Positions 1 to 64,000 of a DNA stretch of 64,000 nt are shown here, piece after piece. The stretch comes from Rhodanobacter sp. Soil772 (GTDB lineage: Bacteria; Pseudomonadota; Gammaproteobacteria; Xanthomonadales; Rhodanobacteraceae). Position numbers and translations under genes: made by a program. Each line of letters starts with the position of its first letter. Within the stretch, counting starts at the first letter, position 1. The stretch covers positions 774,704 to 838,703 of the forward strand of contig NZ_LMSK01000002.1 of the NCBI RefSeq assembly GCF_001428385.1, given 5' to 3'. The notes beneath the pieces were generated by a model that did not search any database, was not told where the DNA came from, and saw only the letters and a program-made list of their open reading frames with translations.

Positions 1-66
1 GCTCATCGCCAGCAGCAGCAGGATCTGCGCGAGGAGGATGGCGGCATCGAGCAGGCTGTGGCTCAT
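1..66 (-). CDS. mrpF: Na+/H+ antiporter subunit MrpF, N-terminus only
   Basis: Only the first 22 codons lie in the window; the gene runs off the left edge. They read as a hydrophobic start (MSHSLLDAAILLAQILLLLA), as expected for the first membrane helix of MrpF, a small three-helix subunit of the Mrp complex in the inner membrane. The ATG overlaps the stop of mrpE by two bases, continuing the series of overlapping genes to its right. The call rests mainly on position after mrpE in a canonical A-C-D-E-F order. Confidence 0.8.
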   Translation of the reverse strand, partial: MSHSLLDAAILLAQILLLLAMS

Positions 67-551
67 TGGAAGATCTCCAGCAGGGGGCGCTCGTAGCGCT
101 GCTTGATCGAGTCGATCCAGCTTGCCTCGTCGACCAGGTCCAGCACGTGGATCAGCAGGATGTTCGCGCTGGAGTCGTAGCTGACCCAGATCGTGCCCGG
201 CGTGGAGGTGATGATGCACGCCAGCACGGCGAGGCCGTAGTGGTCGGTGAGGGTCAACGGGATCGCCACGAAGCCGGACTGCATGCGGCTGTCGCGGCGA
301 AGGATGATCCGCGCCACGGCGATGTTCGAGCGCACGATGTCGACGACGACGCGCACGAACAGCAGGCCGAGCAGCGGATAGTTGCGCACGCGCGCCTTCG
401 GCGGGCGCAGCAGGCCGAACACCTTCGCCAGCGCGACGCCCAGCAGCGCACCGAGCAGGATCGTGCCGGGCGCGATGCTCTGGTTCAGCAGCAACCAGAT
501 CAGCAGCAGCAGCGCGGACAGGATCGGATACGGCAACCAGCGCCGGGTCAT
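63..551 (-). CDS. mrpE: Na+/H+ antiporter subunit MrpE
   Basis: 162 residues, the normal size for MrpE. There are two N-terminal hydrophobic segments (about residues 8-50), then the family-typical region around SNIAVARIILRRDSRMQSGF and a soluble C-terminal half with PGTIWVSYD, which matches the conserved TPGT(ISV) motif of the family. MrpE is needed for assembly and activity of the multi-subunit cation/proton antiporter in the inner membrane but is not itself a channel-like subunit. The ATG overlaps the mrpD stop by four bases (ATGA), so the genes are probably translationally coupled. Confidence 0.93.
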   Translation of the reverse strand: MTRRWLPYPILSALLLLIWLLLNQSIAPGTILLGALLGVALAKVFGLLRPPKARVRNYPLLGLLFVRVVVDIVRSNIAVARIILRRDSRMQSGFVAIPLTLTDHYGLAVLACIITSTPGTIWVSYDSSANILLIHVLDLVDEASWIDSIKQRYERPLLEIFQ

Positions 552-2146
552 GGCTGCGCCTCCGCGGCCGGCAACACCTGCTGGATGTACGCGGCCGGCG
601 TGTGGATCTGCCGCGCGGTGTCGCGCAGGTAGCGCAGCGGCGCCTCGGCCAGCACGGTCAGCAGCAGGCACAGGCCGAGCAGGATCGCGATGGAGGCGCT
701 CTCGACCAGCCGCACCTTCGGGAAGATTCGCTCGGGTTCGACCCAGAAGATCTGGATGCCGGCGCGGCACATCGCGATCACGGTGCAGAAGCCGGCCACG
801 ATGATCAAGGTGAACAATACGATCGCGCCCACGCGCGGGCCGGCTTCGAGCATCGGTGCCAGCATGGCGAACTTGGCCAGGAAACCGGACAGCGGCGGCA
901 GCCCCGCCAGCAGCAGCGCGCAGGCGAAGAAGCTGGCGCCGAGCATGGCGATCGGCGCGGAGATCACCACCCGGCTCTCGTCCTCCTTCGCATACAGGCC
1001 TTCGCCCGCCGACGCTTCGCCCAGCTGCTCGTACGGTTCCAGGCTCAGGCTGTCGTCGGTGTCGTCGTCACCGTCGGAGGCGAGCAGGCCGGCGACCAGG
1101 AAGAACGCGGCGATGGCCAGAGTGGAGATCACCAGGTAGGCCAGCGCGCCGGCCGTGACCGCCGGCAGCTGCAGGCCGATCGCGCCGAGCAGGGTGCCGG
1201 AGGAAATCAGCACGTTGTAGCCGGCCAGCTTGGCCAGGTCGCGCGCACCGAGCATGCCGATGGTGCCGGCGACCACGGTGGCCACCCCACCCCACAGCAT
1301 CCAGCCGCTGCCGAAATGGCTCGACGCCGGCCCGGCACCGTCGCCGAACAGCAGCAGGCTCAGGCGCAGCAATACGTAGATGCCGACCTTGGTCATCAGC
1401 GCGAACATCGCGGCCACCGCCGGCGACGCGGCCGCATACGTGCGCGGCAGCCAGAAGCCCAGCGGCCACATCGCGGTCTTGATCAGGAATGCCACGCCGA
1501 GAATCGCCGCACCGGCATGCAGCAGCGCGCGGGTGCGCTCGGGCACGTGCGGGATCAGCTCGGCCAGCGCCGCCATGTTCAGCGTGCCGGTGACGCCGAA
1601 GATCAGGCTGACCCCGAGCAGGAACAGCATCGAGGCGGTCAGGTTGACCGCGATGTAGTGCAGCCCCGCGCTGACCCGGCGCGCGCCCGAGCCATGCAGG
1701 GCGAGGCCGTAGGACGCCGCCAGCAGCACCTCGAAAAACACGAACAGGTTGAACAGGTCGCCGGTGAGGAACGCACCGTTCAGGCCCATCAGCAGGAACT
1801 GCAGCAGCGGCTGGAAGTGGCCGCCGCGATGCTGCCAGCGGCCCAGCGCGTACGGCAACAGCGCCAGCGCGAGCACGCTGGCGAGCAGCACCATCAGCGC
1901 CGACAGCCGGTCGGCCACCAGCACGATGCCGAAGCGCGCCGGCCAGTCGCCGATGCGGTAGACCGCCGTCAGCGCGCCGTCGCCGGCCACCGCCAGCATC
2001 AGCGCGGCGGCCAGCAACACCAGCACGACGCACGAGGCGACGCTCAGCGCCAGCACCGTGCGCCGGCGCTTCTCGCCGACCAGTAGCTGCAGCGCGGCGA
2101 CCAGCAGCGGCAGCACGATCGGCGCGATGATCAGGTGGTTGCTCAC
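548..2146 (-). CDS. mrpD: Na+/H+ antiporter subunit MrpD (proton-translocating, NuoN/NuoM-like)
   Basis: 532 residues with about 14 predicted membrane helices. It carries the proton_antipo_M signatures, including FFEVLLAASYGLAL with the conserved membrane glutamate, LIKTAMWPLGFWLP with a helix-7 type lysine, and a second lysine in LTKVGIYVLLR-like context. MrpD is one of the two large subunits related to complex I antiporter subunits and helps move H+ and Na+. A GTG start is chosen because it overlaps the mrpC stop (GTGA), and the family N-terminus SNHLIIAPIVLPLL begins right there. A strongly acidic loop (about residues 370-405, DGDDDTDDSLSLEP onward) interrupts the helices; loops of this kind occur in fused-MrpAB type systems. 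Confidence 0.95.
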   Translation of the reverse strand: MSNHLIIAPIVLPLLVAALQLLVGEKRRRTVLALSVASCVVLVLLAAALMLAVAGDGALTAVYRIGDWPARFGIVLVADRLSALMVLLASVLALALLPYALGRWQHRGGHFQPLLQFLLMGLNGAFLTGDLFNLFVFFEVLLAASYGLALHGSGARRVSAGLHYIAVNLTASMLFLLGVSLIFGVTGTLNMAALAELIPHVPERTRALLHAGAAILGVAFLIKTAMWPLGFWLPRTYAAASPAVAAMFALMTKVGIYVLLRLSLLLFGDGAGPASSHFGSGWMLWGGVATVVAGTIGMLGARDLAKLAGYNVLISSGTLLGAIGLQLPAVTAGALAYLVISTLAIAAFFLVAGLLASDGDDDTDDSLSLEPYEQLGEASAGEGLYAKEDESRVVISAPIAMLGASFFACALLLAGLPPLSGFLAKFAMLAPMLEAGPRVGAIVLFTLIIVAGFCTVIAMCRAGIQIFWVEPERIFPKVRLVESASIAILLGLCLLLTVLAEAPLRYLRDTARQIHTPAAYIQQVLPAAEAQP

Positions 2147-2484
2147 GGCGTGCCGTCCTCGCCATCGACGTGGTCGTTGCCGGTGAGGCCGCGCGAGGTC
2201 AGCAGCACCACCAGGAACAGCGCGGTGGTGGCAAAGCCGATCACGATCGCGGTGAGCACCAGCGCCTGCGGCAGCGGGTCGGCGTACTGCGCGATGTCGC
2301 CGGCCGCGTCGCGCAGCACCGGGTCGGCGCCGGTGCGCAAGCCGCCGATCGAGAAGATGAAAAGATTCACCGCGTAGGAGATCAGGGTCAGCCCGATGAT
2401 CACCTGGAAGGTGCGCGGGCGCAGCAGCAGCCACACGCCGGAGGCGGCGAGAATGCCGATCGCGGCGGCCAGGACCAGTTCCAT
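2143..2484 (-). CDS. mrpC: Na+/H+ antiporter subunit MrpC (NuoK-like)
   Basis: 113 residues with three hydrophobic segments, the size and topology of MrpC/NuoK-family subunits. The stretch IGLTLISYAVNLFIFSIG is the NuoK-like second helix, and DPLPQALVLTAIVIGFATTA is the very conserved third-helix signature of MrpC. Its ATG shares one base with the stop of the large upstream subunit (TGATG), and its own stop overlaps the GTG of mrpD, so this is an internal gene of a tightly coupled operon. No unusual residues are seen. Confidence 0.95.
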   Translation of the reverse strand: MELVLAAAIGILAASGVWLLLRPRTFQVIIGLTLISYAVNLFIFSIGGLRTGADPVLRDAAGDIAQYADPLPQALVLTAIVIGFATTALFLVVLLTSRGLTGNDHVDGEDGTP

Positions 2485-5399
2485 CAGCCCTGTCCTCCCG
2501 CCGCGGCCGGCGCATCCGCCAACTGGCGCGGACGCCGCAGCGACTGGTGCGCCAGCGCGATCAGCAGCAGCACGGTGGCGCCCACCACCACGCTGAACAC
2601 GCCCAGGTCGAACAGCACCGCCGAGGCCAGCGGCAGCTTGCCCAGCACGGGCAGCTCGGCGTAGCGGAAATACGAGGTAAGGAATGGACGGCCAAACGCC
2701 AGCGAAGCCAACCCGGTCGACACCGCCAGCAACAGGCCCGCGCCGATCCAGCGCACCGGCAGCACGCGCAGGTGCGCCTCCACCCAGCGCGCGCCGCGCG
2801 CCATGTACAACAGGATCAGGCCCACCGCCACGGTGATGCCAGCGACGAAACCGCCACCCGGCAGGTCGTGCCCGCGCAGGAACAGGTGCAGCCCGAACAG
2901 CAGGATCACCGGGAACATCAGCTGGATGATCAGGCCCGGGATCATCAGGTAATCGGTCAGCGAATGATCGACCGCGCGGCTGGCTTCGCCCGCATCCGGC
3001 ACGACCTGCCGGCGCTGCTGCAGCGGCACGTTGATGCTTTCGGCGGCCGGACGGAAACGGCGCAACAGGCCGAACACGGTCAGCGCCACGATCGCCAGCA
3101 CGCTGATCTCGCCCAGCGTGTCGAAGCCGCGGAAGTCGACCAGGATCACGTTGACCACGTTGCGGCCGCCGCCCTCGGTGTACGCGCGCTCGAGGAAGAA
3201 GCGCGAGATCGAGTCGGCCACCGGATGCATCATCGCCGCATAGGCCAGGCTGGCCACGCCGAGGCCGACCACGATCGCGATCAGCCCGTCGCGACGACGC
3301 CGGAAGCGGTGCATGCGGCTCTCCGGCGCCAGCCCCTCGATACGCTTGGGCAACCAGCGCATGCCGAGCAGGATCAGGATCGTGGTGACCACCTCGACCA
3401 GCAACTGGGTCGCCGCCAGGTCCGGCGCCGACAACCACACGAAGCTCACGCACGACACCAGCCCCGCGCCGCCGGTGAGCACCAGCGCGGCGAGGCGATG
3501 GAACTTGGCCTGGCTCGCCGCGCCGATCGCGCAGGCCGCGCCGAGCAGCCACAGCAGCGCAAACGCCGGGTCGACGCTGGACCAGCGCGGATGGAAGCCG
3601 AACGGCGCGCTGGTCGCGGCCAGGCCGCCGGCCAGCAGCGCCAGCAACACGATCCACAGCAGCTGCGACTGCAGCCGCCGGCTCGGGTAGCGGCGCTCGA
3701 TCCACCGCGGGATATCCGCAGCGAGCACCGCCAGCACGCGCTCGAAGATGCGCTTGCCGCTGAGTCGCCCGGTCAGCGGCGCCACCTCGCGCCCGGCAAC
3801 ATAGCCGCGCAGGCGCACGTACAGCAGGCAGCCCGCCACGAACGCGAAGATGCTCATCAGCAGCGGCGTGGTCACGCCATGCCATACCGCCAGGCTGTAG
3901 TCCGGCAGCTGGCCGGCACCCAGCACTGAGCTTGCCGCCGCGCGCAGCGACGGGCCGATCACCCGCGCCGGCAGCATGCCCACCAGCAGGCAGGCCAGCG
4001 CCAGGAAGCCGATCGGGAAACGCATCCACAGCGGTGGCTCGTGCGGTTCGCGCGGCAAGCTGGCGGGCACGCGGCCGAAGAACACGCCACGCACGAAGCG
4101 GATCGAATAGGTCACGCCGAACGCGCTGGCGGCCACCGCGATCACCACCGAGATCATGTCGAGCAACGGGCCCTGGCGGGTGGCCAGCGTCTCGGCGAAG
4201 AACATCTCCTTCGACAGGAAACCGTTCAGCAGCGGCACGCCGGCCATCGCCGCGCCGGCGATCAGCGCCAGCGTCGCGGTGACCGGCATGAAGCGGCGCA
4301 ACCCGCCGAGCTTGCGCAGGTCGCGCGTGCCGGCCTCGTGGTCGACCGCGCCGGCGGCCATGAACAGCGAGGCCTTGAAGGTGGCGTGGTTGACGATGTG
4401 GAAGATCGCGGCGACCACGCCGAGCGCGCTGCCCAGGCCGACCAGCATGGTGATCAGGCCCAGGTGGCTGATCGTCGAGTAAGCCAGCACGCCTTTCAGG
4501 TCCTGCTCGAACATCGCCGAGTACGCGCCCAGGATCAGCGTCACCAGGCCCACCCCGCCGACGATCCAGAACCATTGGTCGGTGCCGCCCAGCACCGGCC
4601 AGAAGCGCACCAGCAGGAACACGCCGGCCTTCACCATGGTGGCCGAGTGCAGGTAGGCCGATACCGGCGTCGGCGCCGACATCGCCTGCGGCAGCCAGAA
4701 ATGGAACGGGAACTGCGCGCTCTTGGTGAACGCGCCGAGCAGGATCAGCAGCAGCGTCGGCGTGTACAGCGCATGCGCGCGCACCATGTCGCCCGCGGCG
4801 AGGATCACGTCGAGGTCGTAGCTGCCCACCACATGCCCCAGCAGCAGCACGCCGGCGAACAGGCACAGGCCGCCGCCGGAGGTGACGATCAACGCCATCC
4901 GCGCGCCGTCGCGCGCCGGTGGTCCGCGGTGCCAGTAGCCGATCAGCAGGAACGAGAACAGGCTGGTCATCTCCCAGAAGAACACCAGCTGGATCACGTT
5001 GCCGGACATCACGATGCCCAGCATCGAACCCATGAACGCCAGCAGCAGCGCGAAGAAGCGCGCCAGCGGATCGTCCGGCGACATGTAGTAGCGGGCGTAC
5101 AGGCCCACCAGCGTGCCGATGCCGCAGATCAGCAGCATGAACAGCCAGCTGAAGCCGTCCACCCGGAGCACCAGGTCCAGCCCCAGTCCCGGCACCCACG
5201 GGATCACCTGGCGCAGCACGTTGCCGGCAGCAATCGCCGGGTACAGCCAGAGCGAAAGCAGCAGGCCGAGCAGCGCCGTGGCAGTCATCAGCCACGCCGC
5301 CAGGTTGTGGCTGCGGCCACGGCCACGCAGCAGGAACACCACGACGCTGGCCACGAACGGAAGGCAGATGATGGCGCTTGGCAGGGCGTTGTCAGGCAT
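2484..5399 (-). CDS. mrpA: Na+/H+ antiporter large subunit, MrpA-MrpB fusion
   Basis: 971 residues. Residues about 1-480 form the NuoL-like antiporter core (FSWLFMLLICGIGTLVGLYARYYM, FFWEMTSLFSFLLIG with the membrane glutamate, KSAQFPFHFWLP, STISHLGLI). The middle region holds the extra MrpA helices and a DUF4040-type segment. The C-terminal roughly 140 residues match MrpB (LIIQLMFPVILLFGLHLFLRGHD then GGGFVAG). Fusion of A and B is the hallmark of the group-2 Mrp (Pha/Sha) systems known from Sinorhizobium and Pseudomonas, so no separate mrpB is expected. It is the first gene of the minus-strand operon, with roughly 300 bases of non-coding DNA upstream shared with the divergent two-component system. 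Confidence 0.96.
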   Translation of the reverse strand: MPDNALPSAIICLPFVASVVVFLLRGRGRSHNLAAWLMTATALLGLLLSLWLYPAIAAGNVLRQVIPWVPGLGLDLVLRVDGFSWLFMLLICGIGTLVGLYARYYMSPDDPLARFFALLLAFMGSMLGIVMSGNVIQLVFFWEMTSLFSFLLIGYWHRGPPARDGARMALIVTSGGGLCLFAGVLLLGHVVGSYDLDVILAAGDMVRAHALYTPTLLLILLGAFTKSAQFPFHFWLPQAMSAPTPVSAYLHSATMVKAGVFLLVRFWPVLGGTDQWFWIVGGVGLVTLILGAYSAMFEQDLKGVLAYSTISHLGLITMLVGLGSALGVVAAIFHIVNHATFKASLFMAAGAVDHEAGTRDLRKLGGLRRFMPVTATLALIAGAAMAGVPLLNGFLSKEMFFAETLATRQGPLLDMISVVIAVAASAFGVTYSIRFVRGVFFGRVPASLPREPHEPPLWMRFPIGFLALACLLVGMLPARVIGPSLRAAASSVLGAGQLPDYSLAVWHGVTTPLLMSIFAFVAGCLLYVRLRGYVAGREVAPLTGRLSGKRIFERVLAVLAADIPRWIERRYPSRRLQSQLLWIVLLALLAGGLAATSAPFGFHPRWSSVDPAFALLWLLGAACAIGAASQAKFHRLAALVLTGGAGLVSCVSFVWLSAPDLAATQLLVEVVTTILILLGMRWLPKRIEGLAPESRMHRFRRRRDGLIAIVVGLGVASLAYAAMMHPVADSISRFFLERAYTEGGGRNVVNVILVDFRGFDTLGEISVLAIVALTVFGLLRRFRPAAESINVPLQQRRQVVPDAGEASRAVDHSLTDYLMIPGLIIQLMFPVILLFGLHLFLRGHDLPGGGFVAGITVAVGLILLYMARGARWVEAHLRVLPVRWIGAGLLLAVSTGLASLAFGRPFLTSYFRYAELPVLGKLPLASAVLFDLGVFSVVVGATVLLLIALAHQSLRRPRQLADAPAAAGGQG

Positions 5400-5706
5400 C
5401 AGTCACTGCGCTCGGTCGAAAGATTGTCGGTGTCTCCGGCAACCGGGGCAGACACCCCGGCACTTCATGAGCGTTTGCACGCCTCGGCGGATGCAACGCC
5501 TGTGCGTGCCGTAGCGTGGGCAATCATTGCGATCGCCCGAATGGCCTCACACCGCTTCGCTCGATTCTATAGGCCGGCCCGACCGGTCGGCAAACGCGCA
5601 GCGCGAGGGCGGTCACCGGGTTTAAGCACTTCGTAAGCGGATGACCGGATAATCTCCCCACGAGTCGCGCCGCCTCCATGGTGCCCGCGATCGAAGGAGC
5701 CTGTCC
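5400..5706. other. Divergent intergenic region between mrpA and the two-component system
   Basis: This gap of 307 bases must hold the mrp promoter (leftward) and the regulator promoter (rightward). A GC-rich inverted repeat (CCGGGGCAGACACCCCGG, 5440-5457) lies near the mrpA start. The right part contains the TAAG direct repeat and -10 box described separately. A good ribosome site (AAGGAG, about 5694-5699) precedes the GTG at 5707. I could not place the mrp promoter with confidence. Confidence 0.6.
5621..5653 (+). promoter_or_regulatory. Putative response-regulator direct repeat and promoter of the two-component operon
   Basis: Two half-sites, TTTAAG (5621-5626) and CGTAAG (5632-5637), are separated by five bases, giving an 11-base period. 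Ten bases later comes a -10-like GATAAT (5648-5653). The layout matches the direct-repeat boxes bound by PmrA/QseB-type OmpR-family regulators (half-site HTTAAD, spacing 5) with one mismatch in the second half. The same arrangement, including the 10-base gap to the -10, recurs ahead of the pump operon at 14415-14447. Autoregulation is an inference. Confidence 0.6.
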
Positions 5707-6372
5707 GTGCACATCATCCTGGTCGAGGACGATCCCCAGCTCGGCGCGGCGATCCAGCGCGCGCTGGAACGCCTCGCCTATACCGTCAGCTGGCTGCGCG
5801 ACGGCCGCGAGGCGCTGCTCGCGCTGCGCGACCAGACCGCCGACCTGGTCCTGCTCGATCTCGGCCTGCCCGGCAAGGACGGGCTCGACGTGCTGGTCGA
5901 GGCGCGCCGCCTGCACGTCAAGACTCCGGTGCTGGTGATGACCGCACGCGACACGCTGGACGACCGCGTGCGCGGCCTCGACGCCGGTGCCGACGATTAC
6001 CTGGTGAAACCCTTTCACCTGGAGGAACTGGGCGCACGCATCCGCTCGCTGACCCGACGCGCGCAGGGCCTGGCCGCCAACCGCATCGATGCGGGTGCGT
6101 TGAGCCTCGACCTGGGCACCTCCGAGGTGAGCTTCCGCGGCGCGCGGGTCGAGCTGACCAAACGCGAATTCGCCCTGCTGCAGATCCTGATGGAACGCGC
6201 CGGTCGGCTGGTGCGCCGCGAGAACCTGGAGAACTCGCTGTATGGCCTGGACAACATGGTCGGCAGCAGTGCGCTGGAAGTGCTGGTGCACACGCTGCGC
6301 CGCAAGCTGAGCTTCGACACCATCCAGACCGTGCGCGGCTTCGGCTACATGATTCCGCGGGAGCCCCAATGA
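5707..6372 (+). CDS. OmpR/PhoB-family response regulator (PmrA/QseB-like)
   Basis: 221 residues. The receiver domain spans residues 1-115 with the acidic pair D8-D9, the phosphoacceptor Asp51 in LVLLDLGLPGKDG, the switch Thr in VMTARD and Lys in DDYLVKPF. The C-terminal winged helix (about 125-218) contains the usual ELTKREFALLQILM and VHTLRRKLSFDTIQTVRGFGYM. It starts with GTG, supported by an AAGGAG ribosome site 7 bases upstream. Its end overlaps the kinase ATG by four bases. The receiver and winged-helix style is that of the PmrA/QseB/TctD branch. The repeated TAAG motif in front of this gene and of the pump operon suggests it controls itself and the efflux genes. Confidence 0.93.
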   Translation: MHIILVEDDPQLGAAIQRALERLAYTVSWLRDGREALLALRDQTADLVLLDLGLPGKDGLDVLVEARRLHVKTPVLVMTARDTLDDRVRGLDAGADDYLVKPFHLEELGARIRSLTRRAQGLAANRIDAGALSLDLGTSEVSFRGARVELTKREFALLQILMERAGRLVRRENLENSLYGLDNMVGSSALEVLVHTLRRKLSFDTIQTVRGFGYMIPREPQ

Positions 6373-7781
6373 GGTTGGCGAGCCCGCTGAAGCCGGCCAG
6401 CCTGCACGGCAGGTTGCGCCTGCTGATCATCGTCGTGCTGCTGGCCGTGCTGCTGCCGCTGGGCGTGCTCAGCTTCCATCGCACCATCACCGAGGTGGAC
6501 GAGCTGTCCGACGGGCGGCTGGCGCAGTCGGCGCGGACGCTGCAGGTGCTGATCAAGCATGCCGACATGCAGGCCCTGCAGGGGGGCGACGCCGCGGATA
6601 CGCTGGTGCCGATCGAAGCCGGCCGCACCCGCCCGCCGAAGCGGCAGCGGAACACCTACGAGTCCGAAGTCGGCTTCCAGGTATTCGACCGCACCGGGCG
6701 CACGCTGCTGGCCACCGCGAACCTCGCCGCCCTGCCGCCGCCGGCGGCCGGCGATGCGGACTTCCAGGATCTGCAGCAGGGCGGCTACCGCTGGCGCGTC
6801 TTCACCCTGCGCGACATGGCCGAGGGCGTGGTGATCCGCACCGGCGAACGTTACGACAGTCGCCACGACATCATGCGCGCGGTGTGGCTGGAGCACAGCC
6901 TGCCGCTGCTGATCGGCCTGCCCCTGCTGGCCCTGCTGGTGGGCTGGGCCGTAAGGCGCGGATTGCGCCCGCTCGAAGCGCTGACCCGTGCCCTCTCGGC
7001 GCGGAAGCCGGGCAGCCATGAACCAATGCAGCTGCCCGATGCGCCGCTGGAATTGCAACCGGTACTGGCCGCGCTGAACGGCCAACTGGCGCGACTGGAG
7101 GATGCGCTGGAACGCGAGCGCCGCTTCAGCGCCGACGTGGCGCACGAACTGCGCACGCCGCTGGCCAGCGCCATGATCAATCTCGAAAGCGCGATGACCA
7201 CCACCGATCCGGCCGAACTGAAGGCGGGCCTGGTCAGCGCCCAGCACGGCATCGCCGGACTGGCGCGCCGGATCGAACAGCTGCTGGCACTGGCCCGGCT
7301 GGAAGCAGGTGCGGCGTCGAGCCAGCGCGGCCGCGTCGACCTGGTGGCGGTGGCGATGGGCGTGATCGAGGAGCTGTCGCCGGTGATCGCCGACAGTGGC
7401 GTGGAGTTGAGCTTTGCGCGGCTGACGCCGCAGGTGTCCGTGCAGGGTTACGAGGCCGCACTCGCGGCCCTGCTGCGCAACCTGCTCGAAAACGCACTGC
7501 GCCACGTGCCGGCCGGCGGCCAGGTGCAATTGTCGATCGAACAGGGCGAGCGCGTGGTGCTGATCGACGTCATCGACGATGGCCCGGGCATTCCGGCCGA
7601 ACGCCGCGCCAGCGTGTTCGCCCGCTTCCATCGCGAAGCCGGCAGCCGCGGCGACGGCTACGGACTGGGCCTGTCGATCGTGCAACGCGCGGCGCAGTTG
7701 CACGATGCCACGATCGAACTGCTCGACTCGCCGTACGGCAGCGGCCTGCGCGTACGCGTGGCGATTCCCTTGCGGCCCTGA
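6369..7781 (+). CDS. Sensor histidine kinase, QseC/PmrB-like
   Basis: 470 residues. A first membrane helix (about 17-37) is followed by a periplasmic region of roughly 140 residues of the 2CSK_N type (YESEVGFQVFDRTGRTLL), then a second helix (about 178-195, LLIGLPLLALLVGWAV), a linker, the HisKA domain with His259 in FSADVAHELRTPLAS, and the HATPase domain with N box NLLENALRH, DDGPGI and GDGYGLGLS. It lies in the inner membrane, phosphorylates and dephosphorylates the regulator encoded just upstream (ATGA overlap), and senses an unknown periplasmic signal. It converges on the propeller gene with only seven bases between stops. Confidence 0.93.
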   Translation: MRLASPLKPASLHGRLRLLIIVVLLAVLLPLGVLSFHRTITEVDELSDGRLAQSARTLQVLIKHADMQALQGGDAADTLVPIEAGRTRPPKRQRNTYESEVGFQVFDRTGRTLLATANLAALPPPAAGDADFQDLQQGGYRWRVFTLRDMAEGVVIRTGERYDSRHDIMRAVWLEHSLPLLIGLPLLALLVGWAVRRGLRPLEALTRALSARKPGSHEPMQLPDAPLELQPVLAALNGQLARLEDALERERRFSADVAHELRTPLASAMINLESAMTTTDPAELKAGLVSAQHGIAGLARRIEQLLALARLEAGAASSQRGRVDLVAVAMGVIEELSPVIADSGVELSFARLTPQVSVQGYEAALAALLRNLLENALRHVPAGGQVQLSIEQGERVVLIDVIDDGPGIPAERRASVFARFHREAGSRGDGYGLGLSIVQRAAQLHDATIELLDSPYGSGLRVRVAIPLRP

Positions 7782-7788
7782 GACCTGC

Positions 7789-8820
7789 TCAAGGCCGCCC
7801 GACGGTGAGGACGCCGAAGCTGTCCGGCTCGATCGTGCGACGGCCGTTGGCCTGCCGAGTCGCGCCCAGCCGCGCCGCGGAGAGATACAGCCGGTGCAGC
7901 TTCGGATCGAGCGCGAGCGTGCGCGCGCTGGCCTGGGTGGGGATGGTCGCGGTCACGCGGTAGTGGTCCGGAGCGTCCTCGTGCACCGCGGTGATCGTGC
8001 CGCTCTCGCCATTGGCGCTGTAGATCATCGCCTCGGCCGGATCGAACACCACGCCGTCCGGGCCATCGCCGATCGGCACGTCGGCCACGTGGTGGCCGTC
8101 GACCGCATCGAGCACGGCCATCGTGCGGTTGTCGCATACCGAGAAAAGCCGATGGTGCGGATTGTCGAGGGCCAGCCCGCTCGGCGATTCGCACGGTGCC
8201 AGCGGCCACACCTGCAGCAGCTTGCCGTGGATCGCATCGAGCTGGGCCAGCTCGGACTTGTCCTCGATGTTCACGTAGACATGGCCGGCACCATCGGCCA
8301 CCGCGAACTCCGGCTTGCCGGGCAGCGCGATGCTGCCGATCACCGCGTTCTTCGCCGGGTCGATCACGCTGGCGCTGGCGCTCTTGCCGTTGAAGGTCAG
8401 CACGTGGTGCGAAGCGCTGTCGTACAGGATCGCGTCGGGATTCTGGCCGGTGCCTGCAATCGTCGCCACAGTTTTCAATGACGCCAGATCGAACACGGTC
8501 ACCGACGCGCTCTTGCCGTCGCTGATGAAACCGCGATGCAGGTCATCGGCCAGCGCGATGCCGTGCACGCCCGCCGTGCCGCCGATCGTGCCGACCTGCT
8601 TGCCGGCATCGACGTCGATCACCAGCACGCGGTCGCCGCGGCTGACGAACAGGTGGCGGCTGGGCGCATCGAAGGCCAGATAGTCCCAACCGCCCGGGCC
8701 GCCCAGCGCCAGTCGCGACAACAACCGTGCGGGCGGCGGCGTGGCGGCCGACGCCGCTTGCGGGAGAATCGCCAGCGCCAACAGCGCAGCGGGCAACAGC
8801 TTGCGGATCAGTCGTGGCAT
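7789..8820 (-). CDS. Secreted YncE/YVTN-type beta-propeller protein
   Basis: 343 residues with a clear Sec signal peptide (MPRLIRKLLPAALLALAILP, cleavage near ASA-A, about residue 28). The mature part shows repeated blade units such as GGWDYLAFDAPSRHLFVSRGDRVLVIDVDAGK, SASVTVFDLASLKTVATIAG and DGVVFDPAEAMIYSANGESGTITAVH, typical of the seven-bladed YncE family (about 330 residues). The molecular function of this family is poorly known; periplasmic DNA or ligand binding has been proposed for YncE itself. It lies 61 bases downstream of the RND permease on the same strand, so it may be the last gene of the pump operon or use its own promoter. The upstream ATG at 8820 is preferred because it directly opens the signal peptide. 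Confidence 0.85.
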   Translation of the reverse strand: MPRLIRKLLPAALLALAILPQAASAATPPPARLLSRLALGGPGGWDYLAFDAPSRHLFVSRGDRVLVIDVDAGKQVGTIGGTAGVHGIALADDLHRGFISDGKSASVTVFDLASLKTVATIAGTGQNPDAILYDSASHHVLTFNGKSASASVIDPAKNAVIGSIALPGKPEFAVADGAGHVYVNIEDKSELAQLDAIHGKLLQVWPLAPCESPSGLALDNPHHRLFSVCDNRTMAVLDAVDGHHVADVPIGDGPDGVVFDPAEAMIYSANGESGTITAVHEDAPDHYRVTATIPTQASARTLALDPKLHRLYLSAARLGATRQANGRRTIEPDSFGVLTVGRP

Positions 8821-8866
8821 GACGGCACCTTGGCTGGATGGAATGGTCGGCCCAGCATGTGCGCGA

Positions 8867-8886
8867 TCGCTTATGCGCGCCTTAGC
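8867..8886 (-). promoter_or_regulatory. Possible third TAAG direct repeat ahead of the propeller gene
   Basis: Read on the minus strand this is GCTAAG-N5-CATAAGCGA, the same TAAG-N7-TAAGCG(G/A) core as at 5621 and 14431. It is weaker evidence than the other two. The first TAA is also the stop codon of the RND permease, and the expected -10 position (CATGCT) is poor. Confidence 0.35.
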
Positions 8887-11800
8887 CGGCCGCCCTTTGC
8901 CCATCGCGGCGGCGCAGCAGCGCGTACAGCACCGGCATCAGCAGCAGCACCAGCGGCACCTGCACCAGCAGGCCGGCGATGATCGCCACCGCCAGCGGCT
9001 GCTGCATCTGCGAGCCCCCGCCGAGCGCCAGCGGCAGCAAGGTGAGCATCGCGGCCAGCGTGGACATCAGGATCGGCCGCGTGCGGTGCCGGCCCGCCTC
9101 ATGCAACGCCTCGTGCAGCGGCATGCCGGCGGCGGCCTGTTCGAGTTCGGAGAAGTAGAAGATCGCCACTTCGGTGACGATGCCGACGATCATCGTCATG
9201 CCCATCATCGCCGAGATGTTCAGCTCGATGCCGGTCAGCCACAGCCCGGCGAACACCGCAGGGATCGCCAGCAGCGGCATCGCCAGGATCACCAGCGCCA
9301 CCCGGAAACTCTCGTACAAAAACAGCAGCAGGGCGAACACCAGTGCGATCGCCGCCAGCAGCACGATGGTCAGCCCGCGAAACGCCTGCTGCTGCTGCTG
9401 GTACAGGCCGCCGAGCTGGTAGTACATGCCCTTGGGCAGCAGGCCGGGCCGGGCCAGCACGCGCTTGACGTCGGCGATGGTGGCGCCGAGGCTGCGCCCG
9501 CTAATGCGCCCGGTCACCGCGACCATCCGTTTCAGGTTGTCGCGGGTGATCTGCGGCTGGCCCTGCACCTGCTTCAGCGTGGCCACCCGCGACAGCGGCA
9601 GCAGGTGACCGTCGCCGGCGCGGATCGGCAGCGCGGCGACCTGTTCCAGCCGCTGATGCGTCGCGGCCGGCAGGCGCACGCGCACACCCACCAGCTTGCC
9701 GTCGGTGGGAAGTTGCGCCGCCACGGTGCCGTCGATCGCCGCGGCGACCTGATCGGTGACGCTGGCCGGGTCGAGACCTTCCAGCGCGGCCCTGGCCGGA
9801 TCGACCTGCACGGTCAGCGCATCGCCGGCCGGGTTGATGCCATTGCGCACGCCGACCACGCCGCCGACCTTGCCGACCGCCGCGGCGACCTTGCCGGCGG
9901 TGGCGGAAAGCTGGGTCGGGTCGTCGCCGTACAGCTGGATCTCGATCGGTTGCGGCACCGCCACCAGGTCGCCGATCAGGTCCTCCATCAGCTGCGACAG
10001 CTCGATGTCCAGCCCCGGCACATGCTGCTCGACCTCGCCGCGAACCTGCTCCATCACCTGCTCGGTGTCGGGGCGCGAGCCGCTTTTCAGACGCACGAAG
10101 AAGTCGCCCTGGTTCGCCTCGGTGAGGCCGCCGCCGAGCTGCAGGCCGGTGCGCCGCGAATAGGTGTCCACGTAGGGATTCGCGCGGATGATCGTCTCGA
10201 CCTGGCGCAGCAGCCGGTCGGTTTCCTGCAATGAAGTACCCGGCGGCGACAGGTAGTCGAGGATGAAACCGCCCTCGTCCATCTGCGGCATGAAGCCGGT
10301 GCCGACGCGGGTGAAAGCCAGCCCACCGACCAGCAGCAGCGGCACGACCAGCAGCAACACCAGCAGCGGTCGCTGCAACCAGTGCTGCAGGATGTTCTGG
10401 TAGCCCTGCATCATGCGCCGGGTGAAGCGGCCCGGTGGATGTTCGGCGCGATGGCGTTCGTCGAGGAAACGTTCGGCCAGCAGCGGCACCGCGATCCAGG
10501 TCAGCAGATACGAAATGACCAGCGCGCTGGCCATGGTCAGCGACAGCGCCTTGAAGAACGCGCCGGTGACCCCGGTCAGAAACGCCAGCGGCAGGAAGAT
10601 CACCACGGTGGCGGCGCTGGAACCGGTCAATGGGCGGGTGAACTCCCACGCCGCGGCAGCGATCCGTTCGTGCACTTCGCCCGCGTCCTGCGCGCCTTCG
10701 CCCGGATGCAGCCGGCGCATGATGTGTTCGAGCATCACGATCACGTCGTCGATGATCAAGCCGACCGCCGCGGCCATGCCGCCCAGCGTCATCATGTTGA
10801 AACTCATGCCGAGCACCGACAGCAGCAACACGGTGATCGCCAGCACCGCCGGCACCACGATCAGCGCGACCAGGATCACCCGCGTGTTGCGCAGGAACAC
10901 GAACAGCACCAAGCCGGCCAGCAGCACGCCGATCAGGATCGCATCGCGCACGCTCGCCGCCGCGCCGCTGACCAGCTGGGTCTGGTCGTACCAGTTGGCG
11001 AGGCGCACGCCGGAGGGCATCTGCGGCGCGTAGTCGGCCAGCCGCTGCTTCACGTCCTTCGCGATCTGCACGCTGTTGCCGTCGGGCTGCTGGTAGACCT
11101 GCAGCAGCACCGCGTCCTGGCCGTCGGCGTTGACGCGGATCCACTGCGGCACGTGGTCGAGGCTGACCGCCGCCACGTCGCCCAGCCGCACCGCGCCGCC
11201 GGGGCCGGCGCGCAGCACGATGCCGCGCAGCGCGGCCAGCGTCTTCGGCTGGTTGTCGGCCAGCAGCAGGTACAGCTTGTAGTGATCGGCGACGCGACCC
11301 ATCGCCTGGATCGTCGCCGCATGGCTGACCGCCGTGGCCACGTCGGCCAGGCTCAGTTGCAGCGCGCGCAGCTTGCCCGGATCGACGTCGGCGTGGAACT
11401 CGGCCACCTCGCCGCCCTGCACCTGGACCTGGGCCACGCCGCTGATCCCGCTCAGCAACGGACGCAGCTGGTACTCGGCCAGGTCGTGCAGCGCACTCGG
11501 CGACTGTGTGTGCGAGCGCAGGCTGTAGGCCAGCACCGGGAACGTACTCGGGTCCATCCGCCGGGTGCTCAGCTGGGTGCCGGCCGGCAGCTGCGGCAGG
11601 ATCTGCCCGGCCGCGGCATTCACTTCCTGCAGCGCCGCGGCCATGTCCGCGCCCCAGTCGAACGTCACCGCCACCTCGGCACTGCCGCGGCTGGTGGTGG
11701 AACGCACGTCGCGCACGCCGCGCACGTGGCGGATCGCCTCCTCCACCGGCGTGGTCACCTCGATCGCCATCTGGTCGGCCGGGCGGTCGCCCGCATCCAG

Positions 11801-11944
11801 CGACACTTGCACGCGCGGGAAGGCCACGTTCGGGAACAGCGCTACCGGCATCCGCAGCGCGCTGGCGATGCCGCCGATCGCCAGCATCAGGGCGAGGAAC
11901 AGCAGCGAACGCCGATGCCGTTGCATCCATGCGGTGACGCTCAC
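8882..11944 (-). CDS. RND efflux permease (AcrB/HAE-like)
   Basis: 1020 residues, the normal length of an RND pump. The protein has an N-terminal helix, two large periplasmic loops (about 30-330 and 555-860) and two six-helix bundles. The fourth helix carries the paired aspartates in GLIIDDVIVMLEH, the proton-relay pair of drug-type pumps, rather than the altered motif of CusA-like metal pumps. It is third in an operon with overlapping starts; the GTG start overlaps the adaptor stop (GTGA). It takes substrate from the periplasm and membrane and hands it to the adaptor and outer membrane factor encoded upstream. Substrate is not evident from sequence. Confidence 0.93.
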   Translation of the reverse strand: MSVTAWMQRHRRSLLFLALMLAIGGIASALRMPVALFPNVAFPRVQVSLDAGDRPADQMAIEVTTPVEEAIRHVRGVRDVRSTTSRGSAEVAVTFDWGADMAAALQEVNAAAGQILPQLPAGTQLSTRRMDPSTFPVLAYSLRSHTQSPSALHDLAEYQLRPLLSGISGVAQVQVQGGEVAEFHADVDPGKLRALQLSLADVATAVSHAATIQAMGRVADHYKLYLLLADNQPKTLAALRGIVLRAGPGGAVRLGDVAAVSLDHVPQWIRVNADGQDAVLLQVYQQPDGNSVQIAKDVKQRLADYAPQMPSGVRLANWYDQTQLVSGAAASVRDAILIGVLLAGLVLFVFLRNTRVILVALIVVPAVLAITVLLLSVLGMSFNMMTLGGMAAAVGLIIDDVIVMLEHIMRRLHPGEGAQDAGEVHERIAAAAWEFTRPLTGSSAATVVIFLPLAFLTGVTGAFFKALSLTMASALVISYLLTWIAVPLLAERFLDERHRAEHPPGRFTRRMMQGYQNILQHWLQRPLLVLLLVVPLLLVGGLAFTRVGTGFMPQMDEGGFILDYLSPPGTSLQETDRLLRQVETIIRANPYVDTYSRRTGLQLGGGLTEANQGDFFVRLKSGSRPDTEQVMEQVRGEVEQHVPGLDIELSQLMEDLIGDLVAVPQPIEIQLYGDDPTQLSATAGKVAAAVGKVGGVVGVRNGINPAGDALTVQVDPARAALEGLDPASVTDQVAAAIDGTVAAQLPTDGKLVGVRVRLPAATHQRLEQVAALPIRAGDGHLLPLSRVATLKQVQGQPQITRDNLKRMVAVTGRISGRSLGATIADVKRVLARPGLLPKGMYYQLGGLYQQQQQAFRGLTIVLLAAIALVFALLLFLYESFRVALVILAMPLLAIPAVFAGLWLTGIELNISAMMGMTMIVGIVTEVAIFYFSELEQAAAGMPLHEALHEAGRHRTRPILMSTLAAMLTLLPLALGGGSQMQQPLAVAIIAGLLVQVPLVLLLMPVLYALLRRRDGQRAAG

Positions 11945-12993
11945 CGGGCGGACTCCCGCACCGCATCGCCGTCCGCCAGTTCGTAGGCACCGAGCACGAT
12001 CACTTTCGCCCGCGCATCGAGCGGGCCCTGCACGCCGACGGGATCGCCGCCCGGGCTGCGCAGCGTCACGTCGATGCGTTTGGCGTGACCGTGCTCAAGC
12101 TCGAACAGGTAGTCGCCGTGTTCATCGTGCAGCACCGCCGCACGCGGTACCGCCCACGCGCTGAAATCGGCCGTGCGGATCTGCGCATCCAGCGCGGCAC
12201 CGGCGACCAATGCGACGCCGGCCTCGGCCGGCAATTCGACCTGTGCACCGAGCAGATGGGTCTGCGGGTCGATCGACTGGCCGATCATGCGCAACGTGCC
12301 CACGAAGCCGGCCTGGTCGCCATACACGCTGCGCAGTTGCACCGACATGCCGGCACGCAGTTTCGCGCCGTCTTCCGGCTGCACGCCCAGTTGCGCCACC
12401 AGCGCATGCGCCGGGGTGAAACCCAGCAGCGGCGTATTCGCGGCGAAGCGCTCGCCCAGACCCACGCCGAGTGTGCCGACCACGCCATCGGCCGGCGCGC
12501 TGACGGTTTCCTGCGCGCTGCCGCCACCCAGCGCGCGCTGCGCCGCCAGCGCGGCCTGCGCGTCGGCCAACGCCTTGCGCGCGGTCGCCAGTTGCGACTG
12601 CGTGGCCAGCCGCTGTGCCACCAGTTGTTCGGTACGCTTGAGTTCGCCGCTGGCTAGGCCCAGCGCACTCTGCGCCTGCTGGTACGCGCTGCGCGCGGCC
12701 GGGTCGGGCGCGATCGTCAGCAGCGGCTGATCGCGCCGCACGCTCTGCCCGGCCGTCACATGCAGCGCCACGACCTGGCCGCCATGCGCAAGGCTGATCG
12801 CACGCGCGCGCTGCGGATCGCCTGCCGCGCTGCCCCAGGCTTCGACGGTGTCGTGAAAGCTCTGCTGCACCGGCGTGGCGGTGGTCACCGCCACCTGGCC
12901 TTTGGCCACCGCCGCTTCTTCGTCATCGGCGGCGCCGTGGCTGCACGCGGCCAGCAGCAGGCACAACAGCGGCAAGAGCAGCGATCGGTTCAT
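11941..12993 (-). CDS. RND periplasmic adaptor (membrane fusion protein), lipoprotein
   Basis: 350 residues. The signal peptide ends in a lipobox (LLAAC, Cys17), so it is probably anchored to the inner membrane by lipid. A biotinyl/lipoyl-like half (HGGQVVALHVTAGQSVRRDQPLL) is followed by an alpha-helical hairpin (about 105-165, rich in A, Q and R), the second lipoyl half (VSAPADGVVGTLGVGLGERF), then beta-barrel and membrane-proximal domains. It links the RND permease to the outer membrane factor. Its ATG overlaps the stop of the outer membrane factor gene and its stop overlaps the permease GTG, so all three are coupled. Confidence 0.92.
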   Translation of the reverse strand: MNRSLLLPLLCLLLAACSHGAADDEEAAVAKGQVAVTTATPVQQSFHDTVEAWGSAAGDPQRARAISLAHGGQVVALHVTAGQSVRRDQPLLTIAPDPAARSAYQQAQSALGLASGELKRTEQLVAQRLATQSQLATARKALADAQAALAAQRALGGGSAQETVSAPADGVVGTLGVGLGERFAANTPLLGFTPAHALVAQLGVQPEDGAKLRAGMSVQLRSVYGDQAGFVGTLRMIGQSIDPQTHLLGAQVELPAEAGVALVAGAALDAQIRTADFSAWAVPRAAVLHDEHGDYLFELEHGHAKRIDVTLRSPGGDPVGVQGPLDARAKVIVLGAYELADGDAVRESAR

Positions 12994-14354
12994 GGCGTGG
13001 ACGCCTGTGCGGGAACGGGATGGGCGATAGCGCCAAGCTCGGTGTTGCCGAGCAGCGCTTCCAGCGCGATCGACTGCGTGGCCTGTTGCTGCTGCACGGC
13101 GAGCAGGTCGAGGTCGGCGGCCAGCGACTGGCTGCGGATCGCCAGCCAGGTCGGCCAGTCCAGCAGGCCTTGCCGCCATGCTTGTTCTGCGGCGCCGCGC
13201 GCGTCGGCCAGTTGTTTCGCGTGGGCAGTCAACGTGCGCTGCTGCCGATCCAGCGTGGCGAGATCGGCGCCGAGCCGCTGCATGTCGCTGCGCGTGGTCA
13301 GCACGCGCGCTTCGTAGTCGTCCTTCAATTGCTGCCGGGTCGCCTGTTCGATCGCGATGTTGCCGCGATTGCGATCGAACAGCGGCAGCGTGATGCCGAG
13401 GCTGAAGCCGTGGGTGTAGATGGCGCTGGTGTCGCGTGCGCTGTTGAAGCCGATGTTCAGCGCGGGAAACTGCGCCAGCACCGCGCCGCGCAGTTTGGCT
13501 TCCTGCGACTGGTAACCCGCCTGCAGCGCCAGCAGATCGGGCCGCCGGCGCGGCAACTCGGCCAGCGCCTGCTGCAACTGCGCCGAGGTCGGGGTGACTT
13601 GATAAGGCGCGCCGACCAGCTCCAGCGGTGCCGTCGGTGCGAGCCCGAGCAGCACGTGCAGGTCGCTGTCGGCCTGATGCAGGGCGACCGCGTTGTCGGC
13701 CTGCTGTTTGCGCACGTCCGCGGCGGCATTGAGGCCGGCGCTGGCGCCGTCGTAGGTGAGGTTGCCGGCAGCCAGTGCCGCATGGATGTAGCCGCCGACC
13801 TGGTCCAGCGCCGCCTGTTCGCCGGCCAGCCGAACCTGCTGCGCGCGCAGGTTCAGCACCTGGTCGAACAGCAATCGTGCCTGCGCCACGGTCTGCCACT
13901 CCGCCCACAGCAGGTCGAGGTTCACCTGCCCGGCCTGGCTGCGCGCCGCCGCCTGGCGCGACGAGCGCGTCAGCAGCGCGCTGATGTCTTCACTCAGCCC
14001 AAGGTTGAACGCCGTAGTCAGGCCGCCGCCGGAGTGGCTCGGAAAATCCTCGCCCAGGCTCAGCTGCGGATCGGGCAGCAGCCCGGCCGCGAACGCCTGC
14101 GCGCGGGCCACGCCCAGTTCGTCGCGCTTGAGCTTCAACGCCGGGCTGTTCGCCACCGCCAGCATCGCCGTCTCGGTGACGTCCAGCCCGTCGGCGGGAT
14201 CGAAGCGATGCGTCGCCAGCGACGGCAGCGGCATGTTGGCGGTGGGCGCAACGAGTTGCGCCACGCTGGCCGCACCTTCGCCCCGGCCCAGCGGCAGCGG
14301 CGCGTAGCTGGCGCAAGCCGACACGATCAACGTGACGGCGACGACCCAGGTCAT
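12990..14354 (-). CDS. Outer membrane efflux protein (TolC/OprM family)
   Basis: 454 residues from the chosen ATG. The start MTWVVAVTLIVSACAS gives a short signal with a lipobox (Cys14). The rest is the paired OEP repeat of long helices, with ALKLKRDELGVARAQAFAAG and PDPQLSLGEDFPS in the first half and RRPDLLALQAGYQSQEAKLRGAVL in the second. It forms the outer membrane and periplasmic tunnel for the adaptor/permease pair encoded downstream. An in-frame ATG at 14408 would add 18 residues, but the predicted -10 at 14415-14420 would place transcription start at about that point, so the internal start is preferred. Neither start has a strong ribosome site. Confidence 0.88.
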   Translation of the reverse strand: MTWVVAVTLIVSACASYAPLPLGRGEGAASVAQLVAPTANMPLPSLATHRFDPADGLDVTETAMLAVANSPALKLKRDELGVARAQAFAAGLLPDPQLSLGEDFPSHSGGGLTTAFNLGLSEDISALLTRSSRQAAARSQAGQVNLDLLWAEWQTVAQARLLFDQVLNLRAQQVRLAGEQAALDQVGGYIHAALAAGNLTYDGASAGLNAAADVRKQQADNAVALHQADSDLHVLLGLAPTAPLELVGAPYQVTPTSAQLQQALAELPRRRPDLLALQAGYQSQEAKLRGAVLAQFPALNIGFNSARDTSAIYTHGFSLGITLPLFDRNRGNIAIEQATRQQLKDDYEARVLTTRSDMQRLGADLATLDRQQRTLTAHAKQLADARGAAEQAWRQGLLDWPTWLAIRSQSLAADLDLLAVQQQQATQSIALEALLGNTELGAIAHPVPAQASTP

Positions 14355-14414
14355 GCGCAGACCGGATGTCACCGCGGGAAGGTGTCGCTGGTGGCCGGCA
14401 TCATGCATGCCGCC

Positions 14415-14447
14415 ATTCTGGAAGCCGCCGCTTAGTTCTTTCTTAAG
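14415..14447 (-). promoter_or_regulatory. Putative response-regulator direct repeat and promoter of the RND pump operon
   Basis: On the minus strand: CTTAAG (14447-14442), five bases, ACTAAG (14436-14431), ten bases (starting CGG), then CAGAAT (14420-14415) as a -10. The site ahead of the two-component genes at 5621-5653 has the same order, spacing and shared TAAGCGG core. The first half-site matches the PmrA/QseB consensus fully and the second has one mismatch. It lies about 80 bases upstream of the outer membrane factor start. Confidence 0.6.
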
Positions 14448-14463
14448 GGCCGAACGGCAGGTA

Positions 14464-16851
14464 TCACGACGACGGCCCCACCACGCGCAGCGCGATGGTG
14501 GCGAAGGCGCCGTCGCGGGCGAGCGCGGTGATCCGGTAATCCCCGGCCTGCGGCAAGGTGATCGCGATCGCGGCATCGGCGTCGCTGCTGCCTTGCAGGC
14601 GGCCGTTGAGCAGCCATTGCACGGTGGTTTGCGTGCCCAGCGCATGCAGCGTGACGCGCAGCGGCTGCTCGCTGTTCGGCGCGCGGCGCAAGGTGACGCC
14701 GTTGCCCAGGCCGGTGATGCGGATCGGCGTGGCGCGATCGAGCGAGTCGGCGGCGCAGCCGGACGCGAGCGGCGGCAGCGCGGAGCGGGCGCGGTCGTCC
14801 ACGCTCAGCCATGGCGTGGCCAGCGCGGGCCAGCGCGCCAGCTGGATCGTGTGCTCGTGGCTGGCGTGACAGGCGCCGCTCAAGCGCTGGCCTTTGGCAT
14901 TCACGCGCAAGGTGAGCAGGCCGGACGACCACGCGCCGAGGTCGCGTTCGGCAAACGTGGGCGGCAGCGCGTCGTCGAGCACCCATGCGATGCGGCGCTG
15001 GCGGCACAGCGCGGGATCGGTGGCGGCGACCGCGCCGCCGAGCGGCCAGCAGATCTCGACCGACTTCACGCTGGCCGGCTGCGCGCGCGCGCGGCCGCCG
15101 CGCGAAGGCAGCATGTCGACGATTTGGAACAGCAGCGGCAGCGCGGTCACCGCGCCGTACTGGCCAGGTGACGGCGTACCGTCCGGGCGGCCGATCCACA
15201 CGCCGATCGTCCAGCGGTCGGTAACGCCGATCGACCAGGCGTCGCGATAGCCGTAGCTGGTGCCGGTCTTCCACGCCACCGTGGCGTGCCGGTTGATCGC
15301 GCCGGCGAGCGGGCCTCCTTCGACATCGGCCGGGTTACTGGCGAGGATGTCGCGGATGATCCACGCCGCGCCGGGCGACAGCAGCCGGCGCGGGTGCGTC
15401 GGTTGTTCCAGCGTGTAGCGCGGCGTGCCGGCGATGCCGCCGTTGGCGAACGCGGTGTACGCGCCGACCAGATTTTCCAGCCGCGTCGACGCGCCACCGA
15501 GGATGATCGAGAGGTTCGGCTGCGCGCCATCCGGCAGGCCGAGGTCGACGCCGCCATTGGCCAGCCGCGCGACGAAACGGTTCGGCCCGACCCGATCCAG
15601 CACATCCACCGCCGGCACGTTGAGCGAGCGCTGCAGCGCCTCGGCGGCGCTGACCGGCCCCGAGAACGCCTCGTCGAAATTGCCCGGCTTGTAGCCGCCG
15701 AAATCCTGCGGCGCATCGACCAGCAGGCTCTGCGAGTGGATCAGGCCATCGTCCAGCGCCAGGCCGTACAGGAACGGTTTCAGCGTCGAGCCGGGCGAGC
15801 GCGGCGCGTTCACCATGTCGATGTAGCCGTGCCGCTGCGGATCGGCGAAGTCGCTGGTGCCGACGTAGATGCGCGCTTCCAGCGTCGCGTTGTCGACCAC
15901 CAGCAGCGCCGCCGACGTGTGCGCCGGCAAGCGCGAAAGATACGCGCTGACCCGATCCTCGGCGGCGCGCTGCAGGTTCGCGTCGATCGTGCTGGCGATG
16001 CGTCGCGCGTCCGGCTGCTGCCGGTGCAGGCGCTCGGCCAGCAGTGCGGCGGACAACGGCGCGCGCAACGAACGCGCCACCACCGGTTCGATCGCCGCGT
16101 CGCGCACCTCGGCCGCACTCCATCCGCCGAGGTCGCGCACGCGCCGCAGCACCTTGTCGCGCGCGGCGCGCGCCGCCTCGGGGTGGCGGTCCGGCCGCAG
16201 CCGGCTGGGCGACTGCGGCAATACCGCGAGCAGCGCCGCCTCGGCGTGCGACAGCCGGCTGGCCGGCTTGCCCAGGTACGCCCACGAGGCCGCTTCGACA
16301 CCTTCGATCGGACCACCGAACGGCGCGTGGTTGAGGTACAGGTCGAGGATCTGCGGCTTGCTCAGGTGCGCTTCCAACTGCAGCGCGCGGAAGACCTGCA
16401 CGAACTTGCCGCGGAAACTGTGCGGGATCGGCTCGATGATCCGCGCCACCTGCATGGTCAGCGTGGAACCGCCCGAGACGATGCGGCCGTGGCGCAGACC
16501 ACCGGTGAGACCGCGTAGCAGCGCGTAAGGATTCACGCCGGGATGGCGGTAGAACCAGCGGTCCTCATAGGTCAGCAGTGCCCGCAAGTACAGCGGCGAC
16601 ACCTGCTTCGCGGTGGTCGGGTAACGCCACACGCCGTCGCTGTCGGCAAACGCGCGCAGCGGCGTGCCGTCGCGCGCCAGCACCACCGTGCTGCCGGTGT
16701 CGGGGGCCGGCAGGTGTAGCGGGAACAGGCGGTCGAGGATGACGGCGACGAGCAGCAGGAGGCCGACGATGATGAGAGCGACGCGAAGACATCGCCACAT
16801 GCGAGAGCGGCGCGTGGAATCGGGCAGCGTGGCGGGGGTCCTCGTGGTCAT
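14464..16851 (-). CDS. pbpC: Penicillin-binding protein 1C, bifunctional glycosyltransferase/transpeptidase
   Basis: 795 residues. One N-terminal membrane helix (about 22-42) precedes the GT51 domain with catalytic Glu96 in TYEDRWFYRHPG and the SGGSTLTMQVAR motif. The transpeptidase domain follows with Ser355 in SPGSTLKPF, the SLN motif (QRSLNVPAVD) and Lys528 in KTGTSYG. The C-terminal roughly 90 residues are the PBP1C-specific BiPBP_C domain. The reading frame is open 30 codons further upstream, but those codons translate a palindromic repeat, so the ATG at 16851 is used. It follows the alpha-2-macroglobulin gene on the same strand, the well-known yfhM-pbpC pairing, in which the periplasmic macroglobulin is thought to trap foreign proteases while PbpC repairs the wall. 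Confidence 0.95.
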   Translation of the reverse strand: MTTRTPATLPDSTRRSRMWRCLRVALIIVGLLLLVAVILDRLFPLHLPAPDTGSTVVLARDGTPLRAFADSDGVWRYPTTAKQVSPLYLRALLTYEDRWFYRHPGVNPYALLRGLTGGLRHGRIVSGGSTLTMQVARIIEPIPHSFRGKFVQVFRALQLEAHLSKPQILDLYLNHAPFGGPIEGVEAASWAYLGKPASRLSHAEAALLAVLPQSPSRLRPDRHPEAARAARDKVLRRVRDLGGWSAAEVRDAAIEPVVARSLRAPLSAALLAERLHRQQPDARRIASTIDANLQRAAEDRVSAYLSRLPAHTSAALLVVDNATLEARIYVGTSDFADPQRHGYIDMVNAPRSPGSTLKPFLYGLALDDGLIHSQSLLVDAPQDFGGYKPGNFDEAFSGPVSAAEALQRSLNVPAVDVLDRVGPNRFVARLANGGVDLGLPDGAQPNLSIILGGASTRLENLVGAYTAFANGGIAGTPRYTLEQPTHPRRLLSPGAAWIIRDILASNPADVEGGPLAGAINRHATVAWKTGTSYGYRDAWSIGVTDRWTIGVWIGRPDGTPSPGQYGAVTALPLLFQIVDMLPSRGGRARAQPASVKSVEICWPLGGAVAATDPALCRQRRIAWVLDDALPPTFAERDLGAWSSGLLTLRVNAKGQRLSGACHASHEHTIQLARWPALATPWLSVDDRARSALPPLASGCAADSLDRATPIRITGLGNGVTLRRAPNSEQPLRVTLHALGTQTTVQWLLNGRLQGSSDADAAIAITLPQAGDYRITALARDGAFATIALRVVGPSS

Positions 16852-16874
16852 GATGCGGGTCGGTTTGCCTTGCT

Positions 16875-17008
16875 CCCTCCCCTGCGCAGCAGGGGAGGGT
16901 TGGGGTGGGGTCGCTCTTCGTCGCACCGTAGCGAAAGTCAAAAGCCTTATCCCCTCCTAGCCTCCCCCTGCGACCGAAGGAAGTCCCTTTGGGGCAAGCA
17001 GGGGAAGG
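16875..17008. repeat. Palindromic GC-rich repeat (REP/BIME-like), copy A
   Basis: Two hairpins of opposite symmetry enclose about 60 bases. The first has 10-base arms CCCTCCCCTG/CAGGGGAGGG (16875-16884, 16890-16899). The second pairs CCTCCCCCTG (16961-16970) with a CAGGGGAAGG-type arm (16999-17008). The outer parts match copy D at 50687-50788 closely, including a GGGTCGCTCTT stretch after the first hairpin. It fills the gap between the alpha-2-macroglobulin and pbpC genes. It could affect mRNA stability or expression ratio; that is inference. Confidence 0.75.
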
Positions 17009-17019
17009 GACAAGAGCGG

Positions 17020-20000
17020 CTACGGTTCGACTACCGTGATCCGTGCGGGCTCGACCTTGCCGATACCGCGCACCGCCGGGCGGTACATGTCCTCGACCAG
17101 TGGCGGCGGCACGGTGTACGTGCCCGGCGTCACCGCGCGCACCAGGTAGAACACGCGGGCCTTGTCGCCGCGGCTGAGGTTCAGCGCGGCGGCGTAGCGG
17201 TCGTCGCGGTACTCCTCGTGCACGATCTGCGCCGCCGCGGCGTGCTCGTCCAGGTCGATGCCGTCGATCACCACGCCGGACCACGACTGCGCGCCGCCGA
17301 GGTTGAGGTTCTCCACCTCCAACCCGCCCGGCAGCAGATCGGTGACCAGCGCGTCGGGGACGTTCATGCGCGCCTCGATGCTCAGTTCGACGATCAGCGT
17401 GTCGCCCCCCTTCAACTGGCTGCCCGTCCACGGTTTGCCGTCGGTGGTGAAGTAACTGCGCCGCACGTCGATCTGGCTGTCGTCGGCCGGTGGTGCCTGC
17501 CGCGGAATGCCGGCAATGTCGAGCGTGGCGAAGATCGCCGCGTCGCTGGTCGGCTGCACGCTGACCCCGGCGTCGAGTTCGGCCACGCTGAGCGCGCGGC
17601 TCCACACGCGCTGATCCGGCGCCGCCTCGGTCTTGCCGTTCACCGTAATCGTGGCGGCCAGTGGCGCGTTGCTCTTCGCATCGAACGCCGCCGCCACGCG
17701 GGCGATCGCCGCCTGCTCCTGCGTGCTCAGGTACGACCACGACCAGCGGTAATCCTTGTCCTGCTGCTGACGTACCCGCACGTTCGCACTGGCGTTGCGC
17801 GCCCAGTCGACCAGCTTGGCGTCGTAGGCCGGCTTGCTCATGCCGTAGGTATGGGTGAGCGCCACCATCAGCGCGAGGTCGCGCAGGTCCGAGCCGTAGT
17901 CGCCGACGTACCACGGGCGCTCCTTGCTCCACGCGAACGCCTCGTCGATGGCTTTCTGCGCGCGCTCGTTGTCGCCCATCAGCTTCAGCGCGATGCCCAG
18001 GTGCACCAGCGGCAGCGGCGCGACCAGCTTCTGCCGCTCGTTGTCGAAGATCGCGCGCAGGGTGCCCAGCGGCGCGCGGTTGACGCGGGCCAGCACGAAG
18101 CCGGAGTACGCCTCGTCGGCGATGCGCAGGTGGTCGTGCTGCTCGTACTCGTAATACGGATGGCCGCCGGCGAGCAGGTCGTCGTTGAGGCGCTGCAGCG
18201 ATTTCTGCAGCACATCCTGCGGCACCGCGAAACCGGCGTCGCGCGCGTCCAGCATGAAGTCGACTACGTACGGCGTGGTGAAGGTGACGATCGGGCTGCT
18301 GCCACCCCAGAAACTGAAGTGGCCGTTGCTGGCCTGGAACGAGGCGATCCGTGACAGCGCGCCGTCCACCGCGGCCTTGCGCACGGCGTCGCTCATCACC
18401 TCGGCGCCCAGCGCCTTGGCCGTCTGGCCGTCCAGGATCAACGCGGCATAGCCCTTGCTGGTGGTCTGCTCGATGCAACCGTACGGGTAGCGCAGCATGT
18501 CGCGCAGCGCGGCCGCGTACGGCAGCGGCGGCAAGGTGCTCAGGGTGATCCGCGCGTTCACGGTGGCCGGCAGCAGGCCGGCGATCGCGGCGGCGCCGAA
18601 GCGTTCGGGTTTGCCCGCCTCCAGCGCCATGGGCGTGGTGCTCACCGTTTCCGGCCAGGCCGGGCGCACGGCGAACTCGAAGTGGCGATCGACTTTGTAA
18701 TCGTTGAGTTCGGCGTGGATGTCCACCGTCGCCACCGCCGCGCCCGCTTGCGCCGTCACCGGCATGTGCACGGTGCTGCCGGCGCCGTCCTTCAGCGGCA
18801 CGCTCTGCACGGCCTTGTCCACCGCGATCGGGCCGCCGCCTTTCACGCTGACCTTGGCGATGCCGTCCTTGCCGGACAGGTTCTTCAGATCCAGGCTGAT
18901 CACCGCCTTGTCGCCGGCCGCCATCACCCGCGGCGTGCTCGGCTCGACCACCAGCGGCGCGCGCACGGTGACCGTGCCGTCGGCGTTGCCGTAGCGGCTG
19001 TCGGTGTAGGCCAGCGCGGCCAGGCGCAGGCTGCCGTTGAAGTCGGGCACGTCGACGTGGAGCGTGGCCTTGCCCTGCGCATCGAACGCCACCGGGCCGG
19101 TGAACAGGTCGACGATCCGCACTTTCGGGTTGAGCCGGATGGCCTTGGGCAGCGCCGCGCCGCTCATGTCGCCGCCGTAGCGCAGCTTGGCCTCGGCACC
19201 GTCCATCGCCTCGATGATGCGGCTGTACAGGTCGTACGCATCGACGCCCAGCGCACGCTTGGCGAACAGCCACGCCCACGCGTCAGGCACCGGGTAGTTG
19301 GTGATGTTGAGCACGCCCTGGTCGACCGCCGACAGCGTGACGAACGCCTTCTGCCCGGCCAGGCCGGTGGCCTGCACGCTGACGTCGAGCGGGTTGCCCG
19401 GGCGCATCAGCGCGGGCGCGTCGAGCTTCAGCGGGATGCGCCGGTCGTTGCGGTCCATCGCCACGTATTCCACGCCCATCGCGCGGGCCGGCGTGGTGTG
19501 TTCGGCCGCCTCGCCGCCGCGGAACACCAGCGCCGTCACGTAGACGTCGTGGCGTTCCCATTCCCTGGTCACCGGGATCTCGAAGATGGCACCGGCTTTC
19601 GCGTCGATGTTCTTCGTGTAGAGCAGGTGATCCGATTCCACCAGCAGCACGCCGGGGCCATCGTGCGGCGGCGTCACGCTAACCTTCATGATGTCGCCGG
19701 CGCGGTAGCGCGCCTTGTCCAGCTGCAGCTTGACCTTGTCCGGGCGCGCCTCCTTGCCAAGGTTCTCGTCGTCCCAGCTGTAGCCGGCGAAGAACGGGAA
19801 CACCGTGGTGAGTTGCGTGGCCGGGTCGTACACCTCGACGCGGTAGCTGCCCCACTGCACCGGGAATTCCACCTGGGCCGACTTGCCGGCGGCGACGTCG
19901 ATGTCCTTTTCGTCGATCAGCTGCAGGCGCTGGTTCGCATTGGACTGCCAGCCGCCGCTGCGCTCGTACAGCCAGTAGAAATCGCGCAACTCGCGCTGCA

Positions 20001-22017
20001 GGCGCACTTTCAGATGCGCGCCGGCGACCAGTTCGCCGGCCGCATTCGCGCGCACGATCTCGAAGCCGACCGGGCTTTCGCTCTCTGCACCCTGCTTCGG
20101 ATCGAACAGCGGGCGCACGCCGACCAGCGCGTCGGCCGGCCAGTAGGTGCGCTTGAGCAGCCGCGTCACCGCGCGGCCGCCGCTCTCGTACACGCTGCCG
20201 GACAGGGTCACCGCCAGCGGCGCGATCGGTTTCACATCGTCGGGTAGCGCCACGTCCTGCTCCAGCACGCCTTGCGCGTCGAGCTTGGCGTCGACCACGT
20301 CGTCGGCGCTCTTCGGCAGCTCGACCAGCGGGTTGCCGAAGAAGGTGTCCTTCATCGACGCCAGCGGGTGCACCTCCGGCGCCACCAGCAGTTTCGCGGT
20401 GAAGCGGTTGCCGTCGGCGGGCGCGCCGTACAGATAGCTGGAGGCGACCTTCAGCTTCAGCGGCTCGCTCGGCGCCAGCTGCGCCTGCGGGCTCGACAGC
20501 TCCACCTTGAGCCGCTCGGGCAGGAACTCCTCAACGTGGAACGGGAACGCCTGCACGGTCTCCTTGGCTGAAGGATCGAGGCGGAATTCCAGCTGCCACA
20601 ACCCGGTCGGCGCATCGGCCGGGATCGCCTGGCTCAGCTCGAAATAGTTGAGCTGCTGCGGCTCCAGCCGCTTTTCCACCAGGGTGCGGCCGTCCGGCTG
20701 CTTCACCCGCACGAACAGCGACTGTGCCTTCATCGGCTTGCCGTCGTCGTCGCGCAGCAGCGCCGAGGCGCGCAGCGTCTCGCCAGGACGGTACAGGTCA
20801 CGGCCGGACCAGGCGTACACCTCGAACGGCGCCTGTTTGCGGCCGCTGATGTCGAAGTTGGACACGTCCAGCGCCGGCCGGTTGAACGGCAGCACCGAGA
20901 CGTCCTTGCCGTGGCGCGCGACCAGCACGTCGGAGGCCTTGACCTTGTACGCGAGCAGCGCGTTGCCGTCGGCATCCGTGCCGGCCTTGAGCTTGCTGCG
21001 CCCGGCCGCGTCACGGATTTCGATATTCACCGCATTCACCGGCGTGCCGTCGCGCAGCGAGGCGACGTGCAGCAGCACGTTGTCGCGGTACACGCGCAGG
21101 TGCAGGCCGAGGTCGCTGACGAAGAAGGTGGCAGTGTCGTAGCCATCCTTGAACGTGCCGCCGGCCTTGACCACGGCCATGTACACGCCCGGCTGCGCCA
21201 GTTCCTTGATGTTCTGCACAGGCAGGTAGGTCACGGTGCGTTCGTTCGGCTCGCCGCCCAGCGTGTAGTGGTTGGCGTAGACCGAGTCGGCGATCTCGGT
21301 GATCGGCATGCGGCTGCGCCGCTCGTCGCCTTCGCCGCAGCTGTTGTAGTAGGCGACGTCGTGGTCGAGCTCGTAGTTGTCGCGGTGGCCGTTGCGCGGG
21401 TACGCGCAGAACAGGTCCGACAGCGCGTCGTCGCGCACGCGGAAGAATTCCACGTCGGCATCGTGCACGTTCATCGACACCAGCGGCAGGCCGCGGGTGC
21501 CGCGCGCCGGCAGCACGCTGCCGTGCGAGGCGAAGCCGACCGCCGCCGGCAGGTTGCCGGAATACACGTCGTGCTTCACCGCATGACCGAGGGTGCGCCC
21601 GTCGGCGGCGAGCAGGCCGGCCTTCAGCTGCACCACATAGCGCGTGTTCGCCTGCACGAACGGGAAGCTCAGCGTCTTGCCGTCGTCGTCGAGGCTCCAG
21701 CTGCCGCCGACCACCTCGCCGTTCGGGCCGGTCACCGCGATCAGCATGTCGAACGCCTGCGCCGAGGCCAGCGTGGCGTTGAAGCGCAGGGTCAGCGCGG
21801 TGCGCGAGTTGCTGGTCTGCGAGCTGGCCGAGACCAGCGCGAACTCCGCTTTCGCCTTCGCCGGCACGGAAGCGCTGCCGGCCGGCGCACCCTGCAGGGC
21901 CGGCTTGCCGTTGTCGGGGCCGCGGTGGCAGGCCGCCAGCAGCAGGCCGAACAGCAAGCTGATCAGGACACGCGACAAGACTCGGCGCGAAAGGCACTCG
22001 TACGATCGACGCGACAT
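17020..22017 (-). CDS. yfhM: Bacterial alpha-2-macroglobulin lipoprotein (YfhM-type)
   Basis: 1665 residues, as expected for this family (E. coli YfhM about 1650). The signal peptide ends in LLAAC (Cys30), so it is probably a lipoprotein. Many MG beta-domains follow. The bait region is not recognisable by eye. The thioester motif CIEQ (Cys1181, in YPYGCIEQTTSKGY) is intact, which marks the protease-trapping type. A C-terminal receptor-like domain ends the protein. A strong ribosome site (GGGAGAAGG) precedes the ATG at 22017. It sits immediately upstream of pbpC, supporting the periplasmic-defence pairing. Confidence 0.95.
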   Translation of the reverse strand: MSRRSYECLSRRVLSRVLISLLFGLLLAACHRGPDNGKPALQGAPAGSASVPAKAKAEFALVSASSQTSNSRTALTLRFNATLASAQAFDMLIAVTGPNGEVVGGSWSLDDDGKTLSFPFVQANTRYVVQLKAGLLAADGRTLGHAVKHDVYSGNLPAAVGFASHGSVLPARGTRGLPLVSMNVHDADVEFFRVRDDALSDLFCAYPRNGHRDNYELDHDVAYYNSCGEGDERRSRMPITEIADSVYANHYTLGGEPNERTVTYLPVQNIKELAQPGVYMAVVKAGGTFKDGYDTATFFVSDLGLHLRVYRDNVLLHVASLRDGTPVNAVNIEIRDAAGRSKLKAGTDADGNALLAYKVKASDVLVARHGKDVSVLPFNRPALDVSNFDISGRKQAPFEVYAWSGRDLYRPGETLRASALLRDDDGKPMKAQSLFVRVKQPDGRTLVEKRLEPQQLNYFELSQAIPADAPTGLWQLEFRLDPSAKETVQAFPFHVEEFLPERLKVELSSPQAQLAPSEPLKLKVASSYLYGAPADGNRFTAKLLVAPEVHPLASMKDTFFGNPLVELPKSADDVVDAKLDAQGVLEQDVALPDDVKPIAPLAVTLSGSVYESGGRAVTRLLKRTYWPADALVGVRPLFDPKQGAESESPVGFEIVRANAAGELVAGAHLKVRLQRELRDFYWLYERSGGWQSNANQRLQLIDEKDIDVAAGKSAQVEFPVQWGSYRVEVYDPATQLTTVFPFFAGYSWDDENLGKEARPDKVKLQLDKARYRAGDIMKVSVTPPHDGPGVLLVESDHLLYTKNIDAKAGAIFEIPVTREWERHDVYVTALVFRGGEAAEHTTPARAMGVEYVAMDRNDRRIPLKLDAPALMRPGNPLDVSVQATGLAGQKAFVTLSAVDQGVLNITNYPVPDAWAWLFAKRALGVDAYDLYSRIIEAMDGAEAKLRYGGDMSGAALPKAIRLNPKVRIVDLFTGPVAFDAQGKATLHVDVPDFNGSLRLAALAYTDSRYGNADGTVTVRAPLVVEPSTPRVMAAGDKAVISLDLKNLSGKDGIAKVSVKGGGPIAVDKAVQSVPLKDGAGSTVHMPVTAQAGAAVATVDIHAELNDYKVDRHFEFAVRPAWPETVSTTPMALEAGKPERFGAAAIAGLLPATVNARITLSTLPPLPYAAALRDMLRYPYGCIEQTTSKGYAALILDGQTAKALGAEVMSDAVRKAAVDGALSRIASFQASNGHFSFWGGSSPIVTFTTPYVVDFMLDARDAGFAVPQDVLQKSLQRLNDDLLAGGHPYYEYEQHDHLRIADEAYSGFVLARVNRAPLGTLRAIFDNERQKLVAPLPLVHLGIALKLMGDNERAQKAIDEAFAWSKERPWYVGDYGSDLRDLALMVALTHTYGMSKPAYDAKLVDWARNASANVRVRQQQDKDYRWSWSYLSTQEQAAIARVAAAFDAKSNAPLAATITVNGKTEAAPDQRVWSRALSVAELDAGVSVQPTSDAAIFATLDIAGIPRQAPPADDSQIDVRRSYFTTDGKPWTGSQLKGGDTLIVELSIEARMNVPDALVTDLLPGGLEVENLNLGGAQSWSGVVIDGIDLDEHAAAAQIVHEEYRDDRYAAALNLSRGDKARVFYLVRAVTPGTYTVPPPLVEDMYRPAVRGIGKVEPARITVVEP

Positions 22018-22119
22018 GAAACCTTCTCCCTGTAGGTTTGCATGGGAGTATCGCCGGAATTCATGGCGACTTGGAGGCGCGGATCGGGCGCGCAGGCGGA
22101 CGATGCGGCTTCCTTGCCG

Positions 22120-23004
22120 TCAATGCCGCGCGGACAGCGTCTGCCGACCCAGCCAGTCAGCCAGTTGCATCAGTACCTGCCCGCGCCCCGGCTCGGCTTC
22201 GTTGAACAGTTCGTGATACAGCGTCGAGAAGAAGCGCGTGGTCAGCTGCCCACTCGATGCGGCCTTGCGGGCAAACGCGCGGCTGCCGGCAGGATCGACC
22301 ATACCGTCGCTGTCGGCCACCAGCAGCAGGGTCGGCAGCGGGAGCGCGGCGGCATCGGCGATGCATCGCGCGCCGTCGCGGAAAATGAAGTCGGCCAGCC
22401 GCGGGGTGATCCAGCCGTGCCGCAGCGGGTCGCTGCGATAGTCGGCGACCACCTGGCGGTCGTGCGAAAGCTGGTCGAAATCCAGCCCGCTGCGCAGCGG
22501 CAGGTTCGGCGCGATGCGGCCGAGCAGCCGCGCCAGCGCGATCATCCGCGGCGATTCCCAACTGCGCAGCACCGGCGAGGACAGCACCAGCGCCGGCGGT
22601 GCGATGCGGCCGTCCAGCACGGCGCGCGCGGCGACCAGGCCGCCCATGCTGTGGCCGAGCAGCAGCGGCGCATGCGGCAGGCCGCTGGCGTAGTCGTGGT
22701 AGACGGTGGCGAGGTCTTCCAGCAAGTCATCGCCGTGGCGCAGGCCGCCGCGGCGGCCCGGGGTCTTGCCATGGCCGCGCTGGTCGTAGCCGCGCACGGC
22801 GTAACCGCGCTGGTTGAACCATTGCGCCAGCCGCTGGTAGCGGCCGCTGTGCTCGCCCAGTCCATGCACGATCAGCACCGCGCCGCGCGCTTGCGGCAGC
22901 GGCCAGTCGCGCAGGAACAGCGGCTGGCCGTCGGCCATCGTCAAGGTCAGGTGGGTGTCGGCAGACTGGCCTGGGTGATCCACGTCGCGCTCGCTTGCGG
23001 TCAA
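22120..23004 (-). CDS. Alpha/beta hydrolase, monoacylglycerol lipase-like (Hydrolase_4)
   Basis: 294 residues. The fold markers are the oxyanion HG (VLIVHGLGEHSGRY), the strand with YDQRGHGKT, the nucleophile elbow GHSMGG, the acidic residue in LLVADSDGMVD and a late His in LYHELFNEAEPG. This order and spacing match serine hydrolases of the monoacylglycerol lipase/lysophospholipase group. There is no signal peptide, so it is probably cytoplasmic. The open frame begins with a TTG at 23004 without a clear ribosome site; an internal GTG or the ATG at residue 23 is possible. It lies between the macroglobulin gene and a TonB receptor gene on the same strand. Confidence 0.85.
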   Translation of the reverse strand: MTASERDVDHPGQSADTHLTLTMADGQPLFLRDWPLPQARGAVLIVHGLGEHSGRYQRLAQWFNQRGYAVRGYDQRGHGKTPGRRGGLRHGDDLLEDLATVYHDYASGLPHAPLLLGHSMGGLVAARAVLDGRIAPPALVLSSPVLRSWESPRMIALARLLGRIAPNLPLRSGLDFDQLSHDRQVVADYRSDPLRHGWITPRLADFIFRDGARCIADAAALPLPTLLLVADSDGMVDPAGSRAFARKAASSGQLTTRFFSTLYHELFNEAEPGRGQVLMQLADWLGRQTLSARH

Positions 23005-23059
23005 AGAGACGATTCTGCCTCACCGCGCCAGGCGATGGCACGGTGAGGCAGGAAGGTCC

Positions 23060-25312
23060 TTACAGCTCGGCGCGGAATTCCACCCCGATGATGCGCGGAT
23101 CGTTGACGAACGCGGTGCGGTTGTTGAAGTCGATCGCGCCGGTGATCGCCTGCTTGTCGGTGATGTTGCGGCCGTACAGGGCGACCTCGCGGCGGCCGTA
23201 ATCCCAGTTGTAGCCGAGCCGCACGCCGCCTTCCAGCAGCGGCTTGCCCTTGAACTCGGCCGAGTCGTAGAGGAAGAAGTTCACCTCGCTGCGGTAGTTC
23301 CAATCGGTGTAGACGAAGAACTCGCCGCTGTCGCCGTACGGGATGCCGTAGCGCGCGGTGAGCGTGCCGATCCACTTCGGCGCGTTCGGCAGGGTGTTGC
23401 CGTAGACCAGCGCGTTGCCGTTGGCGCTGAGCGGGTCGAGGATGGTGCAGCCGGAACCGCACACGGCCACGGCCAGGTTCGGGTCCTTCAGCTCGGTGTG
23501 GTTGTAGCTGCCGCCGGCGGTGAGCACGAAGTTCGGCGTGAGGTAGGCCTCCAGGTCGAACTCGGCGCCGTAGCCCTGGGTCTTGCTGGCATTCAGCAGG
23601 CGCGTCACGTTGATGTCGCCGCCCACCGCGGTGAGCTGCTGGTTGTGCATGTTGAACGTATAGACGTCCGCATTGAAGCGCACGTGGTTGTCCATGCCGG
23701 TGGTCTTCACGCCCAGCTCGTAGCTGGTGATCGTCTCCGGCTTGGCCTGCGAGATGAAGTCGGCGAACAGCACGCGGCCCTGCACGCTGGGCGCGCGGAA
23801 GCCGTTGGCGACACGCGCGTACACGTTGACGTTCGGGTTCAGCGTCCAGGTGCCGGTGAGGTCGCCGCTCCAGCGCGCGTCGTGCGGCTGCGCGGTCGCC
23901 AGCAGCGGGCCGCCGCCGATCGGCGACAGCATGCGGTCCACCTTGAAGTCGCGCGAGTCGTGCGACCAGCGCGCGCCGGCGCGCACCTCGAAGTCGTCGG
24001 CGAGCTGGTAGTTGGCCGAGCCGAACAGCGCCCACGCCTTGGTGCGCTGGGTCTGCGTGGCGTAGCCGTCCAGCGCGTGGTTGTTGAAGGTGGCGTAGTC
24101 GAAGTTGCTGATCGCGATGTCTTCGTCGAAATAGTAGGTGCCGACCTGCCAGTTGAGCTTGTCCTGCCCGTTGCTGGCGAGGCGGAATTCCTGGGTGATC
24201 TGGCGATCGTGCGGCAGCGCGTCGGCGGTCTCGGCCGGGAACGGGATGAAGCCCGGGCCCATCGGCGGGTGGAAGCTCGCGCCATAGCCGCCGTCGACGT
24301 CGCCGAGGCTGTAGGTGGTGGCGCGCTCCAGCCCGGTGATCGAGGTGAAGGTGGTGTCGCCCACGTTCCACGCCAGGTGCAGGTTGCTGCCCCAGCTGAA
24401 CAGGTGCTGCTTGTTGCGGCCGTCCTGCGAGACCTTGTCGCGGTCGAAGCCGGGCACGAAGCTGGGATCGCCCAGTTCGATCGCGTTGGCGCGGTTGACC
24501 ATCGCGCTGCCGTCCAGCCAGCGCGCGTGGCCGTTGATCAGCGCGCTGAAGCCGCCGTTCTCGTACAGCGCCTGCAGCCGCACGGCGCGGTCGTTGTAGC
24601 CGCCCAGCACGTTCTTCTGGCCGGTGAAGGTGTTGTCGATCCAGCCGTCGCGATGCTGCGCCAGCGCGGAGACGCGGCCGGACCAGTGCGCGCCCAGCGA
24701 GCCGCCCAGCGCCGCCTCGGCGTTGGCGGTGCCGAGCGAGCCGTAGGAGACGCGGGCGTAGCCGCTGGTTTCCTGGCTGGGCTTGCGCGAGTCGAACTTG
24801 ATCACGCCGGCCGGCGAGTTGCGCCCGAACAGCGTGCCCTGCGGCCCGCGCAGCACTTCGACCTGCTCCAGGTCGAACAGCGGGAAGCCCTTCAGGATCG
24901 GGTTCTCCTGCACGATGTCGTCGTACACCATCGACACCGGCTGCGAGGCGTTGAGGTCGAAATCGCTGTTACCCAGGCCGCGGATGTAGAAGCGCGGGAA
25001 CTCGCGGCCGTAGGAGGTCTCGGCGTACACGCTGGGCGCGCGCGAGGCCAGCTGCAGCACGCCGTCGCCGGCCTGGCCGAACGCCTCCAGCTTGTCCGGC
25101 GTCAGCACGGTCAGCGACATCGGCACCTTCTGCATGTTCTCCACCCGCTTCGACGCGGTGACGTTCACCGTCTGCAGTTCGGTGGTCTTGGTGGGCTGCG
25201 GCTTGGCCGGCGCAGCGGCCTCCTGGGCCAGCGCGGCGGAAGCGGGCAGGCCCAGGGCAAAGGCGATGGACAAGGCAAGCGCGGTGGAACGCGACGGACG
25301 AGCAGCAGGCAT
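23060..25312 (-). CDS. TonB-dependent outer membrane receptor
   Basis: 750 residues from the ATG that opens a signal peptide (MPAARPSRSTALALSIAF, cleavage near ALA-Q). A TonB-box-like region with TVNVTASKR is followed by the plug domain (about 60-170) with PRFYIRGLGNSDFD and EVLRGPQGTLFGRNSPAGVI. The long 22-strand barrel ends in an aromatic-rich C-terminus (GVEFRAEL). This is the pesticin/FyuA-like class of receptors; the substrate is not visible. The start at 25312 has a GGGGAA-type ribosome site. The neighbouring hydrolase and protease might act on an imported ligand, but nothing in the sequence proves it. Confidence 0.9.
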   Translation of the reverse strand: MPAARPSRSTALALSIAFALGLPASAALAQEAAAPAKPQPTKTTELQTVNVTASKRVENMQKVPMSLTVLTPDKLEAFGQAGDGVLQLASRAPSVYAETSYGREFPRFYIRGLGNSDFDLNASQPVSMVYDDIVQENPILKGFPLFDLEQVEVLRGPQGTLFGRNSPAGVIKFDSRKPSQETSGYARVSYGSLGTANAEAALGGSLGAHWSGRVSALAQHRDGWIDNTFTGQKNVLGGYNDRAVRLQALYENGGFSALINGHARWLDGSAMVNRANAIELGDPSFVPGFDRDKVSQDGRNKQHLFSWGSNLHLAWNVGDTTFTSITGLERATTYSLGDVDGGYGASFHPPMGPGFIPFPAETADALPHDRQITQEFRLASNGQDKLNWQVGTYYFDEDIAISNFDYATFNNHALDGYATQTQRTKAWALFGSANYQLADDFEVRAGARWSHDSRDFKVDRMLSPIGGGPLLATAQPHDARWSGDLTGTWTLNPNVNVYARVANGFRAPSVQGRVLFADFISQAKPETITSYELGVKTTGMDNHVRFNADVYTFNMHNQQLTAVGGDINVTRLLNASKTQGYGAEFDLEAYLTPNFVLTAGGSYNHTELKDPNLAVAVCGSGCTILDPLSANGNALVYGNTLPNAPKWIGTLTARYGIPYGDSGEFFVYTDWNYRSEVNFFLYDSAEFKGKPLLEGGVRLGYNWDYGRREVALYGRNITDKQAITGAIDFNNRTAFVNDPRIIGVEFRAEL

Positions 25313-25450
25313 GAGATTTTCCCCGAATGGAAGGCAATGATGCGCCGTGATTCGGGCCGATTTGCCCCTGCGGCGTCGCAGCATTGTCATACAAGCGCAG
25401 CCGGCGCGAAAGCTCCGGCTGCTACAGCACCCCGCCGACCCGGCGGTCCC

Positions 25451-27466
25451 TCAGTGCTCGCTGACGTGCGCGTCCTTCAGCAGCAGGCCCAGCCGGGCCT
25501 TCATTTCGGCCGGGGAGTGCGCCCCTTCGGCGTAGTGATAGACGGTGTACAGCACCACCGGTTTCGCCACGTCCGCGCCGGCAATGACGCTGCTGATCTT
25601 CATCACGTCGTTCTCGCTGCGCGGCGCGCCGTCGAACGGGCGCTGGCGGTTCACGATCTTGTTCCAGTTGCTCTTGAAGTTGTCGTTGAGGTCGTCGGAC
25701 GGCGCCACCACGCGCGCGAAATTGCTCCAGTCCTTGTCGTGCGCGCTGGCCGCCTGCCACACGTCGGCCACGTCCCACACCACCTTGCCGCGGTCGACGA
25801 AGTAGCTGAAGCCGAGCGTGAGCATGCTGTCGGGCTCGATCCTCTGCAGCGCCGGCGTGTAGGCATAGCGCAGCCGTTTCGAGGTGTAGGCAAAGCGATG
25901 GCCGTAGTCGATGTCGATGCGGATGTCCTTGAACGCCGCCGGCAGCAGGGCGGTGTTCTTCAGGAAGCCCTGCCACTGCGCCAGCGTGCCGTCGTAGCTG
26001 ACGAAGAAGAAGTCGGTGAGCGCCTGCAGGTTGATCAGGTAGTCGTGCTCCTGGCTGGCCTGGGCGAACCGCATCAGCACCACGTAGCCGTCCGGCACCG
26101 GCAGCGCGAACGTCATCACTAGCGCGTTCTCGGTCGGCATCGTCCACGTGCGCACTTGCCAGCGGCGCTGCCAGGCGTCGGTGTACAGCGTGTCGCTCCT
26201 CGGCTTGCCCAGCGAGGTGATCCGGATCTTCTCCGGGCCGATGTCGCGGGTCATGAAGCCGACCCTGGCCAGCATGTCCATCATCTTCACCGGGTCGCCG
26301 TACAGCTGGGCGGACGACACGTCGTCGGGCTTGCGCAGGTGGAACAGCAGGTTCTGCCCTGCGACACCCGGGGTCACGTAGCCGTTGTTCGGCAGCGTGG
26401 TGGTGTCGCCGGTCTTCCGCGCCAGGCTCCAGGTGCCGTCGTTGTCGCGCGTGATCAGCGCCGGGAAATTGCCCATCGACGGCATGCTGTGCAGCATCGC
26501 GTTGGAGCCGGCGCCGTGCGGAAACAGCTGGTCCGGCTCTTTCGCCAGCAGAGCCTTGAGCTGGCCGTCGGCGTAGGCGTTGAAGCGCTGCTGGAACGCG
26601 GCGCTGAAGTCGGCGAAGCCCAGCGGCAACGCGAATTCGGTCTTGAAGGTATTGCTGAGGATGGTGTCGAACACATCGAACTGGTAGGGCATGCGCTGGT
26701 CGATCGAAGCCACGTGGTCCGGCGCGTCCAGCACCTTGCCGATCGGCAGCGCGTAGTTGAGATTCTCGTTCGCCGACTTCATCAGCACGATGCCGATCAC
26801 CTTGCCGTCCGTGTCCAGCAACGGGCCGCCGCTGTTGCCGGGCGACGCGGCCGCCGAGAAGCGCATCCACTTCCAGCGCCCGTCCTGGTCTTCCGGCGTG
26901 TCGGAGGTATACAGGCCGTCGCGGATCACCACGCCGGTGCCCAGCGCATTGCCCACCGCGTAGACCACCTCGTTCAGCGCCGGCTTCGTGTTCACCTCCA
27001 GCGCGGCGGCGTGGGCAGGTTGCGTGGCCAGCGTGAACACCACGAAATCCTGCTGCAGCGAGTATTTTTCGATCTTGTCGATCGCGTACACGTGGCCGCT
27101 GGCGTCGCGCAGCGCGGGCTCGCCCCACAGGCTGTCGATGCCCACCTGCAGCACGTGCGCCGCCGTCACGTAGCGGTGGTTGCCCAGCGCGAACGCGGTG
27201 CCGACCGAGTAGTACTTGTCGTTGCGCTCCTGGTACGGCAGCAACTCCAGCGGCAACGGCTTCTCGTAGGTTCGCGGGTCGCTGACCGGCTTGGCCGCCA
27301 CCACTTCGAACGTGGCCGCCCGGATCTTCGGCAACACCGCCGGATCGAGGCTGGCGGCATGACCGGTGCCGATGGCGCACAGGCCGACGACGGCAAGCAG
27401 GGCCAGCCGGCGCAAAGCCGGCCGCATGGCGCCGGGCTTGCGCGGAAGCATTTCCATGACGTGCAT
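25451..27466 (-). CDS. Secreted S1-type serine protease with large unassigned C-terminal region
   Basis: 671 residues from the ATG at 27466, which has a GAAGGA ribosome site. A GTG at 27493 would add nine residues. The signal peptide is near ALLAVVGLCAIGTGHA. The protease domain shows His in RYVTAAHVL, Asp in LQQDFVVFTL and Ser in AASPGNSGGPLL, the trypsin-2/HtrA-like triad, within the first roughly 270 residues. The remaining 400 residues show no PDZ or other domain I recognise. It lies divergent from the Lhr helicase with 213 bases between. Probably periplasmic or secreted. Confidence 0.8.
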   Translation of the reverse strand: MHVMEMLPRKPGAMRPALRRLALLAVVGLCAIGTGHAASLDPAVLPKIRAATFEVVAAKPVSDPRTYEKPLPLELLPYQERNDKYYSVGTAFALGNHRYVTAAHVLQVGIDSLWGEPALRDASGHVYAIDKIEKYSLQQDFVVFTLATQPAHAAALEVNTKPALNEVVYAVGNALGTGVVIRDGLYTSDTPEDQDGRWKWMRFSAAASPGNSGGPLLDTDGKVIGIVLMKSANENLNYALPIGKVLDAPDHVASIDQRMPYQFDVFDTILSNTFKTEFALPLGFADFSAAFQQRFNAYADGQLKALLAKEPDQLFPHGAGSNAMLHSMPSMGNFPALITRDNDGTWSLARKTGDTTTLPNNGYVTPGVAGQNLLFHLRKPDDVSSAQLYGDPVKMMDMLARVGFMTRDIGPEKIRITSLGKPRSDTLYTDAWQRRWQVRTWTMPTENALVMTFALPVPDGYVVLMRFAQASQEHDYLINLQALTDFFFVSYDGTLAQWQGFLKNTALLPAAFKDIRIDIDYGHRFAYTSKRLRYAYTPALQRIEPDSMLTLGFSYFVDRGKVVWDVADVWQAASAHDKDWSNFARVVAPSDDLNDNFKSNWNKIVNRQRPFDGAPRSENDVMKISSVIAGADVAKPVVLYTVYHYAEGAHSPAEMKARLGLLLKDAHVSEH

Positions 27467-27679
27467 GATTGTCCTTCGCATGAAGGCCGCCACCGGATTC
27501 CCCCTCGGGCCCCTGACCTGTGTCGACCGAACCTGAATACTGACATGTCATGCGCACGCCTGCATCGCCGCTTCCGTGGCCATTCGCGGGCGATTCCATG
27601 ACGGCTTGGACGGGTGCGGGGCGGTCCCCATATATGATTCACACTGCTCGTTTCCCGACCGCCGCACGGACCATCACCG

Positions 27680-32323
<4,644 letters not shown>

Positions 32324-32354
32324 CGGCGCGGGCTGCTTGTGGGCACCGGAGCTG

Positions 32355-33419
32355 CTAGAGCTTGAGGTGGACGCCGCGCCGATCCATCGCCCACACGATC
32401 AACCACCACAGCATCACGAAGGCTGCGGCGAACGCCAGCGACGGCACGTACGGCCCGAACCACGGCGTCATCCAGCCGGCGAACCCGTGCTGGTAGATCG
32501 GCTCCTGCCAGCCCAGTGCGGGCAGCAGGATCTGCATCAGTTCGGAGCCGGCGTAGGCGGCGATCGCGTTGACACCGAAGCGGCGGCCCCAGGCCGGCCA
32601 GCCGCGCCGATCGACCAGCCAATGGAAGGTCAGCAGCGCCAGCGTGGCCCATCCGGCGGTCCACAGCACGAACGAGGGCGTCCACAGGTTCTTGTTGAGC
32701 GGCAGCCACAGCGACCACAACGCGCCGAGCAGCAGGCACGCGATGCCGGCCAGCAGCAACGTCCGGAATTTCTCGCGGCGCAGCCAGCAACCGGCGCGCA
32801 GGCCGAGCAAGGTGCTGGCCAATGACGGCAACGTGCCGAGCAAGCCTTCCGGATCGTGGCCGCGGCCGCTCGCCGGGTCGATCAGGTAGACGAAGCGGCC
32901 GAACGCCGCGCTGTCGACACGGCTGACGATATTCGTCCACGGCTCCAGCGAGCCACCGAGCAACAGCAGCCCCCAATAGCCGAGCAGCAGCGCAGCGATC
33001 GCGACCCATTGCGTGCGCGGCTTCGTGTAGACCGCGAACAGTGCCACCCCGGCGAAGCACAGCGCGATCCGCTGCAGCACGCCGGGGAAGCGCAGGTGCG
33101 CTTGCGGCAGCAGCCACGCCGCCAGCACGTTGATCGCCACACCCAGCAACAAGATGCGCAGCGCACGCCACATTGCGGCGCGGGTCAGCACGGCCGGCAC
33201 TGCGCCCTGCTCCAGCCGCGGCAGGATCGCCAGCGCCACCGACACGCCGACCACGAACAGGAAGAACGGAAAGACCAGGTCGATCGGCGTGCAACCGTTC
33301 CACGCCGAATGCTCCAGCGGCGCGTAGACGTGCGCCCAGTCGCCCGGATCGTTGACCAGCAGCATCGCCGCCACGGTGCAGCCGCGCAGGGCGTCGAGCG
33401 AGGCTAGGCGTTTGCTCAT
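32355..33419 (-). CDS. nagX: NagX-like membrane protein (heparan-alpha-glucosaminide N-acetyltransferase related, DUF5009)
   Basis: 354 residues with about ten membrane helices. The N-terminus RLASLDALRGCTVAAMLLVNDPGDW and HSAWNGCTPIDLVFPFFLFVVGVS are signatures of the YeiB/HGSNAT-related family, which in Shewanella and Xanthomonas GlcNAc loci is called NagX. It is an inner membrane protein; an acyltransferase role on amino sugars is suspected from the family but unproven. The ATG overlaps the hexosaminidase stop by four bases, so the two genes form a transcription unit. It converges on lhr with 31 bases between stops. Confidence 0.85.
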   Translation of the reverse strand: MSKRLASLDALRGCTVAAMLLVNDPGDWAHVYAPLEHSAWNGCTPIDLVFPFFLFVVGVSVALAILPRLEQGAVPAVLTRAAMWRALRILLLGVAINVLAAWLLPQAHLRFPGVLQRIALCFAGVALFAVYTKPRTQWVAIAALLLGYWGLLLLGGSLEPWTNIVSRVDSAAFGRFVYLIDPASGRGHDPEGLLGTLPSLASTLLGLRAGCWLRREKFRTLLLAGIACLLLGALWSLWLPLNKNLWTPSFVLWTAGWATLALLTFHWLVDRRGWPAWGRRFGVNAIAAYAGSELMQILLPALGWQEPIYQHGFAGWMTPWFGPYVPSLAFAAAFVMLWWLIVWAMDRRGVHLKL

Positions 33420-35716
33420 GGCGTCAGCGTCACTCGGCCGATGGCATACAGCGGCCCGTCGATCGGCGCGGTGTAGATCAGGCACAGCGCATGTTCGCCC
33501 TGTTGCGCCGGTAGCGCTGCGGCCAGCGTGAAATTGCGGGTACTGTGCGCGGGATCGGGCAACGGCATGCTGGCCAGCACCGGGCCATCGCACTGGTCGG
33601 CATGCACCACCAGCTCGCCGAACGGCGTGGCGTGCGGGCGCGACACCACCAGCTTCTGCTCGTGCGCCAGCGCGAAGTTGCGCGGCAGGCGCACCGCATC
33701 GACATGGATCGCGGCGACGCCATCCATCCACGTGGCGGGGAACTGCTGGCAGGTGTCGAACACGTTCACCGCGTACACCGGCTGGGCGCTCTTCGCGTCG
33801 GGCATGGGCTGCAGGCGCAGGCGGAAATCGCTGCCGGGACAGTTCGGCAACGTGCTGCCGGGCAGGCTGAGCAGGGCGGCGCGATCGAACACGCGTTCGC
33901 GCGGCGCAGCGAGCCCGCTGCCGTCGGCGGCGAAGCTGGCGGCGCGCACGGTGACCGGCAGGGTCACGTTGAACGGGGCGTCGTAGCGCGGCGCGGCGGG
34001 CGTGGGCGCGCTGCCGTCCAGCGTGTAGTGGATGGCACCGAAGTCCGCCTGATTCGACAGCGTGACCGTGGCCTTGCCGGTGGCCAGCGCCAGGTTGCGG
34101 TCGGTAGCGATGTCCACCGCGAACGCGCTGTCGGCGACGTTGACGTGCTGTGCGCGGTAACGCTCGAACTGCGCCGGCAGGCGGGCGAGGAAGCCCGGCC
34201 AGTGATTCGTGCCGGCCGGCGACCAAGCCACTTCGCTGAGCGCATCCAGCCGCGGGAAGGCGGCGTGTTCCACGTGGCCGAACGTGGGCAGGTGCTCGGT
34301 CCAGAGGTTGGCCTGCACGCCCAGCACATGCTTCGCCTGCGCCGCGCTCAGCACGCCAGGCACGGCCTGAAAGTCGTACACGCCCTTCAGCAACTCCGCG
34401 CCGAGGCGGCCGGCGTATTCGTCGGCGAGATCGCTTTGCACGTGGTCGAAGTAGAGACCCGGCGCGGGCGACAGCACCACGTCGTGACCGAGCAGCGCGG
34501 CCTTGATCGCGCCGTCGGTGCCGCGCCAGGACATCACGGTGGCGTCGGCGGGCAGGTTGTCGCCATCGAGGATTTCGTCCCAGCCGATCAGCTTGCGGCC
34601 GTGCTGGTCGAGGTACCGGCCGACGCGGTCGATGAACCAGCCCTGCAGCGCGTCCTCGCTGGTGATGCCCAGCGCATGCATCTTCGCCTGCACCGCGGGC
34701 GAGGCTTGCCACTGATCCTTGATCGCCTCGTCGCCGCCGACGTGGATGTAGGTCGACGGAAACAACGCCATCACTTCGCCGAGCACGTTCTCGATGAAGC
34801 GGAAGGTGTCGTCGTCGACGTTGTACAGATACGGGTTGACGCCCCAGTCGGTCGACACCGCCGGACGCTGGCCGGTAACGCCAAGCTGCGGATACGCGGC
34901 TACCGCAGCCTGCGCGTGGCCGGGCATGTCGATCTCCGGCACGATGGTGATGTGGCGCGCGGCGGCGTAGGCCACCACGCGGCGGATGTCGTCCTGCGTG
35001 TAGAAGCCTCCGTAGCGCTGCGGCTCGCCGTCGTGCCCGGCATCCGGCGGCGTGCGCCACGCGCCGATGCGGGTCAGCTCGGGGTAGCGCTTGATCTCGA
35101 TGCGCCAGCCCTGGTCGTCGGTGAGGTGCCAGTGGAACGTGTTGAGCTTGTGCTGGGCCATCTGGTCGAGCAGCCGCTCGATCTCGTCGACCGTCTGGAA
35201 ATGCCGCACGGAATCCAGCATCAGCCCGCGCCAGGCGAAGCGCGGCTGGTCGCGGATGGACAGCGCAGGCACCTGCACCGTGCCATGCTGCGCATCCGGC
35301 GTGAGCAACTGCCATGCGGTCACTGCGCCGTAGAACAGGCCGGCGGCATCGCGTGCGCTGATGCGGATACCTTCCGGTGTAACGTCGAGTGCGTAGCCTT
35401 CGCGGTTCGTCACCGGCGCCGCCGGATCGAGCCGCAGCACGATCGCGTGCGCGGTGGCCGCGCCGTGTTTCAGCGACAGGTGCAGGCCGCGCGTGCGTGC
35501 GATCAGGTCGACCAGCCAGGCGCCCGTGCGCCTTGTGGAGGCCGTGTCGTCGGCGAGCACGATCGGCGTGTGCGCGTCGACCGTGAAGTGGCCGGCGTCA
35601 ACGCGCAGCTGCGCCGGCAACGGCAGCAACGACAGCGGTGCGGCGGCGGCATGGGCGAATCCGGCCAGTCCCATCGCCATGGCTGCCCAGCCCAGCAGGA
35701 TCAAGCGGCGTGTCAT
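33416..35716 (-). CDS. GH20 beta-N-acetylhexosaminidase, secreted
   Basis: 766 residues. The signal peptide (LILLGWAAMAMGLAGFAHAA) is followed by a GH20 N-terminal domain (about 25-150) and the TIM barrel with FAWRGLMLDSVRHF, FHWHLTDDQGW, the catalytic Asp329-Glu330 pair in HVGGDEA, and WDEILDG. A C-terminal chitobiase-type beta domain (NFTLAAALPAQQ) ends it. It removes terminal GlcNAc or GalNAc from chitooligosaccharides or peptidoglycan/glycan fragments, probably in the periplasm. The product would feed the kinase and transporter of the locus. It lies downstream of the TonB receptor gene but is separated from it by a terminator, so it may have its own promoter. Confidence 0.94.
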   Translation of the reverse strand: MTRRLILLGWAAMAMGLAGFAHAAAAPLSLLPLPAQLRVDAGHFTVDAHTPIVLADDTASTRRTGAWLVDLIARTRGLHLSLKHGAATAHAIVLRLDPAAPVTNREGYALDVTPEGIRISARDAAGLFYGAVTAWQLLTPDAQHGTVQVPALSIRDQPRFAWRGLMLDSVRHFQTVDEIERLLDQMAQHKLNTFHWHLTDDQGWRIEIKRYPELTRIGAWRTPPDAGHDGEPQRYGGFYTQDDIRRVVAYAAARHITIVPEIDMPGHAQAAVAAYPQLGVTGQRPAVSTDWGVNPYLYNVDDDTFRFIENVLGEVMALFPSTYIHVGGDEAIKDQWQASPAVQAKMHALGITSEDALQGWFIDRVGRYLDQHGRKLIGWDEILDGDNLPADATVMSWRGTDGAIKAALLGHDVVLSPAPGLYFDHVQSDLADEYAGRLGAELLKGVYDFQAVPGVLSAAQAKHVLGVQANLWTEHLPTFGHVEHAAFPRLDALSEVAWSPAGTNHWPGFLARLPAQFERYRAQHVNVADSAFAVDIATDRNLALATGKATVTLSNQADFGAIHYTLDGSAPTPAAPRYDAPFNVTLPVTVRAASFAADGSGLAAPRERVFDRAALLSLPGSTLPNCPGSDFRLRLQPMPDAKSAQPVYAVNVFDTCQQFPATWMDGVAAIHVDAVRLPRNFALAHEQKLVVSRPHATPFGELVVHADQCDGPVLASMPLPDPAHSTRNFTLAAALPAQQGEHALCLIYTAPIDGPLYAIGRVTLTP

Positions 35717-35752
35717 CGGCAATCTCCGTGGCGGCGCGTGCACCACGCTAGC

Positions 35753-35787
35753 AAAAAAGCGGGCCCGACAACTATTGCTCGGGCCCG
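35753..35787 (-). terminator. Rho-independent terminator after the TonB receptor gene
   Basis: A 9-base stem CGGGCCCGA/TCGGGCCCG (35760-35768, 35779-35787) has a 10-base loop. On the minus strand it is followed by a T run (complement of AAAAAA at 35753-35758). It lies about 50 bases beyond the receptor stop and separates it from the hexosaminidase gene. Confidence 0.85.
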
Positions 35788-35838
35788 AGTTGGGGAGGAT
35801 GGTGGAGCCGTCCATGGCTCGTGTCACGGTGGAACGGT

Positions 35839-38559
35839 TCAGAGCTTGAAGCGCAGGCTCAGGTAGTACTGGCGGCCGTTGTCGTAGAACGCATACGGCT
35901 GTTTCCCGTAGGCCGCGTTCTGGGTGTAGTACTTCAGCTTGGGGCTGTTGAGGTTCATCCCATCCAACGACAGCGACATCCAGTCGGTGAGCTGCACGCC
36001 GAACGACGCGGCAAGGTTGCCGATGCCCTGCTGGAAGTAGGTGTCGGTGCGGCTCACGCCGGCATAGAACTGCGAGCGGTAGGTGTAGCTGATGCGGGCG
36101 TTGAAGCGCTTGTTCTCGAAGTAGCCGGAGAGGTTGTAGGTGTTCTTCGAGGTGCCCTGCAGCGGCTTGTCGCCGGTGGCATGGCCGTCGGCGTAGGTGT
36201 AGTTGGCCTGCACACCGAAGTTGTCGCCGATCGGCTGGATGTAGTTCAGCTCCACGCCGCGGACCTGGCCGTTGACGTTGCGCGGCACGCTGATCAGGTA
36301 GTTGTTGTAGACGTCCGTACCGGCGGCCGCGGATGCCTGCATGTCCTTGAAGCTGCGCACCTCGTTGCCGAAGTTGACGTAGTCCTTCAGGTTCATCGCG
36401 TACACGCCGGCCGACAGCAGGCCGCGCGGCGCGAAGTACCACTCCACGGCGGCATCGAAGTTGCTCGATACCAGCGGCTTGAGCTGCGGATTGCCGCCGC
36501 TGCCGGTGTGGGTGAGGTCGTCGGCCGACACGTAGCCCGCCAGCGCCGAGTAGTCCGGACGGGTCATCGTCTGCGACGCGGCGAAGCGCAGCAGCAGGTC
36601 GTCGGTGACGGCGAGCTTGAGGTTGGCGCTGGGCAGGAACTTGCCGTAGGAGTGCTTGTAGGTGTTCCAGTAGTAATCGCCGAAGGCCGAACCGGTGATC
36701 GGGCCGGTCACCGTGGTCGCTTCCGCATCGGGCGCCGTGCTGGTATAGCCGATGTTCTCCTTGGTCTGCACGTAGCGCACGCCGACGTTGCCGCTGGCGA
36801 TGCCGGAGTCGAAGTTCAGCTGCAGGTAGGCGGCCGAATCCTTCTCCTCGACCTTGTAGACGTCGTTGAAATAGAAGCGCGAGACCGGATCGCGGTTGGC
36901 GAACTGTGCGTCGATCTGCGCCAGCTGGGCCGGCGTCCAGTACCAGATCGGGCCCGGGAAGCTGCCGCCGAGCGAGCCGTTGAAGCCGCCCGGATAGCTG
37001 CTGTAGGTGCCGGTCGGATAGGCGGCCGGGTTCTGCCAGTCGGAGGCCCAGTTCGGACCCTGCGCCACCTCGAACGGGTTCTCGCGCGTGTGTTTGGCGT
37101 AGCGGCCGCCGAACTGCAGCGAGGTGAGCGCGCCGTCGTCGAAGTTGAGCTCGCCGTCGAACTGCGCCCAGTCCTCCTTGTCCTTCACCTTGATGCCCTG
37201 GCCGCCGAAGATCCAGCCAGCCGCCGGCAGGATGCCGGACGGTGAGGTGTTGTCGCCGCCCAGCGTCCAGTTGATCGGCTTGCCGAGGCCGCGCATGTCC
37301 CAGCTGGCGCCGGCACCGCCGGCGGTGCCCAGCTCGATCACGTCCTGGGTCGGGCTGGTGCCGGTGCCACGGGTGGTGCCGATCTGGCCGGTGAAGGTGA
37401 GATGGTCGGTGGCACGCCAGTTCGCGCTGAGCGTGAGGTACTTCGACTCGGAGGCCGCACCGGGGCGGGAGATCTGGTCGTACACGCCGTAGGCGCCGGT
37501 GCCGCCGGCGATCGAGCCGCTGGTGACCACGTTGTTCTGGATCGAATTGGCGGTCAGCACGCCGCCGTTCGCCAGCGCGCTGCTGGCCCACATCATGTAG
37601 TTGCGGTTGTAGTTGTCGGCCTTGAGCTTGGAGTAGAAGCCGTTGAGGTCGAGCGTGAGATTGTCGGTCGGCTTGATCTGGAAGTCGATCACGCCGCCCT
37701 TGCGCTCGCGCTGCTGGGTGAACAGCACCGCGCCGATTTCGTTCGGGTAGTAGACGGTATTGCCGCCGACCGTCGTGGGCAGGTAGCCGCCCACCACTTC
37801 CTGGCCGTTGCGCTGCAGGCTGCGCTTCTCGTAGAAGCCCTGCACCAGCACGCCGACGGTGTTGGCGTCGTTCTTCCAGTTGAACAGGCCGCTGAACTGC
37901 GGCTTGGTGTCGCCGGGAAGGTCCGAATACACGCCGCCGATCGAGGCTTCGGCCGTGATCGGCTTGGCGAACTCCAGCGGCTTGCGGGTGATGATGTCCA
38001 CCGAGCCGGCGCTGCCGCCTTCGACGATGCTTGCCTCGGAGGTCTTGTGCACCACCACCTGGCTGACGATCTCCGACGGCAGCAAGGTGTAGCTCACGCT
38101 GCGGCCCACGGTCTGCACCTGGCTCAGCACGAACCAGTCGCCGGTGCCCACGCTGTGGCCGTTGACCAGGGTCTGGGTGAGGCTCGGCGCAGTGCCGCGC
38201 AGGCTGACGCGATCGCTCTCGTCGAAGCCGCCCTCGCTCGCGCTGGACGAGCTGATGTTGACGCCGGGCAGGCGCTGCAGCGTGTCGGCCACGTTCTTGG
38301 CCGGCAGCTTGCCGATGTCCTCGGCGGTGACGACCTCGACGTGCGAGGTCGCATCCTTCTTCAGCGCCAGCGACTCGGCCTCGCTGTTGCGGATGCCGGT
38401 GACGACCACCGTGCTCAGGGTTCTGGCCTGCTTCTCCTTGGCCTGGTTCTGGCTGGACGGGTTGTCGGTATTCGTCTGGCTGTCCTGCGCATAGATCGCG
38501 CCGGATACGCACAGACCGGTGATGATGCTCGCGGCTAGCAATGTCTTGCGGTAATTCAT
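35839..38559 (-). CDS. TonB-dependent receptor, TIGR01782 (Xanthomonas-Caulobacter) type, likely chito-oligosaccharide uptake
   Basis: 906 residues. The signal peptide (AASIITGLCVSGAIYA-Q) is followed by the plug: STVVVTGIRNSEAESLALKK, then VVTAEDIGKLPAKNVADTLQRLPGV, which is the fingerprint of the TIGR01782 class used for plant or chitin oligosaccharides. The barrel ends in YYLSLRFKL with the C-terminal aromatic pattern. The ribosome site GGGAGGAG precedes the ATG. It is flanked by a sugar kinase upstream and a hexosaminidase downstream, so import of GlcNAc oligomers across the outer membrane is the likely role, by analogy to characterised Xanthomonas/Caulobacter loci. Confidence 0.9.
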   Translation of the reverse strand: MNYRKTLLAASIITGLCVSGAIYAQDSQTNTDNPSSQNQAKEKQARTLSTVVVTGIRNSEAESLALKKDATSHVEVVTAEDIGKLPAKNVADTLQRLPGVNISSSSASEGGFDESDRVSLRGTAPSLTQTLVNGHSVGTGDWFVLSQVQTVGRSVSYTLLPSEIVSQVVVHKTSEASIVEGGSAGSVDIITRKPLEFAKPITAEASIGGVYSDLPGDTKPQFSGLFNWKNDANTVGVLVQGFYEKRSLQRNGQEVVGGYLPTTVGGNTVYYPNEIGAVLFTQQRERKGGVIDFQIKPTDNLTLDLNGFYSKLKADNYNRNYMMWASSALANGGVLTANSIQNNVVTSGSIAGGTGAYGVYDQISRPGAASESKYLTLSANWRATDHLTFTGQIGTTRGTGTSPTQDVIELGTAGGAGASWDMRGLGKPINWTLGGDNTSPSGILPAAGWIFGGQGIKVKDKEDWAQFDGELNFDDGALTSLQFGGRYAKHTRENPFEVAQGPNWASDWQNPAAYPTGTYSSYPGGFNGSLGGSFPGPIWYWTPAQLAQIDAQFANRDPVSRFYFNDVYKVEEKDSAAYLQLNFDSGIASGNVGVRYVQTKENIGYTSTAPDAEATTVTGPITGSAFGDYYWNTYKHSYGKFLPSANLKLAVTDDLLLRFAASQTMTRPDYSALAGYVSADDLTHTGSGGNPQLKPLVSSNFDAAVEWYFAPRGLLSAGVYAMNLKDYVNFGNEVRSFKDMQASAAAGTDVYNNYLISVPRNVNGQVRGVELNYIQPIGDNFGVQANYTYADGHATGDKPLQGTSKNTYNLSGYFENKRFNARISYTYRSQFYAGVSRTDTYFQQGIGNLAASFGVQLTDWMSLSLDGMNLNSPKLKYYTQNAAYGKQPYAFYDNGRQYYLSLRFKL

Positions 38560-38664
38560 GATCTCCTCCCCTCAGAGGCTGGCTTGAATCAAGACCGGCT
38601 GACGACGGTCGCGGACGTTGTGTAGTGGTTTGGCTTGGCGCCGTGTTACCGCATTGCGGTCATC

Positions 38665-39756
38665 TCACTCTCCTGAGCGCTTATCCAGAAACCAGCCTGC
38701 GGCACCAATGACACCAAGCTGGCCGTGCTCGATCAGTCGTACCGGAACCTGTTGCAGGTAGGCGCGCATCACGCCCTTGTTGAAGTAGCGTTCGGCGAAG
38801 CTGCTGGCCAGCAGGAACGGCTGGATCTGCGGCAGGATGCCGCCGGCCAGGTAGACCCCGCGGGCGCCGTACAGCAGCACCAGGTCGCCGACGAAGCTGC
38901 CGAGCAGGCCGCAGAAAACCTCCAGCGCCTCCACCGCCGCCGCGTCGTTGCCGGCCAGCGCGGCGCCGGTGATCCCGGCCGGCGTGAGCTCGCGCTCGGG
39001 GCTGCCGCGCAATTCGCACAGCGCGCGATAGAGCTTGCGCAGGCCGGGGCCGGACAGCGCGTCCTCGAACGACACGTGCGCGCGCTCGCGGCGGAACAGG
39101 CGCAGGATCTCGATCTCACGCTCGTTACCCGGCGCCAGCGACACCTGCCCCGCCTCGGTGGCCAGCACCTGCGCGCGCGGCTGGCCCGGCAGCAATACCG
39201 CCGAGCCCAGCCCGGTGCCCGGCCCCATCACCAGCACCGGCCCGCTGGCCGCCGGCTGCACGGTCTCGATAATCGGCCGGGTCTCGTCGGCGACGATGAA
39301 CTGGGTGGCGTAGGCGACCGCCTCGAAATCGTTGATCACCGCCAGCCGCTGGATGCCGAGACCGGCGCGGATCTCGCGGATCGACACCGGCCACGGCAGG
39401 TTCTCGTTGACGATCGCGTCGTCCAGCACGTAACCGGCGCAAGCCACCGCGCACTGGCGCAGCTGGCCCTGCGCCGCGGCGTGCGGCGTCGCGGCCAGCT
39501 GCCCGACGAAGTCCTGCAGCATCGCGGTGAGGCCGGACCAGTCGGCACAGCTGTAGCGGTGGTAATGCAGCACGCTGACCGGCCGCCGACCGACGGCGTT
39601 GCCGACGACCAGGCCGATGCGCGCATGCGTGCCGCCGACGTCGGCGGCCAGGAACGGCTGGCCGGCCGATGCAGCCGCCGCGTTCGACGCCGACGCATCG
39701 GCCGGAGTCGTCGCCGACGGCTCCGCTGCATGACGCTGGTTGGCGACTTCCCCCAC
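38665..39756 (-). CDS. glk: Glucokinase-family sugar kinase (glucose or GlcNAc)
   Basis: 363 residues from a GTG at 39756 supported by a GGGAG ribosome site. The first roughly 30 residues (Ala/Ser-rich) are a poorly conserved extension before the true domain start FLAADVGGTHARIGLV, the phosphate-1 motif. Other markers are NDFEAVAYA, VMGPGTGLGSAVLL and the late GARGVYLAGGILPQI. The family (PF02685) phosphorylates glucose. Paralogues in Xanthomonads phosphorylate GlcNAc, and the locus favours that, but the sequence alone does not decide. It is transcribed divergently from the transporter, with LacI-type operators between. Confidence 0.85.
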   Translation of the reverse strand: MGEVANQRHAAEPSATTPADASASNAAAASAGQPFLAADVGGTHARIGLVVGNAVGRRPVSVLHYHRYSCADWSGLTAMLQDFVGQLAATPHAAAQGQLRQCAVACAGYVLDDAIVNENLPWPVSIREIRAGLGIQRLAVINDFEAVAYATQFIVADETRPIIETVQPAASGPVLVMGPGTGLGSAVLLPGQPRAQVLATEAGQVSLAPGNEREIEILRLFRRERAHVSFEDALSGPGLRKLYRALCELRGSPERELTPAGITGAALAGNDAAAVEALEVFCGLLGSFVGDLVLLYGARGVYLAGGILPQIQPFLLASSFAERYFNKGVMRAYLQQVPVRLIEHGQLGVIGAAGWFLDKRSGE

Positions 39757-39848
39757 TCCGCTCTCCCGTGACCGGCACCCCGACCCGGACCGCGCCGAAC
39801 AGCGGCGGGCCGGGTACGGCCTGATTCCGGCGGAGTCTGCTGTCAAAA

Positions 39849-39862
39849 TGACAACGTTGTCA
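39849..39862. promoter_or_regulatory. LacI-family operator, kinase side
   Basis: A perfect 14-base palindrome, TGACAACGTTGTCA, with the central CG step typical of LacI/GalR-family operators. It is flanked by T(T)GACA-like ends on the kinase strand, so binding could block that promoter. The regulator at 41585 is the natural candidate. Confidence 0.8.
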
Positions 39863-40090
39863 ATCGAACTTTCGGCAATTCGCCGAACATTCGATACGGC
39901 ACTGCAGCATAGCTGCCATGACACTTCGGGAAATCACCCGAACAGACCCTGTAAATGGCTTTGCTTGGCGCAATGTCGAAAACACTTGCGCGGTCTTTCG
40001 GGCATGCGGCGACGCCGCAACCGTGTGTCCGGGCAGACGTCTGGACGGCCATGCGCCATCCACCGAGGATCGACCTCGGCACGACAATAA

Positions 40091-40104
40091 TTGACAACGT
40101 TGCA
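40091..40104. promoter_or_regulatory. LacI-family operator overlapping the transporter -35
   Basis: TTGACAACGTTGCA repeats 11 of 13 bases of the operator at 39849. Its left half supplies a -35 TTGACA (40091-40096) for the rightward transporter gene. A -10-like GAATAA begins 17 bases later. A repressor here would cover the promoter directly. Confidence 0.75.
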
Positions 40105-40185
40105 CTTTCTATCGAATAAAGAGACATTCCTGTCCGTCCCGGTCATCCTGCCGGTGCGACACGACCGACCCGGGGAGAACCATCC

Positions 40186-41487
40186 ATGGCAACCACGCTG
40201 GCGGCAGCGCCGTCCGATCGCACCCATCTCGGCCCGATGCTGATCATCGGCCTGCTGTTCTTCATCTTCGGCTTCGTCACCTGGCTCAACGGGCCGCTGA
40301 TCACCTTCGTCAAGCTGGCGTTCCAGGTCGAGGACGTCTACGCCTTCCTGGTGCCGTCGGCGTTCTACGTGTCGTATCTGGTGTTCTCGCTGCCGGCGTC
40401 GCTGGTCCTGCGCCGCACCGGCATGAAGAAAGGCATGGCGCTGGGCCTGTTCGTGATGGCGATCGGCGCCGTGCTGTTCGGCCAGTTCGTCAGCTGGCGC
40501 GAGTTCGCCGGCGCGCTGACCGGGCTGTTCGTGATCGGCGCCGGGTTGTCGCTGCTGCAGACCGCTTCGAACCCGTACATCAGCATCCTCGGGCCGATCG
40601 ACAGCGCAGCGCAGCGCATCGCCTTCATGGGCATCTGCAACAAGGCCGCCGGCGTGATCGCCCCGTTCGCGTTCGGCGCGCTGGTGCTCAGCGGCATCAG
40701 CACGTTCGGCGAGCAGGTCGAAGCGGCGCCGACGCCGGCAGCGCGCGAAGCCCTGCTCAACGCGTTCGCCGGCAAGGTGCACCTGCCGTATATGGTCATG
40801 GCCGGCCTGCTGGTGCTGCTGGCGATCTGGATCGCGCGTTCGTCGCTACCGGAAATCCGGCCCGACGGCGCGAACAGCGAACAGGCGATCGGGCACAAGC
40901 ACGGCAGTATCTTCAGCTTCCCGCACCTGTGGCTGGGCGTGCTGTGCCTGTTCCTCTACGTGGGCGTGGAGGTGATGGCCGGCGATGCGATCGGCACCTA
41001 CGGCGCCGGCTTCCACCTGCCGCTGGAGCGCACCAAGATCTTCACCGCATTCACCCTCAGCGGCATGCTGATCGGCTACGTCGCCGGCCTGCTGCTGATC
41101 CCGCGCTTTGTCTCGCAGCAGCGCTACCTGGCGATCTCGGCGGTGCTCGGCGTGCTGTTCTCGATCGGCGCCTACCTCAGCCACGGCTACGTCTCGGTCG
41201 GCTTCGTCGCCGCGCTCGGCTTCGCCAACGCGATGATGTGGCCGGCGATCTTCCCGCTGGCGATCAAGGGCCTGGGCAACCTCACCGAGCGCGGCTCGGC
41301 GCTGCTGATCATGGCGATCGCCGGCGGCGCGGTGGTGCCGCAGCTGTTCGTGCACCTGAAGCAGCACATCGATTTCCAGCTCGCGTTCGCGCTGCTGATG
41401 GTACCGTGCTACCTGTACATCCTGTACTACGGACTGGCCGGCCACCGGGTCGGCCAGCACGTGGATTCGCTACGGCCCGGGCCATAA
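40186..41487 (+). CDS. nagP: Sugar:H+ symporter of the FucP/NagP family (MFS)
   Basis: 433 residues with 12 membrane helices. The signatures of the fucose/glucose-galactose/GlcNAc symporter group are present: FIFGFVTWLNGPLITFVK in the first helix and LLQTASNPYISILGP. It imports a hexose or amino sugar through the inner membrane. NagP is preferred over GluP or FucP because of the neighbouring hexosaminidase and NagX-like gene; substrate cannot be proved from sequence. GGGGAGA precedes the ATG. It is followed by a strong hairpin and the LacI-family regulator. Confidence 0.82.
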   Translation: MATTLAAAPSDRTHLGPMLIIGLLFFIFGFVTWLNGPLITFVKLAFQVEDVYAFLVPSAFYVSYLVFSLPASLVLRRTGMKKGMALGLFVMAIGAVLFGQFVSWREFAGALTGLFVIGAGLSLLQTASNPYISILGPIDSAAQRIAFMGICNKAAGVIAPFAFGALVLSGISTFGEQVEAAPTPAAREALLNAFAGKVHLPYMVMAGLLVLLAIWIARSSLPEIRPDGANSEQAIGHKHGSIFSFPHLWLGVLCLFLYVGVEVMAGDAIGTYGAGFHLPLERTKIFTAFTLSGMLIGYVAGLLLIPRFVSQQRYLAISAVLGVLFSIGAYLSHGYVSVGFVAALGFANAMMWPAIFPLAIKGLGNLTERGSALLIMAIAGGAVVPQLFVHLKQHIDFQLAFALLMVPCYLYILYYGLAGHRVGQHVDSLRPGP

Positions 41488-41502
41488 GTTAGGATGCACC
41501 TG

Positions 41503-41527
41503 CCGTCGCACAGCAGCTGTGCGACGG
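41503..41527. other. Perfect hairpin between transporter and LacI regulator genes
   Basis: Eleven-base arms CCGTCGCACAG/CTGTGCGACGG with a three-base loop, 15 bases after the transporter stop. No T run follows, so it is not a classical terminator. It could stabilise the upstream mRNA end, attenuate, or bind a protein. Confidence 0.6.
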
Positions 41528-41584
41528 TGTCGGTACGATGGCGCGACCGGCGGACCAACCCTTTCGATACACGAGGTTCAGCGG

Positions 41585-42664
41585 GTGCGCAGCGCCACCA
41601 TCAAGGATGTCGCGGAACGGGCCGGCGTCTCGCTGAAGACCGTCTCGCGCGTGATCAACAACGAGCCCTCTGTGCACGCCCGCACGCGCGAGAAGGTGCA
41701 GCGCGAGATCGACGCGCTCGGCTACCAGCCCGACCCGTCCGCGCGCAGCCTGCGCAGCACGCGTGCCTACGCGATCGGCCTGGTCTACGACAACCCGAAC
41801 GCGCACTACATCATCAACCTGCAGCGCGGCGTGCTGGCGGCGTGCCGCAGCAACGGCTTCGGCCTGCAGATCCACCCGTGCGACTCGTCCTCGCCGAAGC
41901 TGGCCGAGGAACTGCGCGAACTGGTGCACCGCTCGCGCCTGGCCGGGCTGGTGCTGGCGCCGCCGATGTCCGAGCAGCCGGCGCTGATCCACGCGCTGAG
42001 CGCGGCGAAGGTGCCGTTCATCCGGATCATCTCGGCGCGCCAGGATCCCGCCGACGGCTCGCCCTGCGTCTACGTCGACGACCGCGACGCCGCCTACGCG
42101 ATCACCGAGCACCTGATCCAGCTCGGCCACCAGCGCATCGGTTTCCTGTGGGGTGGCAGCGGGCACCGCTCCAGCCAGGAACGCTACCAGGGCTACGAGG
42201 ATGCGCTGAAGGATTACGGCATCGCGCTCGACCGCAAGCTGATCGTGCCCGGCGACTACACCTTCGACGATGGCTTCCGCGGCGCGCGCAAGCTGCTGGC
42301 GCTGAAGGACCGCCCCAGCGCGATCTTCGGCTCCAACGACGAGATCGCCGCCGGCGTGCTCGCCGCGGCGCATTCGGACGGCATCAACGTGCCGTACGAA
42401 CTGTCGATCGCCGGCTTCGAGGACAGCCCGTTTTCCAAGCAGTCCTGGCCCGCGCTGACCACCGCACGCCAGGCCACCGAGGAGATCGCGCGGCACGCCG
42501 CGCAGCGGCTGATCGGCGACCTGCAGCGCGCAGCCAACGGCGAGCCGGTGAACCACGCCAACGAAGGCTTCAGCCCGGAGCTGGTGGTGCGCGGCTCCAC
42601 CGCGCCGCGGCACACCGCGCCGTCCGGGCGCGGCACCGGCGGCCGGCGCAAGCCGGCTACTTGA
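41585..42664 (+). CDS. LacI-family transcriptional regulator of the sugar locus
   Basis: 359 residues from a GTG at 41585 that places the family start (RSATIKDVAERAGVSLKTVSRVINNEPSVH) right at the N-terminus. The helix-turn-helix and hinge helix (SARSLRS) span about 1-60. The periplasmic-binding-protein-like ligand domain spans about 65-340 with FGSNDEIAAGVL and the conserved IAGFEDSP. It probably binds the TGACAACGTTGTCA operators between the kinase and transporter genes and releases them with an amino-sugar inducer; the ligand is inferred. The coding end overlaps the S10 peptidase gene on the other strand by eight bases. Confidence 0.92.
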   Translation: MRSATIKDVAERAGVSLKTVSRVINNEPSVHARTREKVQREIDALGYQPDPSARSLRSTRAYAIGLVYDNPNAHYIINLQRGVLAACRSNGFGLQIHPCDSSSPKLAEELRELVHRSRLAGLVLAPPMSEQPALIHALSAAKVPFIRIISARQDPADGSPCVYVDDRDAAYAITEHLIQLGHQRIGFLWGGSGHRSSQERYQGYEDALKDYGIALDRKLIVPGDYTFDDGFRGARKLLALKDRPSAIFGSNDEIAAGVLAAAHSDGINVPYELSIAGFEDSPFSKQSWPALTTARQATEEIARHAAQRLIGDLQRAANGEPVNHANEGFSPELVVRGSTAPRHTAPSGRGTGGRRKPAT

Positions 42665-44258
42665 CGTTGTCGGTCTGCCCGATGAAGCGGGCCACGTTGT
42701 CGTGCAGCTGCTTCAGCGACGCCTCGTGCGCGTACACCATGTGCCCGGACGGATACCACGCGTAGCTGATGTTGTGCTCCAGGCTGGCCGGGATCGGCAA
42801 GTGGTGCATCTCGTAGTCGGCGGCGAAGTACGGCGTGGCCAGGTCGTAATAACCGCCGTTGAGATAGACCTTGAGGTTGGGGTTGGTCTTCATCGCCGTG
42901 GCCAGGTCCGGCATCACGTTGGTCGACGACTGCAGCGCCTCGCCGTGCACGCCGGGCGCCTTGTGCGAGAAGTCCCAGTGGTCGACGTCGGCGAACAGCC
43001 GGTACTGCCGGCCCTGGCCGAACTTCAGGTCGCGCCGCACGTAGTCGTTGAAGGCGGCCACGTAAGCCGAACTGATCGCCGAGGATTGCGGATCGTATTC
43101 GGAGTCCTTGCTCAGCGGATCGATCGCCGGGCCGGAGAAGCGGCTGTCCAGCCGGCCGGTGGTGATCTCGCCGTCGGTCTGCAACTCGTGTTCGAACATG
43201 CCGCCGGTCACGCGCAGGTTCGCTTTCAGCAGGTAGGCCACCGGCAGGCCGGTGTACTCGTGCAGCTTCTGCGCCACCGCCTGCTTGCGCGCATCGTCAA
43301 GGCGCGAGCCGGCCATCAACGCCTGCGTGTAGTCGCCCATCGCGTACTGCTCCACCTCGCGCAGGAACGGCTCCAGTTCGGCCGGCTGCTGCGGCAGTTT
43401 GTGGTGGTAGAACGCGGTGGCGGCGAAGGTCGGCAGCGCCAGCTCGTACGGCAGGTCGATGCCGGGATTGAACTCCGGCCCGTCGATGCTGGTGTCGAAA
43501 CTGAGGATCTGCGAAAGCAGGATCACCCCGTTGAGATCGACGCTGTCCTCGTTCTCCAGGATGTTCGCCAGTACCGCCGAGCGGGTGGTGCCGTAGCTTT
43601 CGCCGAACAGGTACTTCGGCGAATTCCAGCGGTCGTACTTCGACAAAAACTGGGTGATGAACTGCGCGAAGGCGTGGCCGTCGCCGTCGACGCCGTAGAT
43701 CGCCTTCTTGCGTTCCTTCATTTGCTCGTCGCGCTTGTCCTTGTCTGCGTCGTCCGCGATCAGCCGGCTGAAGCCGGCGCCGGGCGCGTCGATGAACACC
43801 AGGTCGGAGGCATCGAGCAGGCTGTAATCGTTGTTGACCAGTCCGTACGGCGCCGCCGGCGTGTGGCCGTCATCGCTGGTGACCACGCGCCTGGGCCCGA
43901 ACGCGCCCATGTGCAACCACACCGTGGCCGAGCCGGGGCCGCCGTTGTAGATGAAGGTGACCGGCCGTTTCGTCGCGCCCACACCCTTCTTGAAATAGGC
44001 GACGTAGAACATGCTGACCTGCGGCTCGTCCTCCTTGTCGCCGCTGCCGTGCAGCACCAGCGTGCCAGCCACCGCCTTGTAGTCGACGCGATGGCCCTCG
44101 ACCGAGACCGAGCCCTCGCTGCTCGACGCTTGCGGCTCGACCAGCGTGGCGTCGGGCTTCTCCGGCTTGGCCTTGTCGTCCTTCTTGTCCGGTCCGGCAA
44201 TCGCGGCGGAGCTGAGCAGCAGCGCGGCAAGCGCCGCGGTGAAGAGAAGCTTGCGCAT
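42657..44258 (-). CDS. Secreted S10-like serine carboxypeptidase
   Basis: 533 residues. The signal peptide (LLFTAALAALLLSSAAIA-G) precedes a charged linker (GPDKKDDKAKPEK). S10 family markers are in the right order: FIYNGGPGSAT (oxyanion/NGGPG), LFGESYGTTR with the nucleophile Ser, the Asp in LNGGYYDLATPY and the His in YPSGHMVYAHE. Bacterial members release C-terminal residues in the periplasm or outside. It lies next to but is not obviously part of the sugar locus, and its stop overlaps the LacI gene end. Confidence 0.9.
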   Translation of the reverse strand: MRKLLFTAALAALLLSSAAIAGPDKKDDKAKPEKPDATLVEPQASSSEGSVSVEGHRVDYKAVAGTLVLHGSGDKEDEPQVSMFYVAYFKKGVGATKRPVTFIYNGGPGSATVWLHMGAFGPRRVVTSDDGHTPAAPYGLVNNDYSLLDASDLVFIDAPGAGFSRLIADDADKDKRDEQMKERKKAIYGVDGDGHAFAQFITQFLSKYDRWNSPKYLFGESYGTTRSAVLANILENEDSVDLNGVILLSQILSFDTSIDGPEFNPGIDLPYELALPTFAATAFYHHKLPQQPAELEPFLREVEQYAMGDYTQALMAGSRLDDARKQAVAQKLHEYTGLPVAYLLKANLRVTGGMFEHELQTDGEITTGRLDSRFSGPAIDPLSKDSEYDPQSSAISSAYVAAFNDYVRRDLKFGQGRQYRLFADVDHWDFSHKAPGVHGEALQSSTNVMPDLATAMKTNPNLKVYLNGGYYDLATPYFAADYEMHHLPIPASLEHNISYAWYPSGHMVYAHEASLKQLHDNVARFIGQTDNVK

Positions 44259-44359
44259 GGGCGATCCTCGATGACGGAGGCGGCTTCGCCCCGGGAAGCC
44301 GCAGCATAGGCGCCACGGCGACGGGATTTCATAGCCCGGAAGTCACTGCCGTCGGACGA

Positions 44360-45217
44360 TCAGCCGCGCGCGATCGCCCCGATCGCCAGCAGCGCCAGCA
44401 CCACGCCGGCGAGGTTGAGCCGGCTCAACCGCTCGCGAAAGACCAGCAGGCCGACCAGCGCGCCCAGCGCCACCACGCCCAGGTTCATGCTGGCGAACAC
44501 CAGCGCCGGGTGCTGCGGCAGCGCGCGGTGGCCGCGCAGGTAGAACAGGATGTTGCCGAAGTTGGCCAGCCCCAGCAGCGCGCCGGCCAGCGCGCTGCGC
44601 GCGGTGAAGCGGGTTTGCCCTTGCGCGCGCCGCCACAGCTGCAGCGCGAACGCCACCAGCAGCGCCAGCGCGAACATCGCCTGCAGCGACGCGCCCAGCG
44701 GTACGCCGGCCAGCGCCACGCGCTTGAACAGGATGTCGATCACGCCGAAACCGCCGAACACCGCGAGCGGATACAGCCAGCCGCCGACGCCGTGCTCCGC
44801 CGTGCCCTGCCCACTGCGCCAGACCATGCACAGCAGGGCAAGCAGGCCCAGCGCGATGCCGAGCGTCTTGAATCCGGTGAGCTGCTCGCCGAACAGCACG
44901 AACGCCGCCAGCAGCGACAGCAACAGCGACAACCGCTGCGCCGCATCGCTGCGCACGATGCCGGCATGCCGCACCGACGCGGCCAGCGCCAGGAAGATCG
45001 TCGGCAGCAGGATGCCCAGCGCGGCCAGCGCCAGCCACGGCACGCCGGGTTCGCGCAGGCTCGCCGGCGTGGGCTGCAGCAGCAACGCGGTGAGCGCGCT
45101 GGTCACCACGTAGTTCCAGGCGATCGCCTGACCCACGTCGATCTCGGCGCGCCGCGCCAGCTTCAGCAGCACAGACACCAGCACGCTGCACACCACACTG
45201 AGCAGGACGTAGATCAC
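44360..45217 (-). CDS. EamA/DMT-superfamily permease
   Basis: 285 residues with ten membrane helices in two EamA repeats, the usual size. The N-terminal MIYVLLSVVCSVLVSVLLK and the second-half GVVALGALVGLLVFRERLSRLNLAG are typical of the drug/metabolite transporter superfamily. The substrate is unknown. It lies 49 bases downstream of the MBL-fold hydrolase on the same strand, so it may belong to that transcription unit. Confidence 0.85.
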   Translation of the reverse strand: MIYVLLSVVCSVLVSVLLKLARRAEIDVGQAIAWNYVVTSALTALLLQPTPASLREPGVPWLALAALGILLPTIFLALAASVRHAGIVRSDAAQRLSLLLSLLAAFVLFGEQLTGFKTLGIALGLLALLCMVWRSGQGTAEHGVGGWLYPLAVFGGFGVIDILFKRVALAGVPLGASLQAMFALALLVAFALQLWRRAQGQTRFTARSALAGALLGLANFGNILFYLRGHRALPQHPALVFASMNLGVVALGALVGLLVFRERLSRLNLAGVVLALLAIGAIARG

Positions 45218-45266
45218 CTGTCACTCCGCCGGCGGCAGATCGTCGGGCCGCCACATCGACGCCCGC

Positions 45267-46136
45267 TCAAAACGCGTCCAGCGGAATCTTCAGGTAACGC
45301 ACGCCGTTGTCCTCGGCCGGCGGCAACTGGCCCGCGCGCATGTTCACCTGCACCGCCGGCAGCAGCAGCGCCGGCACCGCCAGGCTGGCGTCGCGTGCGC
45401 TGCGCATGCGCACGAACTCGTCTTCGCCGATGCCGTCGTGCACGTGGATGTTGTCGCGGCGCTCGGCGCCCACCGTGGTCTCGTGGGCAAACACGTCGCG
45501 GCCGGCGGGCTTGTAGTCGTGGCAGAGGAACACCCGGGTTTCCTGCGGCAAGGTAAAAATACGCTGGATCGAGCGGTACAGCGTGCGCGCGTCGCCGCCG
45601 GGGAAATCGCAGCGCGCGGTGCCGTAGTCGGGCATGAACAAGGTATCGCCGACGAAGACCGCGTCGCCGACCCGGTGGCTCATGCACGCCGGCGTGTGGC
45701 CGGGCGTGTGCATCGCCACGGCTTCGATGTCGCCGATCATGTAGCGCTCGCCGTCCTTGAACAGGTGGTCGAACTGGCTGCCGTCGCGCCTGAAGCCGGG
45801 GCCGGCGTTGAACAGCCGGCCGAACGTGTCCTGCACGTCGCGGATGTGTTCGCCGATGCCCAGCCGGCCGCCCAGTTGCGCCTGCACGTACGGCGCCGCC
45901 GACAGGTGATCGGCGTGCACGTGGGTGTCGATCACCCAGTCCACGCCAAGCCCCTGCGCCCGCACGAACGCGATCAGCGCATCGACCGAGGCATGAGCGG
46001 TGCGCCCGGACGCGGCGTCATAGTCGAGCACGCTGTCGAACACCACCGCCCTGGCCGTGGCCGGATCCCACGCCACGTAACTGAAGGTATGACTGGCTTC
46101 GTCGAAGAACGCCTGCACCTCGGGCCGCTTCATCAT
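45267..46136 (-). CDS. MBL-fold metallo-hydrolase, persulfide dioxygenase/ETHE1-like
   Basis: 289 residues. Metal ligands are seen in VIDTHVHADHLSA (HxHxDH), in HTPGHTPACMSH and the later Asp in VFVGDTLFMPDYG, with a final His in FLCHDYKP. GTARCDFPGGDARTLYRSIQRIF is a signature of the ETHE1/Blh group, which oxidises glutathione persulfide. The ATG shares one base with the stop of the preceding YeeE-like gene. Together with two YeeE/YedE half proteins it forms a known kind of sulfur-handling/persulfide-detoxification operon. No rhodanese or BigR-type regulator is next to it. Confidence 0.88.
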   Translation of the reverse strand: MMKRPEVQAFFDEASHTFSYVAWDPATARAVVFDSVLDYDAASGRTAHASVDALIAFVRAQGLGVDWVIDTHVHADHLSAAPYVQAQLGGRLGIGEHIRDVQDTFGRLFNAGPGFRRDGSQFDHLFKDGERYMIGDIEAVAMHTPGHTPACMSHRVGDAVFVGDTLFMPDYGTARCDFPGGDARTLYRSIQRIFTLPQETRVFLCHDYKPAGRDVFAHETTVGAERRDNIHVHDGIGEDEFVRMRSARDASLAVPALLLPAVQVNMRAGQLPPAEDNGVRYLKIPLDAF

Positions 46137-46558
46137 CAGTGTCCTCCGGTGGGAGGCAGCAGGCGCGCGGCCAGCCACCAGCCCGCGATCATGCAGGCCA
46201 CCAGGACCAGCAGCGCGGGCGCGCCGGCACCGAGCGAGGCCAGCGCCGGGCCGGGACAGTAGCCGGCGATACCCCAGCCGATGCCGAACAGGGCGGCGCC
46301 GCCCACCAGGCGGGTGTCGATGCGGCGCGACGTGGGCCACTGGAACCGTTCGGCCAGCAGCGGGCGCGATCGCCGCAGCACCCGCCGGTAGCCGATCGCG
46401 GTGGTCAGCACGGCACCGGCCATCACGAAGACCAGGCGCGGATCCCACGCGCCGAAGATGTCCAGGAAGCCGAGCACCACGGCCGGCTGGGTCATGCCGC
46501 CGAGGCTGAGGCCGAGACCGAACAGCAGCCCGGAGGCGAACGCGATCCACGCTTTCAT
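46136..46558 (-). CDS. YeeE/YedE half protein (sulfur transport), second copy
   Basis: 140 residues with four hydrophobic segments. It carries the DUF395 motifs GLGLSLGGMTQPAVVLGFLD and GIGWGIAGYCPGPAL with the conserved Cys. Half-size YeeE/YedE proteins occur in pairs (PmpA/PmpB type) that together make the TsuA-like thiosulfate/sulfur channel in the inner membrane. Its ATG overlaps the stop of the first half by four bases, and its stop shares a base with the MBL hydrolase start. Confidence 0.88.
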   Translation of the reverse strand: MKAWIAFASGLLFGLGLSLGGMTQPAVVLGFLDIFGAWDPRLVFVMAGAVLTTAIGYRRVLRRSRPLLAERFQWPTSRRIDTRLVGGAALFGIGWGIAGYCPGPALASLGAGAPALLVLVACMIAGWWLAARLLPPTGGH

Positions 46559-46980
46559 GGGCCTACTCCCAGCAGGTGCCGCAACACGAACACGGTGGCG
46601 ATGCCGAACACCATGAAGACGGCGGTCGCCAGCAGCGAGCGCGGCGACAGCCGCGCGATGCCGCAGACGCCATGACCGCTGGTGCAGCCACCACCGAGCC
46701 GCGTGCCGATGCCGACCAGCAAACCGGCCAACGCCATCCACGGCAGCCCCACCTGCGGTGCGCCGATGCCGCTGTCGCCGCGCAGCCACCACAACAGCAG
46801 CGGCCCGGCCAGCAGACCGAGCACAAACGCCAGCCGCCACGCGCGGCCGCCCGCGCCGCCCACGATCAGGCCGCTGGCGATGCCGCTGACGCCGGCGATG
46901 CGACCGAGTGCCGCCATCAGCAGCACCGCCGCGAGGCCGATCAGCACACCGCCGCACAAGGCGCCGAGGTAGGGATGCAT
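46555..46980 (-). CDS. YeeE/YedE half protein (sulfur transport), first copy
   Basis: 141 residues from the ATG at 46980, which sits seven bases after an AGGAAG ribosome site. A GTG two codons upstream is less well placed. Four hydrophobic segments include GIGTRLGGGCTSGHGVCG, the cysteine-bearing signature that lines the sulfur-compound path in YeeE. It is the first gene of the minus-strand unit YeeE-YeeE-MBL. The 194 bases upstream are shared with the small gene at 47175. Confidence 0.88.
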   Translation of the reverse strand: MHPYLGALCGGVLIGLAAVLLMAALGRIAGVSGIASGLIVGGAGGRAWRLAFVLGLLAGPLLLWWLRGDSGIGAPQVGLPWMALAGLLVGIGTRLGGGCTSGHGVCGIARLSPRSLLATAVFMVFGIATVFVLRHLLGVGP

Positions 46981-47174
46981 GGTCACGCTTCCTGATGGGT
47001 ACGAAGGTGGAGATTATCGCCCCTGCGCGACCGGCCGCCGCATCATGCCGGTGGCGCGGTCGACGTGATTGCGCCCAGCGGCGCGTCTGCCCAGTCGCCG
47101 CAGCCCGTGCCACACAGCCTGTCACAGCGGGCCGCGCACAGGCGTCCTAGTGTCAATCCGTGCAGGAGACCGAG

Positions 47175-47429
47175 ATGTCGCTACTCCCCGTCCCCACCCC
47201 TGTGCACGCCACGCATGCCGATGCGCTCACCGATTTCGTGGTGCACGCCCAGTTGATGCTGGACCCGGCCACCCCGGAAGCGGTGCGCCGCGAAGCCGAA
47301 CCTCGCCTGCTGGCGCAACTGCCGACCCTGCAGGCGCTGGGCGTGTTCGAACTGTTCACCCTCCGCGACCCGGCGTTGCGCGCGCTGGTGCGCGACGAGC
47401 TGCAGGCCCGGCAGATGCGCGCTGCCTGA
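47175..47429 (+). CDS. Small protein of unknown function
   Basis: 84 residues, starting MSLLPVPTPVHATHADALTD after a good AGGAGA ribosome site. No signal peptide or membrane segment is seen. It is mostly helical and Leu/Ala/Arg-rich (LMLDPATPEAVRREAEPRLL), with no cysteine or known motif. It lies between the divergent YeeE operon and the marR promoter. I do not recognise the family. The ribosome site and the sensible composition make it a likely gene. Confidence 0.55.
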   Translation: MSLLPVPTPVHATHADALTDFVVHAQLMLDPATPEAVRREAEPRLLAQLPTLQALGVFELFTLRDPALRALVRDELQARQMRAA

Positions 47430-47460
47430 CAGCTTGCTGAAGCAAATGCATGCCAGCACA

Positions 47461-47496
47461 TATTTGCCTTGACAAATATACTTGAGGCAATAGAAT
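47461..47496 (+). promoter_or_regulatory. marR promoter with overlapping inverted repeats
   Basis: A -35 TTGACA (47469-47474) and -10 TAGAAT (47491-47496) are 16 bases apart. Overlapping inverted repeats cover both: TATTTG/CAAATA (47461-47466, 47473-47478) and TTGCCT/AGGCAA (47464-47469, 47485-47490). This is the expected layout for MarR autorepression of the pump operon. Confidence 0.75.
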
Positions 47497-47504
47497 GCGC
47501 GGCC

Positions 47505-47963
47505 ATGAATACCGAATCGCTTGCCTTTTCCACCCCGAAAGAAAGCCTTGGCGTCCTGCTCGGCCTGGTGCGGGCGGAGATCGTGCGCGCGATGGAAGCG
47601 GAGCTGGCGGCGCAGAACGTGGACCTGCGCTTCACCCAGTTCCTGATCCTCAAGCGGCTCGCCCGACTCGGCCCGATGTCGGCCAGCGAGCTGGCCCGTT
47701 CGGTCGAACTGGACGGCGGCGCGATGACCCGCCAGCTCGACCAGCTCGAACGCAAGGGCTACCTGCGGCGCTGTCCGCACGAGCAGGATCGCCGCGCGCT
47801 GCGGATCGAGCTGACCGACGCCGGCAACGCGCTGTGGCAGCAGCTGACCGACTGCAACGAACGCGTGCTGAAGGCGGCCCAGCGCTCGCTGGACGAGGCC
47901 GAACAGGCGCAACTGCACGACTACCTGGAACGCGTGCTGCACGCGCTTCGCGACAAGAACTGA
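47505..47963 (+). CDS. MarR-family transcriptional regulator of the emr pump
   Basis: 152 residues from the ATG at 47505, eight bases past the -10, so the mRNA leader is very short or absent. The winged-helix core has QFLILKRLARLGPMSASELARSVELDGGAMTRQLDQLERKGYL followed by the wing with HEQDRRALRIELT, matching MarR/EmrR/SlyA members. A dimer that releases DNA on binding a drug or phenolic compound is expected. It is followed at 23 bases by the outer membrane factor and EmrAB-type genes, so it is probably their repressor. Confidence 0.9.
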   Translation: MNTESLAFSTPKESLGVLLGLVRAEIVRAMEAELAAQNVDLRFTQFLILKRLARLGPMSASELARSVELDGGAMTRQLDQLERKGYLRRCPHEQDRRALRIELTDAGNALWQQLTDCNERVLKAAQRSLDEAEQAQLHDYLERVLHALRDKN

Positions 47964-47985
47964 CCCTTCCACCCTGGACCTTTCC

Positions 47986-49425
47986 ATGCGTCTGCATCTT
48001 CTTGCGGCTGCCGCCGCCCTGACCCTCGCGTTGGCCGGTTGTGCCAGCAGCGGCGGCCTGCACCCGAACGGCACGCCGATCGATCCGACCACGCTGAAGG
48101 CCGAACACAGCCTCGCCCACCTGTCCGCGGCAGCATGGCCATCCACCGACTGGTGGAGCGGGCTGGGCGACCCGCAGCTCGACGCGCTGATCGCCGAGGC
48201 GCTGCAGGACAACCCCGGCCTCGGCGTCGCCGATGCGCGCGCCCGTGCGGCGCAGGCCGAGGCGGGCATCGCCGATGCCGCGCGCGGGCCCAGCGTGAAT
48301 GGCGGTGCCGCAGTCGCCGGTGCCCGGCCGCCGGCCGCGCTGCTCGGCGACAAGGCGCGTTTCGCGATGGCCAAGTACGGCTACGCCAGCTTCAAGTGGG
48401 ATCTGGATCTGTGGGGCGGCAAGCGCGCCGCGTGGGAAGCGGCGGTCGGCCAGGCGCGCGCCGCCGAGGTCGATGCCCGCGCCGCACGCATCGAACTTTC
48501 CGGCAATATCGCCCGCGCCTATGCGCAGCTTGGCTACGCGTTCACCCAGCAGGATCTGGCCGCCGGTGAGCTGAAGCGCGCGAACCAGTCGCGCGAACTG
48601 ACCCGCCAGCGCGTCGCCGCCGGCATCGACAACCAGATCGCGTTGAAGCAGGGCGATGCGGAAGTGGCCAGCGCCGAGCAGCAGGCGGCGCTGGCCAGCC
48701 GCGCGGTCGATGCCGCGCGCTCGTCGCTGGCGGTACTGCTGGGCAAGGGTCCGGATCGCGGGCTGCAGATCGCCCGGCCGCAGCTACTGAAACCGGCCGA
48801 GCTGGCGGTGCCGTCCAACCTGCCGCTGGACCTGGTCGGCCATCGCGCCGACCTGGTCGCCGCGCGCTGGCGCGTCGAGGCCGCCGGCAAGGACATCACG
48901 GCGGCGAAGGCCGAATTCCTGCCGAACATCAGCATCGGCGCAATGGCCGGCGTGATCAGCATGGGCGGCGGCAACCCGTTCAGCCTGCCGGGGCGGTTCT
49001 ACCAGTTCGGGCCGTCGCTGAGCCTGCCGATCTTCGACGGCGGCAAGTTGCGCGCCAACCTGTCCGGCAAGGATGCGCAATACGACCTCGCCGTGGCGCA
49101 GTACAACCAGACCCTGGTCGGCGCACTCAACCAGGTCGCCGACGATTTGTCCGCGCTGCAGTCGCTGCAGCAGCAGATCGACGCGCAACAGCGCGCGCAG
49201 GATGCGGCAGCACAGGCCTGGGACCTGGCCGAGCAACGCTACAAGGCCGGCATCGGCAGCTACCTGGAAGCGCTCAGCGTGCGCCAGCAGTTGCTCGCCG
49301 CCGAGCGCGGCACCGCCGCGCTCGAGGCGCAGCAGGTCGATCTTTCGGTGCAGCTGATCCAGGCCCTCGGCGGTGGTTTCCAGCCGCAGGCCGACACCCC
49401 GTCTCCCACCCCATCCCGTTCCTGA
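47986..49425 (+). CDS. Outer membrane efflux lipoprotein, NodT/OprM family
   Basis: 479 residues with signal peptide and lipobox (LALAGCAS, Cys19). NodT-family features are WWSGLGDPQLDALIAEALQDNPGL near the start, KWDLDLWGGKRAAWEAA, and paired OEP repeats with NLPLDLVGHRADLVAARWRVEAAGKDI and FYQFGPSLSLPIFDGGKLRANL. It forms the outer membrane exit duct for the EmrAB pair encoded directly downstream (nine-base gap to emrA). Confidence 0.93.
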   Translation: MRLHLLAAAAALTLALAGCASSGGLHPNGTPIDPTTLKAEHSLAHLSAAAWPSTDWWSGLGDPQLDALIAEALQDNPGLGVADARARAAQAEAGIADAARGPSVNGGAAVAGARPPAALLGDKARFAMAKYGYASFKWDLDLWGGKRAAWEAAVGQARAAEVDARAARIELSGNIARAYAQLGYAFTQQDLAAGELKRANQSRELTRQRVAAGIDNQIALKQGDAEVASAEQQAALASRAVDAARSSLAVLLGKGPDRGLQIARPQLLKPAELAVPSNLPLDLVGHRADLVAARWRVEAAGKDITAAKAEFLPNISIGAMAGVISMGGGNPFSLPGRFYQFGPSLSLPIFDGGKLRANLSGKDAQYDLAVAQYNQTLVGALNQVADDLSALQSLQQQIDAQQRAQDAAAQAWDLAEQRYKAGIGSYLEALSVRQQLLAAERGTAALEAQQVDLSVQLIQALGGGFQPQADTPSPTPSRS

Positions 49426-49434
49426 GGCAGCCCC

Positions 49435-50673
49435 ATGTCCAGCCAGAACCCAACCGCGGCCGCAAGCACGCCGGTCGCTCCATTGCCGAACACGGCCGCG
49501 CCGCACACGACGGCACCGAACACGGCAGCACCGAAGAAGAACCCGCGCGGCCTGCTGCTGCGCCTGCTCGGCATCGTGGCGCTGCTCGCCGTGATCGGCT
49601 GGGCGCTGTGGTACTTCCTCGACGGCCGCTGGTATGAAGGTACCGACGACGCCTACGTCAACGGCAACGTGGTGCAGATCACCCCGCAGGTGCCCGGCAC
49701 CGTGGTCAGCATCGGCGCCGACGACGGCGACCTGGTGCACGCCGGCGACGTGCTGGTGCAGCTCGACCCGAGCGACGCCGACGTGGCGCTGGCCGAGGCG
49801 AAGGCGAACCTCGCCAACACCGTGCGCAAGGTGCGCGGCCTGTACTCCAGCGTGAACGGCGCGCAGGCCGACGTGGCCGCGCGCAAGACCGCGGTGGACA
49901 AGGCGCGCGCCGACTACCACCGGCGCGTGGCGTTGGCGAAGTCCGGCGCGATCTCGACCGAGGAGCTGGCGCACGCCAGCGACGCGCTGACCAGCGCCGA
50001 GAGCGCGTTGATCGCGGCGCAGCAGCAATACCAGACCAGCAAGGTGCTGGTCGACGACACCGTGGTCGCCTCGCATCCGGACGTGCAGGCCGCCTCGGCC
50101 CGCCTGCGCGCCGCCTTCCTCAACGACGCGCGCGCCACCCTGGTCGCGCCGGTGGACGGCTATGTGGCCAAACGCTCGGTGCAGGTCGGCCAGCGCGTGC
50201 AGCCCGGCGCCGCGCTGATGGCTGTGGTGCCGCTGCACGGCGTGTGGGTGGATGCGAACTTCAAGGAGACCCAGCTCACCCACATGCGCATCGGCCAGCC
50301 GGTGACGATCGAGTCCGACGTGTATGGCGGCGCGGTGGAATACAAGGGCAAGGTGCAGAGCCTGGGCGTCGGCACCGGCAGCGCGTTCTCGCTGCTGCCG
50401 GCGCAAAACGCCACCGGCAACTGGATCAAGATCGTGCAGCGCATTCCGGTGCGCATCGTGTTCGACGATCCGACCCAACTGGACAAGCATCCGTTGCGGC
50501 TGGGCATGTCGCTGGCCGTGGACGTCAGCCTGCACGACCAGAGCGGCCCGACCCTGGCGCAGCAGTCGCCGACCCAGCCGGCTTTCAGCACCGACGTGTA
50601 CAAGCAGCAACTGGCCAAGGCCGACGCGGCGATCACCCGGATCGTCCACGCCAACATGGCCGGCGGCAAGTAA
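49435..50673 (+). CDS. emrA: EmrA-like membrane fusion protein
   Basis: 412 residues. A cytoplasmic N-terminal tail (about 1-38) has a Pro/Thr/Ala-rich repetitive stretch (PNTAAPHTTAPNTAAP), then one membrane helix (about 43-62, LLGIVALLAVIGWALWYFL). The periplasmic part shows DDAYVNGNVVQITPQVPGTV, a long helical hairpin (about 120-205) and VAPVDGYVAKRSVQVGQRV, the EmrA/HlyD pattern. It bridges EmrB to the outer membrane factor. Confidence 0.93.
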   Translation: MSSQNPTAAASTPVAPLPNTAAPHTTAPNTAAPKKNPRGLLLRLLGIVALLAVIGWALWYFLDGRWYEGTDDAYVNGNVVQITPQVPGTVVSIGADDGDLVHAGDVLVQLDPSDADVALAEAKANLANTVRKVRGLYSSVNGAQADVAARKTAVDKARADYHRRVALAKSGAISTEELAHASDALTSAESALIAAQQQYQTSKVLVDDTVVASHPDVQAASARLRAAFLNDARATLVAPVDGYVAKRSVQVGQRVQPGAALMAVVPLHGVWVDANFKETQLTHMRIGQPVTIESDVYGGAVEYKGKVQSLGVGTGSAFSLLPAQNATGNWIKIVQRIPVRIVFDDPTQLDKHPLRLGMSLAVDVSLHDQSGPTLAQQSPTQPAFSTDVYKQQLAKADAAITRIVHANMAGGK

Positions 50674-50686
50674 CAGCGCAATAACT

Positions 50687-50788
50687 CCCTCCCCTGCTTG
50701 CAGGGGAGGGCTGGGGAGGGGTCGCTCTTGATCTTGAAGATCAAGAGCTTCACCCCCTCCCAACCTCCCCCTGCTGCGCAGGGGGAGG
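50687..50788. repeat. Palindromic GC-rich repeat between emrA and emrB, copy D
   Basis: Three stems are visible: CCCTCCCCTG/CAGGGGAGGG (50687-50710), a 12-base perfect palindrome GCTCTTGATCTT/AAGATCAAGAGC around a central G (50724-50748), and CCTCCCCCTG/CAGGGGGAGG (50764-50788). The first stem and the following GGGTCGCTCTT are shared with copy A. It lies in the 148-base gap between two genes of one operon. Confidence 0.8.
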
Positions 50789-50821
50789 AGCACGGCAGAA
50801 CCCCATCACTGACCGACACCG

Positions 50822-52348
50822 ATGACCACCCATTTCCGCCCACCCAACCTGGCACTGAGCACGATCGGTCTGTCGCTGGCCACGTTCATGCAGGTGCTGG
50901 ACACCACGATCGCGAATGTGTCGCTGCCGACCATCGCCGGCAACCTCGGCGTCAGCAACAACCAGAGCACCTGGGTGATCACCTCGTTCGCGGTAAGCAT
51001 GGCGATCGCGCTGCCGCTGACTGGCTTCCTCAGTCGCCGCTTCGGCGAGGTGAAGCTGTTCACAGCCTGCACGCTGCTGTTCGCGCTGACCTCGTTCCTG
51101 TGCGGCATTTCGCAAAGCATGGGCATGCTGATCCTGTTCCGCGCGCTGCAGGGCGCGGTGGCCGGGCCGATGTACCCGATCACGCAGAGCCTCTTGATCG
51201 GCATCTACCCGCCGGCCAAACGCGGCATGGCGCTGGCGCTGCTGGCGATGGTGACGGTGGTGGCGCCGATCGCCGGACCGATCCTCGGCGGCTGGATCAC
51301 CGACAACTACTCGTGGCCGTGGATCTTCTTCATCAACGTGCCGATCGGCATTTTCGCCAGCATGGTGGTGGCGAACCAGCTGCGCGAAAAGGTCGAGAAA
51401 ACCGAGCGGCCGAAGATCGACTACGTCGGCCTGATCAGCCTGATCATCGGCGTGGGCGCGCTGCAGATCGTGCTGGACAAGGGCAACGACGAGGACTGGT
51501 TCAACTCCACTTTCATCATCGCCACCAGCATCGTCTCGGCGATCGGCATCGCGGTCTTCCTGATCTGGGAGCTGACCGACAAGGATCCGATCGTCGACCT
51601 GAAGCTGTTCCGCCATCGCAACTTCACCATCGGCACGCTGGCGATGGTGCTGGGCTACGCCGCGTTCTTCGCGATCGCGCTGCTGGTGCCGCTATGGCTG
51701 CAGCAGAACCTGGGCTACACCTCGACCTGGGCCGGCTACGCCACCGCGCCGCTCGGGGTGATCCCCGTGCTGCTGACGTTCTTCGTGGGCAAGTACGCCA
51801 TGCGCACGGACCTGCGCCTGCTGGCGGCGCTGTCGTTCCTGGTCATGGGCGGCACCTGCTTCATGCGCTCGAACTTCTACCTGGATGTCGACTTCAACCA
51901 CGTCGCCATGGTGCAGCTGTGGCAGGGGCTCGGCGTGGCGCTGTTCTTCATGCCCACGCTGACGATCCTGCTGTCGGACCTGCAACAGCACGAGATCGCC
52001 GCCGGCTCGGGCCTGGCCACCTTCATGCGCACGCTGGGCGGCAGCTTCTCGGCCTCGCTCACCACCCTGATGTGGACCCGTCGCGCGGTGACCCACCACG
52101 AGCAGTTGGCCGAGCACATCAACCCCTACAGCCCGGTGTCGCAGGAGGCAATGCAGCACTTCGGCCGGGGCGATCCGCAGCTGGGCGGCAGCATCATCAA
52201 CGGGATGATCACCCAGCAGGGTTACCAGATCTCGTTCAACGAAGTGTTCCATGTGCTGGGCTGGGTCTTCATCGGCCTGGTTGCCGTGATCTGGCTGGCC
52301 AAGCCGCCGTTCACCCCGAAGGCCCGCCCCGTCGCCGGCGGGCACTGA
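50822..52348 (+). CDS. emrB: EmrB-like drug:H+ antiporter (MFS, DHA2, 14 helices)
   Basis: 508 residues with 14 membrane helices. DHA2 signatures are LATFMQVLDTTIANVSLPTIAGNL in helix 1, GFLSRRFGEVKLF (motif A) and FRALQGAVAGPMYPITQSLL with motif C MVTVVAPIAGPILGGWI. It exports hydrophobic compounds through EmrA and the outer membrane factor. No strong ribosome site precedes the ATG, and the repeat element lies close upstream, so its translation may be lower than that of emrA. Confidence 0.95.
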   Translation: MTTHFRPPNLALSTIGLSLATFMQVLDTTIANVSLPTIAGNLGVSNNQSTWVITSFAVSMAIALPLTGFLSRRFGEVKLFTACTLLFALTSFLCGISQSMGMLILFRALQGAVAGPMYPITQSLLIGIYPPAKRGMALALLAMVTVVAPIAGPILGGWITDNYSWPWIFFINVPIGIFASMVVANQLREKVEKTERPKIDYVGLISLIIGVGALQIVLDKGNDEDWFNSTFIIATSIVSAIGIAVFLIWELTDKDPIVDLKLFRHRNFTIGTLAMVLGYAAFFAIALLVPLWLQQNLGYTSTWAGYATAPLGVIPVLLTFFVGKYAMRTDLRLLAALSFLVMGGTCFMRSNFYLDVDFNHVAMVQLWQGLGVALFFMPTLTILLSDLQQHEIAAGSGLATFMRTLGGSFSASLTTLMWTRRAVTHHEQLAEHINPYSPVSQEAMQHFGRGDPQLGGSIINGMITQQGYQISFNEVFHVLGWVFIGLVAVIWLAKPPFTPKARPVAGGH

Positions 52349-52354
52349 GACGGG

Positions 52355-52885
52355 TTACAGGTCGAAACCCACGCCGAGCAGGGCCATGGTTTCACCGCGA
52401 TTGGGCTTGTGCAGGCGGCCGTTGGAGACGTGGCGGATCTGGAAGCTGACGTGCCGCCCCTGCCAGCCCAGCGTGCTGATGAATTCGTAGGCGCTGCTCA
52501 GTGCCTGCGTGCGCCCGGTGTTCAAGGCCGGCTGGAAGCTGAAGAACAACGGCCGATACCAGTCGCCGGCATCGCCATAGTGGATGCGCGCACCGCCGGC
52601 CAGCAGCCAGGCATCGTCGCTGGTGCCGTAGCGGGCGCCGCGATAACGCGGCACGTCGCGGCCGCCGACCCAGCCCAGCGAGACATCCGGCGACCAGCTG
52701 AAACGGGTCGTGCCGATGCGGTGTTCGTCGAACACGGCTTCGACGAAGGCGGCGTTGGTGCCCTGGCCGTCCATGTAACTGCGCCCGCCCTGGATCTCCA
52801 CGCGGGTGGCGGCAGCGGCGGGGAAAGTCGATGCGGCCAGCGCGATGGTGAGGCCAAGGATGGGAAGCCGGTTGAGGAAACGCAT
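52355..52885 (-). CDS. pagL: Lipid A 3-O-deacylase, PagL-like
   Basis: 176 residues, matching PagL in size. The signal peptide (LPILGLTIALAASTFPAAAA) is followed by an eight-strand outer membrane barrel. The catalytic triad is placed in the C-terminal part: IRHVSNG (His152, Ser154) and Glu165 in PNRGETM, as in Pseudomonas and Salmonella PagL. It removes the 3-O acyl chain from lipid A in the outer membrane. It converges on emrB (six-base gap) and has about 170 bases upstream, which also contain the terminator of the M16 operon. Confidence 0.87.
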   Translation of the reverse strand: MRFLNRLPILGLTIALAASTFPAAAATRVEIQGGRSYMDGQGTNAAFVEAVFDEHRIGTTRFSWSPDVSLGWVGGRDVPRYRGARYGTSDDAWLLAGGARIHYGDAGDWYRPLFFSFQPALNTGRTQALSSAYEFISTLGWQGRHVSFQIRHVSNGRLHKPNRGETMALLGVGFDL

Positions 52886-53004
52886 GGTGAGACCCGTGGG
52901 GATGGGGAATGATGTATTTATGTACCCAATAGTCTAATAAAACGTGTCGAGCCCTGGTGAACCCATTCGGGCAGAGTTCGAAACACAGCGTTTCCACCGC
53001 CAAC

Positions 53005-53034
53005 AAAAAACCCGGCACGCGTGCCGGGTTTTTT
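53005..53034 (-). terminator. Bidirectional-looking terminator after the M16 peptidase operon
   Basis: A perfect stem CCCGGCACG/CGTGCCGGG (53011-53028) is flanked by six A and six T bases. It lies just beyond the stop of the second M16 gene on the minus strand. Confidence 0.9.
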
Positions 53035-53055
53035 GATCGCGACGAGGCGACGCGG

Positions 53056-54534
53056 TTACCGCGTCGCGGCGGCCGCCGGTTGCAGGGTCGGGCTGTCCAA
53101 ATCCAACGCCGTCGATTCCAGCAACCCGGCCTGCGGATGCGCCTTGCGAATGTCCGCGGCGAACTGCGCGGCGTCGCCGACCACCACCACCGTGCTGGCG
53201 CCGGCATCCAGGTGCTTGTCCGCGTACTTCTCGATCTGCTTCGGCGTCACCGCCTGCACCTGTGCGATGTACCGGCCGATCTCGTCCAGCGGCACGCCGT
53301 ACACCGCCAGCTCGCCGACCTGTTCGGCCAGCCCGGTGGTGGTTTCCAGGCTGCGGCCGTAGCCGCCGATCAGGGTGGCCTTGCGCGCGGCCAGCTCATC
53401 GGCGGAAACCCGCGTGCTGCCCAGCCGCTTGAACTCACCCAGCATCAGCTCGACCACCTGCGCCGCGGACGGGTTCTTGGTCTGCGCCGAAGCCAGCCAC
53501 AGGCCGGCATCGCGCAGCGGCTGCAGCCGGCTGTTGGCGCCGTAGGACAGGCCGCGCTTGATGCGGATCTCCTCGTTCAGGCGCGCCGAGTACGAGCCGC
53601 CGAGCACCGCGTTGGCAACCGTGCCCACGTAGTAGCCGCCATCGCCACGCGACGGCGCCGCATGCGCCGCGACCACGCCGGCCTGGCCGGCGCCGCGCTG
53701 GTCGATCAGCAGGATCGCCGGCACGCGACTGGCGGCCTTGCCCGTCGGTCGCGCCGGCAGCGGTGTGGCCGGCTTCGGCCAATCGCCGAAGCTGGCCTGC
53801 GCCAGCTGCTGCGCCTGCGCCGGGGTGATGTCGCCAGCGAGGATCAGGATCGCGTTGTCCGGCCGGTACAGCGCCGCGTGCAGCCGCTGCACATCGGCGC
53901 GGCCGATCCGCGCGATCGACGCCGGCGTGCCGCCGCGCGAATGACCGTAGGCGCCGTCGCCGAACACGCCGCGGCTGGCCGCCAGCGAGGCCAGCGCGGT
54001 GGGCCGGCTCAGCATCAGGCGCAGGTCGTCGATCGCCTGCGCCTGCGCCCGCTTCAACTCGGCCGCGCTGAAGTCCGGCTGGCGCACCACCTCGGCCAGC
54101 AGGCCCAACGCCTGCGGCAACTTCGGCGTAGTCACGGTGATGCCGACCGCGCTTTCGTCCCAGCCGGCATCGGCATCCAGCGAACCGCCCAGCGCCTCGG
54201 CGGCGGCGGCGATCTGCGGCGCAGTCTTGCCGGCCGCGCCCTTGGTCAGCAGGCTCGCGGTGAGGTCGGCCAGGCCGGCCAGCGACGGCGGGTCCATCTC
54301 GCCGCCGCTGCGCAGCACCAGCTGCGCGGTGACCAACGGCAGGCCGGCGCGACGCACGCTGACCACCTGCAAGCCGTTCGCCAGGGTTTGCGTCGTCGGC
54401 GTCGGCACGGTCAGCTGCGGCGCAGGGCCCGGTGCGGGCGGCTTGGCCGGAAAGTCGGCCGCCGCGGCGCTGAAGGTAGCGATAAGGATGGCCGTAAAGA
54501 AGGCCAAACGGCAGGCATGCATCCGGCGGCTCAT
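53056..54534 (-). CDS. M16-family peptidase partner without the zinc motif
   Basis: 492 residues with a signal peptide (LAFFTAILIATFSAAAA). Two M16 domains are present, but the HxxEH zinc motif is absent: the matching region reads GLADLTASLL. The R/Y pair of non-catalytic partners is present in IRIKRGLSYGANS. Such proteins form a heterodimer with a catalytic partner, here the gene just upstream, whose stop overlaps this ATG. It probably acts in the periplasm on small peptides. Confidence 0.9.
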   Translation of the reverse strand: MSRRMHACRLAFFTAILIATFSAAAADFPAKPPAPGPAPQLTVPTPTTQTLANGLQVVSVRRAGLPLVTAQLVLRSGGEMDPPSLAGLADLTASLLTKGAAGKTAPQIAAAAEALGGSLDADAGWDESAVGITVTTPKLPQALGLLAEVVRQPDFSAAELKRAQAQAIDDLRLMLSRPTALASLAASRGVFGDGAYGHSRGGTPASIARIGRADVQRLHAALYRPDNAILILAGDITPAQAQQLAQASFGDWPKPATPLPARPTGKAASRVPAILLIDQRGAGQAGVVAAHAAPSRGDGGYYVGTVANAVLGGSYSARLNEEIRIKRGLSYGANSRLQPLRDAGLWLASAQTKNPSAAQVVELMLGEFKRLGSTRVSADELAARKATLIGGYGRSLETTTGLAEQVGELAVYGVPLDEIGRYIAQVQAVTPKQIEKYADKHLDAGASTVVVVGDAAQFAADIRKAHPQAGLLESTALDLDSPTLQPAAAATR

Positions 54535-55904
54535 TTCGCTACTCCCTTGGTAGCCTGCGGCAGGTAGTCGATGGTGACGCTGCGCGCGCCGGTCACGTAC
54601 TTCTGCAGCACGCGGTGCACGTCCTGTTCGGTGACTTTCTGCAACGCGGCCAGGTCGGTATTGACGTGTTCCGGCTTGCCGTCGATCAGCGCCGCCTGGC
54701 CCAGCGCGAAGGCCAGGCCCTGCGCGGTCTGCCGCTGCTTCAGCTCGCCGGTCAGCAACTGGGTCTTCACCTTGTCCAGCTCGGCGGCGGGAATCGGCTG
54801 GGTCGCCAGCCAGATGATCTCCTCGTGCAGCAGCTTCTCCGCCTCGGCCGGCGGGTGGCCGCTGGCGAGGATCGCGTAGGCGGTGAACAGGCCCGGCCCG
54901 ACCCGGCCGTCGGCATCGGCGCCGGCCTGCTGGGCGACCTGGTGGCGATAGACCAGCGACTGGTACAGCCGCGAGGAATCGCCCTGCGACAGCAGTGCGG
55001 CGGCGACCTGCAGCGGAATGCTGTCGGCCGTGTCGGACGCCGGCGGCAGCAGCCAGGTGATCGCCACCGCGGGCAGCGGCGCGGTCTCGCTGGTGACGGT
55101 GTAGCGCAGGTTCTTCTTGCGCTTGGGCTCCTGCGCGGTGACCTGCGGGATCGGCGTGGCCGGTTTCGGGATCCAGCCGAAATACTGGTCGACCCAGGCA
55201 TCGAGCTGCTTCGGATCGAAATCGCCGGCGACGATCAAGGTGGCGTTGTCCGGCCGGTAGAAGGTTTGGTGGAACGCGATCACGTCCGGCAGCGTGGCCG
55301 CTTCCAGGTCCTCGATGCTGCCGATGGTCGGGCGCTTGTACGGATGCACCGTGTACGAGTGCGGGTCGATCGCGTTGAACAGCTTGCCGTACGGATTGGC
55401 CAGCACGCTCTGGCGGTACTCCTCCTCCACCACCGCACGCTCGGACTTGAAGTTCGCCTCGTCCACGTTTAGGTTGGACAGCCGCTCGGCCTCGGCCCAC
55501 AGCAGGGTCTGCAGATGGTTGCTCGGCACCACCTCGAAATAGTTGGTGACGTCGTCGCCGGTGGAGGCGTTGTTGGCGCCGCCGACGTCCTCAGTCAGCC
55601 GGTCGAACTGCTCGGCGTGCATGTGCTTCGTGCTCTTGAACATCAGGTGCTCGAACAGATGCGCAAAGCCGGAGCGCCCCTGCGGGTCGTCCTTCGAGCC
55701 GACGTGGTACCACACCTGCACCGCCACGTTCGGGCTGGCATGATCCTCCACGCTCAAGACCTGCAAGCCGTTCGGCAGGGTGCGCTGGTAGTAGGCGATC
55801 GGCGGGATAGTCAGCTCGGCCGCGGCCAACGGCGGCGAGGCCAGCGCGGTCAGCAGGGCGAGCGGGGCGAGCGGGGCGAGCAAGGCAGCCGGACGCAAAT
55901 GCAT
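54531..55904 (-). CDS. M16-family zinc metallopeptidase, catalytic subunit
   Basis: 457 residues with signal peptide (LLAPLAPLALLTALASPPLAA). The zinc site HLFEH (His82, Glu85, His86) and the downstream Glu in ERAVVEEEYRQS are intact, as in pitrilysin/PqqL family enzymes. It forms an operon with the non-catalytic partner through a four-base ATGA overlap. It is probably a periplasmic peptidase dimer. It is divergent from the membrane protein at 56090 with 185 bases between. Confidence 0.93.
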   Translation of the reverse strand: MHLRPAALLAPLAPLALLTALASPPLAAAELTIPPIAYYQRTLPNGLQVLSVEDHASPNVAVQVWYHVGSKDDPQGRSGFAHLFEHLMFKSTKHMHAEQFDRLTEDVGGANNASTGDDVTNYFEVVPSNHLQTLLWAEAERLSNLNVDEANFKSERAVVEEEYRQSVLANPYGKLFNAIDPHSYTVHPYKRPTIGSIEDLEAATLPDVIAFHQTFYRPDNATLIVAGDFDPKQLDAWVDQYFGWIPKPATPIPQVTAQEPKRKKNLRYTVTSETAPLPAVAITWLLPPASDTADSIPLQVAAALLSQGDSSRLYQSLVYRHQVAQQAGADADGRVGPGLFTAYAILASGHPPAEAEKLLHEEIIWLATQPIPAAELDKVKTQLLTGELKQRQTAQGLAFALGQAALIDGKPEHVNTDLAALQKVTEQDVHRVLQKYVTGARSVTIDYLPQATKGVAK

Positions 55905-56089
55905 GGGCGGTCCCTTCGGTGGAAAGGGGTCAACCTTAGCAAGTCGGGCCGAGCCGCGCCCGTGACTTGCCGCCTGTCCGCGCAGACATGCCCGGACACC
56001 GCGCGACTTGTCCGAAGCCGAGCCGCGTGGCGGGGCGGGGCGGGCGATCTGCGATGATGGTCGAACGCTAACCTGTTGCGGGAGGTGGC

Positions 56090-57046
56090 ATGTTCCGCTG
56101 GATCAAGAACGTCTGGACGGGTTCCGGGCCCGTCGAATTCGTGAGCGTGTTCGGCATGAACGAATCCGTGGAGCGGCTGCGGGCCGCCACGCGCCGATGG
56201 TCGTTTCCGTTCGCCACGCAGGAATGCGCCGCCGGCACGGTGAAGGAAAACCGCGTGTCGCTGCAGCGGGTCATTCCGATGGTGGGCAACTCGTTCAAGC
56301 CGTTCTTCATCGGCAGGTTCGAGCAACGACAGGGCAAGGTCGTGCTGCGCGGTCGTTTCACCATGACACTGTTGGTGAAGGTGTTCATGGCGTTCTGGCT
56401 TGGCATGCTTGCATTGTTCGCGATCGCAGGCTCGGTGGCAGCCGTGGCATCGCCGAAAATCGCCATGTTCCCGCTGGCGGCCATCGGGATGATGGGCTTC
56501 GGCGTCGGGCTGACGGCGCTGGGCCAATGGTTTTCGCGGAACGATGACGCCTGGCTCACAGATGTCATGCGTACCGCACTGCAAGTACCGCCAGACACCG
56601 CCACGCCTGGCCAGGGTGCAGGCCTTGCCGACCAAGCGGGGACAGGCAAGACACCCGTTTTCATTTACCCGCTGGCCGGACTGTTCGCCCTATTCGGGCT
56701 CCTTGGCATCATTTCGGCGATCAGCGGCATCCAGACCTATCGCGGCGGCCCTGACGGCTCCGTGATCACACCTTATGCGAACGAAACGTTCCGCATGCTC
56801 GTCGGCACGGGCTCCATCGCGATACTCGGCATCGCCCTTGGTATCTATCGACGCACGCTGTTCGCCTGGTGGTCGGGCTTCGTGCTGCTGGCGGCAAGCA
56901 TGGTCTACTCGATCATCAGCCCGCTCGTACGCACCGACCTCGGCGATGCACGCGTACCGGCACTCGTGTTCGGTGGCATTTCCGTGGCGATCGGTGTGTT
57001 CTGGGGTCGCTGGTGGCATGCACAACGCCACCACTTCCACGATTGA
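56090..57046 (+). CDS. Membrane protein of unknown function
   Basis: 318 residues. A soluble N-terminal region of about 90 residues is followed by two helices (about 92-115 and 118-140), a loop with polar residues, and four more helices toward the C-terminus (VFIYPLAGLFALFGLLGIISAI onward), ending in a His-rich tail (WHAQRHHFHD). A ribosome site GGGAGG precedes the ATG. I do not recognise the family. It is divergent from the M16 operon and convergent with the RND genes. Base composition is like its neighbours, with slightly lower GC. Confidence 0.7.
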   Translation: MFRWIKNVWTGSGPVEFVSVFGMNESVERLRAATRRWSFPFATQECAAGTVKENRVSLQRVIPMVGNSFKPFFIGRFEQRQGKVVLRGRFTMTLLVKVFMAFWLGMLALFAIAGSVAAVASPKIAMFPLAAIGMMGFGVGLTALGQWFSRNDDAWLTDVMRTALQVPPDTATPGQGAGLADQAGTGKTPVFIYPLAGLFALFGLLGIISAISGIQTYRGGPDGSVITPYANETFRMLVGTGSIAILGIALGIYRRTLFAWWSGFVLLAASMVYSIISPLVRTDLGDARVPALVFGGISVAIGVFWGRWWHAQRHHFHD

Positions 57047-57180
57047 TTGCTCTGCAAAACGGGGACTGGCTGAGCCAGCCTCCTGCCGCACCCATCTCCT
57101 TCAGGTCGGCGGCAAGCGCAAAAGGAGGATGCAGTGGGGGATGGAGGAAGTTAAGCGCGCAACTCCCCCGGACTCTCAGC

Positions 57181-60100
57181 TCACGTCGCCGCCTGCGCCC
57201 CACCCAGCGCCTTGCGCCGCCTCTTCTCCACCTTGCGCTCCTTCCGCGCGGCCTTGCGGATCTTGCGGTCGTAATTCCACAGGTAGATCGCCGGGGTGCT
57301 GAGCAGGGTCAGCAGCTGTGACACCAGCAAACCGCCGACGATGGCGATGCCGAGCGGCTGGCGCATTTCCGAGCCGATGCCGAAACCGATCGCCAGCGGC
57401 AGCGCAGCGCCCATCGCGACCAGGGTGGTCATGGTGATCGGGCGGAAGCGTACCAGTGCGGCTTCGCGGATCGCCTCGGGCGCGGACAGTCCGCGTTCGC
57501 GTTCGGCGACCAGGGCGAAGTCGACCATCAGGATTGCGTTTTTCTTGACGATGCCGATCAGCATCAGGATCGCGATGATCGCCATCATCGAAATCTGCGT
57601 CTGCGTCACCAGCATCGCCAGGAACGCGCCGGCGCCGGCCGCCGGCAAGGTGGACAGGATGGTCAACGGATGGCCGAGGCTTTCGTACAGGATGCCCAGC
57701 ACGATGTACATCGCCAGGATCGAGCCGAGCAGCAGTACCATGCCGTTGGACTGCGCTTGCTTCAGGCGCTGGTTGGCGCCGGTGAAATCCACCCGCATGC
57801 CGGCCGGCAGCCCGGCCGCGTAGGCGGCCTGTTCGACCAGCTTGACGCCGCGGTCCTGCGGCACGTCCTTGGCCAGGTTGTAGCTGATCGTGGCCGCTTC
57901 GAGCTGGTTGTGGTGGCGCACGCGCAGCGGGCTGATGTCCGGCTCGATCGTCGCCAGCGCGGACAGCGGAATCATCCGGCCCTGCTCGTTGCGCACGCGC
58001 ACGTTGAGCAGCGACTCCGGACTCACGCTCTGCGCCGCGCCGGTGCTGAGCACCACCGAGTACTGGTTGATGTCGGAATAGATCTGCGACACCTGGCGCT
58101 GGCCGAACGAGTTGTACAGCGCCGAGTCGATCGTGCCGATGCCCACGTGCAGGCGCCCGGCCGCCTCGCGATCGATCTTCAGCAGCTGCTGCTTGCCGAC
58201 CTGGTCGAAGTTGCTGCCGACGTCGCGGAATTCCTTGATGGTGCGCAGCTGCCGCACCATCTTCAGCACCCACGGCTGCAGGTCGTCGCCGTTGGTGCTG
58301 ATCAGCTGGAACTCGTACTGGCCGCCACCGTCGCCGCTGCCGCCGCCACCGAGGAACTGCGCGGCGCTCACCGACACCTTCACGTTGGGCAGCTTGTCGT
58401 ACTGTTTCGACAGCCGTTCGACCACCTGCTTGATGCCTTCGTCGCGCTGGCCCGGCCCGCTGCCGCGCGGCTTCAGGTCGACGAACATCTGCGCATTGTT
58501 GCCGACCGCGCCACCGCCGCCGCCATCGCGGCCGAGCATGGTCAGCTGGTCGAGCACGGCCGGATCGGCCTGCATGATCTTCGCCACGGCCAGCGCGCGC
58601 GCGGTCAGCTCGGCCGGCGAGATGTTCGCGTCGGCGCGGATGTCCACCTGCAGCTGGCCGGTGTCCTCGTCCGGCATGAAGGTGCCGCCGGCGGTCTTCG
58701 CCACCGCGAAGCCGAGTGCGAAGGTGAGCAGCAGCAGGGTCAACGGCTGCCAACGCATCAGCCGGCGATGGTGCATCGCCCAGTCCAGCGCGCGCGCGTA
58801 GATGCGCAGCAGGTTGCGGTCGAAATTCTCCACCGCCCGCTCGATCCGCCCGGGCGGCTTGCGGTGCTCCGGCTCGTGGGTCAGCAGGTAGGCGCACAGC
58901 GCCGGCGTCAGCGTCAGCGAGACCAGCGCCGAGATCACCACTGCCGCAGTCAGGGTCACCGAAAACTCGCGCAGCAGCAGCACCAGCATGTTGTTGCCGA
59001 ACAGCAGCGGCGCGAACACCGCCACCAGCGACAAGGTGATCGAGATCACCGTGAAGCCGATCTCGCGCACGCCGGTCAGCGCCGCCTGCATCGGCGGCTC
59101 GCCGCGCTCCATGTGGCGCACGATGTTCTCGATCACCACGATCGCGTCATCCACCACGAAGCCGATGCACAGCACCAGCGCCACCAGCGACAACGTGTTG
59201 AGCGTGTAGCCCAGCGTCCACATCACCACGAACGCGCCGGCCAGCGACAGCGGCACGCTCAGCGTGGCGATCAAGGTCGGGCGCAGCCGGCGCAGGAACA
59301 CCAGCATCACCAAGACGACCATGACGATCGAGATCAGCAGCGCCACCTGCACTTCGTGCAGCGCCGACTTGGTGGTCTGGGTGAGGTCGAACACCGGCGT
59401 CATCGTCACGTTTTGCGGCAGCGAGGCACGCAGCTGCGGCAGCTTGGCGCGGATCGCCTCCACCGTGGCCACCGCGTTCGCCTCCGGCCGCTTGCTGATC
59501 TGCATGCCGACCGCATGCGCGTCGTTGAACCACGCCGCCTGGTACTCGTCTTGCTGGCCGCCGTAGATCTTCGCCACGTCGGACAACCGCACCGGCGTGC
59601 CGTTCTTCACCGAGACCAGCAGGCGCGCGAACTCGGCCGGCGTCTGCAGGCCGTCGCTGGCGCTCACCGTCATCTGCGTGCGACCGTTGCTCAGGATGCC
59701 CTGCGGCGAGGTGACGTTGGCCGCGCGCAGCGCGTTGGCCACGTCGCTCGCGGTGAGGTTCTTGGCCGCCAGCGCGGCGGTGTCCAGCTCGATCCGCACC
59801 GCGTGCGGGGTGCCGCCGAACACCTGCACCTGGGCCACGCCGTCGATCTGCGCCACCGCCGGTTTGAGCAAGGTGTCGGTGAGGTCGAACAGCTGGTCCT
59901 GCGGCAGCCCGGTCGAGGTCAGCGCGAGGAACAGGATCGGGATCTGCGAGGTGTCGAACTTGAAGTACTGCGGCGGCGACGGCATCCCCGGCGGCAGGTC
60001 GACCGCGGCCGCGTTGATCGCCGCCTGCACGTCGCGCGCAGCGCTGTCGGCGGTGCGGTCCATGGTGAAGCGCACCATCACCGAGGCGGAACCCTCGTTC

Positions 60101-60351
60101 GCATTGCCGTACATCTCGTCGACGCCGGGGATGCGCCCCAGGTGCCGCTCCAGCGGCGCCAGCACGGTGTTCGCCATGGTCTGCGCGCTGGCGCCGGGCT
60201 GGCTGGCCACCACGTAGACGCCGGGAAAATCCAGCGACGGCAACGCGGCCACGCCGAGCAGCAGGTACGCCCATAGCCCGGCCAACATCAGGCCGAGCGC
60301 GAGCAGCGAGGTGCCGACCGGGCGGCGGATCAACGGGGCGAAGATGTTCAT
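57181..60351 (-). CDS. RND efflux permease, MdtC-like (second of a tandem pair)
   Basis: 1056 residues from the ATG at 60351 (GGAAG ribosome site). A GTG five codons upstream is also open. N-terminus MNIFAPLIRRPVGTSLLALG, paired aspartates in GFVVDDAIVVIENIVRHMERGE and two periplasmic loops mark the AcrB/MdtBC-type drug pump. A glycine/serine-rich loop (GGGGSGDGGGQ) sits in the second periplasmic part. It is strongly similar to the gene at 60509, so the two are paralogues that may form a mixed trimer like MdtBC. No adaptor gene is adjacent inside the window. Confidence 0.93.
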   Translation of the reverse strand: MNIFAPLIRRPVGTSLLALGLMLAGLWAYLLLGVAALPSLDFPGVYVVASQPGASAQTMANTVLAPLERHLGRIPGVDEMYGNANEGSASVMVRFTMDRTADSAARDVQAAINAAAVDLPPGMPSPPQYFKFDTSQIPILFLALTSTGLPQDQLFDLTDTLLKPAVAQIDGVAQVQVFGGTPHAVRIELDTAALAAKNLTASDVANALRAANVTSPQGILSNGRTQMTVSASDGLQTPAEFARLLVSVKNGTPVRLSDVAKIYGGQQDEYQAAWFNDAHAVGMQISKRPEANAVATVEAIRAKLPQLRASLPQNVTMTPVFDLTQTTKSALHEVQVALLISIVMVVLVMLVFLRRLRPTLIATLSVPLSLAGAFVVMWTLGYTLNTLSLVALVLCIGFVVDDAIVVIENIVRHMERGEPPMQAALTGVREIGFTVISITLSLVAVFAPLLFGNNMLVLLLREFSVTLTAAVVISALVSLTLTPALCAYLLTHEPEHRKPPGRIERAVENFDRNLLRIYARALDWAMHHRRLMRWQPLTLLLLTFALGFAVAKTAGGTFMPDEDTGQLQVDIRADANISPAELTARALAVAKIMQADPAVLDQLTMLGRDGGGGGAVGNNAQMFVDLKPRGSGPGQRDEGIKQVVERLSKQYDKLPNVKVSVSAAQFLGGGGSGDGGGQYEFQLISTNGDDLQPWVLKMVRQLRTIKEFRDVGSNFDQVGKQQLLKIDREAAGRLHVGIGTIDSALYNSFGQRQVSQIYSDINQYSVVLSTGAAQSVSPESLLNVRVRNEQGRMIPLSALATIEPDISPLRVRHHNQLEAATISYNLAKDVPQDRGVKLVEQAAYAAGLPAGMRVDFTGANQRLKQAQSNGMVLLLGSILAMYIVLGILYESLGHPLTILSTLPAAGAGAFLAMLVTQTQISMMAIIAILMLIGIVKKNAILMVDFALVAERERGLSAPEAIREAALVRFRPITMTTLVAMGAALPLAIGFGIGSEMRQPLGIAIVGGLLVSQLLTLLSTPAIYLWNYDRKIRKAARKERKVEKRRRKALGGAQAAT

Positions 60352-60418
60352 GGTGCTTCCGTCCACCGGTGCGGACGCAGACTGGAGCCGCGCAGGGATG
60401 GCGAGGATAGGGCAAGAG

Positions 60419-60478
60419 TTCCGTTCATGCCCACTTTATGCCCTTTGGCACGCCCCGACGTATGTGCCTGAAGTCCAC
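60419..60478 (-). promoter_or_regulatory. Conserved upstream block of the tandem RND genes, copy 1
   Basis: It matches the block at 63747-63807: a 24-base segment (60419-60442) with 21 identities, then 17 bases, then a 19-base identity GTATGTGCCTGAAGTCCAC (60460-60478). It ends 67 bases before the ATG at 60351. A CATAAA-type -10 is possible. It is probably a promoter and regulator site duplicated with the gene. Confidence 0.65.
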
Positions 60479-60508
60479 ACCCTGCCGGAAGGCAGGGGGC
60501 CGCCGCGA

Positions 60509-63500
60509 TTATTTCGGCAAGGCCGGCATCTGCTGCTGCACTATCCGCTGGCGTTTGATCTCGGCCCGCAACTGACGCCGCGCGGCCTTGCGCTGGCGGT
60601 GGTCGTGCTGCCACAGGTAGATCGCCGGCGTGCTCAGCAAGGTCAGCAGCTGCGACACGAACAGGCCGCCGAGGATGGCGATGCCGAGCGGCTGGCGCAT
60701 CTCCGAACCGTAGCCGAAGCCGATCGCCAGCGGCAGCGCCGCGCCCATCGCGACCAGGGTGGTCATGGTGATCGGGCGAAAGCGCACCAGCGCCGCCTCG
60801 CGAATCGCCTCCGGCGGCGACATGCCGCGGTCGCGTTCGGCGACCAGGGCGAAGTCGACCATCAGGATCGCGTTCTTCTTGACGATGCCGATCAGCATCA
60901 GGATCGCGATCACCGACATCAGGGTCAGCTGGGTATGCGTGACCAGCATCGCCAGGAACGCGCCCATGCCGGCGGCCGGCAGGGTGGAAAGGATGGTCAG
61001 CGGGTGGATCAGGCTCTCGTACAGGATGCCCAGCACCACGTACATCACCAGGATCACCGCCAGCAGCATGACCAGCGCGTTGTTCATCGTGTCGACCAGG
61101 TTCTTGTTGTCGCCGGAATATTTCTTCTGCACGCCGGGCGGCAGCTGTGCGGCGAACATCGCCTGGTCGACCAGCTTCAGGCCGTCCGCCTGGGTGAGGC
61201 CCTTGGCCAGGTTGTAGATGATTGCGGCCGATTCGAGCTGGTCCTCGTGGCGAATGGTGGCCGGTGCGATGTGCGGCTGGATCTTCGCCAGCGCGGACAG
61301 CGGAATCATCTTCCCCTGCGCATTGCGTACATAGGTATTGAGCAGGGTGGCCGGGCTCAGCGACTCGGCGCTGCTGGCGGTGATCACCACGCGGTACTGG
61401 TTGATGTCGGAGTAGATGGTGGAGACCGGGGTCTGGCCGAACGCGTTGGCCAGTGCCGTGTCCACCTGGGCCAGGCTCACGTGCAGCCGCGCGGCGGCGT
61501 TGCGGTCCACCTGCAGCATCTGCTGCTTGCCGATGCTGTCGAAGCTGGTGCTGACGTTGCGAAACTGCTTCATGCCGCGCATCACCCGCGCCAGCTTCAG
61601 GGTGGGCTGCTGCAGCGACGTGCCGTCCAGGCTGTCGAGCTGGAACGCATACTGCCCTTTGCCGCCACCGCCACCGCCGCCACCGTTGATGAACTGGTTG
61701 ACGCTGAGCGACACGTCCAGGTCCGGCACGTTCTTGAAGTACTTGTCCAGCCGGTCGACCACCGCCTGGGAGGTGACGTGGCGGTCGCCCGGCCGGTCGC
61801 CAAGCGGCCTCAGGTCGACGAACAGGCTGGACTGGTTGCCGACCGCGCCGCCGGCGTTGTTGCCGCCGAGGAAGGCGGAGACGTCATCCACCGCCGGATC
61901 GGCCTGGACTTTCGCCGCCACCTCCTGCGTGCGCCGGGCCAGCAGGGTGGGCGAGATGTTGGCGTCGGCGGTGATGCTCACCTGCAGCAGGCCGGTGTCC
62001 TCCTTCGGCATCAGGCCGCCGCCGGCGGTCATCACCACCACGACCGCCAGGCCGATGGTGAACGCCAGCAGGATCAGTGGCTGCCAGCGCATCAGCCGGC
62101 GATGATGCATGGCCCAGTCCAGCGCGCGCTCGTAGATGCGCAGCATGCCGTTGTCGAAACGCTCGGCCAGACGCTCCAGCCGCCCCGGCGTGCGCGTGCC
62201 CGCGGGCTCGTGCGCCAGCCAGGCGCCGCACAGCGCCGGGGTGAGCGTGAGCGAGACCAGTGCCGAGATCACGATGGTGGCGATCAGGGTTACCGAGAAC
62301 TCGCGCATCAGCATGGTGAACATGTTGTTGCCGAACACCATCGGCCCGAACACCGCGATCAGCGACAGCGTGATCGAGATCACCGTGAAGCCGATCTCGC
62401 GCACGCCGTTGAGCGCGGCCTGCAGCGGCGGCTCGCCGCGTTCCATGTGGCGCACGATGTTCTCGATCACCACGATCGCGTCGTCCACCACGAAGCCCAC
62501 GCACAGCACCAGCGCCACCAGCGAGAAGATGTTGAGGGTGAAGCCGAGCATCCACATCGCCACGAACGCGCCGGCCAGCGACAGCGGCACGCTGAACATC
62601 GCGATCACGGTGGGCCGCAGCCGGCGCAGGAACACCAGCATCACCAGCGCCACCATCACGATGCCCATCAGCAGCGCGACCTCCACCTCGTGCAGCGCCG
62701 ACAGGGTGGTCGGGGTGAAGTCGAAGATCGGGGTGATTGTCGCGTCGGCCGGCAGCAGAGCGCGCAGCTCGGGCAGGCGCGCGCGGACCGCCGCCACCGT
62801 GGCCACCGTGTTCGCTTCCGGCCGCTTGTTGATCTGCAGCACCACCGCGCGCTGGCCGTTGAACCACGCCGCCGCGTACTTGTCTTCCTGGCCGCCGCTG
62901 ATCGTCGCCACGTCGGCCAGCCGCACCGGTACGCCGTTGTGGCTGGCGACCACCAGCGCGGCGAAATCCTGCACCGTGTGCAGCGCGTCGTTGGCGCTCA
63001 CCGTCATGCGCGTGACGCCGTTGCTGAGCGTGCCCTGCGGCGAGGTGACGTTGGCAGCGCGCAGCGCATTGGCCACGTCGTTGGCGGTGATGCCCATGCC
63101 CACCAGCGCACCGGTGTTCAGCACGATGCGCACCGCGTGCGGCGTGCCGCCACTCACCTGCACTTGGGCCACACCGGGAATTTGTGCCACCGCCGGCTTC
63201 AGCAAGGTGTCGGTGAGGTCGTACAACCGGTCCGGTGGCAGGCTGGCCGAGGTCAGCGAGACCAGCAGCACCGGGATCTGCGAGGTGTCGAACTTGAAAT
63301 ATCCGGGCGGAGGCCGGCCGGCCGGCAGGTCCGTCGCCGCCGCGTTGATCGCCGCCTGCACGTCGCGCGCGGCCTTGTCGGCATTGCGGTCCATGTTGAA
63401 CAGGACCTGGATCTGCGCGCCGCCCTCGCTGGCGCCGGAGGACATCTGCCGCACCCCGGGGATACGCCCGAGATGGCGTTCCAGCGGCGCCACCACGGTC

Positions 63501-63682
63501 GCGGCCATGGTCTGCGCGCTGGCGCCCGGCATCTGCGCAAACACCACCACGCCGGGAAACTCGATCGACGGAAACGCCGCCACGCCGAGCAGCAGGTACG
63601 CCCACAGCCCGGCCAGCATCAACCCGAGCGCAAGCAACGAGGTGCCGACGGGTCGGCGGACCAACGGGGCGAAGAGGTTCAA
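60509..63682 (-). CDS. RND efflux permease, MdtB-like (first of a tandem pair)
   Basis: 1057 residues. A TTG start is chosen: it follows a strong AGGGAGG ribosome site at five to seven bases, and the N-terminus MNLFAPLVRRPVGTSLLALG aligns exactly with the paralogue downstream. Same pump architecture, with GFVVDDAIVVIENIVRHMERGE and a Gly-rich loop (NGGGGGGGGKGQ). It lies 157 bases upstream of the second RND gene. The gene to its right is a BtuB-like receptor, so the usual adaptor and outer membrane factor must be encoded elsewhere or shared with another pump. Confidence 0.93.
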   Translation of the reverse strand: MNLFAPLVRRPVGTSLLALGLMLAGLWAYLLLGVAAFPSIEFPGVVVFAQMPGASAQTMAATVVAPLERHLGRIPGVRQMSSGASEGGAQIQVLFNMDRNADKAARDVQAAINAAATDLPAGRPPPGYFKFDTSQIPVLLVSLTSASLPPDRLYDLTDTLLKPAVAQIPGVAQVQVSGGTPHAVRIVLNTGALVGMGITANDVANALRAANVTSPQGTLSNGVTRMTVSANDALHTVQDFAALVVASHNGVPVRLADVATISGGQEDKYAAAWFNGQRAVVLQINKRPEANTVATVAAVRARLPELRALLPADATITPIFDFTPTTLSALHEVEVALLMGIVMVALVMLVFLRRLRPTVIAMFSVPLSLAGAFVAMWMLGFTLNIFSLVALVLCVGFVVDDAIVVIENIVRHMERGEPPLQAALNGVREIGFTVISITLSLIAVFGPMVFGNNMFTMLMREFSVTLIATIVISALVSLTLTPALCGAWLAHEPAGTRTPGRLERLAERFDNGMLRIYERALDWAMHHRRLMRWQPLILLAFTIGLAVVVVMTAGGGLMPKEDTGLLQVSITADANISPTLLARRTQEVAAKVQADPAVDDVSAFLGGNNAGGAVGNQSSLFVDLRPLGDRPGDRHVTSQAVVDRLDKYFKNVPDLDVSLSVNQFINGGGGGGGGKGQYAFQLDSLDGTSLQQPTLKLARVMRGMKQFRNVSTSFDSIGKQQMLQVDRNAAARLHVSLAQVDTALANAFGQTPVSTIYSDINQYRVVITASSAESLSPATLLNTYVRNAQGKMIPLSALAKIQPHIAPATIRHEDQLESAAIIYNLAKGLTQADGLKLVDQAMFAAQLPPGVQKKYSGDNKNLVDTMNNALVMLLAVILVMYVVLGILYESLIHPLTILSTLPAAGMGAFLAMLVTHTQLTLMSVIAILMLIGIVKKNAILMVDFALVAERDRGMSPPEAIREAALVRFRPITMTTLVAMGAALPLAIGFGYGSEMRQPLGIAILGGLFVSQLLTLLSTPAIYLWQHDHRQRKAARRQLRAEIKRQRIVQQQMPALPK

Positions 63683-63746
63683 GCGGCCTCCCTGGCGCGC
63701 AAGCGTGGCGGGAGCGCCGGGGGCGCGGCCAGGGACGTTGCGGGCG

Positions 63747-63807
63747 TTCCATTCATGCCGACGTTATGCCAGTTGTCGCGGTCCTTGTGTATGTGCCTGA
63801 AGTCCAC
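63747..63807 (-). promoter_or_regulatory. Conserved upstream block of the tandem RND genes, copy 2
   Basis: Second copy of the block seen at 60419-60478, with the same 24-base (63747-63770) and 19-base (63789-63807) segments separated by 18 bases. It ends 64 bases before the TTG start at 63682, almost the same distance as in copy 1. Confidence 0.65.
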
Positions 63808-63810
63808 CCA

Positions 63811-63844
63811 CATGCAGAAACCCGCTACCGGGTTCCTGCATGCG
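63811..63844 (-). terminator. Stable hairpin after the BtuB-like gene
   Basis: CATGCAGAAACCCG pairs with CGGGTTCCTGCATG across a four-base loop with one mismatch. It lies 12 bases beyond the receptor stop on the minus strand. No clear T run follows, so it is a terminator-like hairpin rather than a proven terminator. Confidence 0.5.
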
Positions 63845-63855
63845 TGGCAGCGGGA

Positions 63856-64000
63856 TCAGCGCCTGGCCGGGCTGTAGCGCAGGGTCAGGAACGCGCTGTG
63901 GCCGGGCTGGTTGAAGTACCAGACGGTCTCGTAGTGGCGGTCGAACACGTTCGCCAGGCGCGCCTCGACCTGCCAGTCCGGCGCGAAATGCCAGCTGGCG
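63856..64000 (-). CDS. btuB: BtuB-like TonB-dependent receptor, C-terminal end only
   Basis: The last 48 codons read ASWHFAPDWQVEARLANVFD followed by RHYETVWYFNQPGHSAFLTL and end RYSPARR. The LANVFDRHYETVWYFNQPG stretch is characteristic of the last barrel strands of BtuB vitamin B12 receptors. The 5' part is outside the window. Reading from the right, it is upstream of the RND pair on the same strand. Confidence 0.85.
   Translation of the reverse strand, partial: ASWHFAPDWQVEARLANVFDRHYETVWYFNQPGHSAFLTLRYSPARR

Follow-up and report, generated by a model that had tools for sequence, protein, structure and literature searches.

Conserved TAAG-N7-TAAG direct repeats suggest joint control of a two-component system, an RND pump operon and a YncE-like propeller gene by a PmrA-like regulator in Rhodanobacter

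A paired TAAG box is conserved upstream of three adjacent units in Rhodanobacter sp. Soil772 and its relatives, which suggests that a single regulator, of a type already known, activates a sensor pair, an RND pump operon and a secreted propeller together. From the sequence evidence, we consider it probable that the PmrA-like response regulator encoded next to these boxes uses them as operators; it would activate the operon to which it belongs, the tolC-mfp-RND pump operon, yncE and, probably, a distant gene for a GT9 heptosyltransferase-like enzyme. By analyzing the window (the whole stretch of 64,000 nucleotides) together with related genomes, we have established the boxes themselves, their rarity, their spacing, their conservation and their independence from gene order.

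A pattern scan for exact TAAG-N7-TAAGCGR in the 64-kb window returned 5623-5640 (plus strand), 14428-14445 (minus strand) and 8867-8884 (minus strand), the same three copies of TAAG-N7-TAAGCG(G/A) that the original prediction had placed before the regulator gene, the pump operon and the YncE-like gene. Box 1, TTAAGCACTTCGTAAG (5622-5637, plus strand), is a candidate autoregulatory operator of the two-component system; Box 2, TTAAGAAAGAACTAAG (14431-14446, minus strand), is a candidate operator of the pump operon; and Box 3, TAAGGCGCGCATAAG (8870-8884, minus strand), lies upstream of the propeller gene. All three are based on the sequence, the pattern scan and the upstream regions of, respectively, regulator orthologues, tolC and yncE. 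Boxes 1 and 2 are better described as TTAAG-N6-NTAAG, and the agreement with the BqsR-type TTAAG-N6-TTAAG amounts to 9 of 10 bases at Boxes 1 and 2 and 8 of 10 at Box 3. The half-sites are 11 bases apart, as had been claimed, and this 11-bp repeat is kept in the main orthologue sets. The predicted ten-base gap to a -10-like hexamer is present in all three copies, but the distance runs from the second TAAG and not from TAAGCGG: GATAAT (5648-5653, plus strand) follows Box 1, CAGAAT (14415-14420, minus strand) follows Box 2 and CATGCT (8854-8859, minus strand) follows Box 3. The CATGCT hexamer was absent from the earlier reading. No sigma-70-type -35/-10 pair was found at any of the three boxes.

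The three exact TAAG-N7-TAAGCGR matches of the window compare with none in 100 dinucleotide shuffles, and with up to two mismatches allowed there are six matches against 5.79 expected; because this mismatch-tolerant count is near expectation, only the exact matches stand out. Across the whole genome (G000; 3,571,513 bp) there are again three exact matches, all in the window (reversed control pattern, four), and the shorter TAAG-N7-TAAG occurs five times, three of them in the window (control, 20). By a post hoc binomial calculation, the probability of at least three of these five falling within 8.8 kb is 1.5e-7. No TAAG-Nk-TAAG with k from 0 to 24, other than 7, was found within the 64-kb window. 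The fifth TAAG-N7-TAAG of the genome (C3:388669) was set aside as chance, as an opposite-strand ORF overlaps it and no good -10 lies at 10 bp.

The scan of this and related genomes that had been proposed as a check of the original prediction bore out its core: matches are few genome-wide, and most orthologues keep the motif upstream, with fixed spacing between the half-sites and to the -10. With the window included, the exact box lies upstream of the regulator gene in 21 of 28 Rhodanobacter loci, of 18 of 26 congeneric yncE genes and of 16 of 22 congeneric tolC genes, and is absent from the other 7, 8 and 6 (own-type tolC) loci, respectively; six loci of one clade have neither the yncE box nor the pump box. 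It also precedes 23 of 29 further regulator homologues; the regulator-gene box is present in Rhodanobacter and in 12 of the 14 other genera sampled, and it is absent at both loci with own-type tolC in another genus. In orthologue upstream regions, exact half-sites are enriched at spacer 7 only, other spacings giving almost none, and in the larger gene sets the mean match to TATAAT peaks 10 bp past the second TAAG. At the propeller gene, the -10 matches poorly (mean 2.94 of 6); the three non-congeneric yncE boxes give no clear TATAAT-match peak at 10 bp. In aligned congeners, footprints upstream of the regulator gene, yncE and tolC have been kept while the flanking DNA diverged.

The two-component system comprises an OmpR/PhoB-family, PmrA-like response regulator (5707-6372, plus strand) and a sensor histidine kinase of QseC/PmrB-like type with a 2CSK_N N-terminal region, assigned by Pfam, NCBIfam and alignment (6369-7781, plus strand). 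The regulator has a receiver domain (PF00072, 96.2 bits) and a winged helix (PF00486, 69.9 bits), both above the Pfam cut-offs. Its best NCBIfam model is PmrA (PRK10643; 227.6 bits, under the cut-off of 330), QseB giving 195.6 bits (under 345), and its best PDB relatives are PmrA/BasR chains, among which the CarR receiver domain is also found. Among the residues through which KpPmrA contacts bases (T187, N188, V192, H195, N196 and R210), V192, H195 and R210 are kept in the window's regulator, and positions 187, 188 and 196 differ (S187, S188, T196), so that both base-specific asparagines are changed (N188 to S, N196 to T). The kinase scores higher against QseC (216.9 bits, under the cut-off of 475) than against PmrB. 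Its ExxE motif (E42xxE45), a periplasmic motif that binds iron in iron-sensing kinases such as BqsS and PmrB, is invariant across 12 aligned orthologues. The motif was dropped as evidence of iron sensing: among 80 loci, 68 kinase relatives could be aligned as far as this motif and 50 of them also have ExxE, which is for this reason not diagnostic.

A complete RND tripartite set is encoded together on the minus strand: a permease of the AcrB/MdtB/CzcA superfamily (8882-11944; PF00873), a periplasmic adaptor (11941-12993; TIGR01730) and a TolC-like outer-membrane factor (12990-14408; PF02321), all above their cut-offs. As the -10 adjoins 14408, the TolC gene probably begins instead at 14354, with an in-frame ATG. 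The permease reaches no NCBIfam subfamily cut-off, its score against TIGR00914 (CusA/CzcA heavy-metal RND) being 482.2 bits, under 701.45; a PDB search with it gave no match at E 1e-100, and MdtB/AcrB/MexB-type chains at E 1e-20. Some loci carry an alternative pump with an RND of 53-55% identity, and there a relaxed WAAG-N7-TAAG precedes tolC in 12 of 13 loci and exact TAAG in none of the 13; the lone exception, L166, is not of the alternative-pump type, because its RND is 73% identical. The YncE-like YVTN beta-propeller gene (7789-8820, minus strand; 343 aa) was assigned from its repeat, a structure model and fold matches. The TIGR02276 YVTN repeat scores 45.3 bits (over 27.85) and the YncE equivalog NF052280 scores 52.9 bits (under 400). 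The model has a mean pLDDT of 90.9, its best fold matches include E. coli YncE 3vgz (TM 0.75-0.77 by query length), and its N-terminus, judged by eye, resembles a signal peptide.

The box is probably an operator of PmrA/BqsR type (TTAAG-N6-NTAAG) in the -35 region. The BqsR operator is reported to be TTAAG-N6-TTAAG, the -35 of the bqs promoter and the downstream pentamer overlapping each other (PMC4682146), and the PmrA half-sites CTTAAT and CCTAAG to lie head-to-tail in an 11-bp repeat (PMC3973317); the mechanism that we propose is drawn from these two precedents. The kinase would perceive an envelope signal, leading to phosphorylation of the regulator, whose dimer would bind the two TAAG half-sites head-to-tail, 11 bp apart on the same face of the DNA. 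Bound there, it would occupy the -35 region, 10 bp upstream of the -10, and recruit RNA polymerase to promoters without a recognisable -35 hexamer. In this way, it may activate its own operon (autoregulation), the tolC-mfp-RND pump operon and, from a separate promoter where the pump operon ends, the gene of the secreted propeller, and probably the distant GT9 gene. We infer that the regulator binds and activates, that an envelope signal sets it off, and that the system serves envelope defence through efflux and a change of the LPS.

The original prediction had proposed one module under one regulator. This is supported in part: the idea of one operator class for the two-component system, the pump and the propeller passes the checks proposed with it, another box precedes the GT9 heptosyltransferase-like gene on a different contig of G000, and the box is not exclusive to this regulator. 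The regulon probably extends past the three adjacent units, the GT9 gene included: this gene has the exact box in G000, L310, L312 and L314, and in four congeners (G026, G031, G033 and G003) it sits between the kinase gene and yncE. The GT9 box is absent (under 7/8) in 18 of 30 homologue loci, the closest homologue L309 among them, and a DNA search of six congeners with the GT9 upstream stretch gave short repeat-like matches only.

A different reading, which we judge unlikely, is that the boxes are a shared code: another PmrA/QseB-like regulator would also, or mainly, drive the pump and the propeller, and the window's regulator would be one of several readers. Orthologous pumps are boxed in six genomes that have no match to the regulator at E 1e-55 (G010, G012, G015, G017, G020 and G023), and in G004, where the nearest regulator is 75% identical; in the regulator-less genomes these pump boxes keep their half-sites while the spacers diverge. 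A paralogue of the regulator gene (L169, 71%) likewise has the box, as does a PepSY gene in 17 of the 17 congeners having it, three of them (G022, G028 and G032) without the window's two-component system, and in at least 10 of the 17, among the matches listed, that gene is followed at 0.6-0.8 kb by a regulator with 47-49% identity. However, G000 has no PepSY match at E 1e-12 and no second regulator reaching E 1e-55, and its next two regulators (43-44%) differ in their recognition helices and are themselves unboxed over 200 bp (best 5/8). In the six genomes and G000, the regulators listed besides the window's own are of at most 47% identity and unboxed within 200 bp. Furthermore, the regulator and yncE boxes remain together at L144, L149 and L153 (genus g36), where no pump homologue was found within the stretch fetched around the locus. 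The PepSY gene was itself rejected as a distant target of the window's regulator, as it adjoins another regulator where listed and is unmatched in G000. The yncE homologues L059-L061 (53-57% identity), which lie elsewhere, have no neighbouring two-component regulator among their ORFs.

It is far less credible that Boxes 1 and 2 are operators and Box 3 a coincidence created by the permease stop codon. As the original prediction had pointed out, this codon supplies the first TAA of Box 3, and it appears to do so in aligned congeners too; Box 3 is also the copy least like TTAAG-N6-TTAAG. Nevertheless, the exact box precedes yncE in 18 of 26 congeneric loci and in three loci from a different genus, and we reject the coincidence because the yncE box persists in four loci (L054, L055, L058 and L136) with no permease end upstream, a different pump there being divergent from yncE. 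Finally, the repeats might have arisen by chance, or promoters of the genus might share them in general without a dedicated regulator. The half-sites are short, the window has 22 single TAAGs and the mismatch-tolerant pattern is about as frequent in shuffles, but the exact-match shuffles, the genome counts and the spacer control make this reading very unlikely; the original prediction, too, had rated chance occurrence as low.

Under the preferred reading, the boxes would be operators of the adjacent regulator, and the result is a small regulon defined by sequence alone, with three testable promoters in one place. An uncharacterised secreted beta-propeller family would gain a regulatory context, that of an RND pump and probably of LPS modification, and the pump box of regulator-less genomes would offer a natural case of operators surviving a change of regulator. 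A wider proposal, rather doubtful as a whole, would be an undescribed envelope-defence regulon of this bacterial family, in which TAAG-N7-TAAG-N10-[-10] joins the sensor pair to RND pumps that can replace one another, to a YncE-like propeller acting in the periplasm as a partner of the pump or the sensor, and to an LPS heptosyltransferase-like enzyme. In it, the code would have outlived its reader, the boxes of regulator-less genomes belonging to another response regulator. None of the matches listed in a literature search (by title, with few subscription journals covered) describes this regulon. Rhodanobacter is reported to be dominant in acidic, metal-contaminated ground at Oak Ridge (PMC8809349).

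Among known systems, SmeSyRy-SmeYZ of Stenotrophomonas maltophilia is reported as a two-component system that adjoins an RND pump operon and affects its expression (PMC4981351); it is described as divergent from its pump, whereas the window's system and pump operon are convergent, and the available part of that text mentions no propeller gene, unlike the window. QseBC/PreAB resembles the window in its kinase (2CSK_N region, best score QseC), but the window's proteins fall under the equivalog cut-offs. The original prediction had called the repeat PmrA/QseB-type; it matches the PmrA and BqsR consensus, but the E. coli QseB consensus is reported to be other than a TAAG repeat (PMC10729948). PmrAB (BasRS) of enterobacteria provides the regulator's best NCBIfam and PDB relatives and the 11-bp head-to-tail half-sites, although the window's regulator lies below the PmrA equivalog cut-off with N188 and N196 replaced, and the kinase favours QseC over PmrB. 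BqsRS/CarRS of Pseudomonas aeruginosa, whose BqsS is reported to sense Fe2+ (PMC12666569), is close in its operator, a TTAAG pair 6 bp apart, and has in CarR a related receiver domain; it differs from the window, where the second pentamer is NTAAG and where the RND pump, the propeller of YncE-like type and probably the GT9 gene would be the targets.

The genes concerned lie together in a window of 68.6% G+C within a 3.57-Mb genome. An OmpR-type response regulator and its histidine kinase (5707-7781, plus strand) are converged upon by tolC-mfp-RND pump genes (14408 to 8882, minus strand), downstream of which lies, on the same strand, a gene for a YncE-like beta-propeller protein (8820 to 7789). 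As none of the regulator, kinase, permease or propeller reached an equivalog cut-off among the NCBIfam models listed, we assign none of those names. A predicted model (mean pLDDT 90.9) supports the propeller fold; among its best-matching solved structures are a YVTN propeller from an archaeon and E. coli YncE. In the stretch 14408-14352 the start used for the tolC-like ORF falls at the -10 region, and the in-frame ATG at 14354, which begins a lipoprotein-like signal, is the more likely start.

The original prediction placed TAAG-N7-TAAGCGR ahead of three of these units, and an exact match is present at each: before the regulator (5623-5640, plus), the pump (14428-14445, minus) and the propeller gene (8867-8884, minus), against none in 100 shuffles. 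Matches allowing up to two mismatches are uninformative, at six in the window where 5.79 are expected. The genome-wide scan that the prediction had proposed gave no exact match beyond these three (reversed control pattern, four). The shorter TAAG-N7-TAAG, hereafter the box, occurs five times in the genome versus 20 for its control, and three of the five lie in the window region, a clustering with a binomial chance of 1.5e-7 (calculated after the fact). Exactly 10 bp past the second TAAG stands a -10-like hexamer in all three cases: GATAAT for the regulator, CAGAAT for the pump and CATGCT, newly described here, for the propeller gene. None of the three sites yielded a sigma-70-type -35/-10 pair in a consensus scan; the box would occupy the expected -35 position, as in activator-dependent promoters.

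We sampled 32 loci with a yncE homologue and 40 with a kinase homologue or a box match, mapped six genes by tblastn, and counted exact boxes within 150 bp upstream, the window included; many of these loci are closely related, and the counts are not numbers of independent events. In agreement with the prediction, most congeneric orthologues carry the box: 21/28 for the regulator, 18/26 for yncE (identity at least 66%, duplicate locus L137 removed) and 16/22 for tolC of the window's own pump type. Elsewhere, the figures were 23 of 29 for the regulator (28 loci from 14 other genera, 12 of which have at least one exact box, plus the paralogue L169), three of five for yncE and none of two for own-type tolC. 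Distant yncE homologues (L059-L070, 36-57% identical), excluded from these counts, had no exact box and a 7/8 match in three. Exact half-sites at any other spacer from 0 to 20 numbered 0 or 1 in congeneric sets and at most two in others. Relaxing the half-site to WAAG does bring in other spacers, at up to 4/26 for yncE; the 12/22 at spacer 3 for tolC come from an overlap internal to the box (AAAGAACTAAG). The mean match to TATAAT is highest 10 bp past the box, at 4.9 and 4.0 of 6 for the regulator, 2.94 for yncE, 3.5 for tolC and 3.08 for an alternative pump; the three non-congeneric yncE boxes do not share this maximum, scoring 2.0 at several offsets. In aligned upstream regions the boxes stand as islands amid diverged flanks, and three congeneric regulator promoters lacking an exact box (L043, L044, L131) have an aligned TCAG-N7-CAAG with GATAAT retained.

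A wider sample, the best 80 loci with kinase relatives among the matches listed (at least five from duplicate genomes already used), had an exact regulator box in 10: seven of the 12 closest (regulator 72-89% identical) and three of the other 68. The five closest loci without it are L172, L176, L178, L179 and L181 (72-76%). One contig titled Candidatus Eremiobacteraeota bacterium (L173) looks like misassigned DNA of the window's bacterial family, since its regulator and yncE share 80% and 68% identity with the window's.

That the yncE box merely arose from the permease stop codon is ruled out by L054, L055, L058 and L136, where it is retained beside a divergently transcribed, different RND pump (53-55% identical). 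In one other genus (g36; L144, L149, L153) regulator and yncE both have boxes, and no pump homologue was found in the fetched stretch. In other genera the alternative pump lies downstream of the kinase, and its tolC is preceded, at the same spacing, by AAAG-N7-TAAG; the relaxed pattern WAAG-N7-TAAG is present in 12/13 loci and exact TAAG in 0/13. The one locus without the relaxed pattern, L166, carries a permease of the own type (73%). This second RND clade (53-55%) occupies that position, with its box, in L145-L148, L150, L151, L154 and L156.

A further box on another contig of the same genome (G000:C3:413110-413124; L008:1501-1515) reads TTAAG-N6-CTAAG, followed after 10 bp by TACTGT; a glycosyltransferase family 9 (heptosyltransferase-like) gene follows, its first ATG 290 bp downstream of this box. 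Within 420 bp upstream in 30 homologue loci, of 46 matches listed, the box was exact in six and at least 7/8 in 12; other spacers (3-11) gave at most one exact and four at 7/8 or better. It was absent from 18/30, including L309, the closest homologue among the matches listed. In four congeners (G026, G031, G033, G003; L325-L328) the gene lies between kinase and yncE with the version TAAG-N7-AAAG. These boxes and this position suggest that the regulon probably includes LPS-type glycosylation.

The prediction's single-regulator module holds as to conservation of the box at regulator, pump and yncE, but not as to exclusivity. The yncE box is missing from one clade of six rows (support 91/85) and two single rows; the clade's six loci also have no box at tolC, the two-component system is displaced from yncE in four of six, and no regulator orthologue was found in two of six. 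This joint loss was probably one event and is thus weak support for a regulator-box link. In this box-poor clade (L047, L048, L053, L137, L140) recognition-helix residues 187-188 are D-N (N-N in L137), not S-S/N-S; co-evolution of regulator and sites is possible there. L048 and L140 still have an exact regulator box.

Seven genomes (G010, G012, G015, G017, G020, G023, G004; L268-L274), chosen for having the box and so yielding no rate, carry an orthologous pump (RND 75-85%) with the box and no regulator orthologue; G017 and G020 are 79% and 82% complete, and the nearest regulator in G004 is a 75% homologue. Overall, 13/45 congeners lack a regulator match at E 1e-55. A gene for a PepSY_2 protein (90 aa when complete; L251-L267), found in 17/45 congeners, has TAAG-N7-TAAGC beginning 67-71 bp upstream of its start in all 17, three of which (G022, G028, G032) lack the window-type system. 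In 10/17 a regulator with 47-49% identity follows at a distance of 0.6-0.8 kb; the remaining seven showed none among the matches listed at the E limits used. Boxes beside another regulator, and at pumps without the orthologue, argue that the box is probably a code common to related regulators. In the window's own genome no second regulator reaches E 1e-55, and the recognition helices of the two next-best differ from that of the window's regulator.

From its conservation in sequence, we infer that the box belongs to a real operator system of a known kind. Its target set is apparently undescribed, no account of the regulon being found among the open-licence titles listed. The predicted PmrA/QseB-type label stands for PmrA but not for QseB, since the E. 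coli QseB consensus, as printed in PMC10729948, differs from the TAAG repeat; PmrA/BqsR-type is preferable. The regulator retains V192, H195 and R210 of KpPmrA, but neither N188 nor N196. In PMC3973317 and PMC4660055, KpPmrA binds head-to-tail at half-sites CTTAAT and CCTAAG; the window's regulator is predicted to bind the direct repeat TAAG-N7-TAAG. BqsR, according to PMC4682146, binds TTAAG-N6-TTAAG, its downstream pentamer overlapping the -35 element at the bqs promoter; the window's box, at which binding of the regulator is predicted, would likewise lie at the -35 position.
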